This document shows positions 1-64,000 of a stretch of 64,000 nucleotides of DNA, in pieces. The notes beneath the pieces are model-generated. The model worked only from the letters and a program-made list of their open reading frames with translations. It searched no databases and was not told where the DNA came from. Numbering within the stretch: the first letter of the stretch is position 1; every line of letters begins with the position of its first letter. The stretch is from Marivivens sp. Its GTDB lineage: Bacteria > Pseudomonadota > Alphaproteobacteria > Rhodobacterales > Rhodobacteraceae. The stretch covers positions 17,937 to 81,936 of the forward strand of contig JAURFB010000001.1 of the NCBI GenBank assembly GCA_030827165.1, written 5' to 3'. A program made the translations under genes and the position numbers.

Positions 1-411
1 ATCCAGACCGCCGCCCGCGCCATTGGCGTGGCTCAATCGGCACTCGATGTGGCCATGCAATACGCGCAGGACCGCAAGCAGTTTGGCAAGCAGCTCATCG
101 CCTTCCCGCGTGTGTCGGGCAAGCTTGCCATGATGGCGGTCGAGATCATGATCGCCCGCCAGCTCACCTATTTCAGCGCCCGCGAGAAAGATGCCGGGCG
201 CCGGTGCGACCTTGAGGCAGGTATGGCCAAACTTCTCGGCGCCCGCGTCGCATGGGCCGCAGCCGACAACGGCCTCCAGATCCACGGCGGCAACGGCTTT
301 GCGCTCGAATACAAGATTTCCCGCATCCTGTGCGACGCACGGATTCTCAACATCTTTGAAGGCGCAGCCGAGATTCAGGCGCAGGTGATCGCGCGGCGTC
401 TGCTCGACTAG
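1..411 (+). CDS. Acyl-CoA dehydrogenase, C-terminal part (truncated by window start)
   Basis: Frame open from base 1; [15 protein letters not shown] and [34 protein letters not shown] are typical acyl-CoA dehydrogenase C-terminal motifs. Confidence 0.93.
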
Positions 412-1619
412 GTTTCGACGGGACGCTTCTCGCCAAGCCTTGGGTGCAGTTTTCCGGCCAACACCCAGGCAATAACCATGCCGACGCCGCCCGCGAGGAA
501 CACCGCCGAAACCGGCGCGAAGGCGAGAACCGCCCAGGCCACCGCCGGAGTCAGGATGCCCGAGGCGTCGCGATAGCTTGCAAAAACCGCCGCCATTTCC
601 GTTCGCTCCGATGGCTTCACGGCCATGAGAAAAGGCAGGCTGCCCGACACATCCAGTGCGACAAGGAAAAACGACATGGCAAGCATTGACCAATAGGTAA
701 CCCACGGCCAATCGGCAGCGCCCCAGGCTACCACGCCGCAGATCGCGGCCCCGGCAAAGGCAAAGCGCACCGAGGTCTTGACTCCGATCCGGTTGACGAC
801 CTTCAACATGACCGGCGCGACGAAGAGGATCGCGTTGGCAAGAGACACCGCCGCCGCGCCCCAGTATTTTCCGATCCCGCTCTCGACGCAAAAGATCGGC
901 AGATACACGATGTAGACCCACCAGCCGCAGGAGCGGATTGTCGCAAAGGTCCAGCCGGCCACAAGGCGCGGCTGGGCGAAAAAGCGGCCGATGAAGGCAT
1001 AGGGGTTGGGCGCGGGACCGCGGGCCTTGGTGATCTGTTTGCCGTTGCCAAGGCGCAAGCGCCAGAAGGTCAGGACCATCAGGACCGCAAAGAGCGAGGC
1101 GACGACGAAGGGCAGGCCCCACCAGCGGTCCATCATCCACACGCCAAGGAATGGCCCGACCGACCAAGGCAGGGCGGAATAGACAAGGCGCGCGGTTTCG
1201 TTTTTGCCAAGGTCGGTGCGCTGAATATAATCAAGCACATAGGCCGACAAGCTGATCGACGAAATCGTCGCGGCAAGGGCATTGGCCATGATCGCCCCGG
1301 CGACGAGCATCGGGGAATTTGTCAGCGCCAGCGCCACGCCGACAAGATAGAGAACCCCCGCCGACGTATAGAGCCAGCGGCGAGGAACAAACCGCGAGAC
1401 GAATGGCACGGTCGCGCCAAAGATCAGCGCGGCCAGTCCGACGAAAAAGTAGATACGGCTGACGATCGCGGCATCACCAAAGGCGTTGTATATCGCCAGC
1501 GGCATGACGGACAGCAAGAGCCCGCGCACACCGGCCTCAAGCGCCGCAAGCAACGCGAAGTGATGCACCTTCGGCGTCGGTGCGTGGGTGATGTAAACTG
1601 GGCTGCGCGGGGCAATCAT
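408..1619 (-). CDS. MFS transporter
   Basis: 403 aa with about 12 hydrophobic segments; MFS-like architecture. Confidence 0.75.
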
Positions 1620-1706
1620 ATCAAGTCAATCTCTTTGGGCGGCATTTGGCGCCCGGACCGGGCCGCAATCTCGGCCCGCAGCGACATTTCCTGTCGTCGC
1701 AACGCC

Positions 1707-2432
1707 CTAGCCTGCCGCCAAGCGTGCTATCAACCTTTGCCGCGCCGCTGGCAAGGCCTTGCGGCCAAGCGCCGCGAGGAGGCGATGTTCAAGGAAATAT
1801 CCAGTCGTACCAAGGGCAACCGCGATCTCGGCGTCATGCGCCTCGCCCTCTCCCTTCATCACCGGCGGCAAGGGTAAAAGCCGGTCTGCCCAGGCCCCCG
1901 CCCCTTCGCGGCTGACCGCACGACCCGATTTGGGCGAGATGAACGAGAGGTCTTCGTTGACCCCCGTTGCGGCACATGCCGACAGGTCGAGCCCATAGCC
2001 CAGTTCCTCGAGCAGAGTCATTTCCCATTGCAGATAGGCCAGGGGCCAAAGGTCGGGTTGGCCAAGCAGGTCGAGCAGATTGACAGTGCGATCGTAAAGG
2101 AGCGGGTGGGGTTCGCGCTCGGGCAGGCAGGACGAAAGCAGGGCGCAAACGGCCGACAGTCCGTCAAGCGCCTGCCGCTCGCTCATCACCAGCGCGGCGC
2201 GGCTGCGGATCGGCTCGACCGTGAAGCTGCCCAGATGGGCTTCGAGCCGCGCCTTCCATTCGACGTCAAGCTGCGCGCCGGGCTGGAGGATCGGGCCAAG
2301 CCTGCGCCCCGCGCCGCCGCGCACGATGCCTGCGGCACGGCCTTTGGTGGGGGTAAACACCTCGATGATGACAGAGGTTTCCCCGTGCTTGCGCACAGCC
2401 AGTAGAACACCCTGATCCCGCCAGTCAATCAT
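1707..2432 (-). CDS. recO: DNA repair protein RecO
   Basis: [40 protein letters not shown]; adjacent to era. Confidence 0.93.
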
Positions 2433-2470
2433 GGCGACATGGGACCGACGCAAACGCCTCAAGGCAAGGA

Positions 2471-2797
2471 TTATTCGAGGCCCGGCTCATCAAGAAGATG
2501 CCGCCCCGCGCGGCTTTCAACTTCGATCACCCACAGATCGGGATCAAAGCTGCATTGGCGGGCGATGGCCTCGTCGACCGTGGCTTCCTTGCCCGAGGTC
2601 AGCTCGATCCAGCGCCGCTCGCCGGACATCAGATCAAAACTGCGCTGGAAACAGGTAGCCTCACCATCGAGCCTGTTGAGTTTGACGAGAACCGCCCCTG
2701 CCGTAGTGTCGCCTCGGCGCACCACGAAGGCCGGAACATCGGCAAGCCTGAGCCGCGCAAGATAGGCCGAGACCCATATCCCGGCCGTCAACCTCAA
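2471..2797 (-). CDS. DUF1491 family protein
   Basis: [45 protein letters not shown]; position between era and recO. Confidence 0.8.
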
Positions 2798-3717
2798 GAA
2801 TTGCCGTCCTTGAAGTTGAGGCCCATCTCTGAATAACGCTCGGCCTCTTCAAGCCAGTTGGGCCGTACCTTGACCTGAAGGAAAAGGTGAACCTTGCGAC
2901 CAAGGAATGCCTCTAGCTCTTCTCGCGCCGCCTTGGAAACCGCTTTCGCCGTCTCACCCTTGTGGCCCAGAACGATGCCCTTGTGGCCATCACGCGCGAC
3001 ATAGACGACCTGATCGATCCGCGCCGACCCGTCGGGCCGTTCGTTCCAGTGGTCTGTCTCGACGGTGAGCTGATAGGGCAGTTCCTGATGCAGACGCAGG
3101 GTGAGCTTTTCTCGGGTGATCTCGGCGGCGATCATGCGCATCGGCAGATCGGCGATCTGGTCTTCGGGGAACAAGAGTGGGCTTTCCGGCATCCGGTCGC
3201 CCAACCATGCCTTGAGATCGGCGCAGCCATAGCCCTTTTCGGCCGAGATCATGAAAGTCTCGACGAAGGGGTAAGCCTCGTTCATCTTTTTCGTCAGCGC
3301 CAAAAGCTCCTCGGCCTTCACCCGGTCGATCTTGTTGATCGCCAGCGCCACGGGGCGGTTGCCGACCTTGTCCTTGAGGTTATCGAGGATCGCACGAACG
3401 CCATCGGTCAGGCCACGGTGGGCCTCGATCAGGAGAACCACGATATCGGCATCCGCTGCCCCGCCCCACGCGGCGGCGACCATCGCGCGATCAAGCCGTC
3501 GGCGCGGGCGGAAAAGGCCGGGGGTATCGACAAAGATGATCTGCCGATCGCCATCCATCGCCACCCCGCGAATTCGCGCCCGCGTGGTCTGAACCTTGTG
3601 GGTCACGATCGACACCTTGGCCCCCACCATGCGGTTGAGGAGCGTCGACTTGCCCGCGTTCGGCTCGCCGATCAGCGCCACGAATCCGGCGCGGGTGGTG
3701 GTGGACTCAGTCATCAT
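2794..3717 (-). CDS. era: GTPase Era
   Basis: GEPNAGKSTLLNRMVGAKVSIVTHKVQTTRARIRG, DTPGLF, NKID and C-terminal KH-like region. Confidence 0.97.
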   Translation of the reverse strand: MMTESTTTRAGFVALIGEPNAGKSTLLNRMVGAKVSIVTHKVQTTRARIRGVAMDGDRQIIFVDTPGLFRPRRRLDRAMVAAAWGGAADADIVVLLIEAHRGLTDGVRAILDNLKDKVGNRPVALAINKIDRVKAEELLALTKKMNEAYPFVETFMISAEKGYGCADLKAWLGDRMPESPLLFPEDQIADLPMRMIAAEITREKLTLRLHQELPYQLTVETDHWNERPDGSARIDQVVYVARDGHKGIVLGHKGETAKAVSKAAREELEAFLGRKVHLFLQVKVRPNWLEEAERYSEMGLNFKDGNS

Positions 3718-3870
3718 GTCAGCCCTTTTGGAGTTGGAACCGGTCGCTATTCCATTTCGCCACCTTTTACCAGACCGAGCCTTTTCGGCCTGAGCGAGAC
3801 GGGTTCTTGTTCGAGATCAACCCAGAGTGTAGTCCTTTCAACATTGCAACCCGCAAGAGAAGAACCGGCC

Positions 3871-4407
3871 GTGGGACTTTTCCGCCTCCTGTTCCGAGCG
3901 TTTCGCCGGGAAGTCCGGCGATCCTCCTATGTCGATCCGCGCCTTTATCGACCGGTCGAACGGCCCCGGCCGAAGGTTGCCCGCAGCGTGACGGTTGTCG
4001 AGACCATCGAGATTGTCGAAACGACCGTCCTGACCGGCCCTTGCTGGGTCGTCGATGGCGACACGATCAGAATTCAGAACAAGTCCATCCGTATCGCAGG
4101 AATCGATGCGCCCGAACTGAACCATCCGTTTGGCCAGAATGCCAAGCGGGCGGTGATGGAGATGTGCAAAGGGCGCACGGTTTCGGCGCATCTGCATCCT
4201 GATTCCAGCTACGACCGGCTGGTCGCCACATGCTATCTTGATGACGGACGCGACATTGCTGCGGAGCTTGTGAAAGCAGGCCTTGCGCTCGACTGGCCAA
4301 AATTCTCCCACGGAAGGTATCGTCATCTCGAAGTCGAAGGCGCCCACAAGAAGCTTTGGCGGATTGATGCCAAGCAAAAGGGTCGGCTGCCTCCCGAGAA
4401 GACCTAA
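3871..4407 (+). CDS. Thermonuclease (SNase-like) family protein
   Basis: GTG start proposed; CWVVDGDTIRIQNKSIRIAGIDAPELNHPFGQNAK and SYDRLVATCYLDDGRDIAAELVKAGLALDW match the SNase catalytic region. Confidence 0.85.
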   Translation: MGLFRLLFRAFRREVRRSSYVDPRLYRPVERPRPKVARSVTVVETIEIVETTVLTGPCWVVDGDTIRIQNKSIRIAGIDAPELNHPFGQNAKRAVMEMCKGRTVSAHLHPDSSYDRLVATCYLDDGRDIAAELVKAGLALDWPKFSHGRYRHLEVEGAHKKLWRIDAKQKGRLPPEKT

Positions 4408-4411
4408 CTTG

Positions 4412-5092
4412 CTAGGCCGTCACCTTCTTCAAAAGCGCCTCCGCGGCGGCCATTTCGGCCTGTCTCTTTGATCCGGCACTTGCGCGTTCGGACGGGCCGG
4501 AAGCCAGGCGGGCTTCGATGGTGAAGACCGGCTGATGGTCGGGGCCGGTGCGTGACAACTGGCTATATGTCGGCGGTGGCTCACCTCGGGCTTGGGCCCA
4601 TTCCTGAAGCGTGGTCTTGGGGTCGCGGGCGTCGACCTCGACGCGGTTGATACGGTCGCCCCAAAGCCGCAGCACGGCATCGCGGGCGGCTTCGAAGCCA
4701 GCGTCGAGGTAGATCGCGGCGATCACCGCTTCCATCGCATCGCCAAGGAGCGCGTCCTTGCGGCGGCCACCGGATTTCATCTCGGACCGCCCGAGTGTCA
4801 AGACAGCCCCAAGATCAATAGCGCGGGCGACTTCGGCGCAGGTTTCCTTCCGCACCAGTGCGTTAAAGCGCGGCGCGAGAACACCCTCGGCGGCGTCTCT
4901 GTCGGCACGGAACAAGGCCTCGGCAATCGCGAGGCCAAGTACTCGGTCGCCCAGAAATTCAAGCCGCTGGTTGTTGTCGCGGTGGGGCGAGGTCATCGAA
5001 GGATGGGTGAGCGCACGGATCAGCAGTTCGGGCCGCGTGAATTCATGCCCGAGGCGCTGCGAAAACTCTTTCATCTCAGCCGAAAGCTTCAT
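4412..5092 (-). CDS. rnc: Ribonuclease III
   Basis: [20 protein letters not shown] signature; C-terminal dsRBD-like region. Confidence 0.96.
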
Positions 5093-6105
5093 CTCACCGC
5101 CTCCAGTATGCGGCCCTTGCGCCATGTCCAGACCTGCCAAAGCGAGCGGCCCGTTGCGGACAGTCCTACCAGCCGCGCGCGGGAGAGGACAGTGGCCTCG
5201 TCCACAAGGCCAAGACCACCGGCGGCGCGGGCGATGCGGCTGTCGGCGGCGTTGTCGCGGTTGTCACCAAGAAGGAAGAGTTGGCCCGCAGGCACGGTCA
5301 TATCCTCAAAGTGGTCAAGCGCGCTGTCGCCCGCGTTGAGAACGGGATGAACGGCCCCGTCTGGCAAAGCCTCAACGAGGAGCCGCTTCCGACACAGCGC
5401 CCCTTGGCCAACCGCCCCGTTGAGGCAGCGGGGAAGATCGCCCTCCGGCCCTTGCGGGCCCATGATCTCGTCAAAGAACTCCTTGTCGGATTGAGCGAGA
5501 GGCGATCCATTCACCATGACGACGCCATCCGCAATGGCAACGTGATCGCCCGCAAGCCCTATCACCCGACCAACGCCGCCGCCCGCAACGAACACCACGT
5601 CGCCGCGTCTTGCCGCAAGGCGGGCGGGGGTGGTGGCGATGACTACGTCGCCGGGCAGAAGTGTCGGCTTCATGCCAAGCGAGCCGACCCTGTTGAGATC
5701 GACAAAGGCCCCCAGCGCCACGACTGGCACCGACGCAGCAACAAGCCCGAAGCCGAGGCTGCGCCAACGCGAGAGACTGACACGCTGGCGCATCTGCGGG
5801 CGGATCAGCAGCATGACGGCGATCAGGGCGGCATTCACGAAAGGCAAGATCAGGAACCAGCCGAGCCAGCCCGTCCAACCCAGATCGTTGAGCCGCCGCA
5901 ACACATGGCCCCAGAACGGGATCCACATGACGGCGAGCCAGATATGCATCCAGACGATCTGGCCGCGCGTGAGGTCGAGCTGCCAGAGCGCGGCCAGCGG
6001 CAGGGCCACGACGAGAAGCGCAAAAAGGAAACGGCCCCGACCGGTCCGGCCAGACCAGTCGAAGCCTTCAAGATAAACGGCAAGAGGATTGCGCGAGCGC
6101 GCCAT
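5089..6105 (-). CDS. DUF805-signal peptidase I-like fusion, probably catalytically inactive
   Basis: N-terminal DUF805-like [22 protein letters not shown]-terminal S26 fold motifs [31 protein letters not shown]; catalytic Ser and Lys not conserved. Confidence 0.82.
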
Positions 6106-6119
6106 CGGCCCCGGCGGCG

Positions 6120-6965
6120 CTACTCGATCGCCTTGAAGAAGCGATCCGAGCGCCAAGTCCAGAAAGCGAGCATCGAGCGGCCTGCCGAGGAGAACATGAT
6201 CCGGTCGGCGCGGCCGACGATATCTTCGGCCGGGACAAAGCCCACGCCACCGAGGCGCTGATCGACGCGGCTGTCGGTCGAGTTGTCGCGGTTGTCACCC
6301 ATGAAGAAATAATGCCCCTCGGGGACAGTATAAACGCCCGTGGTATCGAGGCTCTGGTTGCCGATGTTCAAAACCGAATGGCGGACGCCGTTTGGCAGGG
6401 TCTCGTAGGCGCGGTCCTTCAGGCACAGCCCGCCCTGCCCCGGATTGCCATTGGCGCAGCGCGGGATCAGGCCCTGCGGCCCCTGGCGCTCGTAAGTTTC
6501 TTCAAAAACGCCATCCTGTTCGACCTTGACGGCCACATAGTTGATGTAAAGAACGCCATCCTTCATCTGGATGCGGTCGCCCGGCAGGCCAGTCAATCGC
6601 TTGATGAAATCACGGCCCGTGACCGGGTGACGGAAAACGACGACATCTCCACGCTCGGGTTCAGAGCCGAGGAAACGTTCGTTGTCGCCCTTGAACAACC
6701 CGCAGAAATCTTCGGCATCGATGTCGATTCCAAGCGATGCGATGCGGATCGAGGGGCAAGAGGCATAGGAATAGCCATAGGCCATCTTGTTGACGAAGAG
6801 GAAATCCCCGATCAGCAGCGTGTCTTTCATCGAGCCGGACGGGATCCAAAACGGCTGGAAGAACACGGTGCGAAAGACGCCTGCGATCAGAAGGGCATAG
6901 ACAACCGTCTTGACCGTTTCCTTGACCCCCGCCCAAAGGCCGTTTTCTTCCGACAAGTCCGACAT
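6120..6965 (-). CDS. lepB: Signal peptidase I
   Basis: PSGSMKDTLLIGDFLFVNK, DFIKRLTGLPGDRI, MGDNRDNSTDSR. Confidence 0.97.
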   Translation of the reverse strand: MSDLSEENGLWAGVKETVKTVVYALLIAGVFRTVFFQPFWIPSGSMKDTLLIGDFLFVNKMAYGYSYASCPSIRIASLGIDIDAEDFCGLFKGDNERFLGSEPERGDVVVFRHPVTGRDFIKRLTGLPGDRIQMKDGVLYINYVAVKVEQDGVFEETYERQGPQGLIPRCANGNPGQGGLCLKDRAYETLPNGVRHSVLNIGNQSLDTTGVYTVPEGHYFFMGDNRDNSTDSRVDQRLGGVGFVPAEDIVGRADRIMFSSAGRSMLAFWTWRSDRFFKAIE

Positions 6966-7015
6966 GATCGTTCCTTTTTGATGTCAGGGGTATGTGAGGG
7001 CCTCGACGCGGCGAG

Positions 7016-7438
7016 TCAAGCGCCTGCGGGCCGATCGGCAAGGGGCCGCGCCTCGATCACGACAAAGGCCTGCGCCCAAGGGTGATCGTCGGTCAGGGTG
7101 ACGTGGATGATCGCCTCGTGGCCCGGAGGCGTCATGGCGTCGAGCCTGTCCTTGGCCCAGCCGGTAACGTGCATCACCGGCTGGCCGGTGCGAAGGTTGC
7201 TCACCGCCATGTCCTTCCAGGCAATGCCCATGCGCAGGCCTGTCCCCAGCGCCTTGGAGCAAGCCTCTTTCGCGGCCCAGCGTTTGGCATAGGTGGCCGC
7301 CACGGCGCGCGGACGGCTCGCGGCCTTGCGCTGTTCACGCTCGGTAAAGACGCGTTGCACAAAGCGGTCGCCGAACCGCTCGAGCGTGCCTTCGATGCGC
7401 TCGATGTTGCACAGGTCGGTGCCGATGCCGAGGATCAT
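7016..7438 (-). CDS. acpS: Holo-[acyl-carrier-protein] synthase
   Basis: [38 protein letters not shown]. Confidence 0.96.
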
Positions 7439-7454
7439 CCGCATCCCGCCACGG

Positions 7455-8198
7455 CTAGCCGCGCGCCTCGTCCATCAGGCGCCGCATTTCGCGGATCGCG
7501 GGGGCGAGGCCACGGAAGATCGCCTCGCCGATCAGGAAATGGCCGATATTGAGCTCCATCACCTCGGGGAAGGCGGCAACGGGCCGGACCGTTTCATAGG
7601 TCAGGCCGTGGCCGGCGTGGACCTCAAGGCCCAGCGAGTGGCCATAGGCCGCCATCTCGCGCAGGCGCTCTAGCTCGGCATCACGCTCGGCGAAATGGCC
7701 CTCGGCGTGGAAATCGCAATAGGCACCGGTGTGCAGCTCGATTACCTGCGCACCGATCCGGTGCGCGGCTTCGATCTGGCGGGCGTCGGCCGCGATGAAG
7801 ATCGAGACGCGGCATCCTGCCTCGCGCAAAGGGGCGATGAAATGGGCAAGCCGGTTTTCCTCGCGCGCGACCTCAAGGCCGCCTTCTGTGGTCCTCTCCT
7901 CGCGCTTTTCAGGCACGATGCAAACCGCGTGGGGCCGGTGGCGCAGCGCGATTTTCTGCATCTCGTCGGTTGCGGCCATCTCGAAATTCAGGGGCTTGGT
8001 CAGAACCGCTATCAGGCCCTCGATATCGGCGTCGGAAATATGGCGGCGATCCTCGCGCAGGTGCGCGGTGATCCCATCGGCGCCCGCGTCCTCGGCAATC
8101 TTGGCCGCGCGGATCGGATCGGGATAGGCGCTGCCCCGCGCGTTGCGGACGGTGGCCACGTGGTCGATGTTGACGCCCAAGCGAAGTTTGCCGGACAT
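7455..8198 (-). CDS. pdxJ: Pyridoxine 5'-phosphate synthase
   Basis: [45 protein letters not shown]. Confidence 0.97.
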
Positions 8199-8228
8199 GA
8201 CGGTTCCTTTCAAATCAGTCGCCCGATC

Positions 8229-8885
8229 CTAGCCGGAATGGCCCGTGCCGTCAGCCGGATTCGCCGCCCTGCGCTCCAACTGCCGAAGCTTTTGGCGAAG
8301 CGCCTTGCGGCGGTGGTTCTGATAGGCGCGGATTACCGGAACGGTCAGGAAATAGAATACAAGACCAAGGATGACGCCCGGCACGAGCCCGCCGATCAAG
8401 AACGGCAGAAACAGATCGTCATAAAACACACCCAGGTGGCTCCAATCCATTTTTTCGGCGGTGAAAACGGCGGTGACATTGTGCCAAAGGTCGCGCCCGA
8501 CCCCCGAGAACTTGTGCCCCATCGAGGCGTCCAGCCCCCCGTGCACCGGCTGGCCCAGCAGGACATGGCCGACCTTGGTCGAGAGCACGGCGATCGGAAC
8601 GTAGGTCAGCGGATTGCCGACGAAGCTCGACAAGAGCGCGGCGATGACATTGCCGCGCACCATCTTGGCGAGAATGAACGCCGCCACGAAATGCAGCCCA
8701 TAGAACGGGGTAAAGGCCGTCACGACGCCGGCAAAGACGCCTCGGGCGATCTTTTCGGGTGTGTCTGGCAGGCGGCGTAGCCGCAGTTTGACGTATTCAA
8801 TGGCGCGTCGCCAGCCGCCACGCGGATAGACGATTTCGGTCAGCACCTGTTTCACAGGCCGCCTGTCTCGCCGCTTGAAGACCAA
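8229..8885 (-). CDS. DUF2062 domain-containing membrane protein
   Basis: ARGVFAGVVTAFTPFYGLHFVAAFILAKMVRGNVIAALLSSFVGNPLTY. Confidence 0.85.
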   Translation of the reverse strand: MVFKRRDRRPVKQVLTEIVYPRGGWRRAIEYVKLRLRRLPDTPEKIARGVFAGVVTAFTPFYGLHFVAAFILAKMVRGNVIAALLSSFVGNPLTYVPIAVLSTKVGHVLLGQPVHGGLDASMGHKFSGVGRDLWHNVTAVFTAEKMDWSHLGVFYDDLFLPFLIGGLVPGVILGLVFYFLTVPVIRAYQNHRRKALRQKLRQLERRAANPADGTGHSG

Positions 8886-8901
8886 ATTACCTACCTTTGC
8901 C

Positions 8902-11040
8902 TCAGCTCTTGGCCGGGGTCGTCTGTGCCCGCGACGGATCCCGCAGGCGCGAGATCGAGGCCACGTTACTTTCCGCTTCGAGCGCGGTCATCACCCGATG
9001 CAGGTGCTCGACATCGCGCAAATCGACATCGATTTGCAGCTTGTAGAAATCGGGCTTGCGATCGATGAAGTTCATGTCCGAGATATTGGCGCTCTGCTCG
9101 CCGATCAATGTGCAAATTCGTCCCAGGACGCCTGCGTCGTTGCTGATCGAAACCTCGAGCGTCACGGTATTGATCGCGGGATGCTTGCCTTCTTGCCAGT
9201 GCAGATCAACCCAGCGCTCGGGCTGAGCTTCGTAGGCGGCCAAGGCTTGGCAGTCGATCGCGTGAACGACAACGCCCTGCCCCCGGAAGGTGATGCCAAC
9301 GATGCGTTCTCCGGGAACCGGCTGACAGCAAGGCGCGCGATGGAACGATTGGTCGGGAGACAGGCCGATGACGGCGCGAGATTGATCGACCTCCTCGCCT
9401 TCGCGTTCGGCCAAATCGGGATAGATCGCCCGAACAACCTCGCGGGCAGTCAGTTCGGCGGAGCCGAGACGGGCAAGAAGTTCGTCCTCATCCTCGAGCA
9501 CGAGGGTCTTGGCGGCAGTGCGGAGCGCCTTTTGCGTGGCCTTCTTGCCGACATTCTCAAAGGCGACGCGAGCCAGCTCGGCCCCGAGCTTGATAAACCG
9601 CTCGCGGTCTTCTTCTCGCAGCGAACGCCGGATCGCGGATTTCGCGCGCCCCGTCACCACGATGTCGATCCACGTCGCCTGCGGGGTCTGGCCCTCGGCG
9701 GTGATGATATCGACCGACTGGCCATTCTTGAGGCGCGTCCACAAGGGCACGCGGATCCCGTCGACCTTGGCGCCGACACAGGCCGAGCCGATGCGGGTAT
9801 GAATCGCATAGGCAAAGTCGATCGGCGTCGCGCCACGGGGCAACTTGATCACATCGCCCTTGGGTGAGAAGCAGAACACCTGATCTTGATACATCTCAAG
9901 CTTCACGGCCTCGAGGAACTCGTCGTGGTCGTGCTCGTCGTCGAGCCGTTCGGTCAGCGAAGAAATCCAGCGGACCGGATCGACGGCAAAGCGATTTTCG
10001 ACCCGCTCGCCGTTCTTGTAGGACCAATGGGCGGCAACGCCGGTCTCGGCCACATCGTGCATCTCGCGGGTGCGGATCTGAACCTCGACCCGCTTGCCGT
10101 CGCGCCCCGAAACGGTGGTGTGGATCGACCGGTAGCCGTTGGTTTTCGGCTGGCTGATGTAATCCTTGAACCGCCCCGGAACGGCGCGCCAGCGCTGGTG
10201 CACGGCGCCCAGGACGCGATAGCAATCGGCCTCGGTCGCGGTGACGATCCGGAAGCCATAGATATCGGAGAGGCGCGAGAACCCCTGATCCTTCTCCTGC
10301 ATCTTGCGCCAGATCGAGTAGGGGCGCTTGGCGCGACCCGAGACCTCGGCGACGATTCCAGCTTTTTCAAGCTCGATACGCATATCCGAGGTGATCTTTT
10401 CGATCACATCGCCGGATTCTTTCTGAAGCGTGATGAAACGCCGCATGATCGAGTTGCGCGCCTCGGGGTTCAGAACCCGAAACGCAAGATCCTCAAGCTC
10501 TTCGCGCATCCACTGCATACCCATGCGGCCGGCGAGCGGAGCGAAAATCTCCATCGTCTCGCGGGCCTTCTGGGCCTGCTTTTCAACGCGCATGGATTTG
10601 ATCGTCCGCATATTGTGCAGACGGTCGGAAAGCTTGACGAGCATCACACGCAGATCGCGCGACATGGCCATGAACAGTTTGCGGAAGTTTTCGGCCTGTT
10701 TGGAATGGGCGGAGTTAAGCTGAAGATTGGTCAGCTTGGTGACACCATCGACAAGCTCGGCGATCTCTTCACCGAATCGCTTGGCGACCTCGGAATACGA
10801 GGCCTTGGTGTCTTCGATCGTGTCGTGAAGGAGGGCGGTCGCGATGGTGGCGTCGTCCATCTGTTGCTCGGCGAGGATCATCGCCACGGCAACCGGATGG
10901 GTGAAATAGGGCTCGCCCGAATGGCGAAACTGGCCCGCGTGCATGGCTTCGCCAAAGGCATAGGCCTCGCGCAGGAGCTTTTCGTTCGAGCGGGGGTTGT
11001 AGGCGCGGACCAGCGAGATCAGTTCGTCGGCGGTCGTCAT
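8902..11040 (-). CDS. rsh: Bifunctional (p)ppGpp synthetase/hydrolase, RelA/SpoT (Rsh)
   Basis: HD domain ALLHDTIEDT, synthetase region, TGS ATPIDFAYAIHTRIG, ACT; 712 aa. Confidence 0.96.
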   Translation of the reverse strand: MTTADELISLVRAYNPRSNEKLLREAYAFGEAMHAGQFRHSGEPYFTHPVAVAMILAEQQMDDATIATALLHDTIEDTKASYSEVAKRFGEEIAELVDGVTKLTNLQLNSAHSKQAENFRKLFMAMSRDLRVMLVKLSDRLHNMRTIKSMRVEKQAQKARETMEIFAPLAGRMGMQWMREELEDLAFRVLNPEARNSIMRRFITLQKESGDVIEKITSDMRIELEKAGIVAEVSGRAKRPYSIWRKMQEKDQGFSRLSDIYGFRIVTATEADCYRVLGAVHQRWRAVPGRFKDYISQPKTNGYRSIHTTVSGRDGKRVEVQIRTREMHDVAETGVAAHWSYKNGERVENRFAVDPVRWISSLTERLDDEHDHDEFLEAVKLEMYQDQVFCFSPKGDVIKLPRGATPIDFAYAIHTRIGSACVGAKVDGIRVPLWTRLKNGQSVDIITAEGQTPQATWIDIVVTGRAKSAIRRSLREEDRERFIKLGAELARVAFENVGKKATQKALRTAAKTLVLEDEDELLARLGSAELTAREVVRAIYPDLAEREGEEVDQSRAVIGLSPDQSFHRAPCCQPVPGERIVGITFRGQGVVVHAIDCQALAAYEAQPERWVDLHWQEGKHPAINTVTLEVSISNDAGVLGRICTLIGEQSANISDMNFIDRKPDFYKLQIDVDLRDVEHLHRVMTALEAESNVASISRLRDPSRAQTTPAKS

Positions 11041-11076
11041 CTGGTCCTTGCCTTCGGCGGGGCCGGAAGGGGGCGC

Positions 11077-11430
11077 TTAGCGCTGCCCCTGAGCTTCCAT
11101 CAGCGCCCGCAGCAGTTTCTCTTCGGACATGTCGTCTTCGACAGGCTTGTCGGCCTCGGCGCCCATCAAAAGCGCCATGGCGTCGTCTTCCGGCTCGTCG
11201 ACCTCGATCTGGGTCTGGTGGGCTTCGATCATCCGCTCGCGCAGGTCGCTGGCGAGTTGGGTTTCATCGGCAATCTCGCGCAGGGCGACAACGGGGTTCT
11301 TGTCGTTATCGCGGGAGATGGTCAGCGGAGCGCCGGAGGCGATCTCGCGGGCGCGATGCGAGGCGAGCATCACAAGCTCGAACCGGTTCGGAACCTTGTC
11401 AACGCAATCTTCGACGGTTACGCGGGCCAT
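11077..11430 (-). CDS. rpoZ: DNA-directed RNA polymerase omega subunit
   Basis: [33 protein letters not shown]. Confidence 0.96.
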
Positions 11431-11521
11431 TAGCGCACTCCAATACTATCGGGCAGTCTAGGAAGCCCCCCATTTAGAGACAGACGCCAAGAAACACAAG
11501 CCGAAAACCTGAGCCCCAAGA

Positions 11522-12106
11522 TCAGTCGATCGGGACCACTTCGGCCCGCGCGGCCGAGGGCAGATCAGCTAACATTTCGCCAATTGTCTTGCCGAGGACC
11601 GGGTGCCGCCAATCGGCCGCGACATCGGCAAGGGGAACCAGAACAAAGGCCCGATCCTGCATCCGCGGATGAGGCAAGATCAGCTGGGGCGGCGTCTCGA
11701 CTGTCTGCCGCGCGGCATCGAGCGCAAGCCAGCGATCAAATACGGCGCGGTCAGGCAGGACGCGGGTGCCGACGGCGATCAGGTCCAGATCCAGTGTCCG
11801 CGCACCCCAGCGCACCTGACGCTCGCGGCCGTAGCGGGCTTCAATGTCGTGCAGAATGGCCAGAATTTCCTCGGGGGACATGTTCGACTGCAAAGCCACC
11901 GCCGCATTTACGAAGTCGGGGCCGGAGCCTGGCGGAAAAGCAGGGGTGCGATAAAGGCGGCTAGTGCCAATCGGACTACCTATCCTTTGGTATATATCGA
12001 CAATGGAATGTATAATGGTCTCTTCTGGACTTCCACTCAAAGACGAAACGTTTCCGCCAATAGCCACCAAAATCATATCGACTAAATCTGACTCTGCTTT
12101 TTTCAT
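11522..12106 (-). CDS. folK: 2-amino-4-hydroxy-6-hydroxymethyldihydropteridine diphosphokinase
   Basis: ILVAIGGNVSS, RWGARTLDLDLIAVG, LILPHPRMQDRAFVLVPLADVA; start could instead be 12076. Confidence 0.92.
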   Translation of the reverse strand: MKKAESDLVDMILVAIGGNVSSLSGSPEETIIHSIVDIYQRIGSPIGTSRLYRTPAFPPGSGPDFVNAAVALQSNMSPEEILAILHDIEARYGRERQVRWGARTLDLDLIAVGTRVLPDRAVFDRWLALDAARQTVETPPQLILPHPRMQDRAFVLVPLADVAADWRHPVLGKTIGEMLADLPSAARAEVVPID

Positions 12107-12210
12107 TTGCGTTATTACTTATCTGACCGACCGGAAGCGTTGGATTCATCTTTCACACCATGCGCAATTGAACAAGCCGGGCAGAAACCCACTCGGAAGG
12201 ACCACTCACA

Positions 12211-12780
12211 ATGTTCTATCGTGACGAGCGCTTGGCGCTCTTCATTGACGGATCAAACCTCTATGCGGCTGCCAAGGCGCTCGGGTTTGATATCGACTAC
12301 AAACTCCTCCGCGCCGAATTCATGCGACGAGGCAAGCTCTTGAGGGCATTCTACTATACCGCCCTCCTGGAAAACGACGAATACAGCCCCATCCGCCCGC
12401 TCGTTGACTGGCTGCACTACAACGGCTTCCACATGGTGACCAAGCCCGCCAAGGAATATACCGACAGCCTCGGCCGCCGTAAGGTGAGGGGAAACATGGA
12501 TATCGAGCTGACCGTCGACGCGATGGAGCTCGCCCCCCATGTGGATCACGTCGTCCTCTTCTCGGGAGACGGCGATTTCAGGCCGCTCCTCGAGGCGCTT
12601 AAGCGCAAAGGTGTGCGGGTGTCGGTCGTCTCGACGATTCGCAGCCAACCGCCGATGATTTCGGACGAGTTGCGCCGTCAGGCCGACAACTTCATCGAGC
12701 TTGACGAGCTGCGCGACGTAATTGGCCGCCCGCCGCGCGAGCCGCGCCCCGAGCGCGAACAGGCCGACGAAGAGGCCTGA
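12211..12780 (+). CDS. NYN domain protein (LabA/DUF88 family)
   Basis: RLALFIDGSNLYAAAKALGFDIDY, DIELTVDAMELAPHVDHVVLFSGDGDFRPLLEALKRKGVRV. Confidence 0.93.
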   Translation: MFYRDERLALFIDGSNLYAAAKALGFDIDYKLLRAEFMRRGKLLRAFYYTALLENDEYSPIRPLVDWLHYNGFHMVTKPAKEYTDSLGRRKVRGNMDIELTVDAMELAPHVDHVVLFSGDGDFRPLLEALKRKGVRVSVVSTIRSQPPMISDELRRQADNFIELDELRDVIGRPPREPRPEREQADEEA

Positions 12781-12790
12781 TCCAAAATTA

Positions 12791-12820
12791 GACCGGGGCC
12801 AGTGGCCCCGGTTCTTGTTT
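12791..12820 (+). terminator. Candidate rho-independent terminator after the NYN gene
   Basis: ACCGGGGCC-AGT-GGCCCCGGT perfect stem followed by TCTTGTTT. Confidence 0.75.
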
Positions 12821-12871
12821 GGGGGTCTGGGTTCGTGCTTGGATCAGGCTGAAAGATTCACAGGAGCCCCC

Positions 12872-13675
12872 ATGCCCTCGCCCTTGATTTCCCAAGCCGA
12901 CATCCAAGCTTATCAGCGCGACGGCGTTGTTCTGATCCGTGGCCTTTTCCGCGATTACGTCGATCTTCTGCGAGACGGTGTCGAACGCAACCTGCGTGAA
13001 CCCGGGCCCTATGCCGCCGAAAATCTCAAACCGGGAGAGGGCGGCCGGTTTTTCGACGATTACTGCAACTGGCAGCGAATCCCCGAGTTTGTCGAAACGA
13101 TTCACCAGTCCCCCGCCGCCGAGGTCGCTGCGGACCTGATGCAAGCCGAACGAGTTCAGGTCTTTCACGATCATGTTCTGATCAAGGAACCCGGCACCTC
13201 GAAACCGACCCCCTGGCACCAGGACGGCCCCTATTATTTCGTCGAAGGCCGCCAGACGGTCAGCTTCTGGTCGCCTCTCGATCCGGTGACGAATGCGACC
13301 CTGCGCTGCGTTGCCGGATCGCATCTTTGGGAAAAGCCGGTTCTGCCCAAGCGCTGGCTCGCCGACACCAGCTTTTATCCCGATCCCTCCGCCTATATGC
13401 CGGTGCCCGATCCCGATGCCGAAGGGATGCCGGTCCTCGAATGGCCAATGGAGCCGGGCGATGCGGTTGCGTTCGACTACAAGGTTCTGCACGGTGCGCG
13501 CGGCAACGAGACCACCCAGCGCCGCCGCGCCTTTTCGCTGCGGCTCGTCGGCGACGATGCCCGCTACGTCGAGCGCCCTGGCCGGACCTCGCCGCCCTTC
13601 CCCGGCCACGACATGAAACCGGGCGACAGGCTGCGCGAGGATTGGTTCCCCTACATCTGGCCCCGCGCAAGCTAG
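12872..13675 (+). CDS. Phytanoyl-CoA dioxygenase (PhyH) family protein
   Basis: YQRDGVVLIRGLF, TPWHQDGPYYFVEGRQTVSFWSPLDP, distal His in VLHGARGN. Confidence 0.88.
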   Translation: MPSPLISQADIQAYQRDGVVLIRGLFRDYVDLLRDGVERNLREPGPYAAENLKPGEGGRFFDDYCNWQRIPEFVETIHQSPAAEVAADLMQAERVQVFHDHVLIKEPGTSKPTPWHQDGPYYFVEGRQTVSFWSPLDPVTNATLRCVAGSHLWEKPVLPKRWLADTSFYPDPSAYMPVPDPDAEGMPVLEWPMEPGDAVAFDYKVLHGARGNETTQRRRAFSLRLVGDDARYVERPGRTSPPFPGHDMKPGDRLREDWFPYIWPRAS

Positions 13676-13729
13676 GGCTGGACCCTGCCCCGCCTTGGCC
13701 TTACCTCTGGCCGAAACCCGGAGCCCCCT

Positions 13730-14680
13730 ATGACCAAGCCACCCCTGACCCTCTATCTCGCTGCGCCGCGCGGCTTTTGCGCGGGCGTCGATCGCGCCAT
13801 CAAGATCGTCGAAATGGCGCTCGAGAAATGGGGTGCGCCGGTCTATGTCCGCCATGAGATCGTGCACAACAAGTTCGTAGTCGACGGGTTGCGCGCCAAG
13901 GGTGCCGTATTTGTCGAAGAGCTGGACGAATGCCCACCCGACCGGCCGGTGATCTTTTCCGCCCACGGCGTGCCGAAATCCGTCCCCGCCGATGCCGAGG
14001 CGCGGCAGATGATCTATGTCGATGCCACCTGCCCGCTGGTCAGCAAGGTCCATATCGAGGCCGCACGACACGCCGAAAACGGCCTTCAGATGATCATGAT
14101 CGGCCATGACGGCCATCCCGAGACCGTCGGAACAATGGGGCAGTTGCCCGAGGGCGAAGTGCTGCTCGTCGAAACCGTGGCGGATGTGGCGCAGGTTGAG
14201 GTGCGCGATCCTTTGCGCCTTGCCTATGTGACGCAGACCACGCTCTCGATCGACGACACGTCCGATATCGTTGCCGCCCTCAAGGCCCGCTTTCCGGCCA
14301 TCGTCGGGCCGCACAAGGAAGACATCTGCTACGCCACCACCAACCGGCAAGAGGCGGTCAAAGCGATCGCCCCCGATTGCGACGCGCTCCTTGTCGTCGG
14401 CGCGCCCAATTCCTCCAATTCCCGCCGTCTGGTCGAGGTCGCCTCGAAGAACGGCTGTCCTCACGCCCAGCTTGTCCAGCGGGCGAGCGAGATTGACTGG
14501 CGGGCGCTCGAAGGTATCCGCTCGGCCGGCATCACAGCCGGCGCTTCGGCCCCGGAGGTCTTGATTGACGAGGTAGTCGGCGCTTTCTCCGACCATTTCG
14601 ACGTTACCGTCAGGAAGGTCGAGACCGCGCAGGAGCATGTCGAGTTCAAAGTGCCCCGCATCTTGCGAGAGCCCGCCTGA
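13730..14680 (+). CDS. ispH: 4-hydroxy-3-methylbut-2-enyl diphosphate reductase
   Basis: [49 protein letters not shown]. Confidence 0.97.
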
Positions 14681-15282
14681 TGGCCGACGCGCGCACCATC
14701 ACCGTCTACAACGCCAAGGCCGACGATTACGCCCGAATGGTCGATGCGGGCGGGCCGGATCAGACGCTGCGGGATTTCATCGCCGCCCTGCCCGAGGGCG
14801 CACGGGTTCTCGATCTCGGCTGTGGCCCCGGCGGCGCCTCGGCGCATATGCGCGCGGCGGGGCTTGATCCCGATCCCGTCGATGCCTCTCCGGCGATGAT
14901 CGCGCTCGCCAAAGAGCGGTTCGGGCTCGACGCGCGGATCGGCACCTTTGACGAAATCGCGGGCGAGGCGATCTACGACGGGGTCTGGGCCAATTTCAGT
15001 CTCCTCCACGCCGCCCGCGCCGACCTGCCCCGCCTTTTCGCCGCCCTGGCCCGCGCCCTGCGCCCCGGCGGCTTGTTCCACGTCGGCCTGAAAACCGGCA
15101 CCGGCGAGGCGCGTGATGCCATCGACCGGCTCTACACCTATGTCACTGTCGAAGACCTGCACCGCCTCTTCGCGGATGCAGGTCTAGCTGTCCTGTCCAC
15201 CCGCGAAGGCTCCGAGACGGGGCTTGCCGGAACCGATGATCCCTTCGTCCTTTGCCTTGCCCGAAAGCCCGCCGATGCCTGA
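14680..15282 (+). CDS. Class I SAM-dependent methyltransferase
   Basis: [41 protein letters not shown]. Confidence 0.9.
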
Positions 15283-15727
15283 CCTTTTCGCCTATACCGA
15301 TGGCGCCTGTTCGGGCAATCCCGGCCCCGGCGGCTGGGGCGTCCTGCTCCTTGCCAAGGACGGGGAGCAGATCGTCAAAGAGCGCACGCTGAACGGTGGC
15401 GAGCCGGAGACGACCAATAACCGGATGGAGCTTCTGGCCGCGATCAACGCCCTCGAAATTCTCGACCGGCCTTCGACCCTCACCGTCGTCACCGACAGCG
15501 CCTATGTGAAGGACGGGATCACCAAGTGGATCCACGGCTGGAAACGCAACGGCTGGACCAAGAAGGGCGGCCTCAAGAACGCCGAGCTTTGGCAACGCCT
15601 CGACGCGGCACAGGCCCGCCACAAGGTGAGCTGGGAATGGATCAAGGGTCACGCCGGCCACGCCGAGAACGAACGCGCCGACGAGCTTGCCCGCGAGGGC
15701 ATGGCGCCGTTCAAACCCAAGCCCTGA
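15275..15727 (+). CDS. rnhA: Ribonuclease HI
   Basis: [65 protein letters not shown]. Confidence 0.97.
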
Positions 15728-15763
15728 TTTCTTTTGGCTGAAAATATTCCCGCCGGAGGCGAC
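15728..15763. repeat. Copy A of dispersed intergenic repeat (partial module)
   Basis: TTTCTTTTGGCTGAAAATATTCCCGCCGGAGGCGAC; core shared with the copies at 20215, 24694, 42000 and 42034. Confidence 0.6.
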
Positions 15764-16663
15764 CTAGCCAAGCCGCTTGGGAAGGTCCATCCCACGGAGC
15801 GCTTCGCCCGCCGCCATCGCCTTCTTGCCCTCGCGCTGAACGCGGGTGATCTCGACCGCGCCCTCGCCGCAAGAGATAGTGAAGCCCGAGAGCACTTCGC
15901 CTGGCAACCCCTTGCCCGCAACTACACGCGCGCCGTGGAATTTCACCCGCTCACCGGCGATCTCGCACCACGCCCCGGGAAAGGGCGAGAGGCCACGGAT
16001 CAGGCGAGCCACCTCGGTGGCTGGCTGGGTCCAGTCGACGCGGGCTTCAGCCTTGTCGATCTTGGCCGCATAGGTCACGCCATCGTCGGGCTGAACTTCC
16101 GGCCGCAAATCCGGCAGACGGTCGAGCGCCTCGACAATCGCCTCGGCACCAATCGCTGCGAGCCGGTCGTGCAATTCGCCGGTCGTTTCCTCCGCGCCAA
16201 TAGCTGTCACCTTCCGCAGAAGGACCGGCCCCGTATCCAGCCCCGCTTCCATCTGCATGATGCAAACGCCGGTCTCGGCATCGCCGGCCAGGATCGCCCG
16301 ATGGATCGGCGCGGCCCCGCGCCAGCGCGGCAAGAGCGAGGCGTGGATGTTGAGGCAGCCGTGTCTTGGCGCATCGAGGATCGCCTGCGGCAGGATCAAC
16401 CCATAGGCCACGACCACCGCCACATCGGCCTGAAGCGCCGCAAACTCCGCCTGCGCCTCGGTGGGCCTCAGCGAGGTCGGATGGCGCACCGGAATACCCA
16501 GCGCCTCGGCGCGGGCCTGCACCGGCGAGGGCTGTTCCTTCTTGCCCCGTCCGGCCGGGCGAGGCGGCTGGGTATAGGCGCAGACGATCTCGTGGCCCGC
16601 CGCCACCAGCGCCTCCAAAGCGGCTACCGAGAAAACCGGCGTTCCCATGAAGACGATGCGCAT
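15764..16663 (-). CDS. fmt: Methionyl-tRNA formyltransferase
   Basis: [75 protein letters not shown]. Confidence 0.97.
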
Positions 16664-16671
16664 GGCCCCTC

Positions 16672-17169
16672 CTACCGCGCGAGCTTTTGCGCCCGTTTGA
16701 TGAGCATATCGCGTTTCACCTTGCCGAGCCTGTCGAAATACATCTTGCCCTGAAGGTGGTCGATCTGGTGCTGCACCGAGGTCGCCCAGAGCCCAACGAA
16801 ATCGCGCCGGTCCCAGATGCCCTTCTCGTCGAGATACCGCACCGTCACCGCGCGGGGGCGTTCAATCCTGGCGCTGACACCGGGCAAGTTGGGCGAGGCC
16901 TCGTCATGTTCCCGCAATTGCACCGAGGCGTGCAGGATCTCGGGGTTGGCCATGCGGATCGCCTGCCCGCGCTTTTCCGAAGCATCAACCACCGCCAGCG
17001 CCATCGGAATGCCCAACTGCACAGCGGCTAGACCGACGCCCGGCATCGTCTCCATCGCCTCGATCATCTCGTCCCAGATCGCGCGAACCTCGTCGGTGAT
17101 CGCATCGACCGGCGCCGCCGCCGTGCGCAGCCGTTTGTCGGGCCACATGACATAGGGGCGATGCACCAT
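16672..17169 (-). CDS. Peptide deformylase-like protein with degenerate active site
   Basis: Retains [10 protein letters not shown] but has EASPNLP in place of EGCLSIP and HQIDH in place of HEIDH. Confidence 0.87.
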
Positions 17170-17172
17170 CGA

Positions 17173-17694
17173 CTAGCCCCGCGCCTGCTCGCGTTTGAGC
17201 TTTTGCATCTTTCGGGTGATCATCTGGCGTTTCATCGCGCTGAGATAGTCGATGAAAAGCTTGCCATCGAGATGGTCGATCTCGTGCTGAACGCAAGTGG
17301 CCCAAAGATCGTCGAACTGGTCCTCGTGGTCCTTGTCGTCAATCCCGGTCCAACGGACCCTGACCGAAGCGGGCCGCTCGACATCCCCATATTGCTCGGG
17401 GATCGACAGACAGCCTTCGTTATAGGTGCTGCGCTCGTCGGACGACCAGATAACTTCCGGGTTGATCAGGACCATGGGCTTGGGCGCCTCATCCTCGCCC
17501 TTGACGCAATCCATCACCAGCATCCGCCCCAAAACGCCAACCTGCGGTGCAGCAAGGCCGATGCCCGGCGCGTCATACATCGTCGCCAGCATATCGTCGG
17601 CCAGACGGCGGATATCGTCCGTGATGTCGGTCACGGGTTTGCATACCGTTTTCAGGCGCGGGTCGGGATGGATCAGGATCGGTCGCAGGGTCAT
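17173..17694 (-). CDS. def: Peptide deformylase
   Basis: GIGLAAPQVG, NEGCLSIPEQYGDVERP, VQHEIDHLDGKLFIDYLS. Confidence 0.96.
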   Translation of the reverse strand: MTLRPILIHPDPRLKTVCKPVTDITDDIRRLADDMLATMYDAPGIGLAAPQVGVLGRMLVMDCVKGEDEAPKPMVLINPEVIWSSDERSTYNEGCLSIPEQYGDVERPASVRVRWTGIDDKDHEDQFDDLWATCVQHEIDHLDGKLFIDYLSAMKRQMITRKMQKLKREQARG

Positions 17695-17799
17695 GAGCCG
17701 CCATGTAGGATATGCTGGCCGCCCATGCAACGGGGCGCGATCCGGTCTTGCGCCCGATACACAATGCGATAACTTCGCCACTGAGCAACCGAGGGCATC

Positions 17800-18972
17800 A
17801 TGAATTTCGACAAGCTATTCCACCGTAAGGGTCTTGGCAGCAAGAAATGGGACGAGGTGCAATTGCACACCGGCGTCAATGCCGACGATGCCCTGCCGAT
17901 GTGGGTGGCCGATATGGATTTCCAGCCCCCCGCCTGCGTGATCGACACCGCCCGCCGCATTACCGAGGCCGGCGATTTCGGCTATTTCTGCCGGATGGAG
18001 GCGTTTTACGCCTCCGTCGCGTGGTGGCAGGAAACACGCCACGGCTGGACAATCGATCCGCGCTGGTGCCTGACGACCTTTGGCCTCGGCAATGCCATCG
18101 CGATCACGCTTCAGACCTTTTCGCAACCCGGCGATGCGGTAGCCTTCTTCACACCGGTCTATCTCGAGTTCCAGATGAAGACCGAGCGCAATGGCCGCGT
18201 AGCCCGCCATCTGCCGCTCGCCAAAGAGGGCGGCAAATATGTGCTCGATTGGGATGCCTATGACGCGCTGATGACCGGCGCCGAAAAGATCCTGATCATC
18301 TCATCCCCGCACAACCCCGCTGGCCGCGTCTGGACCCGCGACGAGCTTCGCGCCATCGCCGATTTCTGCATCAAGCACGATCTTTTGCTGATCTCGGACG
18401 AGATTCACAACGACCTCGTCCACCCCGGCCACGCCCATATCCCGATGGCCGTCGCCTGCCCCGACATTCTTGATCGGCTGATCATGATGAACTCGGCTTC
18501 CAAGACCTTCAACCTTGCGGGCCTTCGGACCGGCAATGTCATCATCCCCGACGAGGCCCTGCGCCGCCGCTTCGCCCACGCGATTAGCGCGCTGGATATG
18601 CAGCCCAACCTCTATGGTGTGCGTATGACCGAAGCCGCCTATAGCCCCGAGGGCGCGGCATGGGTCGATGGCCTTTGTGCCTATCTTGCCGGCAACGCCA
18701 AGGTCATGGCCGACGGTATCGCCCGGATCCCCGGCCTGACGTTCATGCCGATGGAAAGCACCTATCTCGCCTGGATCGATTTTGCCGGCACCGGCATGAC
18801 GGCGGATGAATTCACGGCCCGTGTCCGCGACGATGCCCGCATCGGTGCCAGCCCAGGAGCCCCCTTTGGCACCGGCGGCGAGACAAGCCTGCGATTCAAC
18901 ATCGGCACCCAGCGCGCGCGCGTCGTCGACGCGGTCGAGCGCCTGCAATCCGCCTTCAAAGACTTGCAGTAG
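17800..18972 (+). CDS. PatB/MalY-type PLP aminotransferase (putative C-S lyase)
   Basis: MNFDKLFHRKGLGSKKWDEVQ, LPMWVADMDFQPP, SSPHNPAGRVWTRDEL, MMNSASKTFNLAGLRTGNVII. Confidence 0.9.
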   Translation: MNFDKLFHRKGLGSKKWDEVQLHTGVNADDALPMWVADMDFQPPACVIDTARRITEAGDFGYFCRMEAFYASVAWWQETRHGWTIDPRWCLTTFGLGNAIAITLQTFSQPGDAVAFFTPVYLEFQMKTERNGRVARHLPLAKEGGKYVLDWDAYDALMTGAEKILIISSPHNPAGRVWTRDELRAIADFCIKHDLLLISDEIHNDLVHPGHAHIPMAVACPDILDRLIMMNSASKTFNLAGLRTGNVIIPDEALRRRFAHAISALDMQPNLYGVRMTEAAYSPEGAAWVDGLCAYLAGNAKVMADGIARIPGLTFMPMESTYLAWIDFAGTGMTADEFTARVRDDARIGASPGAPFGTGGETSLRFNIGTQRARVVDAVERLQSAFKDLQ

Positions 18973-19329
18973 TCAGTCGGCCGTCCGCCCGATCAGCGCG
19001 ACCGGCTCTTCCGACAACCGCTCGAAATCCACGGGCGGGCGGTCATGCACGGCGGTGTGCCATTTGAACTCGAAAATCATCTCGCCGTTCTCTTCGCGAG
19101 AGGCAACGACGAGGCACTGATAAAGGTGGCGCATTCCGTCATACAGATCTACGTGCCCGCGCAGATGCGGCGCGTCCTCGGCATCCATGGCAAAGCCGCC
19201 CTCCCACAGGCGCAGCACCTTGTAGACCTTGTCGTCATTGTGAACACAGAGACGCGACGAGCGCCGCATCGCTGTCTTGCGCGCCTCTTCAAGGCCCTTT
19301 CGGACCGCTTCCGGCAAATACATGGACAT
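18973..19329 (-). CDS. Conserved hypothetical protein
   Basis: 118 aa ORF in an intergenic position, convergent with the upstream aminotransferase gene; no family recognised. Confidence 0.7.
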   Translation of the reverse strand: MSMYLPEAVRKGLEEARKTAMRRSSRLCVHNDDKVYKVLRLWEGGFAMDAEDAPHLRGHVDLYDGMRHLYQCLVVASREENGEMIFEFKWHTAVHDRPPVDFERLSEEPVALIGRTAD

Positions 19330-19426
19330 AACAACACCCCCACACTTGCCCTCAGGATGGCGGGAACCTGTTGAAAATCAAGTTAACAACCTGTCGCGGA
19401 TTCGCGAACATTCGGATGTTGCAGGT

Positions 19427-20203
19427 CTACCTCACCCGTTCCTTCACCTTGGGGCGCAGAACATGGGGCTTGCCCGCGTCATAAAGCGCGGAGTCGGGAA
19501 AGCCGTGGCTATCGGCCAGCGCCGGCCCCACAAGGATCAGCGCCGTGCGCGTGATCTTGGCAGCGCGGACCTTGGCGTGAATGTCCGACAACGTGCCACG
19601 AATGATCTTCTGGTCGGGCCAGCCAACGCGATAGATCACGGCCAGCGGGCAATCTGCGCCGTAATGGGGCGCAAGCTGCCGCTCGATCTCGCGCAGGGCG
19701 CGAATGCCCAGATGGATCGCCAGCGTGGCGCCGGTGCGGGCAAAGTTTTCTAGCGTCTCGCCCTCCGGCATCGACGTTGATTTCATCGACATACGGGTCA
19801 GCACGATCGACTGCGCCACCTCGGGAATGGTCAACTCCTGCCCCAGTGCGGCAGCAGCGGCGGCATAGGCCGGAACGCCGGGGATCACCTCATAGTCGAT
19901 CCCGTCGGCCTTCAGCCGGCGGATCTGCTCGGCAATGGCCCCATAAAGCGAGGGATCGCCCGAATGCACCCGCGCCACATCTTGCCCCCGCTCACGCGCC
20001 GCAAGGATCTCGGCGTGCGTGTCGTCCAGCGTCATCGGCGCGGTATCCATCACCCGCGCCCCGTCCGGCGCACAGGCCACGACCTCGGGCGGCACCAGCG
20101 AGCCGGCATAAAGGCACACCGGACATTGCCCGATGATCCGCGCCGCCTTGAGCGTCAAAAGCTCCGGATCGCCCGGCCCCGCCCCGATGAAATAGACCTT
20201 CAT
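19427..20203 (-). CDS. cobM: Precorrin-4 C(11)-methyltransferase
   Basis: MKVYFIGAGPGDPELLTLKAARIIGQCPVCLYAGSLVPPEVV, HSGDPSLYGAIAEQIRRL. Confidence 0.95.
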   Translation of the reverse strand: MKVYFIGAGPGDPELLTLKAARIIGQCPVCLYAGSLVPPEVVACAPDGARVMDTAPMTLDDTHAEILAARERGQDVARVHSGDPSLYGAIAEQIRRLKADGIDYEVIPGVPAYAAAAAALGQELTIPEVAQSIVLTRMSMKSTSMPEGETLENFARTGATLAIHLGIRALREIERQLAPHYGADCPLAVIYRVGWPDQKIIRGTLSDIHAKVRAAKITRTALILVGPALADSHGFPDSALYDAGKPHVLRPKVKERVR

Positions 20204-22107
20204 GCCAGACCTTCTTTCTTTTGGCCCGAAATACTCCGGGGGAGCCCCGAAGGGGCGGGGGCAGAGCCCCTCTCTTCTCCCAGATGCCGGTTACCGACAT
20301 CGCGCAGATCGCCGTCGATGCGCCGCGCATAGCCGCGCGGGGTAAACATCCGTGGCCCCTCGCCCAGTTGCGCAAGCCGCGAGTTGGACGAGCCGACCAG
20401 AACCACGGTCAGCATATCCACCTCGTCGACTTCAAGCTCGTCGAGCCTGCGATAGCGGACAAATTCCTCGGGTCGCCCGAGATTGCTTGCCAGCATCACC
20501 GGCGTATCGGCGGGGCGGTGTTCAAGAAGGATGTCCCGCGCTTCGGCCAGAAGGGTCCGGCGGGTTTTCGAGACGGGATTGTAGAAGGCGATGACGAAAT
20601 CCCCCTCGGCGGCGGCTTTCAGGCGGCGAATGATATCGTCGCGCGGGGTCAGAAGGTCCGACAGCGAGATGGTGCAGAAATCATGCCCCAAGGGGGCACC
20701 GGCCCGCGCCGCTGCGCCCTGCAAAGCGGAAACGCCCGGCGAGCAAACCACCTCGACCCGCCGCGCCGCATCGCTCACGCCCATCTGGCCTTCGGGCCGG
20801 TCGAGAAGCTCGAACACCAGCGCACCCATCGCATAGATGCCCGCATCACCCGAGCAGACAAGCGCCACGGTCTTGCCTTTGGCGGCCTGTTCAAGCGCAT
20901 AACGGCACCGCGCCTCTTCGCCGCCCAGCGGAAAATCGGTGCGGGTCTTGCCCGCCGTAAGCGGGCCGAGAAGGTCGATATAGAGGCTGTAGCCCACCAA
21001 CTCTTCCGCTTCGGCCACAAGCCGCGAGACCTCGGGTGTGCGCCACGCCGATTGGCCCGGCCCGATGCCCACCACCGATAGCCGCCCGCGCGGCCGCCCG
21101 CGAAGCTCGGCCATCGGAGCTTGGGTTTCGGCAATGGCGCAGGTGGCATTCGCCGTTTTGCGCTTGGGTTGGCTGAGCGTGCCTGCCGCCCCCGCTTGCA
21201 CCAGCGCCGCTGCTTCTGACACGCCATGCGCGCCCACTTCCGCAAAGACCACCTCGGAGGGGTTGGCCAAACGCGGGGTCTCGGCCTCAAGCTCGGCAGC
21301 TTCGAAAAGCCGCAGCGGCACGCCAAAATCGCGGGCCAGCGCGAGGATCGCGGGCTCGTCGGCCTTTAGGGCGATCGTGTTGACGGAGTGCACAGCATAG
21401 GGGCTGATCCCCGCTTCCGCGAGCGCCTGATCGACCAGCGCCTTCATTTCTTCCGGAGGACAGTTGCGGGCGCAGCCGACGCCGAGGGCAAACCTCTGCG
21501 GCGCGAAATGCAAGGATCGCGGGCCGGTCTCGACGCGCTCTGCTCCGCAGGTGACGGTCAGATCACCGCCCTTCGGTAGATCGAAGAGCCAACCCGCCGC
21601 TTCAGCTTCGCTTCCCGTGATCGTCGCCCCGCCGCCCGACAGGAGCGCAGCCATCGCCGGTTTGGCATCCGAGGGATTGGCCAGCCGCCAACCGGCAGGC
21701 GGCGCATCCAGCGCCACGCCCAGCGCAACGTCGCCCGCCGTCGTGACGGCAGCCACCGATCCGAGCGCCTCGGCAATCGCCTTGGCAAGCCTGTTGGCCC
21801 CCCGATGCCCGCCGAGTAGCGGCACGACGACCGAACCATCGTCGGAGACGGAGACCACCGGCGGCTCGTTCCATTTGTCACCCAGATGCGGGGCGACCGC
21901 GCGGATCAGTATGCCGCTGGCGCAGACGCCGATCACCGGCACACCGGCCAGGAAGAGGTCGCGCGCATGGACGAGCGCGTCGTCAAAGATCACATCGACC
22001 CGATCGACACGGCCCTTGCGGCCGTGAACCTTGGCGCCAAGCGCCTCGGCCACGCGGTGGGCGGTCGGCTCTCCCGAACGGGACAGCGCGAGAACGACGG
22101 GGGTCAT
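20200..22107 (-). CDS. cobJ: CbiG-CobJ fusion (cobalamin biosynthesis; precorrin-3B C17-methyltransferase)
   Basis: N-terminal CbiG-like GVCASGILIRAVAPHLGDKWNEPPVV; CobE/CbiG-C GVGCARNCPPEEM; C-terminal CobJ GIGPGQSAWRTPEVSRLVAEAEELVGYSLYIDLL. Start is the ATG at 22107, overlapping the cobI stop. Confidence 0.93.
   Translation of the reverse strand: MTPVVLALSRSGEPTAHRVAEALGAKVHGRKGRVDRVDVIFDDALVHARDLFLAGVPVIGVCASGILIRAVAPHLGDKWNEPPVVSVSDDGSVVVPLLGGHRGANRLAKAIAEALGSVAAVTTAGDVALGVALDAPPAGWRLANPSDAKPAMAALLSGGGATITGSEAEAAGWLFDLPKGGDLTVTCGAERVETGPRSLHFAPQRFALGVGCARNCPPEEMKALVDQALAEAGISPYAVHSVNTIALKADEPAILALARDFGVPLRLFEAAELEAETPRLANPSEVVFAEVGAHGVSEAAALVQAGAAGTLSQPKRKTANATCAIAETQAPMAELRGRPRGRLSVVGIGPGQSAWRTPEVSRLVAEAEELVGYSLYIDLLGPLTAGKTRTDFPLGGEEARCRYALEQAAKGKTVALVCSGDAGIYAMGALVFELLDRPEGQMGVSDAARRVEVVCSPGVSALQGAAARAGAPLGHDFCTISLSDLLTPRDDIIRRLKAAAEGDFVIAFYNPVSKTRRTLLAEARDILLEHRPADTPVMLASNLGRPEEFVRYRRLDELEVDEVDMLTVVLVGSSNSRLAQLGEGPRMFTPRGYARRIDGDLRDVGNRHLGEERGSAPAPSGLPRSISGQKKEGLA
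20206..20271. repeat. Copy B of dispersed hairpin repeat, inside the 3' end of cbiG-cobJ
   Basis: TTCTTTTGGCCCGAAATACTCCGGGGGA, then GCCCC-GAA-GGGGC and GGGGGC-AGA-GCCCC hairpins. Confidence 0.75.
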
Positions 22108-22805
22108 AGCCAAGGATCGGCCCCTTTGGTGAGAAGAATCATCGAGAAATAGGGCGCCGTCTCCGGCGCGTCGGAGAGGGGCAGAACAACTTCCTCGGGA
22201 AGGCTCGCCCGCTCGACATAGGTGGCACGATCCGTCAGGCCCAGGGCCTCGATCACCCGACGGATTTTCGGCAGGTGGCGGCCGACCTTCATGATCGCGA
22301 CGCTTTCGGCGCCCGCGATGCGTTCGGTCAGCTCGGCCTCGCTGAGGGGGCCGGGCAGAACGGTCAGCCGCTCGTTGCGGGCCACAAGCGGCCGCCCCGC
22401 GCTGGCGGCGACAGCGGCTATAGAAGTCACGCCCGGCACGACGACCACTTCGAAGCGCGGCGCAAGGCGGGCGAAGAGATACATGAACGAGCCATAGAAG
22501 AAAGGATCGCCCTCGCACAGGACGACCACATCCTCGCCCGCATCGAGCGCTTCGGCGATCTCGGCGGCGCCCCTGTCATAGGCGGCCTGCGCGGGGGCGC
22601 GTTCGGTGGTCATCGGCACTTTCATGACGATCTCATGCGCACCTTCGGGGATGAGGGCGGAAGCGATTGAACGGGCAAAGCTCGCGCCATCTTCGAGCGC
22701 CGGGTAGGCGATGACCTTGGCGCCTTCGATCAGGCGGGCGGCGCGCAAGGTGATGAGGTCGGGTGCGCCGGGCCCGAGGCCGAGGCCGTAGAGAATTCCG
22801 CTCAT
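22104..22805 (-). CDS. cobI: Precorrin-2 C(20)-methyltransferase
   Basis: MSGILYGLGLGPGAPDLITLRAARLIEGAKVIAYPALEDG, VVLCEGDPFFYGSFMYLFARL. Confidence 0.94.
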   Translation of the reverse strand: MSGILYGLGLGPGAPDLITLRAARLIEGAKVIAYPALEDGASFARSIASALIPEGAHEIVMKVPMTTERAPAQAAYDRGAAEIAEALDAGEDVVVLCEGDPFFYGSFMYLFARLAPRFEVVVVPGVTSIAAVAASAGRPLVARNERLTVLPGPLSEAELTERIAGAESVAIMKVGRHLPKIRRVIEALGLTDRATYVERASLPEEVVLPLSDAPETAPYFSMILLTKGADPWL

Positions 22806-24004
22806 CGCTTGATCAGGCTCCATTGCGTGACAGGCATCAGGGGCCGGAAGGCAGTCAGCCGCCCGACCGCGTCCGCCCGCTGGACGCCAAGCTTCACAAG
22901 CTGGCCGCCGTGCGATTTGTAAAGGTCGAGCATCAGCGCCTCGGACTCGAGCGTCACCGCATTGGCGACGAGGCGGCCAAGGGGGCGGAGGGCGACCCAA
23001 GCTGCCGCAAAAACCTCGGCGGTCAGCCCGCCGCCGATGAAGATCGCATCGGGTGAGGGCAGGCCCTCAAGCGCCTCGGGAGCCGTGCCTTCGATGATCT
23101 GAAAGCCGGGCGTGCCAAGGGCAAGAGCGTTGGTCGCGGCCATCGCGCGGCGATCGGCACGCGGTTCGATGCCAATGGCGCGGGCGTAGCGGGCGGCGCG
23201 CATCCACTCGATGCCGACCGAGCCGCAGCCTGCGCCGATATCCCACAAAAGCGCCCCGCGCATAGGCATCAGCTTGGCCAGCGTCGCGGCGCGGACCTCT
23301 TGCTTGGTCATGGTGCCGTCGGAGGTAAACATCTCGTCAGGCAGGCCCGGCACCCGCGGCAAAAGCGCCGCGCCGGGGGCGGCAATGCATTCGACGGCGA
23401 GAGTGTTGAACTCGGGCACCTCATGCGCCCAGCTTTCGGCAATCCCGTCAAAGCGCTGTTCCCGCTCGCCGCCCATTGCGGCAAGGACGGTCATGCGCGA
23501 CTGGCCAAAGCCGCGATCGGCCAGGAAGCGGGCAATCTTGCCGGGGGTGTCGGAGCCGGTGGTCAGGATCAGGAGCCGCTGGTCAGGCTGGATGAAGGCG
23601 ATCATCTGCTCGACCGGGCGGCCATGCACCGTGAGCGTTTCAACATCCGGCATCGACCAGCCCATCCGGGCAGAGGCGAGCTGAAAGGCGGAAAGCTGCG
23701 GGTGGTAGACGATCTCGTTGGCAGGGATCGCGCGGCCGATACGGGCGCCGACCGAGAACCACAAGGGATCACCCGTCACCAAGATCACAGCGCGGCGACC
23801 CCGCAGGCCGCGGATCACCTCGATCATCGCGTTGAAGGGCGAAGGCCACGACAGGCGCTCGGCGGTGATATTGCCCGACAGATCATGGTGACGGTCGCCA
23901 CCGAGAATCACCTCGGCCGCCTCGACCACGGCGCGGGTCGCAGGGGTCAGGCCATCAAGCCCGTCTTCGCCAATGCCGACGACATGGAGCCAGGGTTCAG
24001 ACAT
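22802..24004 (-). CDS. cobL: Precorrin-6Y C5,15-methyltransferase (decarboxylating)
   Basis: LHVVGIGEDGLDGLTPATRAVVEAAEVILGGDRHHDL; C-terminal CbiT-like LLWDIGAGCGSVGIEWMRA. Confidence 0.95.
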   Translation of the reverse strand: MSEPWLHVVGIGEDGLDGLTPATRAVVEAAEVILGGDRHHDLSGNITAERLSWPSPFNAMIEVIRGLRGRRAVILVTGDPLWFSVGARIGRAIPANEIVYHPQLSAFQLASARMGWSMPDVETLTVHGRPVEQMIAFIQPDQRLLILTTGSDTPGKIARFLADRGFGQSRMTVLAAMGGEREQRFDGIAESWAHEVPEFNTLAVECIAAPGAALLPRVPGLPDEMFTSDGTMTKQEVRAATLAKLMPMRGALLWDIGAGCGSVGIEWMRAARYARAIGIEPRADRRAMAATNALALGTPGFQIIEGTAPEALEGLPSPDAIFIGGGLTAEVFAAAWVALRPLGRLVANAVTLESEALMLDLYKSHGGQLVKLGVQRADAVGRLTAFRPLMPVTQWSLIKR

Positions 24005-24641
24005 GGGGAGCCTCCTCAGGCAACCCGGCGGCAAGCGCGTTGACGGCGGCAGAGGCCATGGCTGACCCCCCCTTGCGGCCCTTGAGCGCGATGAAAGGGA
24101 TGCCGCGCGGATTGGCGACAAGCTCGGCCTTGGACTCGGCGGCGCCGATGAAGCCCACGGGAAAGCCAAGGATCGCCGCAGGGCGGGGCCAGCCTTCGTC
24201 GATCAGCTCCAGCAGGTGGAAAAGCGCGGTGGGCGCATTGCCAATGGCGACGACGGCGCCGTCCAGACGCTCTTTCCAGAGGCGGACGGCGGCGGCCGAG
24301 CGGGTATTGCCGATCTGGGAGGCAAGCGGCGCAACGGCGGGATCGTTGAGCGTCACGATCACCTCGTTGCCGGCCGGAAGGTAGCGGCGGATGATGCCAG
24401 CGCCCACCATCTCGCAGTCGCACAGGATCGGCGCCCCGGATTTCAAGGCCTCATGCGCAGACGCGGCCACATCGGCGGAAAAGGCCAGCCGGTCAGCAAT
24501 CTCGACCATGCCGCAAGAATGGATGAGGCGGGTGACAAGAGGCTGAAGGTCGGCGGGAAAACGATCCAGACGCGCCTCGGCCCGCACCGTAGCAAAGCTT
24601 GCGGCGTAGATGGCCTTGGGATCGCGTTCATAGGGGCGCAT
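23997..24641 (-). CDS. cobH: Precorrin-8X methylmutase
   Basis: LIHSCGMVEIADRLAFS, GAPILCDCEMVGAGI, ILGFPVGFIGAAESKAEL. Confidence 0.95.
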   Translation of the reverse strand: MRPYERDPKAIYAASFATVRAEARLDRFPADLQPLVTRLIHSCGMVEIADRLAFSADVAASAHEALKSGAPILCDCEMVGAGIIRRYLPAGNEVIVTLNDPAVAPLASQIGNTRSAAAVRLWKERLDGAVVAIGNAPTALFHLLELIDEGWPRPAAILGFPVGFIGAAESKAELVANPRGIPFIALKGRKGGSAMASAAVNALAAGLPEEAPHV

Positions 24642-24663
24642 CTTGGCGTCCTTTGGGGGAAGG

Positions 24664-24720
24664 TCCGGATTTTCGGGCAAATCCGGAGCCTCCGGCGGGA
24701 GTATTTGGGGCCAAATGAAG
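24664..24720. repeat. Copy C of dispersed repeat between cobH and cbiX
   Basis: Hairpin TCCGGATTT-TCGGGC-AAATCCGGA followed by CCTCCGGCGGGAGTATTTGGGGCCAAATGAAG. Confidence 0.65.
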
Positions 24721-24724
24721 CCGG

Positions 24725-25888
24725 CTATTTCTTGGTCTTGCGGGCGCTTTCCGGCCCATGCGGGTGATCGGCGTGCGGATAGGGCGCGTGGTGGTGATCG
24801 TGGTGGTGATCGTGGTGGTGATCATGGCCGTGGTGATGGTGATGTCCATGGGAGTGGGTATGGAAATGGACCTGCCCGTCGCCGTGATCGTGCCATTCGC
24901 CCTGCTTGACGTGGCTGGCGTGGCCGTGCGGCTTTTGCTCGAGCCGGCACAGGCCGGTGCAGAAGGTGTCGCAGAGCTTGCAATCGGCCACGTTGGAGCC
25001 GGGGGCCGAGGCGCCTTGGCCTTCGACGTGGTGGTGGTGGCTTTCCTGCACCGCGCCGACCTCGGCCTCGAAGCCCAGAACCTGCGTGCGGTATTTGCAC
25101 ATGGCGCAGTTGGGCGGCGGCACTTCGCCAACCTGTTCGGTGATCCGTTCGGCGAAGGTTTCAAGAACCTTGGGGTGATCGCCAAGGTAGGGGGCCTTGA
25201 TGAACTCGATCTGGGGGTGTTCGGCGGCGACCTGGTCCGTAAAGCCGTAGATGCGGTCGATCAGGATGCCGGAGAAGAGGAAATACGGGAAAACCACGAC
25301 GCGCTTGTAGGGCAGGCGCGCGACGTGCTGAAGGCAGGGCTCGACCAGCGGGAAGGTGACGCCGGAATAGCCGACCTCGCACCAGCCAAAACCCATGCCT
25401 TCCCACAGCATCCGGGCAACTTTCGAGACGTTGCCATTGGCATCGGGATCGGACGCGCCCCGGCCGATGACGACGAGGCAGGTCTCGTGGAGCGGCACCT
25501 CGCCCTTCTCGTCGTTGGCTTTGTCGAGGGCCTCCTGGATGCGGGCGCCGGCGGCGGCGATCATCTTGGGATCAACGCCCAGCTCGCGACCATAACGCAC
25601 GTCGATCCCGTGCTTCTTGGCATAGGTGTTGAGGACCGTCGGGATATCGTTCTTGGAATGCATCGCCGCGAAAAGCATGCCCGGCACGGCGAGGATACGC
25701 TCGCAGCCCGCCTCGCGCAGCCTGTCGAGCCCATCGCGCAGAACGGGGTTGGCAAATTCGAGATAGCCGTAGTCGGTCAGCCAGTCGTCGGGCAGGTAGG
25801 AGGGCAGCTTTTCGGCCAGACCCTTGAACTCGTCGACAGCCGACTGGCTGCGCGAGCCGTGGCCGCAGATCATCACGCCGGTCTTCAT
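24725..25888 (-). CDS. cbiX: Sirohydrochlorin cobaltochelatase CbiX-type, with Cys-rich region and His-rich C-terminal tail
   Basis: MKTGVMICGHGSRSQSAVDEFKGLAEKL; CAMCKYR and CKLCDTFCTGLC; HGHHHHHGHDHHHDHHHDHHH tail. Confidence 0.93.
   Translation of the reverse strand: MKTGVMICGHGSRSQSAVDEFKGLAEKLPSYLPDDWLTDYGYLEFANPVLRDGLDRLREAGCERILAVPGMLFAAMHSKNDIPTVLNTYAKKHGIDVRYGRELGVDPKMIAAAGARIQEALDKANDEKGEVPLHETCLVVIGRGASDPDANGNVSKVARMLWEGMGFGWCEVGYSGVTFPLVEPCLQHVARLPYKRVVVFPYFLFSGILIDRIYGFTDQVAAEHPQIEFIKAPYLGDHPKVLETFAERITEQVGEVPPPNCAMCKYRTQVLGFEAEVGAVQESHHHHVEGQGASAPGSNVADCKLCDTFCTGLCRLEQKPHGHASHVKQGEWHDHGDGQVHFHTHSHGHHHHHGHDHHHDHHHDHHHAPYPHADHPHGPESARKTKK
24788..24823 (+). repeat. Three perfect 12-bp tandem repeats encoding part of the His-rich tail of CbiX
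   Basis: (GTGGTGGTGATC)x3 on the + strand. Confidence 0.9.
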
Positions 25889-26106
25889 GCGGTTTCACCT
25901 TCGGTTTCTTCGGCCTTTTCTTCGGATGGCTGTTCATCGGCGCCCTTCTTGCCCTTGAGAGCCGCCCAGATCGTGAGCCCCAGGGCAAGGCCAAGAGCCG
26001 CTCCGGCGATCCAGTGATCGTGGCCGGCGACATCGGTGATATGGCCGGTATGTGCCGATGCATTGCTGGCAAGGGTGACAAGGGTCAGGGTAAGTGCGGT
26101 GCGCAT
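25885..26106 (-). CDS. Small membrane/secreted protein (DUF6732-like)
   Basis: MRTALTLTLVTLASNASAHTGHITDVAGHDHWIAGAALGLALGLTIWAALKGKK: signal-like N-terminus, one TM segment; overlaps the cbiX start. Confidence 0.65.
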   Translation of the reverse strand: MRTALTLTLVTLASNASAHTGHITDVAGHDHWIAGAALGLALGLTIWAALKGKKGADEQPSEEKAEETEGETA

Positions 26107-26311
26107 GACGGTCCTCCGGTTATCCATGCACCAGAGGGCCCGCGCGATAGGCGCGAGGCTCGACGACGTGGGCCTTGGTCCCCTTCAGGGTCAACCGCCG
26201 CACCACCAACCGCTCTGGCCGCATGGGCTTCGTCTGGAACCGGCTATAGTGCCCCGCGTCCCGAGGCGCAAACGGATATGCGGCGAAGGGGCAGACGATT
26301 CCGACCTGATC

Positions 26312-26677
26312 TCAGGCGTGGCAGCCGTAGTATTCAACGATTGCCGCCAGATCCTGTGGGTCGGTCTCCGAGCGGACGAGCGTGCGGGCGTTGGCGCTGG
26401 CGGCAAACAGCATGCCGGCGGAAAAGAATGTCGAATCAGACACAAAGACCAGATTGGTCTGAGGTTGCCGGAGGCGCGCATAATCGGCGATGCCCAGGGT
26501 GCTGGAGTGGCCATCGAGGACGAGGTTCATGAGAATGACTTGGTAGATACTCGCGCCGATGGCGCTGGTCGCCTGGCCCGCGTTTTCCGCAAGATCAACC
26601 TTGTGACCGTGCCTTTCCAGATGACGCTGCCAGAGCCGGCCGAGCTCGGCCTTGCTCTCGACAATCAGGATATGCAT
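26312..26677 (-). CDS. Single-domain response-regulator receiver-like protein with non-canonical acidic pocket (pseudo-receiver)
   Basis: MHILIVESKAELGRLWQRHLERHGHKVDLAENAGQ...VILMNLVLDGHSS; Asn at the phosphoacceptor position. Confidence 0.8.
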   Translation of the reverse strand: MHILIVESKAELGRLWQRHLERHGHKVDLAENAGQATSAIGASIYQVILMNLVLDGHSSTLGIADYARLRQPQTNLVFVSDSTFFSAGMLFAASANARTLVRSETDPQDLAAIVEYYGCHA

Positions 26678-26753
26678 CGAACCCTCACGCTTCTGCGCTA
26701 CCGCACAATTTGAACTGTGCAAGACCCCCGTAGTCCTCACTCCGCCGATTTCC

Positions 26754-26769
26754 TTAATGAATGATTAAC
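26754..26769 (-). promoter_or_regulatory. Candidate CtrA box upstream of the pseudo-receiver gene
   Basis: GTTAATCATTCATTAA on the minus strand (TTAA-N7-TTAA; one mismatch to TTAACCAT-N3-TTAA). Confidence 0.5.
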
Positions 26770-26789
26770 GTCCATCGGCTCTTTCCCTG

Positions 26790-26819
26790 TGATCCACAGC
26801 TTTGGCGGTCTTATCCACA
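26790..26819 (+). promoter_or_regulatory. Two DnaA-box-like sequences
   Basis: TGATCCACA at 26790-26798 and perfect TTATCCACA at 26811-26819. Confidence 0.5.
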
Positions 26820-26878
26820 GAGACTTGCGCTTGAGGGGCAAATCCGGTTCAAAGCCTCGCAAACCAAGGAAGGCGCCC

Positions 26879-27250
26879 ATGACAACCTGGATTACCATCT
26901 GCGACACCTGCAAGCGCGAGGGCTGGGACGCCACCGCCATGGAACAGACCGACGGCGAGGCTTTTGCCGCGTTGATCGAGCCGCGCGCCGAGGCCGCGGG
27001 GATCAAGACACGACGGGTTTCCTGCACGATGGGCTGCGAGCGGGCCTGCAATGTGATTGTGCAGGGCGCGGGCAAGAATTCCTACTCGATGGGCCGCTTT
27101 GAGCCGACCGAGGAAGACGCAATGGCGCTTGTCGAATATGCGGTGAAGCACGCGGCCAGCGAAAAGGGCCAGGTTCCGTTTCGGGAATGGCCTGTGGGCG
27201 TGAAAGGGCACTTCATTTCGCGCCATCTTCCGTTGCCGGACGCCGAGTAA
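26879..27250 (+). CDS. DUF1636 family protein
   Basis: MTTWITICDTCKREGWDATAMEQTDGEAF, VSCTMGCERACNVIVQGAGKNSYSMGRFEP. Confidence 0.88.
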   Translation: MTTWITICDTCKREGWDATAMEQTDGEAFAALIEPRAEAAGIKTRRVSCTMGCERACNVIVQGAGKNSYSMGRFEPTEEDAMALVEYAVKHAASEKGQVPFREWPVGVKGHFISRHLPLPDAE

Positions 27251-28185
27251 TGGCGAACGGGCGCGATCATGGCGGTGGCCTTGACGCGGCGATCGCGACC
27301 TACGGCGGGACGCGGGCAGGATGGCTCGATCTTTCGACCGGGATCAATCCGGTGGCCTATCCGGTGGGTGCGATCCCTCGGGATGCCTGGACCGCCTTGC
27401 CCGATGCCGCGGCTTTCGAGACCCTGAACAAAGCGGCGCGGCGGTTCTGGGCTGTGCCTGAGGGCGCGGCGATCTTGCCGGCGGCGGGGGCCTCGGCGCT
27501 GATCGCGCGGATTCCGACGTTGGCGAAAGCGGGCAAGGTGGCAATCCTAGGACCGACCTACAACGAACACGCGGCGAGCTTTGCGGGGCTTGGCTGGACA
27601 GTCGCGCCGGAAGGGCAGGATGCGCAGGTTGTGGTGCATCCCAACAACCCCGACGGGCGGGTTTGGCAGGCCTCCGACATCACTGCCCCACTCGCCATCA
27701 TCGACGAGAGCTTTTGCGATGTGACGCCCGAGGCTTCGCTCATCACGCTGGCCGAGCGGCCGGGGACGATCGTGCTCAAGAGCTTCGGCAAGTTCTGGGG
27801 TCTTGCGGGCGCGCGGCTCGGATTTGCAATTGGCGATCCGGCGCTGATCGCGAAGCTGGCCGAAGCGCTTGGCCCGTGGCAGGTCTCGGGGCCAGCTCTG
27901 GCCATCGGCGCCGCGGCGCTGCGCGATACAGGTTGGACCGAAGAGACCCGTGCGAGGCTTGCGTCGGATAGCAACCGGCTTGATGCCCTGATGATCGGGC
28001 GCGGGGCGCAGATTGTCGGCGGCACCAGCCTTTTCCGGCTCTACGAGGTCGATGATGCCGCCCGCTGGCAAGACAGGCTGGCGCGGGGCCACGTCTGGTC
28101 GCGCGTCTTCCCCTATTCGAAAACATGGCTCCGCCTCGGCCTGCCGGCGCCGGACCGCTGGGGCCAGTTGGAGGCCGCCTTATGA
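27250..28185 (+). CDS. cobC: Threonine-phosphate decarboxylase-like aminotransferase (CobC)
   Basis: [65 protein letters not shown]. Confidence 0.93.
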
Positions 28186-29081
28186 CCCTTGTCCTCGCCC
28201 TCATTCTTGATGCGATCCTTGGTGAGCCGAAATGGCTTTGGGATCGCGTCCCGCATCCTGCCGTTCTGATGGGGCGGCTCGTGGCCTTTCTCGACCGCGA
28301 GCTGAACGAGGGGCCCAACCGCAAGCGGAGGGGGATCATCACCGTTGTGGTGATGCTGCTCGTCGCCTCGGCCATCGGCAATACCGTGGCCGGAATGCTT
28401 GGTGCGCCGGGTGAGATCATCGTCGGCGCAATCCTGCTCGCGCAGCGATCCTTGGTCGCCCATGTGCAGGACGTCGCCAACGCCTTGCGGATTTCGACCG
28501 GCGACGCGCGTCTGGCCGTGGCCAAGATCGTCAGCCGCGACACCGCGGAGATGGAGGCCCCAGCCATCGCTCGCAGCGCCATCGAGAGCGCGGCGGAGAA
28601 CTTCAGCGACGGCCTCGTGGCCCCCGCCTTCTGGTTCCTCATCGGCGGGTTGCCGGGGCTTTTGGCCTATAAGATCATCAACACCGCCGACAGCATGATC
28701 GGCTATCGCACCGAGAAATACTCCGAGTTCGGCTGGGCCTCGGCGCGGCTTGACGACCTGTTGAACCTGATCCCTGCACGGGCAACATCGCTGATCTTCT
28801 GGGCGGTCGGCGGATTGCGCGGCCACTGGGGCGACATCATTGCAGATGCGCGCATGCACAAATCGCCGAATGCCGGTTGGCCCGAGGCCGCGCTATCGCG
28901 GGGTCTTGGCATCGCGCTGGCGGGGCCACGCAGCTATGACGGCGAGAGGCGCGAGTTTCCCTTCGTCAATCCCGAGGGGGAAAAGGACATTGGCGCAGAC
29001 GAGATCGATGAAGCCGTCGAGCATCTTTGGCGGGCCTGGGGGGTGGTTCTCGCGCTGGCGCTTGGCGTTGCTGTCTTCTGA
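28182..29081 (+). CDS. cbiB: Adenosylcobinamide-phosphate synthase (CbiB/CobD)
   Basis: [77 protein letters not shown]. Confidence 0.95.
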
Positions 29082-29111
29082 GGCTAGGGTCCGGGAAAAC
29101 CCGGAGAGGCC

Positions 29112-30281
29112 ATGCGCAGTATTCTTGCCGTTCTTACCCTGATCGCCGCCACCAGCGCCGAGGCGCAAAGTTGCGGTGGAAACTTCAGCAATTTCGTTGA
29201 CGACCTGAAGGCCGAGGCCCGCGCGATGGGCTATCCCTCGGGCGCGGTCGATGCCTTCTTTCAAGGCGTCCGGCAAGACGAGGCGGTGCTGCTCGCAGAC
29301 AGGCGGCAAGGCATCTTCCTGAAGGATTTCATCACCTTCTCGCGATCGCTGATCTCGCAGAATCGGATCGACAATGCGGCCCGATATTCTCAGCGCTATG
29401 ACAGCACCTTCCGCCAGATCGAGCGCGACAATGGCATTCCGCGCGGCGTCCTTCTGGCGTTCTGGGCCTTCGAGACCGATTTCGGACAGGTGCAGGGCGA
29501 TTTCAATACGCGCAACGCGCTTGTAACACTCGCACATGATTGCCGCCGCCCCGAGATTTTCCGCCCGCAGGTTTTCGCCGCGATCGATCTGTCGATGCAT
29601 GGCGATTTCGATCCCGAGACGACGACCGGCGCATGGGCCGGTGAAATCGGGCAGGTGCAGATGCTCCCCAAAGACATCCGCGACAACGGCCGCGACGGCG
29701 ATGGCGACGGGCACGTGACGGTCAAGACCTCCGCGCCTGATGCGCTCTTGTCGGCGGCGTCGATGCTGGCCGAACTCGGCTGGCAGCCAAACCAGCCGTG
29801 GATGGCGCAAATCACCGCCCCGCCAAACCTTGACTGGTCGCAAACCGGGATCAACCACATCAAATCGGTCCGCGAATGGGAGCGCCTGGGAATAAAGGCT
29901 CGCACCGGTGATCTGGGCAACGCAGGGCTTCAGGCCTCGGTCCTTTTGCCCGTGGGGCACAAGGGGCCGGCCTTCCTCGGCTACGACAATTTCCGTGTCT
30001 ATTTCGAATGGAACCAGAGCCTCACCTATGTCACCACCGCCGCCTATTTCGCCACCCGCATCATGGGCGCACCGATCTATGACGCGGGCTCACCCGACGA
30101 GGGGCTGAACGGCGCGCAGATGATCGAGCTGCAGCGCAAGCTGGCCGCAAAGGGCCATGACGTGGGCGATATCGACGGGATCCTCGGCGAGAAAACCCGC
30201 GAGGCGGTGCAGATCGAACAGAAGCGCCTTGGCCTGCCTGCGGATGCTTGGCCTACTCCTGCGCTGCTTGGCAGGCTCTAG
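29112..30281 (+). CDS. Lytic murein transglycosylase (MltB-type) with C-terminal peptidoglycan-binding domain
   Basis: Signal peptide; FWAFETDFGQVQGDFNTRNALVTLAHDCRR; C-terminal LQRKLAAKGHDVGDIDGILGEKTREAVQ. Confidence 0.93.
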   Translation: MRSILAVLTLIAATSAEAQSCGGNFSNFVDDLKAEARAMGYPSGAVDAFFQGVRQDEAVLLADRRQGIFLKDFITFSRSLISQNRIDNAARYSQRYDSTFRQIERDNGIPRGVLLAFWAFETDFGQVQGDFNTRNALVTLAHDCRRPEIFRPQVFAAIDLSMHGDFDPETTTGAWAGEIGQVQMLPKDIRDNGRDGDGDGHVTVKTSAPDALLSAASMLAELGWQPNQPWMAQITAPPNLDWSQTGINHIKSVREWERLGIKARTGDLGNAGLQASVLLPVGHKGPAFLGYDNFRVYFEWNQSLTYVTTAAYFATRIMGAPIYDAGSPDEGLNGAQMIELQRKLAAKGHDVGDIDGILGEKTREAVQIEQKRLGLPADAWPTPALLGRL

Positions 30282-30282
30282 C

Positions 30283-33200
30283 CTAGGCGACCAGCGCCTC
30301 GGCCTTCTTCAGATCCACGCTGACTAGCTGGCTCACGCCTTGCTCGCCCATGGTTACGCCGAAAAGGCGGTCCATCCGGCTCATCGTCACCGCGTGGTGG
30401 GTGATGATGAGGAAGCGGGTCTCGGTGCGGCGGCACATCTCGTCGAGAAGGCCGCAAAAGCGTGTCACGTTGGCATCGTCCAGCGGCGCGTCGACCTCGT
30501 CGAGCACACAGATCGGCGCGGGGTTGGCGAGGAACACAGCAAAGATCAGTGCGAGCGCTGTGAGTGTCTGCTCGCCGCCTGAGAGAAGAGAAAGGGTTGC
30601 GAGCTTCTTGCCCGGCGGCTGGCACATGATCTCGAGCCCCGCCTCAAGCGGATCATCGCTTTCAACGAGGACAAGCTTGGCCTCGCCGCCGCCGAATAGG
30701 TGGGTGAACAGCAGACCGAAGTTTTCGTTGACCTGTTCGAAAGCGGTAAGGAGCCGTTCGCGCCCCTCGCGGTTGAGGCTCGAGATACCCGACCGCAGCG
30801 TCTTGATCGCCTCTTCAAGGTCGGTCTTTTCGCTTGCCAGAGTGTCGTGCTCTTCCTGCACTTCCTTGGCGTCTTCCTCGGCCCGAAGGTTGACCGCGCC
30901 AAGCGCGTCGCGCTGGCGCTTGAGCGCGTTGACCTGTGCCTCGATCTCTGCCGACGGGGGCATCTTTTCCGGATCGGCCCCGAGGCTTTCGAGAAGCTTG
31001 TCGGGCGTCACCTCTTGCGCCTCCATGATCCGTTCGGCGGCATAGGCAACCGTTTCGCGGGCGGCCTCGTTGCGGGCGTCCGACCGGGCGCGGGCCTCGC
31101 GGGCCTCGGAGGCGGCGCGCTCGGCATCGCGCTCGGCGATCTGGGCTTCGCGCAGGGCGGTCTCGCCACTCGCCAGCGCATCGGCGGCCGTCCGGCGGCG
31201 GGCCTCGGCCTCGTCGATCGAATCGGCCAGTTCGGCTCGCTTGGCGGCAATTTCCTCTGGCGCTGCGTCGGCTTCTTTCAGCTCGGCTTCCGACGCCTCC
31301 TTGCGCTCGGCCAGCTCGGCGGTGCGCTTGGTCGCGGTCTCGAGCCGATGCTTCCAGCCCGAGATTTCCTTGGTGATCTCTTGGCTGCGGCGCAGACGGG
31401 CTTCGCCCTCGCGGCGCACCTCGTCATGGGCGGTGCGCTTGGCCATCATGGTCATCCGCGAAGCTTCGACGGTAAGCTTCACGTCCTCCAGCGCGCCGCG
31501 CGCCTCGGCAAGATCGGGAAGCTCTTTGGCCGCCCCCTCGGCCTCGGTCAGGGTCTTGCGGGCCGCCATCGCCTCTTCCTGATGCCGCGCTTGGGCAAGC
31601 GCCGAGCTCTCGCGCTTGCCATCGGCGAGGTTGCGATCAGCTTCGGCCCGCGAGAGGGCGCGGGCGGCATCGGCGACCGCCTGATCGGCGGCGCGGCGGG
31701 CGGCTCGGGCGGCCTGATCGGCGGAGTTGAGGTCGGCAAGACGCCTGGTCAGGCTTTCGTGGGCCAAGCGGGCACCGTCGGATTTTGCGTTGGCTTCTTC
31801 CAGGTCGCGCTTGAGTTCGACAAGGCGGTTCAGTTGCTGAAGGCGCAGCGCCGCGGCCGAAGGCGCATCCTCGGCGGCGGCGCGAAAACCATCCCAGCGC
31901 CAGAGGTCGCCCTGGATGCTGACAAACCGCTGGCCGGGGCGCAACTCTGCTTGCCGTTTGGCCCCTTCGGCGCGGTCGACAAGGCCGACCTGCCCCATCC
32001 GGCGCACCAGCACTTCGGGGACAGTGACATGGTTGGTCAGGGCGCTGATCCCCGAGGGGAGCGGCTGGGCATCGGCATAGGCGGGCAAGACGGCCCAGCC
32101 CGAGCGGCCCGCGGCATCCACCTGCGGCGCTCGCAGATCATCGGCCAGTGCCGCGCCAAGCGCCTTTTCATAGCCGCCCTGCACCCGCAGAAGATCAAGC
32201 ACCTGCCCGCCTTCCTTCGTGTCACGCTCGACCAGTTTGGCCAGCGCCGCAACCTCGGCCCGCAAAGCATTCGCCTCGCCCTCGGCCGCAGAGCGGGAGG
32301 CGCGGGCTTCAACCTCGCGCGATTGCACATCGGCGCGGGCGGCTTCGGCTTCGGTCAAAGCAGCCTCGGCGGCATCGGCAGTCGCGTGAGCCTTGGTTTC
32401 GGCCGCGCCCGCGGCTGCGAAATCGGCCTCGGCGCGGGCGAGCGCCGCCTCCGCCTCTTTCATCGTGGCACTGGCGCGCTCGGCATCCGTCTCGGCCTTG
32501 GCAAGCGTCTTGCGGCTGTCGTCGAGAAGGCGCTGCGCCGAATGGTGCCGCGCGGCGAGGCGGGCGGCGTCTTCGGTCATTTGCGACAGGTCGCTCTCGC
32601 GATCTTGCAAGACAGAGGCCGCCTCGCGCGCCGCGGCCTGCGCGGCCTCAAGCTTGGCATCGTGCCCTTGTCCGGCCTTGGCGATTTCACGCGCTTCCCA
32701 TTCAAGACGCTCGATGGTCTCGCCAGCATCCTTGTTCAGCCCCGCTTCGCGTTCGATATCCCGGGCAAGCTGTTCGATCCGGGCCCGAAGCGTGACAATC
32801 ATCTCGCGGGCGCGGGTTTCCTGATCGGCGAGCGTGTCGCGCTGAACCTTCAATCGTTGAAGGACGGCGGCGGCGATGGCCTCTTCCTCGCGCAGCGGCG
32901 GCAGGCGGTCTTCGGCGGCGGCGCGGGTTTTGGCGGCGGTGCGGGCGGCGGTTTCGGCCTGAGCGGCCAGGACCGTCCGTTCGCGCAGCTGGGAGACAGC
33001 GGCGGCGCGGGCTTCGTCCGCCTCTTTCCAGCGGCGATAGAGCAACAGACCTTCCGACGAGCGCAGCTTTTCCCCGATCTCGCGATAGCGGGCGGCCTGG
33101 CGGGCCTGGCGGGCGAGCTGTTGCAGTTGGTTCGCGAGCTGCTCGATCAAGTCATCGACACGGGCGAGGTTCTGCTCGGCGCCGTTCAGCTTCAGTTCGG

Positions 33201-33738
33201 CCTCGTGCCGGCGCTGATACAGGCCCGAGATGCCAGCGGCCTCTTCAAGGATGCGGCGGCGAGCGCGAGGCTTTGAGTTGATCAACTCGGAAATCTGGCC
33301 CTGCCGCACGAGCGCGGGCGAATGTGCGCCGGTCGAGGCATCGGCGAAGAGCATCTGCACATCGCGGGCGCGGACTTCCTTGGTGCCGACCTTGTAGGCC
33401 GAACCTGCGTCACGGGTGATACGGCGAACGATCTCGAGGTGATCGGTATCATTGAAACCGGACGGGGCGAGGCGTTCGGAGTTGTCAATGTGAAGCGCGA
33501 CCTCGGCGTAGTTGCGGGCAGGCCGTGTGGCGGCGCCCGCAAAGATCACGTCTTCCATGCCGCCGCCGCGCATTGCGGTCGGCCGGTTCTCACCCATCAC
33601 CCAGCGCAGCGCTTCAAGAAGGTTGGATTTGCCGCACCCGTTCGGTCCGACAACCCCCGTGAGGCCGTCGGCGATGATCAGGTCGGTCGGGTCGACAAAG
33701 CTCTTGAACCCGTTGAGGCGCAGTTTGGTGAAACGCAC
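30283..33738 (-). CDS. smc: Chromosome segregation protein SMC
   Basis: LRLNGFKSFVDPTDLIIADGLTGVVGPNGCGKSNLLEALRWVMGE; long coiled coil; LSGGEQTLTALALIFAVF; 1151 aa. Confidence 0.97.
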   Translation of the reverse strand: MRFTKLRLNGFKSFVDPTDLIIADGLTGVVGPNGCGKSNLLEALRWVMGENRPTAMRGGGMEDVIFAGAATRPARNYAEVALHIDNSERLAPSGFNDTDHLEIVRRITRDAGSAYKVGTKEVRARDVQMLFADASTGAHSPALVRQGQISELINSKPRARRRILEEAAGISGLYQRRHEAELKLNGAEQNLARVDDLIEQLANQLQQLARQARQAARYREIGEKLRSSEGLLLYRRWKEADEARAAAVSQLRERTVLAAQAETAARTAAKTRAAAEDRLPPLREEEAIAAAVLQRLKVQRDTLADQETRAREMIVTLRARIEQLARDIEREAGLNKDAGETIERLEWEAREIAKAGQGHDAKLEAAQAAAREAASVLQDRESDLSQMTEDAARLAARHHSAQRLLDDSRKTLAKAETDAERASATMKEAEAALARAEADFAAAGAAETKAHATADAAEAALTEAEAARADVQSREVEARASRSAAEGEANALRAEVAALAKLVERDTKEGGQVLDLLRVQGGYEKALGAALADDLRAPQVDAAGRSGWAVLPAYADAQPLPSGISALTNHVTVPEVLVRRMGQVGLVDRAEGAKRQAELRPGQRFVSIQGDLWRWDGFRAAAEDAPSAAALRLQQLNRLVELKRDLEEANAKSDGARLAHESLTRRLADLNSADQAARAARRAADQAVADAARALSRAEADRNLADGKRESSALAQARHQEEAMAARKTLTEAEGAAKELPDLAEARGALEDVKLTVEASRMTMMAKRTAHDEVRREGEARLRRSQEITKEISGWKHRLETATKRTAELAERKEASEAELKEADAAPEEIAAKRAELADSIDEAEARRRTAADALASGETALREAQIAERDAERAASEAREARARSDARNEAARETVAYAAERIMEAQEVTPDKLLESLGADPEKMPPSAEIEAQVNALKRQRDALGAVNLRAEEDAKEVQEEHDTLASEKTDLEEAIKTLRSGISSLNREGRERLLTAFEQVNENFGLLFTHLFGGGEAKLVLVESDDPLEAGLEIMCQPPGKKLATLSLLSGGEQTLTALALIFAVFLANPAPICVLDEVDAPLDDANVTRFCGLLDEMCRRTETRFLIITHHAVTMSRMDRLFGVTMGEQGVSQLVSVDLKKAEALVA

Positions 33739-33837
33739 GCAGAAACGTCCGGCAATGATTCCTCTGGATGGGAAGTTTGCGACCCCGATAGTGGAGGAGT
33801 CAACGCGAGGCCCCCAAATCTGCCGATATTCTTCGGG

Positions 33838-33846
33838 TTATCCACA
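33838..33846 (+). promoter_or_regulatory. Perfect DnaA-box sequence upstream of smc
   Basis: TTATCCACA, about 100 bp upstream of the smc start. Confidence 0.4.
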
Positions 33847-33969
33847 AGATATGGCGGGTTTTGGCCGCATCGATCCCGCGCACCGGCGAAATCCCGCGCC
33901 GTTTCAGCGCTGTGGCCTGTCGGAATCGGCCTTGACGGCAAAGGCACCCGCGGGCGACAAGGAAAGGGC

Positions 33970-34161
33970 ATGGTTCCCCGTGACGGGCGCAAAGCGCTTG
34001 GGGATGAAATGGGAATGCGGTGAGGGTAGATCCAGGCAGGAGACCCGAGTCCGCAGCCGCCCCCGCGACTGTATGCGGCGAGCGGATGCCAACGAGGCCA
34101 CTGGGAAACCGGGAAGGCAGGCATCGCGCGACGACCCGCAAGCCAGGAGACCGGCCTTGCA
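33970..34161 (+). ncRNA. Cobalamin riboswitch upstream of cbtB
   Basis: GGGAATGCGGTGAGGGTAGATCC...GCAGCCGCCCCCGCGACTGTATGCGG...GCCACTGGGAAACCGGGAAGGC...AGCCAGGAGACCGGCC (B12 box). Confidence 0.93.
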
Positions 34162-34206
34162 CGTGCAACCGAAATCCCCGTCGGGTGTGACGGGACAGGA
34201 GACAAG

Positions 34207-34374
34207 ATGATTAAAGCTATCGCCAAGACCCGCGCGTCCACCGACGTCTATGCCATCGCCCTGACCGCTATGATCGGCCTCGGCCTGATCTTTGCCGCTG
34301 GCTTCAGCCATGCCGCAGGCGCCCATGACGTTGCCCACGACACGCGCCACGCCATCGCGTTCCCCTGCCACTAG
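34207..34374 (+). CDS. cbtB: Cobalt transporter subunit CbtB
   Basis: 55 aa: MIKAIAKTRASTDVYAIALTAMIGLGLIFAAGFSHAAGAHDVAHDTRHAIAFPCH; one TM helix and C-terminal His-rich PCH; directly after the riboswitch. Confidence 0.9.
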   Translation: MIKAIAKTRASTDVYAIALTAMIGLGLIFAAGFSHAAGAHDVAHDTRHAIAFPCH

Positions 34375-34392
34375 CGGCAGCGGTCACATCTC

Positions 34393-35073
34393 ATGCTCAG
34401 ACATTTGCTGACCAGCGCCCTTATTGCAGGGCTCGGTGCCGGTTTGGCTGCGACCGTCTTGCAGATCGCCTTCGTCGTTCCCCTCATTCTTGAGGGCGAA
34501 CTCTACGAGTCCGGCACACTTCTGCATTTCAGCGCAACCGGCTCGCCGCAATCACCCGTAACCCATCCCGATATCTGGGCCGAGCCAGCACGGCATTTCG
34601 GCACCTTCGCGATGAACCTCGTCACGTGGTCGGGCTTTGCCTTTATCCTCGTCGCGGCGTTTGGTCTGGCAGAGCGAACCGGGGCCAAAATCACCGCCCA
34701 AAGCGGGGCGATCTGGGGCCTGAGCGGCTTTGTCGCGGTGCAGCTTGCACCGGCGATGGGGCTTCCACCCGAGCTTCCCGGCGCAATCGGCGCCGATATC
34801 GTGACACGGCAACTGTGGTGGATGGCGACGGTTGCCGCCTCTATCGGCGGCTTGGGCCTGTTCGCTTTCGGGCGGGGTGCCGGTGCGGTGGGTGCGGGGG
34901 CCGTGCTGCTTCTCGCGCCGCACGTTATCGGCGCGCCAGAGCTCGACACCTATTTCGGGGTCGCCCCGGCCGAGTTGTCGGCGCATTACGCGGCGCGGTC
35001 ACTGGCTGTCGGCGCTGCGGCTTGGGCAATCCTCGGAACGGTGGCGGGCGCGGTCTGGTCGCGCCCCGCCTAG
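34393..35073 (+). CDS. cbtA: Cobalt transporter subunit CbtA
   Basis: MLRHLLTSALIAGLGAGLAATVLQIAFVVPLILEGELYESG; multiple TM segments; follows cbtB. Confidence 0.92.
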   Translation: MLRHLLTSALIAGLGAGLAATVLQIAFVVPLILEGELYESGTLLHFSATGSPQSPVTHPDIWAEPARHFGTFAMNLVTWSGFAFILVAAFGLAERTGAKITAQSGAIWGLSGFVAVQLAPAMGLPPELPGAIGADIVTRQLWWMATVAASIGGLGLFAFGRGAGAVGAGAVLLLAPHVIGAPELDTYFGVAPAELSAHYAARSLAVGAAAWAILGTVAGAVWSRPA

Positions 35074-35402
35074 GCGGGGATGCGGCCAATCAGGCGAAAC
35101 CGCAGATCACCGCAAGGGCGCACGTCGTCGATGATCCCGTCCGGCGCTTCGGCGTAAAGCCGGGCGAAGGTGGCAAGCTCGTCAAACTGCGCTTCGGGAT
35201 CGACGCCGGAGAAGAGATACGCCGCCTTGCCGTCTTCGCGGATGGATACGGTGACGGGCTGGCCGCAGACGATCATGCAGTCGGTCGTGCCGACCGAGGC
35301 CAGATCCCCGAGGCGCGCTTGAAGCCGCGCAGCCATCGCCTCGCCTCCCGGCTGCCCGTCAGCCGCGCGGCACCCGGAACAGATGGTGATGCGCTGTGTC
35401 AT
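35070..35402 (-). CDS. DUF1636 family protein (second copy)
   Basis: MTQRITICSGCRAADGQPGGEAMAARLQARLGDLASVGTTDCMIVCGQPVTVSI. Confidence 0.87.
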   Translation of the reverse strand: MTQRITICSGCRAADGQPGGEAMAARLQARLGDLASVGTTDCMIVCGQPVTVSIREDGKAAYLFSGVDPEAQFDELATFARLYAEAPDGIIDDVRPCGDLRFRLIGRIPA

Positions 35403-35461
35403 CGTCTTTCCTTTCCCGGCCTTTTCGGCCACATGAACAAGGTCAGATAACGGAGACCGCC

Positions 35462-36529
35462 ATGCCTGCCAAGATTCCTGCAACAGTCGTGACCGGCTTT
35501 CTCGGCGCGGGCAAGACGACCCTTATTCGCCATATGCTCCAGAACGCCGAAGGCAAGCGGATCGCGCTCATCATCAACGAGTTTGGCGATCTGGGCGTAG
35601 ACGGCGATATCCTCAAGGGCTGTGGGTCGCAGACCTGCACCGAGGACGATATCATGGAGCTGTCGAACGGATGCATCTGCTGCACCGTGGCCGAGGATTT
35701 CATCCCGACGATGAAAAAGCTGCTCGCCCGCGAGAACCGCCCGGATCACATCGTGATCGAGACCTCGGGCCTTGCCCTGCCGCAGCCCTTGGTCCGCGCG
35801 TTCAACTGGCCGGGGATCTCGACCCGCGTCACGGTCGATGGCGTGGTGACGGTGGTCGACGGCAAGGCCGTGACCGAGGGGCGCTTTGCCCACAACGTCG
35901 CCGCCGTGGATGCCCAGCGGGCGCTGGACGAGAACCTCGACCACGAGACCCCGCTGTCGGAGCTCTTTGAAGATCAGATCGCCTGCGCTGATATGATCGT
36001 CGTCAACAAGACCGACCTTCTGACCGCAGACGAGGCCGAAGCGCTGGCCAGCCGCTTGAAAAGCGAAAGCCGCGAGGGGGTTCAGGTTGTCCATGCCACG
36101 ATGGGGGCGCTGCCGGTGGATGTGCTGCTCGGGCAGGGGATCGGTGCGGAAAACGACCTCGAGGCGCGACACGAGGTGCATCACCACCACCATCACGACG
36201 ACGATGAGGACGATGATCACGACGATCACCACCACGACCATGGCCACGACGAGTTTGAAAGCTTTGTCGTAACCCGCGGCGAGATCGCCGACCCCAAAGG
36301 CTTTGCCGAACGGGTCGCCGCGATCATCCGCGATCACGATATCCTGCGTCTCAAGGGCTTTGTCGCGGTCGAAGGCAAACCGATGCGCTTGACGCTTCAG
36401 GCGGTGGGCCCGCGCGTCGAGACCTATTTCGATCAACCCTTCGGCGCCCAGCCGCGCCAGACCCGGCTTGTGGTAATCGGCGAGGCCGGACTTGACCGCG
36501 CGGCCATTGAGGAGGCGCTCAGCGCATGA
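35462..36529 (+). CDS. cobW: CobW family GTPase
   Basis: TVVTGFLGAGKTTLIRHML, GCICCTVAEDF, His/Asp-rich HHHHHHDDDEDDDHDDHHHDHGHDE. Confidence 0.96.
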   Translation: MPAKIPATVVTGFLGAGKTTLIRHMLQNAEGKRIALIINEFGDLGVDGDILKGCGSQTCTEDDIMELSNGCICCTVAEDFIPTMKKLLARENRPDHIVIETSGLALPQPLVRAFNWPGISTRVTVDGVVTVVDGKAVTEGRFAHNVAAVDAQRALDENLDHETPLSELFEDQIACADMIVVNKTDLLTADEAEALASRLKSESREGVQVVHATMGALPVDVLLGQGIGAENDLEARHEVHHHHHHDDDEDDDHDDHHHDHGHDEFESFVVTRGEIADPKGFAERVAAIIRDHDILRLKGFVAVEGKPMRLTLQAVGPRVETYFDQPFGAQPRQTRLVVIGEAGLDRAAIEEALSA

Positions 36530-36978
36530 CGATTGAGGTTCGCGCCGCGGATCCGAAATCCAGCGAGGGCACTGCCCTTTTGACGGCGAGCCATGCCTTT
36601 CTGGCCACGCTCTATCCGCCCGAGCATATGTTTGCCCTGTCGATCGACGAGCTGTGCGATCCCTCGATCACCTTCTGGATCGCTTGGGACGGGGCCGAGC
36701 CGCTTGGTTGCGTGGCGCTGGCGCGCAAGGACGGCTATGCCGAGGTCAAATCGATGTTTGTCGATCCCGCAAAGCGCGGGCGCGGGGCGGGCGAGGCGCT
36801 GGTGACGACGCTCGATGCCGCCGCAGCGAAGGAGGGCATCGCGAGGCTCTGCCTAGAGACCGGCGACGATCTTTACCCCGCCCACCGGCTCTATCGCCGG
36901 CTCGGGTTCAAGGATTGCGGCCCGTTCGGCGATTATGTCGAAGGGCCCCATTCCGTCTTCATGGAAAAGCCGCTGTGA
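36526..36978 (+). CDS. GNAT family N-acetyltransferase
   Basis: GCVALARKDGYAEVKSMFVDPAKRGRGAGEALVTTLDAAA, LYRRLGFKDCGPFGDY. Confidence 0.92.
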   Translation: MTIEVRAADPKSSEGTALLTASHAFLATLYPPEHMFALSIDELCDPSITFWIAWDGAEPLGCVALARKDGYAEVKSMFVDPAKRGRGAGEALVTTLDAAAAKEGIARLCLETGDDLYPAHRLYRRLGFKDCGPFGDYVEGPHSVFMEKPL

Positions 36979-36995
36979 CGGCGCGGCCTGTCAGA

Positions 36996-37166
36996 TCACT
37001 TGTCGGCCTTCTGTGCTTTCTCGGCGTTGGCCTTCATCTTGGCCAGAAGCGCCGCCTTGTCGGCATCCTTGCGGCCATAGCCCTTGGGCCCGGCCTGTTG
37101 CTGATCATAGGCGTTGCGCGGCTCGTGGCGGCCGCCTTTGGGGTTGCCCGATTTTCCGTAATCCAT
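36996..37166 (-). CDS. Small charged hypothetical protein
   Basis: 56 aa MDYGKSGNPKGGRHEPRNAYDQQQAGPKGYGRKDADKAALLAKMKANAEKAQKADK; fills the gap divergent from cobN. Confidence 0.55.
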   Translation of the reverse strand: MDYGKSGNPKGGRHEPRNAYDQQQAGPKGYGRKDADKAALLAKMKANAEKAQKADK

Positions 37167-37234
37167 AGTCGCGTCCTTTCGCGGTGTTCGCCGCCCTTTG
37201 CCGTATACCGCATCCTGCCACAAGGGGCGATCTG

Positions 37235-40200
37235 ATGCACCTGCTTGCGGCAACGCCCGGCAATATTGACGACGGCAAGGACCCGGTCGACCTTGGCCAG
37301 ACGCCTGCCGACGTTGTGGTGATCTCGGCCGCCGATACCGAGCTTGCCGCACTTTCGGCCGCGCGGGGCGAGATGGACGCGCCGCCCTCGCTGCGGCTTG
37401 CCAGCTTGATGAACCTGCAACACCCGATGTCGGTCGACCTGCATCTCGATGCCTGCGCCACCCGCTCGCGCATCGTGATCGCGCGGGTTCTGGGCGGGGC
37501 GGGCTATTGGAGATACGGGCTCGAACAATTTGCCGCGCGGCTGCACGAGGCGGGCGTGCCCTTCGCCGCGCTGCCGGGCGATGACAAGCCGGACCCGGAA
37601 TTGCGCCAGCTCTCGACGGTTGCGGGCGAAGATTACGATGCGCTTTGGGCCTATCTGGTCGAGGGCGGGCCGGAGAACAGCGTCAACTTCCTGCGTTATG
37701 CCAAGGCGATGCTGGACGGCTGCGACAGGCCCGCCGCCGCCGCGCCGCTCTTGCGGGCGGGCGTTTATTGGCCCGGCGCGGGAATAGGTGGGCCCGAGGC
37801 CGCGAAGGAAAGCTGGACCGAGGGCGCCCCGGTGGTGCCGGTGGTCTTCTACCGTGCGCTGGTGCAAGGCGCGGGGCTTCACCCGATCAACCGGCTGGTG
37901 AAATCGCTTCTCAGGGCCGGCCTCAATCCCCTGCCCGTCTTCGTCGCCTCGCTCAAAGACCCGCTGAGTGCGGCGACGCTTGAGGGGCTGTTCCTCGACA
38001 CTCCTCCCGCGTTGATCCTCAACTGCACCTCTTTCGCAGTCGGCAGCCCTCATGCCGAAGACCCCGCCGCAAGCAATCCGCTGGCGGCGCCCCATGCCAA
38101 CGAGGCGCCGGTCTTTCAGGTGATCCTCTCGGGCGGGACGGAGGAGGCGTGGGGCGGCGGCAAGGCCGGGCTTTCCGCCCGCGACATCGCAATGAACGTG
38201 GCACTGCCCGAGGTGGACGGCAGGATCATCACCCGCGCGATCAGCTTCAAGGGGCAGGCCTACTTCGACGAGGCCACCGAATGCCCCATCGCCACCTATC
38301 AGGCGCGGGGCGACCGGATCGAGTATGTCGCCAATCTCGCCGCCGCATTGGCACGCCTGCGCAGCAAGTCGGCCGACGAGCGGCGGGTGGCGCTGATCCT
38401 TGCCAACTATCCCAACAAGGACGGCCGCCTCGCCAATGGCGTTGGCCTCGATACCCCTGCGGGAACGGTGCATGTCTTGAACCTTCTCGCCGGCGCGGGC
38501 TATCGCCTTCACAACCCACCGAGCGACGCCAGGGCGCTGATGGACGCAATGATGGCAGGGCCGACCAACTGGCTCACCGATCGCGCGGTGCGCACGGGCG
38601 GAGTCGATCTGAGTTTCGCCGACTACCAGATCGCCTATGGCCAACTGCCCTACGAGTTGCGCCGCGATATCGAGGCGCGCTGGGGCAAGCCCGAGGAGGA
38701 TCCCTTCTACGAGGAGGGCGAGGTCGATTGCGGGCGCTTCAAGCTTTCGGTCCTGAGCTATGGCAACGTGGTCGTCGGGCTCCAGCCAGCGCGCGGCTAC
38801 AATATCGACCCGACCGACACCTACCACGCACCCGACCTCGTGCCGCCGCACAACTATCTCGCCTTCTATTTCTGGCTGCGTAACGTCTTTGCCGCCGATG
38901 CCCTCGTCCACATGGGCAAGCACGGCAATCTCGAATGGCTGCCCGGCAAGGCGGTGGCCCTGTCCGAGACTTGCTGGCCCGAAGCGATCCTTGGGCCGTT
39001 GCCGCATCTTTATCCCTTCATCGTCAACGATCCGGGCGAGGGCACGCAGGCCAAGCGCCGCGCGCAGGCGGTGATTATCGACCACCTGACCCCGCCGCTA
39101 ACCCGCGCCGAAAGCTATGGCCCCTTGCGCGATCTCGAGGCGCTGGTGGATGAATATTACGAGGCCGCCGGTGTCGATCCTCGCCGTATCGACCACCTGC
39201 GCCGAGAAATCCTCTCGCTCGCAGATGTAACCGGACTTGCCGTCGACGCAGGCTTCGCCGGCGAGACAGAGGGCGATCTGGCCAAGCTAGATGCCTACCT
39301 CTGCGAGCTCAAAGAGGCGCAGATTCGCGACGGCCTGCATGTCTTCGGCCAATCTCCCGAAGGCATGCTTGCCCGCGACCTGGCCATCGCTCTGACGCGC
39401 GTGCCGCGCGGCGACGGGGAGGGCCGCAATGCCTCGCTCCTTCGCGCACTGGCCGACGACCTTGGCCTTGGCTTTGATCCCCTTTCCGCCGATCTCGGCG
39501 CGAATTGGGATGGGCCAAAGCCCGAGACGATGACGGGCGACAGCCCATGGCGCACCGCTGGCGATACGGTCGAGCGGCTGGAAATTCTCGCCCAGCGACT
39601 CGTCGATGGCGCCGAGGCCCCCGGCCCCGCCTCGGCCGCCGTTCTTTCCGAATTGCGCGAGCGCGTGCTGCCCACCGTTGCCGCCTGCGGGCCCGAAGAG
39701 GGCATGGGCCTGCTGTCCGGCCTTGATGGCCGCGCCGTCCGCCCTGGCGCATCCGGCGCGCCAACACGCGGGCGGCTCGACGTCTTGCCCACGGGGCGCA
39801 ACTTCTATTCGGTCGACAGCCGCGCGGTGCCGACGCCGACCGCTTGGGCGCTCGGGTGGAAGTCCGCCAACCTTCTCATTGAGAAGCACCTGCAAGACCA
39901 CGGCGACTGGCCCCGCTCCATGCTGGTGACCGCTTGGGGCACCGCCAATATGCGCACCGGCGGCGACGATATTGCGCAAGCCTTGGCGTTGATGGGCGTG
40001 AAACCGAAATGGGACAGCGCCAACCGCCGCGTCACCGGCTTTGAGATCCTCCCCCAGGGCGTCCTCGGCCGCCCACGGGTCGACGTCACGCTCCGTATCT
40101 CGGGCTTTTTCCGCGATGCCTTCCCCCAACTCATCGCGCTTTTCGACAGCGCCGCCCGCGCGGTTCAGGCGCTTGACGAACCCGACGACCTCAACCCCGC

Positions 40201-40921
40201 CGCCGCCCGCGCGAATAGAGGCGAGGCCAAGGCGCGGGTCTATGGCTCCAAACCCGGTGCCTATGGCGCAGGCCTTCAGGCGCTGATCGACGAACGCAGC
40301 TGGTCGGACAAGGCCGATCTTGGCGCCGCCTATCTCGACTGGGGCGGCTACAGCTATGGCGCGGCGGATGACGGCACACGCGACCGCGACGGCTTTGCCG
40401 CACGGCTCGGTCAAGTCGAAGCCATCGTCCAAAATCAGGACAACCGCGAACACGATCTTCTCGACAGCGACGATTACTACCAGTTCGAAGGTGGCGCTGC
40501 GGCGGCTGTCTCCAGCCTTCAAGGCAAGGATCGCCCGATCTATCACAACGACCATTCCCGCCCCGAGCGACCCGTGATCCGCACTCTGGATGACGAGATC
40601 GCCCGCGTGGTCCGCAGCCGCGTGGTGAACCCCAAGTGGATCGACGGGGTCAAGCGCCACGGCTACAAGGGCGCCTTCGAGATCGCGGCCACCGTCGATT
40701 ATCTCTTTGCGTTCGCCGCCACCACGGGCGCGGTGCGCGGGCATCATTTCGACATGGTCGAAAGCGCCTTCCTTGAAGACGCGGCGACACGTGATTTCAT
40801 CGCCGAGCACAATCTCCCCGCCTTGCGCGAGATCGCCCAGCGCCTGCAAGAAGCGATTGACCGTGGCCTCTGGCAGCCCAAGTCCAACTCGGCCCGCGCC
40901 CGGATCGGGGGCCTCCTGTGA
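37235..40921 (+). CDS. cobN: Cobaltochelatase subunit CobN
   Basis: MHLLAATPGNIDDGKDPVDLGQTPADVVVISAADTEL; about 1228 aa CobN/BchH-like; MGKHGNLEWLPGKAVALS. Confidence 0.97.
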   Translation: MHLLAATPGNIDDGKDPVDLGQTPADVVVISAADTELAALSAARGEMDAPPSLRLASLMNLQHPMSVDLHLDACATRSRIVIARVLGGAGYWRYGLEQFAARLHEAGVPFAALPGDDKPDPELRQLSTVAGEDYDALWAYLVEGGPENSVNFLRYAKAMLDGCDRPAAAAPLLRAGVYWPGAGIGGPEAAKESWTEGAPVVPVVFYRALVQGAGLHPINRLVKSLLRAGLNPLPVFVASLKDPLSAATLEGLFLDTPPALILNCTSFAVGSPHAEDPAASNPLAAPHANEAPVFQVILSGGTEEAWGGGKAGLSARDIAMNVALPEVDGRIITRAISFKGQAYFDEATECPIATYQARGDRIEYVANLAAALARLRSKSADERRVALILANYPNKDGRLANGVGLDTPAGTVHVLNLLAGAGYRLHNPPSDARALMDAMMAGPTNWLTDRAVRTGGVDLSFADYQIAYGQLPYELRRDIEARWGKPEEDPFYEEGEVDCGRFKLSVLSYGNVVVGLQPARGYNIDPTDTYHAPDLVPPHNYLAFYFWLRNVFAADALVHMGKHGNLEWLPGKAVALSETCWPEAILGPLPHLYPFIVNDPGEGTQAKRRAQAVIIDHLTPPLTRAESYGPLRDLEALVDEYYEAAGVDPRRIDHLRREILSLADVTGLAVDAGFAGETEGDLAKLDAYLCELKEAQIRDGLHVFGQSPEGMLARDLAIALTRVPRGDGEGRNASLLRALADDLGLGFDPLSADLGANWDGPKPETMTGDSPWRTAGDTVERLEILAQRLVDGAEAPGPASAAVLSELRERVLPTVAACGPEEGMGLLSGLDGRAVRPGASGAPTRGRLDVLPTGRNFYSVDSRAVPTPTAWALGWKSANLLIEKHLQDHGDWPRSMLVTAWGTANMRTGGDDIAQALALMGVKPKWDSANRRVTGFEILPQGVLGRPRVDVTLRISGFFRDAFPQLIALFDSAARAVQALDEPDDLNPAAARANRGEAKARVYGSKPGAYGAGLQALIDERSWSDKADLGAAYLDWGGYSYGAADDGTRDRDGFAARLGQVEAIVQNQDNREHDLLDSDDYYQFEGGAAAAVSSLQGKDRPIYHNDHSRPERPVIRTLDDEIARVVRSRVVNPKWIDGVKRHGYKGAFEIAATVDYLFAFAATTGAVRGHHFDMVESAFLEDAATRDFIAEHNLPALREIAQRLQEAIDRGLWQPKSNSARARIGGLL

Positions 40922-41361
40922 CCCCTCGCCGCGCCACGTCCGAAGATCTGTCTGCGACGCTGACGCTGATCCGCGCTGCCTTCGCCTTCATGGACGGACG
41001 CATCGATCCACCCTCATCGATGCATCGCCTGACGAAAGAGGATCTCGCCAACAGCGAAGTCTGGGTGATCGGGTCGCCACCCCTCGCCTGCATCGTCCTG
41101 ACCCCCAAGGCAGATGCCCTCTATCTCGGCAAGCTCGCCGTCGCCGCCTCCGAGCGCGGCAAGGGCCATGCCCGAGCGCTCGTCAACCAAGCCGGGCGGC
41201 GCGCCCGCCCGCTTGGCATGGCCGCCCTCGAATTGCAGACCCGCATCGAGCTTGTCGAAAACCAGCGCACCTTCGAAGCCATGGGCTTCGTCGAGGTCGC
41301 CCGCACCGCGCACGCAGGCTATGATCGCCCCACGTCCATCACCTACCGGAGGCCGCTATGA
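40918..41361 (+). CDS. GNAT family N-acetyltransferase
   Basis: LYLGKLAVAASERGKGHARALVNQAGRRARPLGMAALELQT, NQRTFEAMGFVEVARTAHAGYDRPTSI. Confidence 0.9.
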   Translation: MTPRRATSEDLSATLTLIRAAFAFMDGRIDPPSSMHRLTKEDLANSEVWVIGSPPLACIVLTPKADALYLGKLAVAASERGKGHARALVNQAGRRARPLGMAALELQTRIELVENQRTFEAMGFVEVARTAHAGYDRPTSITYRRPL

Positions 41362-41966
41362 CCGAAGACGACGACCGCCACGCCAAGAAGATGGCCAAGA
41401 AGAAAGCCGCCCGCGACAAGATCATGGCCACCAAGACCGACCAAAAGGGCCTGATCATCGTCCATACCGGCAAGGGCAAGGGCAAATCCTCGGCCGCCTT
41501 CGGCATGATCTTCCGCTGCATCGCGCACGGGATGAAATGCGCGGTGGTCCAGTTCATCAAGGGCGGCATGAGCACCGGCGAGCGCGATCTGATCTTGCGT
41601 CAGTTCACCGATATCTGCGAGTTCCACACCATGGGCGAGGGGTTCACCTGGGAAACACAGGACAAATCCCGCGATACAGAGATGGCGCAGGCGGCCTGGA
41701 CCAAGGCAAAGGAGCTGATCCGCGATCCGGCCAACAAGATGGTCCTCCTCGACGAGATCAACATCGCCATCCGCTATGATTATGTCGATATCGCCGATGT
41801 CGTGACATTCCTCGCCGAGCAAAAGCCGCCGATGACCCATGTCGTCCTGACGGGCCGCAACGCGCATGACGATCTCATCGAGATCGCCGACCTTGTGACC
41901 GAGATGGAGCTTATCAAGCACCCCTTCCGGTCCGGCATCAAGGCGCAGATCGGCGTCGAGTTTTAG
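41358..41966 (+). CDS. cobO: Cob(I)yrinic acid a,c-diamide adenosyltransferase
   Basis: GLIIVHTGKGKGKSSAAFGMIFRCIAHGMKCAVVQFIKG, VLLDEINIAIRYDYVDI, VVLTGRNAHDDLIEIADLVTEME. Confidence 0.97.
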   Translation: MTEDDDRHAKKMAKKKAARDKIMATKTDQKGLIIVHTGKGKGKSSAAFGMIFRCIAHGMKCAVVQFIKGGMSTGERDLILRQFTDICEFHTMGEGFTWETQDKSRDTEMAQAAWTKAKELIRDPANKMVLLDEINIAIRYDYVDIADVVTFLAEQKPPMTHVVLTGRNAHDDLIEIADLVTEMELIKHPFRSGIKAQIGVEF

Positions 41967-42025
41967 GGGGGCTCTGCCCCCGTCTCCTGACGGAGACTCC
42001 CCCGGAGTGTTTTCGGCCAAAAGAA
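41967..42025 (-). repeat. Copy D1 of dispersed hairpin repeat (minus orientation)
   Basis: GGGGGC-TCT-GCCCCC and GTCTCC-TGAC-GGAGAC hairpins, then CCCCCGGAGTGTTTTCGGCCAAAAGAA. Confidence 0.8.
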
Positions 42026-42033
42026 GCGGCAAT

Positions 42034-42090
42034 CTTTTGGCTTCAAATACTCCGGGGGTGAATGCCGAAGGCAGAGGGGGCAGCGCCCCC
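42034..42090 (+). repeat. Copy D2 of dispersed hairpin repeat (plus orientation); the D1/D2 pair probably acts as a bidirectional terminator
   Basis: CTTTTGGCTTCAAATACTCCGGGGG, TGCC-GAA-GGCA, GGGGGC-AGC-GCCCCC. Confidence 0.8.
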
Positions 42091-43752
42091 TTATTGCTTT
42101 TTCGCCGCTTCCCCTGCCGCGCGGGCGGCATCAAGGGTGAGCGAGGTTCCAAGCGCCTGCTCGTCGACGACAAGCTCGATCACCGACGGAAGGTTGGATG
42201 CCTTGGCGCGGGCGAAGGCACCCGCAAATTCTTCGGTTCTCAGCACAGTCTCGCCATGTCCGCCATAGGCGCGGGCAAGGGCGGCGAAATCGGGGTTTTG
42301 CAGCATCGTGCCCGAGACCCGGCCGGGATAATGTTTTTCCTGATGCATCCGGATCGTGCCGTAGCGGCCGTTGTTGACCACCACGACAATCGGCGTCGCG
42401 CCGTATTGCTTGGCGGTCGACATCTCGTTCAGGGTCATCTGGAAGCAACCGTCGCCTGCAAGGCAGACCACCGTCTTCTCCGGGTTTTCCAATGAGGCGG
42501 AAACCGCGGCGGGGAAGCCATAACCCATCGAGCCGGAGGTCGGGGCGAGTTGGGTGCCATAGCCCTTGTAGGTGAAATAGCGGTGCAACCAGGCTGCATA
42601 ATTGCCGGCGCCGTTCGTCACGATTGCATCCTGGGGTAGGTTGGCCGAGAGCCAGGCGATCACCTCTTCTTGCTTCACATCGCCGGGGCTCGGGAAGGGC
42701 GTGGCCCAACCGAGATAGTCGGCGCGCGCGGCGGCGGTCCAGTCGGACCAATCCTTGCTGGCGCTGTTCAGCGCAGCGAGGGCCGCGACGAATGAGGGGC
42801 CATCGCTCACAACCGAGAGGTCGGGGGTGAAGACCCGGCCAATCTCGTCTGCATCGGCGTGTATATGGGCGATCTTCGGACGCGGGCCGGGACCGTCGAA
42901 AAGCGCGTAGCCTTGCGTCGCGATATCGCCAAGGCGCGAGCCGATGACGAGAAGCCGGTCGGCCTCGCGCATCCGCTTGGCGAGTTTGGGGTTGATGCCG
43001 ACGTTAAGGTCGCCCGCATAGGAGGGGTGGCGGTTGTCGAGATAGTCCTGCCGGCGGAACGCGAGCGCGACGGGCAGATTCTCGCGTCCGGCGAAGGTCG
43101 CAAGATCGGCGGCGGCGGCGGGCGACCAGTGCGGTCCGCCGACCACGACCAGCGGACGCTCGGCCTCGGAGAGCCACTCGAGGGCAGCGCGGGCTTGCCC
43201 CGAGCGGTCGCGCGCAGAGGGGCGCGGGGCGGGCGCTTCATCGGCCACATCGGCCATTGCGCTCAGCATATCCTCGGGTAGCGCCAGCACGACCGGGCCG
43301 GGGCGGCCCGAGGTGGCCACGGCAAAGGCGCGGCGGATGTATTCGGGCAGGCGCTCGGTCTGGTCGATCTCGGTCGCCCATTTGGCGAGGCCGCCGAAAA
43401 CCTCGCGATAGTTGATCTCCTGAAAGGCCTCGCGGTCGCGGTGGCTGCGGTCGATCTGGCCGACGAAGAGGATCATCGGCGTCGAATCCTGCCGCGCGAT
43501 ATGGATGCCGGCGGAGGCATTGGTCGCGCCGGGGCCGCGGGTGACGAAGGCGATGCCGGGGGTGCCTGTCATCTTGCCATAGGCTTCGGCCATCATCGCC
43601 GCGCCGCCCTCGTGGCGGCAGACGATGTTGTCGATCCCGCTTTCATAAAGGCCGTCAAGCGCTGCGAGAAAGCTCTCGCCCGGCACGGAAAAGACCCGGC
43701 GCACGCCGTGAAGCTTGAGTTGATCGGCAAGAATCTGGCCGCCGTGACGCAT
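42091..43752 (-). CDS. Thiamine pyrophosphate-binding protein (acetolactate synthase-like)
   Basis: GGQILADQLKLHGVRRVFSVPGESFLAALDGLYES, RHEGGAAMMAEAYGKMTGTPGIAFVTRGPGATNA, GDGCFQMTLNEMSTAKQY. Confidence 0.93.
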   Translation of the reverse strand: MRHGGQILADQLKLHGVRRVFSVPGESFLAALDGLYESGIDNIVCRHEGGAAMMAEAYGKMTGTPGIAFVTRGPGATNASAGIHIARQDSTPMILFVGQIDRSHRDREAFQEINYREVFGGLAKWATEIDQTERLPEYIRRAFAVATSGRPGPVVLALPEDMLSAMADVADEAPAPRPSARDRSGQARAALEWLSEAERPLVVVGGPHWSPAAAADLATFAGRENLPVALAFRRQDYLDNRHPSYAGDLNVGINPKLAKRMREADRLLVIGSRLGDIATQGYALFDGPGPRPKIAHIHADADEIGRVFTPDLSVVSDGPSFVAALAALNSASKDWSDWTAAARADYLGWATPFPSPGDVKQEEVIAWLSANLPQDAIVTNGAGNYAAWLHRYFTYKGYGTQLAPTSGSMGYGFPAAVSASLENPEKTVVCLAGDGCFQMTLNEMSTAKQYGATPIVVVVNNGRYGTIRMHQEKHYPGRVSGTMLQNPDFAALARAYGGHGETVLRTEEFAGAFARAKASNLPSVIELVVDEQALGTSLTLDAARAAGEAAKKQ

Positions 43753-43819
43753 CGAAACACCCTCCTTCAACGCGCCGTCACCATGTGCCAGCACAAGGGG
43801 AAGTGCAACGGCGCGCGCG

Positions 43820-44221
43820 TCAGGCTTGGTTGGATATTTCGATCAGGTTTCCATCAGGATCGCGCAGGTAGATCGAGAGGAGCGGCCCCGTCGCGCCGGT
43901 GCGTTTGATAGGGCCGTCTTCGATCGCGAGGCCGAGGGATTCGAGGTGCGCCCGCCACCCCGCCAGTGGATCGGCAGAGAGAAAGCACAAGTCTGCCGAG
44001 CCTCGGATCGGCCGTTGGGCGTGCGGCGCGAACTCGGCCCCCGCCTGATGCAGATTGATCTTTTGGCTGCCGAATTTGAGGGCTGTGCGCGTCGTCCCAT
44101 CGGCGGCGGTGAAGTGTTCCGCGGTCATCCCAAGGGCGCGTTCATAGAAAGCGACGGTGGCGCCCATGTCGGCCACGGTCATCACCAGATGGTCGAGGGC
44201 ATCCACTGAGGGCATTTTCAT
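43820..44221 (-). CDS. VOC family protein (glyoxalase-like)
   Basis: LDHLVMTVADMGATVAFYERALGMTAEHF, YLRDPDGNLIEISNQA. Confidence 0.9.
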   Translation of the reverse strand: MKMPSVDALDHLVMTVADMGATVAFYERALGMTAEHFTAADGTTRTALKFGSQKINLHQAGAEFAPHAQRPIRGSADLCFLSADPLAGWRAHLESLGLAIEDGPIKRTGATGPLLSIYLRDPDGNLIEISNQA

Positions 44222-44249
44222 CCTTTCCGCTTCGCGCTAGGCCTAGACC

Positions 44250-45053
44250 ATGCAGGACCGACAGAGCCATACCCAATCCGTCTCGGATCCGCTCGACCCC
44301 GCCCGTGCACGTGCGATGGAGGCGATGCTTGGCGCCGAATCGAGCATCAGGAGCGGTGATCCCTTGCCGCCGTTCTTTCACCAAATGTATTTCTGGGATC
44401 CTCGCCCGACACAAGAGTTGGGCCGCGACGGGCACCCCTGGACCGGCGGGTTTATCCCCGACATGGGCTTGCCCCGACGGATGTGGGCGGCGGGCAGGCT
44501 GGCCTTTCACGGTGCCCTTCTGGCGGGCGTCAAGGCCGAGCGGCGTTCAATCGTCGATAGCGTGACGCGCAAAGATGGCAAGACCGGCCCGCTTGCCTTC
44601 GTGCGGATCCGGCACGACATCTTGCAGCGCGGCGGCCTCGCGCTGACCGAGTGGCAGGACATCGTCTATCGGCAGGATCCGACGCCGGGCGACGCACAGC
44701 CTGTGGCTCCGGTCGCGCCCAACGACGAAGATCGGTCGCTGGTGCGTAGCTTCGATTCGACGGCGCTGTTCCGGTATTCGGCGCTGACCTTCAACGGCCA
44801 CCGCATCCATTACGACAAGCCATACGCCCAAGAATTCGAAGGCTATCCCGGCCTTGTGGTGCACGGTCCGCTCCTGGCGCAGATGTTGATGCTTCTCGCT
44901 GAGGAGGCTTTGGGGCGGCCGATGCGCGAGTTTTCCTATCGCGCGACCGCACCGCTTTTCGACGGAGAAGAGGCGACGTTTTGCTGGAAAGCGGGGCGTT
45001 TATGGGTGCGCGGGCCGGACGGGCGACTGTGTATGGAAGCGGCGGCCACCTAA
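44250..45053 (+). CDS. HTD2/MaoC-like FAS1-type dehydratase (mesaconyl-C4-CoA hydratase-like)
   Basis: LALTEWQDIVYRQDP, SALTFNGHRIHYDKPYAQEFEGYPGLVVHGPLLAQML. Confidence 0.85.
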   Translation: MQDRQSHTQSVSDPLDPARARAMEAMLGAESSIRSGDPLPPFFHQMYFWDPRPTQELGRDGHPWTGGFIPDMGLPRRMWAAGRLAFHGALLAGVKAERRSIVDSVTRKDGKTGPLAFVRIRHDILQRGGLALTEWQDIVYRQDPTPGDAQPVAPVAPNDEDRSLVRSFDSTALFRYSALTFNGHRIHYDKPYAQEFEGYPGLVVHGPLLAQMLMLLAEEALGRPMREFSYRATAPLFDGEEATFCWKAGRLWVRGPDGRLCMEAAAT

Positions 45054-46090
45054 AGATTGGCCTCGGATCGGAATCCCTCCGGGATCGCGTCACGGCCTTC
45101 AAGGAGCAGGTCTGCCATCACCTCGCCAACCCTGGGCGCCATGCCGAACCCGATCTTGAACCCGCCGTTGGCGATGAACTGCCCCTCATGCAGCGGATGC
45201 GCGCCGAGCAAGGGCGAGCGGGTCATGGCGCGGGGGCGGACACCGGCCCAGCGCTCGAGCACGCGGACGCCTTCGAGGAACGGAAAGGCGGCTTCAGCGC
45301 GGTGGAGGAGATCGTCAAGCCCTTGGTCAATCTCGGTCGGATCGTCAAAGAAACGCTCACTGGTCGAACCGACACCGAGCGTTCCGTCTTCGTGCGGGAC
45401 TAGATGGATGCCATCGCCAAAAAGCTGCGGCTTGCCTCGGACATCGAGGGCCAGAAGCGCCGCCTGCCCCTTGACGCCATTGCCAACGACCTTGCCGAGC
45501 CGCTCAGACAGCTCCATGAGCCCGCGCCAGCCGGTCGCGTGAAGGATGGCGCCCTCCTCGCGCCCTTCGCCGACGATCTCGCCACCCTTCTTTTCGATAG
45601 CACGGGCGAGCGCTGTCGTGGCGTGGCGGGGATGGATGCTGGCCGAGAGCGTATCCCACACGAGAAATCCGGTCGGAGACCGTGGCGCCCAAGGGGCGTG
45701 ATCGGCGGCTCCGACGATGTGCCATTCACCCTGCCCGCGCCAGAGATCGACCGCGTTGATCGCACGTGTCTTGGCGAAATCGAGCGCCGCCTCGTCAAGA
45801 ATTGGCTGAAGGCGGCCGGACCTTGCATAGCCGGTGCTGAACCCCGCCGCCTCTTCGACGTCTCGCCAAAACACTTCCGACATGACAAGGCTCTGAAACT
45901 GAAACTCTTTCTTGTCGTTCCACAATTCGGGAACGTGCGGGGCAAGCGCACCAACAAGGCCGCCTGACGATCCCGAGGCCACGCCCGCCGGATCGATCAC
46001 CCGCACCTTGGCCCCGCGCTGGATACAGGCCCAGCCGACCGAAAGGCCGAAAACCCCCGCCCCATAGATCGTCACATCTGCCGTTGTCAT
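45050..46090 (-). CDS. FAD-dependent oxidoreductase (DAO family; possible MnmC oxidase-domain partner)
   Basis: VTIYGAGVFGLSVGWACIQRGAKVRVIDPAG Rossmann motif; divergent from mnmD. Confidence 0.85.
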   Translation of the reverse strand: MTTADVTIYGAGVFGLSVGWACIQRGAKVRVIDPAGVASGSSGGLVGALAPHVPELWNDKKEFQFQSLVMSEVFWRDVEEAAGFSTGYARSGRLQPILDEAALDFAKTRAINAVDLWRGQGEWHIVGAADHAPWAPRSPTGFLVWDTLSASIHPRHATTALARAIEKKGGEIVGEGREEGAILHATGWRGLMELSERLGKVVGNGVKGQAALLALDVRGKPQLFGDGIHLVPHEDGTLGVGSTSERFFDDPTEIDQGLDDLLHRAEAAFPFLEGVRVLERWAGVRPRAMTRSPLLGAHPLHEGQFIANGGFKIGFGMAPRVGEVMADLLLEGRDAIPEGFRSEANL

Positions 46091-46137
46091 TGCCGCGCCG
46101 CGCCTCCAAAGTCGCGCCGACCCTAAGGCATCAGGCG

Positions 46138-46809
46138 ATGATCGACCAGCAGCCCGACCTCGATTGGCGCGACGAAATGATCCCCGTCTCGCGCCGGTTC
46201 GACGATCCCTATTTCTCGCTCGACAATGGGCTCGAGGAAACGCGGCATGTGTTTCTGGCGGGCAACGACCTGCCGGCGCGGTTTGCGGACGGGTTCCAGA
46301 TTGCCGAACTTGGCTTTGGCACCGGCCTCAATTTCCTTGTGACGTTGGGCGCGTGGCGGCAGAGCGGCACACCGGGCCGCTTCCATTTCACCACATTCGA
46401 AGCCTTCCCGATCGCCGCCGCCGACCGAGCGCGCGCGCTGGCGGCTTTCCCCGAACTTGGGACGCTGCGTGACGAGCTGGCTCGCGCCCTCGCCTCCGGC
46501 CCCGGCCCCCATGATTTCCGGGATGCCACCCTCACCATCGTCCTCGGCGACGCCCGCCAGACCCTGCCCGCCCAGACCTTCGGCGCCGACGCGTGGTTCC
46601 TTGACGGCTTTTCCCCCGCCAAGAACCCCGAGCTTTGGGGCGAGGGCCTCTTGGCCGAAGTCGGGCGGCTGACTGGTCCGGGCGGCACTGCTGCGACATA
46701 TACGGCCGCTGGCCATGTCCGCCGGGCGCTGGCTGATGCGGGCTTTGACGTGACCCGCGTCGCGGGCTATGGCCGCAAGAGACACATGACGCGCGCAAGG
46801 AAGCCCTGA
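46138..46809 (+). CDS. mnmD: tRNA (5-methylaminomethyl-2-thiouridine)(34)-methyltransferase MnmD
   Basis: DDPYFSLDNGLEETRHVFLAGNDLPARF, IAELGFGTGLNFLVTL, DAWFLDGFSPAKNPELW. Confidence 0.92.
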   Translation: MIDQQPDLDWRDEMIPVSRRFDDPYFSLDNGLEETRHVFLAGNDLPARFADGFQIAELGFGTGLNFLVTLGAWRQSGTPGRFHFTTFEAFPIAAADRARALAAFPELGTLRDELARALASGPGPHDFRDATLTIVLGDARQTLPAQTFGADAWFLDGFSPAKNPELWGEGLLAEVGRLTGPGGTAATYTAAGHVRRALADAGFDVTRVAGYGRKRHMTRARKP

Positions 46810-47675
46810 TGCAGTCGAATACCCGCCTTGGCATCTGGCTGATGATCGCCACGACCTTTGTCTTTGCGATGCAAGACGGGATCAGCCGCTACCTTGCCAG
46901 CCATTACAACGTCTTCATGGTGGTGATGATCCGGTACTGGTTCTTTGCCGCCTTCGTGATGGTGCTGGCAAGCCGCAAGGAGGGCTCGATCCGTGCCGCC
47001 GCGGCGACGACCCAGCCATTTCTCCAGATCTTCCGCGGGGTTCTTCTGGCGGCCGAAATCTGCGTGATGGTGCTGGCCTTCGTGAAACTTGGCCTTGTCG
47101 AAAGCCACGCGATCTTTGCCGCCTATCCGCTCTTGGTTGCCGCGCTTTCGGGGCCTGTCTTGGGCGAGACCGTAGGCTGGCGGCGCTGGGCGGCGATTGG
47201 CGTGGGGTTCATCGGGGTTCTCGTGATCCTCGAACCGGGGATTGCCGTCTTCTCGCCCGTCGCGATCATCCCGATGATGTCGGCCCTGATGTTTGCGCTC
47301 TACGGCCTTCTGACCCGATATGCCGCCCGCAAGGACAGCGCCGCGACCTCGTTTTTCTGGACAGGCGTTTCCGGCGCTGTGGTGATGACGGCGGTGGGTG
47401 TTTTCCACTGGGAGCCCATGACAGCCTATGACTGGATGTGGATGGCGCTCTTGTGCGTGACCGGAGCGACGGCACATTACCTGCTGATCAAATGTTACGA
47501 GGTGGCCGAAGCGAGCGCCGTGCAGCCCTTCGCCTATCTTCAGCTTGTCTGGGCCTCGGCGCTTGGCATTTTCGTTTTCAGCGAGACCGTGCGCCTCAAC
47601 GTGGCAATCGGCGCGGCCATCGTCGTCAGCGCCGGCCTTTTCACCCTGTGGCGCGAGCGCCGCAAGCACGCTTGA
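46809..47675 (+). CDS. DMT/EamA family transporter
   Basis: About 10 TM segments; two EamA-like repeats. Confidence 0.9.
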   Translation: MQSNTRLGIWLMIATTFVFAMQDGISRYLASHYNVFMVVMIRYWFFAAFVMVLASRKEGSIRAAAATTQPFLQIFRGVLLAAEICVMVLAFVKLGLVESHAIFAAYPLLVAALSGPVLGETVGWRRWAAIGVGFIGVLVILEPGIAVFSPVAIIPMMSALMFALYGLLTRYAARKDSAATSFFWTGVSGAVVMTAVGVFHWEPMTAYDWMWMALLCVTGATAHYLLIKCYEVAEASAVQPFAYLQLVWASALGIFVFSETVRLNVAIGAAIVVSAGLFTLWRERRKHA

Positions 47676-49727
47676 TCAAGGGCGCGCCTGCGGACGCGGG
47701 CTTGAGCCCGGAGCCGTTGGCAAAGCAGGTTGTGGGGCCGGAGCCCCCTCGGAAGCAGGCCGGGCGCGGGGCCTGATCAGCGGCTTTTCCCCGATCAGAA
47801 GCTCGGCAAAGCGGATCGTGCCGGTCTGCCCACTCAGTCGGGCACGATAGATCGGAATCGCTTCGGTCACACGCTGGACATAGTTGCGGGTTTCCTTGAA
47901 CGGAATCATCTCGATCCAGTCAACAATGTCGATCTGCCCTTGCCGCGGATCTCCTCTGGCGTCCATCCATTCCAGAGGGCGGCGCGGTCCGGCATTGTAC
48001 CCGGCGGCGATCATGACCGGCGAAGGCCCGAAGCGTTCCTCAAGATCGGCCAGATAGCGGGCGCCGAGTGTGGCGTTGTATTCCCAATCGTTCACCAGAC
48101 GCCACTTGTCATAGTCGAGCCCGAGATCACGGGCGACCATCTCGGCCGTGCCGGGCATCACCTGCATAAGTCCCAAAGCACCGACAGGACTGCCCACGGT
48201 CGCGTTGAATTCCGATTCGCGCCGGGCGACCGAGAGCGCAAGCTCGGGGCTTACCGGCAGGTCCATTTCGGCCAGCGGGTGGATGGGGAAATAGGCCGCC
48301 GGGATCAGGATGCCGCGATCGAGCGCCGTCTTGGCCACCAGGAGACGGAAGAACGGCTCGTTCATCGCCGCGAGAATTTGATCGAGCTGGCCAAGCTCGG
48401 TCCGGTCAAGCTGGCGGGCAAGCTGGAGAAAGAATACCACCGCGCCGCTGCGCTGGCCTGCGCTCAGAAGCGTAAGCGCGGCGCGGGCGGTGTCAGTGCC
48501 GACAAAGGGGGCCTGCCGCCAATCGGGAAAAACTTCGCGCCCCGCCAAATCGGGATCGAGCGACAGGCCAAGGCGTTCGGCCGCCAGAAGCCCGTAGAAG
48601 GCTGTCTGGAAATGAGCCGCGCCCGCGTAAGCCGCAGCAGCAGAGACCTGATCGCCCCGCCGCTCGTGGGCGCGGCCCAGCCAGTAGCCAGCACGCGACA
48701 TCGAGATCGGCCCGCTCACCGCGCGGGCCATCGCGTCGAAATGGGCGATGGCCGAGGCCGGATCGGCAAGGAAACGCAGCGCGATATAACCAGTGAGCCA
48801 TTCGAGATCAGCGAAGGCTTCGCCGTCGGCGGCACTCAGCTGGTGCTGGCGGGCGACCTCATAGGCGCGGCCATAATCGCCCTCGCGCATCAGCCATCGC
48901 GCCACGGTGCTGCGGCTCCCCGCCCAACGCGCGGGCTGGCCGAGGGCGGCCGCGGATCCATTGCGCGACAGCACGAAGGCCGCCGCCTCGGTATAATCGC
49001 CACGGGCGGTCAGATGGTTGAACCGGGCAAGGGCAACGCCGGGGGTCTCGCGCTCGGTGGCGGGAAGAGCGGCATAGAGACGGTCCGCATCCGCCGCCCC
49101 ACGCTGCAGCGCGATCCGCGCCGCCAGAGCAGGCTTGTCGCGGGCGGGGACCAGATCGAGCACCGCCAACGCATCGCCCGTGCGCCCCGCCCAAAGCGCG
49201 GCATCGGCGCGTTCGGTGTGATGCGGCGCGAGGCTTCTGCCATAGGCGCCGAGCAAGGCCGCCTGCCCCTCCTCGGTCAGCGAAACGCCGCGCCAGATCT
49301 CGCGCAGCATCTTGGCCGCGCCATCGGTATCCCCCTGTGCCGAATGGGCGTTGATCAGCTTGACCGCCCCTTCGCCGGTTTGCGGCTGCGCCCCTGCGAA
49401 GAACGCGACGACATCGCTGGCCGGTGTCCCGACGGGAATCGCGAGTTCGCCTTGCGCGCGCAACCTCTCAAGGCCAGGCCAATCAGGACGGCGGGCAAGG
49501 AAATCACGGTAGACCGTGTAGGGCGCGGTCGATTCCTCGGCGCGAAGCCAAGTCCAGATCAACAGGTCTTGGGTCAGTGCATCGCTTTGCGGAAGCTGGG
49601 CGTTTGCTGCCGGCCAATCCGATTTGGCTGCCGCCTCGAACGCGGACGGCAGCGACTGCGCCACAAGTGGCTGCGCCGCGCCTGTCCCGAGAAGGATGGC
49701 ACACAAAAGAAGGCTGCGAAGGCCCAT
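47676..49727 (-). CDS. Soluble lytic murein transglycosylase
   Basis: LALSVARRESEFNATVGSPVGALGLMQVMPGTAEMVAR, AAGYNAGPRRPLEW, IPFKETRNYVQRVTEA. Confidence 0.95.
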   Translation of the reverse strand: MGLRSLLLCAILLGTGAAQPLVAQSLPSAFEAAAKSDWPAANAQLPQSDALTQDLLIWTWLRAEESTAPYTVYRDFLARRPDWPGLERLRAQGELAIPVGTPASDVVAFFAGAQPQTGEGAVKLINAHSAQGDTDGAAKMLREIWRGVSLTEEGQAALLGAYGRSLAPHHTERADAALWAGRTGDALAVLDLVPARDKPALAARIALQRGAADADRLYAALPATERETPGVALARFNHLTARGDYTEAAAFVLSRNGSAAALGQPARWAGSRSTVARWLMREGDYGRAYEVARQHQLSAADGEAFADLEWLTGYIALRFLADPASAIAHFDAMARAVSGPISMSRAGYWLGRAHERRGDQVSAAAAYAGAAHFQTAFYGLLAAERLGLSLDPDLAGREVFPDWRQAPFVGTDTARAALTLLSAGQRSGAVVFFLQLARQLDRTELGQLDQILAAMNEPFFRLLVAKTALDRGILIPAAYFPIHPLAEMDLPVSPELALSVARRESEFNATVGSPVGALGLMQVMPGTAEMVARDLGLDYDKWRLVNDWEYNATLGARYLADLEERFGPSPVMIAAGYNAGPRRPLEWMDARGDPRQGQIDIVDWIEMIPFKETRNYVQRVTEAIPIYRARLSGQTGTIRFAELLIGEKPLIRPRARPASEGAPAPQPALPTAPGSSPRPQARP

Positions 49728-49870
49728 GATTGTCTTTCTGCTCGTTTTTCCAAAAGGTAGCGGCCCCATTGGCCGTGGCAATGGGAATCTTGGCAATCGG
49801 CGGAAACCCGTCTAGGTTCCGCGCGATTTCACATCGGGCGAGTCAGCCCGGCAACCAAAGGAAGCGCGTC

Positions 49871-50743
49871 ATGATCAAAGGGTCTCTCCCCGCCCTCGTC
49901 ACGCCGTTCAGGAACGGCCAGCTGGATCTCGACACGCTCAAGAAACTTGTCGAGTGGCATGTCGAGCAAGGGAGCCACGGCCTCGTGCCGGTTGGCACGA
50001 CAGGCGAGAGCCCGACCCTGAGCCACAAAGAACATGATCTTGTGGTGCAAACCGTCATCAAGGTTGCGGCAGGCCGCATCCCGGTCATTGCCGGCGCGGG
50101 ATCGAACAACACCATCGAAACCGTCCGCCTCGTCACCGCCGCCAAGAAGGCCGGCGCCGACGCCGCGCTTGTCGTGACGCCCTATTACAACAAGCCGACC
50201 CAGCGCGGCCTCATCGCCCATTATGAAGAGGCCGCCAAGTGCGGCCTGCCGATCATCATCTACAACATCCCCGGCCGCTCGGTCGTCGATATCGCCCCCG
50301 CGACGATGGGCGAGCTTGCCAAGCTGCCGATGATCGTTGGCGTCAAGGACGCGACCGGCGATCTCAGCCGCGTGCCAAAGCAGCGCATCACCTGCGGGAC
50401 GGATTTCATCCAGCTTTCCGGCGAGGACGCAACCGCGCTCGGCTTTAACGCGCATGGCGGTATCGGCTGCATTTCGGTGACAGCCAACGTGGCGCCCAAG
50501 CTCTGTGCCGAGTTTCAGCAAGCAACCCTCGCGGGCGATTACAAAACCGCGCTCGACTATCAGGACCGGCTCATGCCGCTGCATGAGGCGATCTTTATCG
50601 AGCCCGGTGTTGCCGGTGCGAAATACGGCCTGTCGCTCCTCGGGATGTGTTCGGACGAGGTCCGCTCGCCCCTGACCACCCTGACGGACGAGACCAAGGA
50701 CCGCATCCGCGCCGCGATGGTCCACGCCGGCCTGATCAACTGA
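49871..50743 (+). CDS. dapA: 4-hydroxy-tetrahydrodipicolinate synthase
   Basis: [59 protein letters not shown]. Confidence 0.97.
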
Positions 50744-50787
50744 GCCAGTTTCGCCATCTGAGCGACAACCTGCGCGGCAGCCTTTTC

Positions 50788-51615
50788 ATGGTTGCCGCAA
50801 TGGCCGGGTTTGCAGTTGAGGATATGCTTCTCAAGGCCGCCGCACAGACGATCGGCCTTGGGCAAATCCTCTTGATGTTTGGCATCGCAGGTCTTGCAGG
50901 CTTTGCCGTCCTCACCCGCCGCCAAGGCCGCCCGATTTGGGACAGGGCCTATCTTGGCCGCGCGATCCTGATCCGGTCGGTGTTTGAGGTCACGGGGCGA
51001 ATATTCTATGCGCTCGCCTTCGTCCTGACCCCTTTGACTTCTGCAACCGCGATCCTTCAGGCGACCCCGCTTGTCGTGGTCGGCGGCGCCGCGATCTTTC
51101 TGGGCGAGCGCGTCGGTTGGCGGCGCTGGACAGCGATCCTCGTCGGATTGGGTGGGGTGATGATGATCCTGAGGCCGGGGCTTGAGGGCTTCAGCCCGCT
51201 GTCGATCCTTGCTGTGATCGGCATGATCGGCTTCGCCGGGCGTGATCTTGCCACCCGCGCCGCGCCGCCGCAGCTGAGCGCGATGCAGCTTGGCATATGC
51301 GGCTTTGCGATGCTTTCGGTCGCTGGCGCGATCCTGATGATCTGGACCGGCGGTCCGGTTGTGCCGGACCTTCCCGCATTCGCCTTTGTCAGCGGGGCAA
51401 CGGTGTTTGGCGTTTTCGCCTATTTCATGCTGACCCTCGCCATGCGGACGGGCGAGGTCGGTGCGGTGACGCCGTTCCGCTATTCGCGGCTTCTCTTCGG
51501 AATGGGTCTGGGCGTTCTTGTTTTCGGCGAAAGACCCGACCTTCTCACCATCCTTGGGGCGCTCGTGATTGCGTTCAGCGGCACTTTCGCGCTCCTGCGC
51601 GCCCGCCGGATCTAG
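50788..51615 (+). CDS. DMT/EamA family transporter (start uncertain; could begin nearer 50740)
   Basis: About 10 TM segments; TSATAILQATPLVVVGGAAIFLGERVGWRRW. Confidence 0.88.
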   Translation: MVAAMAGFAVEDMLLKAAAQTIGLGQILLMFGIAGLAGFAVLTRRQGRPIWDRAYLGRAILIRSVFEVTGRIFYALAFVLTPLTSATAILQATPLVVVGGAAIFLGERVGWRRWTAILVGLGGVMMILRPGLEGFSPLSILAVIGMIGFAGRDLATRAAPPQLSAMQLGICGFAMLSVAGAILMIWTGGPVVPDLPAFAFVSGATVFGVFAYFMLTLAMRTGEVGAVTPFRYSRLLFGMGLGVLVFGERPDLLTILGALVIAFSGTFALLRARRI

Positions 51616-52811
51616 GTCCGCAGCCAGCCGGAGGCATAGCGAATGCCGCCAAGCCCTGCGAAAGTTGCGAGCCGCTCGACCTCGGCAGTCAATCGCGCGA
51701 TGCGGCCCTTGCCCATCGGAACGCCTTGCTCGGGCCAGAAGGCCGTGACGTCAAGAATGCCGGCTGCACGGTCGGCTTTGGCGTCGATCCGGCCGATCAT
51801 CCGGTCGCCCTCCATCACCGGAAAGACATAGTAGCCAAAGACCCGCTTCGGCGCGGGGACGAAGATCTCGATCCGATAGCTGAAGCCAAAGAGCCGCTCG
51901 GCGCGGCCCCGGTCGCGCAGTGCGGGATCGAAGGGCGAAAGGATGCGAACGCGGCTTGAAGGGTCCGGGGCAGTTTCGCTTAGAAAATCAGGACGGGCGA
52001 ACGAGCGGCGGGGTTTGCCGTCCACCCCTTCGACATCCACCTCGATCAGCCGCCCGGCCCTGAGTTCAGCGGCGCACCATTCCCGCGCCTCGGCGGGTGT
52101 GACGAGCGCATAGAAGGCCGCCACCTCGCCGCTTGTGGCAAAGCCAAGCCTCTCGATTGCGGTCCGGCAGGCCCAATCTATGGTCTCTTCGGGCGAAACC
52201 GATTGCTGCCGTTGGCTCTCGGGGATTACCCGGTCCGTGAGGTCATAGACCTTCTGAAAACCCTCGCGCCGCGCCACGGAAATCTCGCCCGTGTGCCACA
52301 GGTATTCGAGAGCGGCCTTCGAAGGATGCCAATCCCACCAGCCCCCCGATGACGTGCCATCGCCCTCGGCCAGATCGCCGCTCTTGCAGGCGCCCTCGGC
52401 ATCAATGTGTGCCAGCACCTCGTCGATCCTTGCGTGAAAATCGGTGCCTTGCCAGTCCTCCCAGCGGGCCTTGAGCCTTTCCTTGTTGTGGTCAAATCGG
52501 CGGCGCCAATAGGGAAAGCTCTCGATCGGGATCGTCGAGGCATCGTGGGTCCAATGTTCGAAAAGGCGCCTGTCGCGGTCGTGCAGGCGGGCCAGCGCGG
52601 GCGGGCGGTATTGCTGGCGGCGCGACCAGAGGATCATGTCATGAGCGCGCGCGACGGTGTTCACGCTGTCCAGTTGAACAAAGCCGAGGTTGCCGATCAC
52701 TGCATCCAGGTCGGCCCCCTTGCCAGGGCCGGTCGGGGCGTCGATCAGGTTATGCATGCCAAGGAAGATCCGGCGCGCAGACTGGTTCGCAACAAGAGGA
52801 CGTGACGCCAC
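51612..52811 (-). CDS. Winged helix protein, YcaQ-like (HTH_42; putative DNA glycosylase)
   Basis: LGFVQLDSVNTVARAHDMILWSRR, FEHWTHDASTIPIESFPYW. Confidence 0.87.
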   Translation of the reverse strand: MASRPLVANQSARRIFLGMHNLIDAPTGPGKGADLDAVIGNLGFVQLDSVNTVARAHDMILWSRRQQYRPPALARLHDRDRRLFEHWTHDASTIPIESFPYWRRRFDHNKERLKARWEDWQGTDFHARIDEVLAHIDAEGACKSGDLAEGDGTSSGGWWDWHPSKAALEYLWHTGEISVARREGFQKVYDLTDRVIPESQRQQSVSPEETIDWACRTAIERLGFATSGEVAAFYALVTPAEAREWCAAELRAGRLIEVDVEGVDGKPRRSFARPDFLSETAPDPSSRVRILSPFDPALRDRGRAERLFGFSYRIEIFVPAPKRVFGYYVFPVMEGDRMIGRIDAKADRAAGILDVTAFWPEQGVPMGKGRIARLTAEVERLATFAGLGGIRYASGWLRT

Positions 52812-53251
52812 TATTTCCCCCTGATCGCATCAAGCTGGCTGTTGCGGACAACCCGCAGCGCTTCGACCAGGAGGGCCGTCAGAAGCCCCATGTTGAGAAG
52901 CCCGTTTGCCGCCGCCATGCCCCCGAGAAGGCGCCATTCCTGAGGCAAGAGAATGTCGCCAAAGCCGAGGGTCGTGAAAGCCACTAGCGAGAAATAGACG
53001 GATGTCTCGAGTGTCTCGAATACCCCCAGCCCGATCAGCGCGGCCGCCCACATCCAGACCCCTGCCGTGATCTGCCCCAGTATCCAGATCGCCGCCACGC
53101 CGAGGATCAGCCCAAGTTTGGGCCGGTGCGGTTTGCGCGAGAGGTAGGGGCGAAAACGGACAAGAAAAACCTCCATTGCCCAGAAGCTTACTCCGGCGAT
53201 CAGGATCGACGCGATCATCAGGACCGATCCGATGGTGATCTGAACAAACAT
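52811..53251 (-). CDS. Ion channel family protein (K+ channel pore-like)
   Basis: [36 protein letters not shown] pore/selectivity-filter-like TTLGFGD. Confidence 0.85.
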
Positions 53252-53352
53252 CTTTCCCTCACCTGCTTTGGGCCGAGAATAACGCCCCCTCGCGCCAAGG
53301 CCAGCGCCGAGTGCTTGCCCCGCGCGTCTTCCTCGCATATCTCAGCCCGATC

Positions 53353-53829
53353 ATGGCCAAGAAACCGGAAAACAAGAATTACAAGGTGATCGCCGAGAAC
53401 CGGCGTGCCCGATACGATTTTGCCATCGAGAGCGATCTCGAGGTCGGCATCATTCTGATGGGGTCCGAGGTCAAATCGCTGCGCACCGGGCAATCCAACA
53501 TCGCCGAGAGCTATGCCAGCGTCGAGAACGGCGAGCTGTGGCTCACCAATGCCTATATCGCCCCCTATGATCCGGCCAAGACCTGGGGCCATGAACCACG
53601 GCAACGGCGCAAGCTTCTGGTTTCGCGCAAGGAAATGGCGCGGCTCTGGTCGGCAACCCAGCGCGAGGGGATGACCCTTGTGCCTTTGGTCATGTATTTC
53701 AACGATCGTGGCCTGGTGAAGCTCAAGATCGGTGTCGCAAAGGGTAAGAAGAACCACGACAAACGCGCCAGCGACGCGAAACGCGACTGGGGCCGCCAGA
53801 AGCAACGGCTTCTCAAACATGGCGAGTGA
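53353..53829 (+). CDS. smpB: SsrA-binding protein SmpB
   Basis: [67 protein letters not shown]. Confidence 0.97.
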
Positions 53830-53887
53830 GACTCGAAATTCTGATTTCTCGTGCTAGGCTTGGCAATTGAGTTCGAGGGAATGCCGA

Positions 53888-54748
53888 ATGTCTCAGGATT
53901 TGCCCAAGCGGTCAGTCGTCTATGAAGGCCCAATCAACAACACGACGATCTGGGAACGTTTTGCCCTGCGCACCGGCGATATTCTGGTGGTGACGCCGCC
54001 GAAATGCGGCACCACATGGACCCAGATCATCGTCACAAGCATCATCCACGGTCGCTCGCTGAGCGGCGACGAGATGGATGAATATTCGACCTGGCTCGAT
54101 GCCGGGTTTCGCGACAGGGACGAACGGGCAGCCTTTCTTGACGCCCAGACGGAACGGCGATGCATAAAGAGCCACTCGCCCTTGGACGGCATCACCTATG
54201 ATCCGCGCTGCACCTACTTTGCCGTCTACCGCCATCCGATCGACGTGCATTTCTCGATGCGGAAACATCAAGAGAACATGACGCTCGATCTGCTGACCGC
54301 GCGCTATCCCGAGGACATCCACGAAGCCTTCCGGATGTTCCTTGAGGATGAGTTGTATCACGGGGCCACCGACGCGTTGGACCTGCATTCGATTGTCCAC
54401 CACTACAAGACCTTAAAGACGTGGGCCCATCTGCCCAACATCCACCTTCTTCATTACGCCGACCTGACGGCCGATCTCGACGGTCAGGTGCGGAGGATTG
54501 CGGGGTGCATGGGCTATGACCGCGACGATCCGCTCATGGACGAGGTGATCAACGGGTCAACCTTTGCCTCGGTGAAGGCCAAGGCCATCGAGGACGCCAA
54601 GAAATCGACCGGCGGCATATTCCTCAAGCCCGAGGAATTCTTTCAAAGCGGCACTTCGAACAAATGGGTTGGCCGACTGACCGATGCCGAGATCGCGGCC
54701 TTCGACGCGCGGATGAACGAGCTTTTGCCAGAAGACGAGGTTGTGTAG
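53888..54748 (+). CDS. Sulfotransferase family protein (copy 1; apparently shortened by an amber codon)
   Basis: VVTPPKCGTTWTQIIVTSIIHGR 5'-PSB-like loop, YRHPIDVHFSMRKH; in-frame homology to copy 2 continues past the stop. Confidence 0.9.
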   Translation: MSQDLPKRSVVYEGPINNTTIWERFALRTGDILVVTPPKCGTTWTQIIVTSIIHGRSLSGDEMDEYSTWLDAGFRDRDERAAFLDAQTERRCIKSHSPLDGITYDPRCTYFAVYRHPIDVHFSMRKHQENMTLDLLTARYPEDIHEAFRMFLEDELYHGATDALDLHSIVHHYKTLKTWAHLPNIHLLHYADLTADLDGQVRRIAGCMGYDRDDPLMDEVINGSTFASVKAKAIEDAKKSTGGIFLKPEEFFQSGTSNKWVGRLTDAEIAAFDARMNELLPEDEVV

Positions 54749-54816
54749 CTTCTTTGGGGGGCCAAGGGCAAGCCCTAGCCGGGCCGATATTTGAGTATGG
54801 AATTTGAGGACCGCCA

Positions 54817-55701
54817 ATGAATTTGCCACAACGGACCGCCCATTACGAAGGCCCGCTGACGACGACCGGCATTTGGGACCATTTTCAACTTCGCGACGAC
54901 GACGTTCTCGTGATCACCCCGCCCAAATGCGGCACGACGTGGAGCCAGATCATCATCACCAGCCTGATCGCTGGACGGCCCCTCGACCCACGTGAGATGG
55001 GCCAGGTGTCGACTTGGCTCGACTGCGCGCTCGATGATCCGGTCGGCAATATGGAGGCCTACGACAAGCAGGATTTTCGACGCTGCATCAAGAGCCATAC
55101 CCCGTTTGACGGGGTGCCCTACGATCCGCGCTGCACCTATATCGCCGTCTATCGCCATCCCATTGATGTTCATTATTCGATGCGCGTGCACGCAAGTCAT
55201 ATGGAAACCGATATCGTGCGCCGGCGGTATCCGGACGACCCGCGCGAGGCGTTTCGGATGTTCCTCGAGGACGAGCTCTATGACGGAGCGAACGACGCGA
55301 TCGACCTGCATTCCATCGTCTATCAATTCAAGTCGTTCAAGAAGTGGGACCACCTGCCGAATTTCCACATCTTTCATTATGCCGACATGAAGGCCGATCT
55401 GCACGGCACAGTCGCACGCTTTGCCCGCATACTGGGCATGGATGCTTCCGGCCCGCTGGTTGATCAGATCGCGCAGGACACGAGCTTTGCCAGCCTCAAG
55501 AAGAAAGCCATCGAGGGCGACAAGTCGGTCGATGGGGATATTTCGTATCTCAGTGCCAAATTCTTCGACAGCGGCACCTCGAACAAGTGGGAGGGCAAGC
55601 TTTCGGACGATCAGCTTGCCGCCTTTGACGCACGGATGCGCACGCTTTTGCCCGAGGATCAGATTGCGTGGCTTCTGTGGGGTGCCAAAGGCCAGCCCTG
55701 A
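54817..55701 (+). CDS. Sulfotransferase family protein (copy 2)
   Basis: VITPPKCGTTWSQIIITSLIAGR, YRHPIDVHYSMRVHASH; closely similar to the upstream gene. Confidence 0.92.
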   Translation: MNLPQRTAHYEGPLTTTGIWDHFQLRDDDVLVITPPKCGTTWSQIIITSLIAGRPLDPREMGQVSTWLDCALDDPVGNMEAYDKQDFRRCIKSHTPFDGVPYDPRCTYIAVYRHPIDVHYSMRVHASHMETDIVRRRYPDDPREAFRMFLEDELYDGANDAIDLHSIVYQFKSFKKWDHLPNFHIFHYADMKADLHGTVARFARILGMDASGPLVDQIAQDTSFASLKKKAIEGDKSVDGDISYLSAKFFDSGTSNKWEGKLSDDQLAAFDARMRTLLPEDQIAWLLWGAKGQP

Positions 55702-55790
55702 CGCCGCACCCGCGATTCCGATCCTTGCCTGTCGGCCCCCTTGCGGGTAGTCACGGGGCCGACCCGATTGCTGCGGAAAAGGGGCAAGCC

Positions 55791-56657
55791 ATGAGCGTGC
55801 AGGATCACTCCAACCCCAAGACCCTCGTATCGACCGCCTGGCTCGAGGCGCATCTGCGCGACCCCGATCTGCGGATTCTCGATGCTTCGTGGTATTTGCC
55901 GACCGAGAACCGCAACCCCAAGGCCGAATACCTCGAGCGCCATATTCCGGGTGCGCGGTTCTTCGATATCGACGAGATTTCCGATCTGCGGTCGGACCTG
56001 CCGCACATGGTCCCTCCGGTGGAAAAATTCATGAGCCGGATGCGGGCGATGGGTGTGGGCGATGGGCACCAGATCGTCGTCTATGACGGCGCGGGGCTTT
56101 TCTCGGCGGCCCGCGTCTGGTGGCTTTTCCGGCTCATGGGCAAGACCGACATCGCCGTCCTTGACGGTGGCCTGCCCAAATGGCTTGCCGAAGGGCGCCC
56201 CGTGGACGACGACGATCCGGTGATCCGCGACCGGCACATGACCGTGACCCGCCAGAACCAGATGGTGAAAGACGTCACGCAAGTCGCCCGCGCCTCCAAG
56301 CTGGGGGATTTCGAGATTATCGACGCCCGCGCCCCCGCCCGTTTCCGCGGCGAAGCGCTCGAGCCGCGTGCCGGCCTGCGTTCTGGCCACATTCCGGGCT
56401 CGCGCAATGTGTTTTTCAAAGACCTTCTGAAAGCCGATGGCACGATGAAAGGCGCCGCCGACATCCGCGCGGCGTTCGAGGCGGCTGGTGTCGATCTGAA
56501 CAAGCCCGCAATCTGCACCTGCGGATCGGGCGTGACTGCTGCGGTCCTTGCGCTTGGCCTTGAACTCACCGGCAAGCGCGATCACTCGATCTACGATGGC
56601 TCATGGTCCGAATGGGGCATGTATGCCGACCTTCCTATCGCAACCGGAGAAGCCTGA
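55791..56657 (+). CDS. sseA: 3-mercaptopyruvate sulfurtransferase
   Basis: Two rhodanese domains; active-site loop CTCGSGVTAAVLALGLELTG. Confidence 0.94.
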   Translation: MSVQDHSNPKTLVSTAWLEAHLRDPDLRILDASWYLPTENRNPKAEYLERHIPGARFFDIDEISDLRSDLPHMVPPVEKFMSRMRAMGVGDGHQIVVYDGAGLFSAARVWWLFRLMGKTDIAVLDGGLPKWLAEGRPVDDDDPVIRDRHMTVTRQNQMVKDVTQVARASKLGDFEIIDARAPARFRGEALEPRAGLRSGHIPGSRNVFFKDLLKADGTMKGAADIRAAFEAAGVDLNKPAICTCGSGVTAAVLALGLELTGKRDHSIYDGSWSEWGMYADLPIATGEA

Positions 56658-57841
56658 TGCTCGAGCATCTCAAACCCCAGCCTGCCGACAAGATTCTGAT
56701 GCTCATGCAGTCTTTCCGCGAAGACCCGCGGACCGACAAGATCGACCTCGGGGTGGGTGTCTACAAGGATCCGACCGGCCTGACGCCCGTCATGCGTGCG
56801 GTGAAGGCCGCCGAAAAGAAGATCTGGGAAAGCCAGAACACCAAGGCCTATGTCGGCCTTGCGGGCGATCCGGCCTTTCTTGACGCGATGATCGGTCTTG
56901 TCCTCGATGGCGCGGTCGCGCGCGAGCGGATCGGCGCAGTCGCCACCCCCGGCGGCACCGGCGCGATCCGGCAGGCGCTTGAGCTCATCCGCCTTGCCTC
57001 GCCCGAGGCCACCGTCTGGTTGTCGAACCCGACATGGCCCAACCATCCCTCGGTCATCAAATACCTTGGTATGAAGATGGCCGAGTATCGCTATTTCGAC
57101 GAGGCAACCTGCGGCGTCGATTTCGCAGGGATGATGGCCGATCTTCAGGGCCTCAGGGCGGGCGATGTGGTTCTTTTGCACGGCTGCTGCCACAACCCGA
57201 CCGGCGCCAATCTCGATGCAGCGCAGTGGGACGAGGTGATTGCTCTTCTCAAGGCCAAAGGCGCTGTGCCGATGGTCGACATCGCCTATCAAGGCTTTGG
57301 CGATGGCCTTTCGGCCGATGCCGCAGCGACCCGCATGGTGGCCGCCGGTATGGACGAGGTTCTGATCGCGGCCTCCTGCTCGAAGAACTTCGGCATCTAC
57401 CGCGAGCGCACCGGCATCCTGATGGCCGTCGCCCGCGATGAGGCGCAGGCCAAGCTGGCGCAGGCCAACCTCGCCTTCCTCAACCGGCAAAACTATTCCT
57501 TCCCGCCCGACCACGGCGCGCGGGTCGTCTCGACGATCCTTGGCGATCCGGTGCTTCGGGCCGATTGGGAGGCCGAGCTTGAAGAGATCCGGGGCACGAT
57601 GCTCGGCCTTCGGACCCAGCTTGCTGACGAACTGCGCCGCCAGTCGAACACGGACCGCTTCGATTTCATCGCCCATCACCGCGGAATGTTCAGCCGCATC
57701 GGCACCACGCCCGAGAAGGTGGAAAAGATGCGCGCCGACAGCGGCATCTACATGGTCTCCGACAGCCGGATGAACATCGCCGGCCTCAACTCGGACACTA
57801 TTCCGATCATTGCAAAAGCGATCATCGACGCCGGCGTCTGA
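56657..57841 (+). CDS. Aromatic/aspartate amino acid aminotransferase
   Basis: DKIDLGVGVYKDPTGLTPVMRAVKAAE, HGCCHNPTGANLD, IAASCSKNFGIYRERTGIL. Confidence 0.94.
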   Translation: MLEHLKPQPADKILMLMQSFREDPRTDKIDLGVGVYKDPTGLTPVMRAVKAAEKKIWESQNTKAYVGLAGDPAFLDAMIGLVLDGAVARERIGAVATPGGTGAIRQALELIRLASPEATVWLSNPTWPNHPSVIKYLGMKMAEYRYFDEATCGVDFAGMMADLQGLRAGDVVLLHGCCHNPTGANLDAAQWDEVIALLKAKGAVPMVDIAYQGFGDGLSADAAATRMVAAGMDEVLIAASCSKNFGIYRERTGILMAVARDEAQAKLAQANLAFLNRQNYSFPPDHGARVVSTILGDPVLRADWEAELEEIRGTMLGLRTQLADELRRQSNTDRFDFIAHHRGMFSRIGTTPEKVEKMRADSGIYMVSDSRMNIAGLNSDTIPIIAKAIIDAGV

Positions 57842-57846
57842 GCCAC

Positions 57847-57872
57847 AAAAAAGGGGCGCGTTTCCGCGCCCC
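57847..57872 (-). terminator. Rho-independent terminator downstream of amtB
   Basis: GGGGCGCG-TTTC-CGCGCCCC with A6 on the 5' side of the + strand (U-run for minus-strand transcripts). Confidence 0.85.
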
Positions 57873-57907
57873 AGGTTCGCCTTGTCCTCAGGGAAGGGTC
57901 TTTGGAC

Positions 57908-59224
57908 TTAGCTATGGTAGGCCTGCTCGCCGTGCGAGCTAAGGTCGAGACCACGGCGTTCGTCGTCGCCTTCAACACGCAGGCCGGTGATGGCCTTGGT
58001 GATGTAGAGAAGGACAGCCGAGGCCACGCCGCACCAGACGATGGTGATGGCGACCGCTTCGATCTGGATCCAGGTCTGCGAGGCGATCGAATAATCGTCG
58101 CCACCGACGCCACCGAGGCCGGGTGCAGTAAAGATGCCGGTCCCGACGGCGCCGATGATGCCGCCGATGCCGTGGATGCCAAAGACATCGAGGCTGTCGT
58201 CATAGCCGAACCGGTTCTTGACGACAGCCACGAAGAAGTAGCAAGCCGTCGACGCAAGGCCGCCGAGGACGATCGCGCCGACCGGGCCGATCGAGCCCGC
58301 CGCCGGAGTGACAGCGACGAGGCCAGCGACGAGGCCGGAAGCAGCGCCCAGCATCGAGGCTTTGCCACGCATGATTGCTTCCACTGCCGCCCAGGCGAGG
58401 ATTGCGCCAGCGGTCGCCGTGAAGGTGTTGATCATGGCGAGGGCAGCGCCGCCGTTGGCTTCGAGGTTGGAGCCAGCGTTAAAGCCGAACCAGCCAACCC
58501 AGAGGATACCTGCGCCGACGAGCGTCAGGGTCATCGAGTGGGGGGCCATCATGTCTTTGCCGAGGCCAAGGCGCGGACCGACGATGATCGAGGCGACGAG
58601 CGCGGCGATGCCGGCGTTGATGTGCACAACCGTGCCGCCCGCGAAATCAAGCGCGCCCATGTTGAAGATCAGGCCGTTGGCATCCCAGACCATGTGGGCA
58701 ACCGGGAAATAGACAACCGTGACCCACATCGCGGTGAAGAGAAGCACCGCCGAGAATTTGATGCGCTCGGCGAAGGCGCCGACGATCAGGGCAGGCGTGA
58801 TCGCCGCAAAGGTCATCTGGAAGGCGATGAACACGAACTCGGGAATCACATAATCGTCCGAAAAGGTCGCTGCCATGCTGTCGGCGGTAACGCCGGCAAG
58901 GAAGAGCTTGGCCGTGCCGCCCCAAAACGGGCCTTCTCCGCCACCGAAGGCGAAGGAGTAGCCGTAGACCACCCAGATCACCATGACCATCGCGGTGATC
59001 ATCGTGACCTGCATGAGAACCGAAAGCATATTCTTCGACCGCACAAGGCCGCCGTAGAACAGCGCAAGGCCCGGCAGGATCATGAAAAGCACCAGAATGG
59101 TCGAGACGAGCATCCAGCTCACGTCGCCCTTGTCCATCACCGGCCCCGCCTCCTGCGCCATGGCCGGGGCCGCCATCAGGGCGGCAAGTCCGGCCGCGCC
59201 GGAAATTTTCAACGTGTTCAGCAT
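57908..59224 (-). CDS. amtB: Ammonium transporter
   Basis: GDVSWMLVSTILVLFMILPGLALFYGGLVRSKNMLSVLMQ, FAGGTVVHINAGIAALVA. Confidence 0.97.
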   Translation of the reverse strand: MLNTLKISGAAGLAALMAAPAMAQEAGPVMDKGDVSWMLVSTILVLFMILPGLALFYGGLVRSKNMLSVLMQVTMITAMVMVIWVVYGYSFAFGGGEGPFWGGTAKLFLAGVTADSMAATFSDDYVIPEFVFIAFQMTFAAITPALIVGAFAERIKFSAVLLFTAMWVTVVYFPVAHMVWDANGLIFNMGALDFAGGTVVHINAGIAALVASIIVGPRLGLGKDMMAPHSMTLTLVGAGILWVGWFGFNAGSNLEANGGAALAMINTFTATAGAILAWAAVEAIMRGKASMLGAASGLVAGLVAVTPAAGSIGPVGAIVLGGLASTACYFFVAVVKNRFGYDDSLDVFGIHGIGGIIGAVGTGIFTAPGLGGVGGDDYSIASQTWIQIEAVAITIVWCGVASAVLLYITKAITGLRVEGDDERRGLDLSSHGEQAYHS

Positions 59225-59247
59225 TTTCCCATTTCCCTCTCGCGCGC

Positions 59248-59586
59248 TCACAGCGCGTCCTCGTTGGTTTCGCCGGTCCGGACCCGCAGGGCGGATTCGA
59301 GATCGAGAACAAAGATCTTGCCGTCGCCGATCTTGTCGGTCTTGGCGGTCTTGGCGATCACCGCGACAACCTCGTCGGCAAGGCTGTCGGGCACTGCAAT
59401 CTCGAGTTTCACTTTCGGCACGAAGTTCACGGCATATTCGGCGCCGCGATAGATTTCGGTGTGGCCCGATTGAGAGCCGAAACCTTTGATTTCCGTCACC
59501 ATCATGCCGCGCACGCCCGTGGCGGTAACAGCTTCGCGCACCTCCTCAAGCTTGAACGGTTTGATTGTCGCAATGATGAGTTTCAC
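59248..59586 (-). CDS. glnK: P-II family nitrogen regulator GlnK
   Basis: MKLIIATIKPFKLEEVREAVTATGVRGMMVTEIKGFGSQSGHTEIYRGAEYAVNFVPKVKLEI. Confidence 0.97.
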   Translation of the reverse strand: MKLIIATIKPFKLEEVREAVTATGVRGMMVTEIKGFGSQSGHTEIYRGAEYAVNFVPKVKLEIAVPDSLADEVVAVIAKTAKTDKIGDGKIFVLDLESALRVRTGETNEDAL

Positions 59587-59861
59587 GCTTTTCCCCTTGT
59601 CCGTGGTCGGTTCTACGGCCGGAGCAGTTGGCCGTTCGCAGGACCATGAGGGCGGGGGAATGGGGAAGTCTCAAGAAAATGCTGCGCTTGCAAACTACCC
59701 AAGACGTCAAAGATTGCACATTTTTTGCACTTGGCGGTCGAGATGCCTAAATATCAGGCTGATCAAAAAGGTGCCTGGACCGACTCATCCCGCTCAACAT
59801 TCCGTGCAGATGGGTTTATGGTCCGGCCAAACAACAAACCGATGACGGGCACAGACAGGCA

Positions 59862-62009
59862 ATGCGTGGTTCAGGCAGGAAGAAACCGCCTCTGGTGGCG
59901 GACAAGCGCTATGCCGAGCCGGCGTCAAAGCCCAAGCCCAAGGCCAATTCGCGCAAACCCAAGACCAAGTCGAAAAGGCCCGTCCGTCGCGGAGCTTTGA
60001 GTTGGCTGGCGACACTGGTTCGCGGCACATTGCGTTGGATCGTCCGCCTCTTCTGGGGCATCGGCTGGCGCGTCGGACTCATTTCGGGCCTTCTGGTTGG
60101 CGCTGCCGCAGTCTACATCGCCGCGATCCTGCCGCCTGCAACCGATCTGGTCGACGGCCGCGCCCGAGGCTCCGTAACCATGCTCGACCGAAATGAAGAG
60201 GTTTTCGCCTGGCGCGGAGATCAGTTCGGCGGTGTCATCACCGCCGATCTTGTCGCGCCGCATCTCAAGAACGCGGTGATTGCGACGGAGGACAAGCGCT
60301 TTTACAGCCATTTCGGCATCAGCCCCCGCGGCGTGGCGGGCGCGGTCCGTATCAACCTTTCGGAAGGGCGCGGGCCGCTCTCGGGCAACGGCGGGTCAAC
60401 CATCACCCAGCAGACCGCAAAACTCCTCTGCCTGGGCAAGCCTTTCGATCCCGAGATCTGGAAAGACGAAGCCGCCTACGAGGCCGACTGCCGCCGCACG
60501 ACGCTCTGGCGCAAGGTTCAGGAGGCGATCTATGCGATGGGCATGGAGATCGCCTATACCAAGGACGAAATCCTCACCCTCTATCTCAATCGGGCCTACC
60601 TTGGCGCTGGCACCCGCGGCTTCGAGGCCGCCGCCCAGCGCTATTTCGGCATTTCCGCCGCCTCGGTAAACCCAAGCCAGGCTGCGATCCTTGCTGGCCT
60701 TCTCAAGGCGCCCTCGACCTACGCCCCGACCGCAAATCTCCAGCGCTCGTGGGATCGCGCGAACGTGGTGATAGGGCTGATGGAAGATCAGGGTTACCTG
60801 ACCCCGCTTGAGGCTACGCTGGCGAGGGCGGCTCCTGCCGAACTGTCGGCCGCGGCCGAGCAGCGCGCGGGCGGCTATTTTGCCGATTGGTTGATGGACA
60901 TCACCCCCAACTATTTTGCCCGCACCACGACCGAGGACGTGATCTACCGCACCACCCTCGATCCGCGCATCCAATCGGCGGCGGAAGAGGCGTTGGCCTA
61001 TGTTTTTGACGAGAAGGTCAAGGAAGGATCGGAGGCACAGGCGGCGATTGTCATGATGTCCGCCGATGGGGCGGTGCGGGCGATGGTGGGCGGACGCAAC
61101 ACCAATGTCGCCGGCGCCTTCAATCGCGCTACGCAAGCGTCACGGCAAACTGGCTCGCTCTTCAAACCGTTCATCTACGCAACTGCCCTCGAGCTTGGCC
61201 ACTCGCCGTTCGAGCTGGTCGATGACAGCCCCCTGTGCATGACCATCCCCGGCTCGGGCGAATGGTGCCCCAAGAACTATGACGGCGAGTTCAAGGGCGA
61301 AATCCCCTTCGTTCAGGCCCTCCGCGAGAGCCGCAATATCCCGGCGATCAAAGTCTCCGAGATGGTGGGACGCGACAACGTGCGCTCGGTGGCAAGCGGC
61401 TTTGGTGTTGCCAGCGATCTGGCCGATGGCCCGGCGCTGGCGCTCGGCGTCTCTGAATCGACCCTGGTCGACATGGTGGGCGCCTATGCGGGTATCCTCA
61501 ACGGCGGCTCGGCGGTTGCGCCCTATGGCCTTGTCGAGCTGCGCCTACAGGGCGACGAGATTCCGCTGATGGGCATGGGCGGCGGAATCGGCGAACGCGT
61601 GGTTCAGGAAACCGCGGCGCGGCAGTTGACCTGGATGATGACGCAGGTGGTCGAACAAGGCACCGGCATGCGCGCCCGCATCCCCGGATGGCAGATCGCC
61701 GGAAAATCCGGCACGACGCAGGCCTCGCGCGATGCATGGTTCATCGGCTTTACCGGCGACTATGTCACCGGCGTCTGGATGGGCTATGACAACAACACAC
61801 CGCTTTCGGGCGTCACCGGCGGCGGCCTTCCGGCCGAAATCTGGCACGAGACGATGGTGCGGGTCTTGGATGGGCTGACACCGGTTCCCTTGCCGATGGA
61901 CGAACCAGTTGAAACCGGGCCAATCCTCTTCGGTCCGCAACCGGGCGAAGCAACGGGTGGCAATTTCTTGATCGACCTTCTGAACTCGATCCTCGGCGGC
62001 GGGAACTAG
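59862..62009 (+). CDS. Class A penicillin-binding protein (PBP1A family)
   Basis: ATEDKRFYSHFGISPRGVAGAVRINL, GGSTITQQTAKLL, TGSLFKPFIY, SRNIPAIK, GKSGTTQASRDAWFIGFT. Confidence 0.95.
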   Translation: MRGSGRKKPPLVADKRYAEPASKPKPKANSRKPKTKSKRPVRRGALSWLATLVRGTLRWIVRLFWGIGWRVGLISGLLVGAAAVYIAAILPPATDLVDGRARGSVTMLDRNEEVFAWRGDQFGGVITADLVAPHLKNAVIATEDKRFYSHFGISPRGVAGAVRINLSEGRGPLSGNGGSTITQQTAKLLCLGKPFDPEIWKDEAAYEADCRRTTLWRKVQEAIYAMGMEIAYTKDEILTLYLNRAYLGAGTRGFEAAAQRYFGISAASVNPSQAAILAGLLKAPSTYAPTANLQRSWDRANVVIGLMEDQGYLTPLEATLARAAPAELSAAAEQRAGGYFADWLMDITPNYFARTTTEDVIYRTTLDPRIQSAAEEALAYVFDEKVKEGSEAQAAIVMMSADGAVRAMVGGRNTNVAGAFNRATQASRQTGSLFKPFIYATALELGHSPFELVDDSPLCMTIPGSGEWCPKNYDGEFKGEIPFVQALRESRNIPAIKVSEMVGRDNVRSVASGFGVASDLADGPALALGVSESTLVDMVGAYAGILNGGSAVAPYGLVELRLQGDEIPLMGMGGGIGERVVQETAARQLTWMMTQVVEQGTGMRARIPGWQIAGKSGTTQASRDAWFIGFTGDYVTGVWMGYDNNTPLSGVTGGGLPAEIWHETMVRVLDGLTPVPLPMDEPVETGPILFGPQPGEATGGNFLIDLLNSILGGGN

Positions 62010-62012
62010 CGT

Positions 62013-62378
62013 CTATTCGACGGGATCGGGACATCGGGAATAGCGGAAGACATAGCCGTTCCATATGACGAATATGCTCTGGTCGCCCGGGCCATCCATA
62101 ACCATCGCCCGTTCCGACCAGACATCGCCGCCGCCGGAACATTCCATCGTGTAGAGCGTGGCGTCCATGTCGACGACATTCACCGGCCGCGCCATAAGAC
62201 ATTGCATTCCAACGCCATAGAAGATGCCGTCATCGATCTTGATCGACGCGCCATCGACACCGACCAGGCCGCATTCCGCATTCGCCGCCTGCCGATAGGT
62301 CCCGTCATAAGGTGTCGCCCCAGCCATCAGGGGCAGGGCCGCAAGCAAAAAGGCCGAAGCCTTCAGAACACAGGTCAT
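62013..62378 (-). CDS. Small secreted hypothetical protein
   Basis: Signal peptide MTCVLKASAFLLAALPLMAGA; four Cys in the mature part; TGA/ATG overlap with the upstream mlaC-like gene. Confidence 0.75.
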   Translation of the reverse strand: MTCVLKASAFLLAALPLMAGATPYDGTYRQAANAECGLVGVDGASIKIDDGIFYGVGMQCLMARPVNVVDMDATLYTMECSGGGDVWSERAMVMDGPGDQSIFVIWNGYVFRYSRCPDPVE

Positions 62379-62965
62379 AGCGCGCGAAGGTCGGTGATCA
62401 GGCGGTCAAGGTCGCCGCGTCGCTGGTCGAGCATCGCGCCGATCTCGGTTCGCTCCGACAAGAGCATATCGATCCCTTCAATGATGATATTGAAGAAGAG
62501 CGCCTTGCCCGAGGCATCAGACACATGAAAATCGACGCGGAACGGCGCCTGACCGCGCAGGTTGGCCATCGTTTCCACCTGAACGCCGCGGGGGATCGCC
62601 GACTCTCCCTCAACATCGATACGGCCGCCAATAAACTCGCGGAAGCGGCGGCCGTATTTGGCCGAGATATAGGTGCGGAACGCAGCTGTGAATGCCTTGA
62701 TCTGCGCCGCAGAGGCGCTGCGGGCATCGGCGCCAAGCGCATAGCGGGCCATGATCGGCACATCGGCATAGCGATCGAAGATGCCTTCGAAATCCTTGAT
62801 CATCTCGGCTTCGGATTTGCCGCTGGCGATCACCGTGTTGATGTCGGCCACCAGAAGATCGACGAGGCGGCGCGCGTCCGCACCGCTCACGGCCCAAGCC
62901 ATGCCCGGAAAGCTGGCGGCGGCGGTCAAGATCAGAAACGATCTGCGGCGGATCGCGGCGGTCAT
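62375..62965 (-). CDS. mlaC: MlaC/Ttg2D-like phospholipid-binding protein
   Basis: FDRYADVPIMARYALGADARSASAAQIKAFTAAFRTYISAKYGRRFREFIG. Confidence 0.9.
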   Translation of the reverse strand: MTAAIRRRSFLILTAAASFPGMAWAVSGADARRLVDLLVADINTVIASGKSEAEMIKDFEGIFDRYADVPIMARYALGADARSASAAQIKAFTAAFRTYISAKYGRRFREFIGGRIDVEGESAIPRGVQVETMANLRGQAPFRVDFHVSDASGKALFFNIIIEGIDMLLSERTEIGAMLDQRRGDLDRLITDLRAL

Positions 62966-63748
62966 CTAGAAGTCCTCGTAGGGGTCGATAAAGTCGGCAT
63001 AGGGATCAGCGTAGGGATCAACTCCGCCCTCCATATAGGCGCTGTCAACCGGCACTCCAAGATCGAAGCGGCGGCTTTGCAGATACAGAAGGCGCGCCTG
63101 CGCATAGGGATCGGCGCTTTCATAAAGCAGCGAGTCCACTGTCGCGCCAAAGCGCCCGCGGCTGATAACCTTCTTGCCGACAAAGGCGTAGGGCTGAAAC
63201 TCCTGCGCTTCGGGCGGGACAAGGAACTGCAAGGGATCGAAGGCGAAATCGACGATGAGGCCGAAAGTATCACGCTCGGTCGAGGGGCCAAGGAACGGCA
63301 GAACGACATAAGCACCTTCCGGAACACCCCAGACGGCAAGCGTCTGGCCAAAATCCGTGGACTTTTCATAGAGGCCGGCCTCGTCCGCAGGATCGAAAAG
63401 ACCGCCAACCCCGATCGTCGTGTTCACGACAAAGCGGAACGTATTGGAAATCGCGCTCTCCAGATCGCCCTGCAAGAGCCCGTTCACCACCATGCCTGGC
63501 AGGGCAAGGTTATCCGCAAAATCAACCACACGGTCGGTCAGAACGTCGGGCAGCGCTTCGGTCACTTCAGAGGCGGGCCGCAAGAGGGCCTTGTCGAGGC
63601 CGGTGTTGAAATCGTGAACCTGTCGGTTCGCCTGCTCGTATGGATCATTGATCAGTTTGCCATCCGGCGCGGCGGCGCACCCGGCCAGCGCGGCTGCCAG
63701 AAACAGGAGAGGGAGAACTGGGCTTTTCTTTTTCATCGTTTTTGCCAA
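62966..63748 (-). CDS. mlaA: MlaA (VacJ) family lipoprotein
   Basis: Lipobox-like ALAGCAAAP; DPYEQANRQVHDFNTGLDKALLRP, VVNTTIGVGGLFDPADEAGL, DFGQTLAVWGVPEGAYVVLPFLGPSTERD. Confidence 0.95.
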   Translation of the reverse strand: MAKTMKKKSPVLPLLFLAAALAGCAAAPDGKLINDPYEQANRQVHDFNTGLDKALLRPASEVTEALPDVLTDRVVDFADNLALPGMVVNGLLQGDLESAISNTFRFVVNTTIGVGGLFDPADEAGLYEKSTDFGQTLAVWGVPEGAYVVLPFLGPSTERDTFGLIVDFAFDPLQFLVPPEAQEFQPYAFVGKKVISRGRFGATVDSLLYESADPYAQARLLYLQSRRFDLGVPVDSAYMEGGVDPYADPYADFIDPYEDF

Positions 63749-63975
63749 TCACTGCTCAGTTGGCACCTTTACCGGTCACATAGCCCCTTGGCCGGCAAAA
63801 GTCACAAGGTAACACAAGAGGATTTCCCCAGCCTGGCGCACCGGATACATCCCGCGCCTCAAGAGTTGCACGCTACAAGGATCACCACAACGGCGGACTG
63901 CTCAAGATTTGCGACAAGACGGTTCCATCGCCCGTGCCGCCGGACTAGCTTTGGGAAAATCAATGGAGACCCGAG

Positions 63976-64000
63976 ATGACCGGACGTATCGAATCGCGCC
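63976..64000 (+). CDS. Start of a CDS cut by the window end (MTGRIESR...; possibly RidA family)
   Basis: ATG preceded by GGAGACCCGAG; only 8 codons visible. Confidence 0.35.

Follow-up and report, generated by a model that had tools for sequence, protein, structure and literature searches.

The window, by which we mean the whole 64-kb stretch of Marivivens DNA that was analysed, carries on its reverse strand a small gene whose start codon is the ATG at 26677, together with a CtrA-type site and a gene that diverges from it. The features at the locus are the following.

26312..26677, minus strand: very probable osp ortholog, encoding a 121-aa single-domain pseudo-receiver with Asn51 (open reading frame, translation, Pfam, ortholog panel and AlphaFold fold)
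26681..26690, minus strand: probable ribosome-binding region GTGAGGG, just 5' of the ATG (sequence reading and Marivivens orthologs)
26754..26768, minus strand: CtrA-type site TTAATCATTCATTAA, located 76 bp before the osp ATG (sole strict match in the window; conserved among orthologs)
26879-27250, plus strand: DUF1636 gene, divergent from osp

The GTGAGGG before the ATG is kept in all Marivivens orthologs. Downstream of osp lie a small DUF6732 gene and a gene for a CbiX cobaltochelatase. Elsewhere in the window a cobalamin riboswitch is found at 33954-34173 on the plus strand (108.4 bits), in surroundings rich in cobalamin biosynthesis genes.

The 121-residue protein is a degenerate receiver. 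Pfam Response_reg matches residues 3-114 with 27.9 bits, just below the 30.2-bit cut-off, and the AlphaFold model, built from an alignment of 33 sequences, has the alternating (beta-alpha)5 fold with a pLDDT of 87.9. Foldseek matched this model to many solved receivers, among them Spo0F, PhoP and CheY-like receivers, with TM values of 0.8-0.85. The residues that support phosphorylation are lost: the acidic pair is replaced at positions 7-8 by Glu7-Ser8, the phospho-Asp position is Asn51, and no conserved Lys is found after beta-5 (none near 101-104). The initial annotation had described a receiver pattern that lacks the acidic pair and a clear Lys and has Asn at the phosphoacceptor position, and this is confirmed here. 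Residues 84-91 (window 26405-26428, minus strand) read FFSAGMLF in the Marivivens protein, whereas nearly all orthologs have FFSDGSIF, a patch that ranks among the most conserved of the family.

The TTAA-N7-TTAA motif that had been noted about 80 bp upstream on the same strand is indeed present, 76 bp before the ATG, and it is the only strict match in the 64-kb window (26754-26768), where 0.02 would be expected. At the density seen in the genome (7 in 2.39 Mb), an upstream region of 200 bp would be expected to hold about 0.0006 strict sites. Marivivens relatives have TTAACCATTCATTAA, TTAACCATTCGTTAA or TTAATCATTCGTTAA at the position equivalent to TTAATCATTCATTAA. Conservation of the motif among orthologs had been proposed as a check: the strict form occurs within 200 bp upstream of 52 of the 112 orthologs for which upstream regions were available, far above dinucleotide shuffles of the same regions (mean 0.45, maximum 3), and a relaxed form is found upstream in 75 of 112 (1.9 in shuffles). 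In these 112 orthologs no strict form occurs in the 200 bp that follow the gene or within its first 200 bp, and the ortholog sites are concentrated 70-110 bp before the start. Even the relaxed site is absent upstream of 37 of the 112, so CtrA control is not universal. The orientation of the CCAT half-site was tried as evidence of direction and is uninformative (19 with osp, 16 against and 17 ties).

These features closely resemble those of Osp from Rhodobacter (Cereibacter) sphaeroides (RSWS8N_09785), a single-domain, non-phosphorylated receiver-like protein (Vega-Baray 2022, PMC9430884). The phospho-position of that protein is residue 51 (Asp51), and it too has neither the acidic pair nor the conserved Lys. 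A CtrA site lies 54 bp upstream of its gene, compared with 76 bp in Marivivens, and its expression is CtrA-dependent. Osp binds the transmitter domain of CckA and at equimolar ratio directly inhibits CckA autophosphorylation, while the phosphatase activity stays intact; as CckA is the kinase that activates CtrA, induction of osp by CtrA closes a negative feedback loop. Osp engineered to carry D51N is functional in R. sphaeroides and still represses swimming, and the protein is widely distributed in Rhodobacterales (PMC9430884), the order to which Marivivens belongs. Later publications retain the same view of Osp. The window protein shares the single receiver-like domain, the phospho-position at 51 and the loss of the acidic pair and Lys; its gene shares the upstream CtrA-type site, and the CckA-ChpT-CtrA relay is present in the Marivivens genome. 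It differs in having a natural Asn51 instead of Asp51, in its altered FFSAGMLF loop and in its gene neighbours (DUF1636 and cobalamin genes in Marivivens, a TetR gene in R. sphaeroides). Because D51N works in R. sphaeroides, we have not counted Asp51, which the window protein lacks, as defining Osp. We are highly confident that the window gene is osp, an identity assigned by the match to the published features and by family distribution and not by sequence alignment.

The family survey gave matches at E ≤ 0.001 in 212 of 298 sampled family genomes (about two thirds), the weakest of which may be other receivers; the strong matches are mostly short single-domain frames. This spread is in line with the distribution published for Osp. 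Marivivens and Rhodobacteraceae MAGs were the nearest named relatives (88-94% identity) in one scan of named genomes, whose matches were all of Marivivens type. When a named plasmid-borne ortholog was sought, the sole match was an unrelated receiver in Herpetosiphon. The ortholog panel comprises 114 loci, giving 114 aligned rows and 112 upstream regions. At position 51, 90 rows have Asp, 22 have Asn and 2 have Ser, which leaves about a fifth without Asp51. The 22 Asn rows include two duplicates, one being the window's own locus and the other a second copy of one Marivivens genome, and after their removal Asn51 stands at 20 of 112. On a poorly resolved 112-row tree built without that column, position 51 has changed state at least 15 times. 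Two acidic residues at 7-8 are retained in seven of the 114 rows, and not one of the 114 has Asp51 along with both the acidic pair and Lys.

The initial annotation had named orthologs with the canonical Asp as counting against its claim. Such orthologs do form the majority, yet the claim is not refuted by them: throughout the family the acidic pair and Lys are degenerate, and the R. sphaeroides protein is unphosphorylated despite its Asp51 and tolerates D51N. We would put at somewhat under an even chance the combined proposal that repeated loss of the phospho-Asp reflects phosphorylation independence throughout the family and that the Marivivens FFSAGMLF form may have shifted affinity for CckA. 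The loop change is one through which the strength or the partner of Osp could differ.

Several other identities were weighed against Osp. The length and single-domain layout of the window protein resemble those of CpdR and DivK, which are likewise single-domain receivers of the CtrA pathway, and CpdR is its best NCBIfam match. That match is very weak (30.6 bits, where the cut-off is 180), and we rejected the CpdR/DivK identity; unlike Osp, these proteins are phosphorylated and have a full active site, whereas the acidic pair, Asp51 and Lys are jointly missing here. Nothing exceeds the CpdR cut-off in 13 related genomes, where the best matches are the receiver domain of CckA, and no DivK-like single-domain protein is found among the receivers of the host genome (82% complete). 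Loss of DivK has been reported for Rhodobacterales. A CpdR-type or DivK-type receiver under phosphorylation control is thus very improbable. FixT of Caulobacter and Sinorhizobium (PMC7078487) is closer in its mode of action, since it shares with Osp the role of a receiver-like feedback inhibitor that blocks kinase autophosphorylation without being phosphorylated itself. Its target is FixL, however, and Caulobacter FixT binds an Fe-S cluster through four Cys; the window protein has a single Cys, most orthologs have 0-2, and the site upstream of the window gene is of the CtrA type. We rejected an identity with Caulobacter-type FixT on the missing four-Cys motif, which is peculiar to the Caulobacter protein and whose absence is accordingly partial evidence, and we hold a FixT-like receiver with an Fe-S cluster and a FixL-type kinase as the target of its inhibition to be just as implausible as CpdR or DivK.

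The remaining alternative accepts the CtrA-type site and assigns it to the divergent DUF1636 gene (26879-27250), with the receiver gene as a bystander. The site does lie between the two genes, some 110 bp from the DUF1636 start, and DUF1636 adjoins osp in 36 of 112 loci. However, the strict site is found as often in loci without an adjacent DUF1636 gene (36 of 76) as in loci with one (16 of 36), and the spacing between the site and osp is tightly conserved. The independence from DUF1636 adjacency led us to reject DUF1636 as the owner of the site, and we give this arrangement hardly any more credence than the two preceding identities.

The host assembly (2.39 Mb, 82% complete) encodes ChpT; its CtrA gene is truncated by a contig end and adjoins SciP, and CckA is split over two contig pieces with its H-box intact. 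Seven strict TTAA-N7-TTAA sites occur genome-wide: upstream of osp, of ctrA, of a luxR-luxI pair, of a PAS-domain protein, of a PAS_5 protein that is weakly similar to MopJ and of a glycosyltransferase-like gene, and in one unassigned place. As seven does not exceed a reversed control pattern (7 against 12 per strand), support comes from the location and conservation of the sites and not from their number. The site upstream of luxR-luxI (L136:1501; G000:C58:9110) suggests, as a prediction from the motif, CtrA control of quorum sensing in the host. Another precedes the PAS-domain protein, about 45 bp before its likely start (L138:1501; G000:C64:9748). This protein may be the short DivL; the label is inferred, and no family model identified the protein as DivL.

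With osp as the identity of the gene, we suggest that phosphorylated CtrA would bind the predicted TTAA-N7-TTAA site and activate osp. Osp, with a receiver fold that cannot be phosphorylated, would dock on the hybrid kinase CckA at its transmitter (DHp/CA) region and block autophosphorylation of the kinase; less phosphate would then pass through CckA and ChpT to CtrA, closing a negative feedback loop. We regard this mechanism as a whole as very likely in a Marivivens-like host. The predicted receiver fold, the lost phosphorylation residues, the conserved CtrA-type site and the relay proteins in the genome support it here. By analogy with R. sphaeroides, we infer that transcription of osp in Marivivens would depend on CtrA, that Osp would inhibit CckA directly and that its natural Asn51 would function as D51N does.

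A phosphorylation-independent receiver under CtrA control was thus correctly anticipated, with support from family conservation and the published work on Osp, but its description as an undescribed regulator is wrong, as the protein is already known from R. sphaeroides (PMC9430884). What is new, and absent from the main text of that paper, is that Asn51 occurs naturally, that it has appeared repeatedly in the family and that Marivivens has an altered loop, FFSAGMLF. These points open no new system and are useful for understanding how a kinase can be inhibited by a receiver that is itself dead. The natural Asn51 versions are an evolutionary parallel to the engineered D51N result, and Marivivens is a further genus that supports the view that CtrA damps its own output by inducing a receiver-like protein that inhibits CckA.
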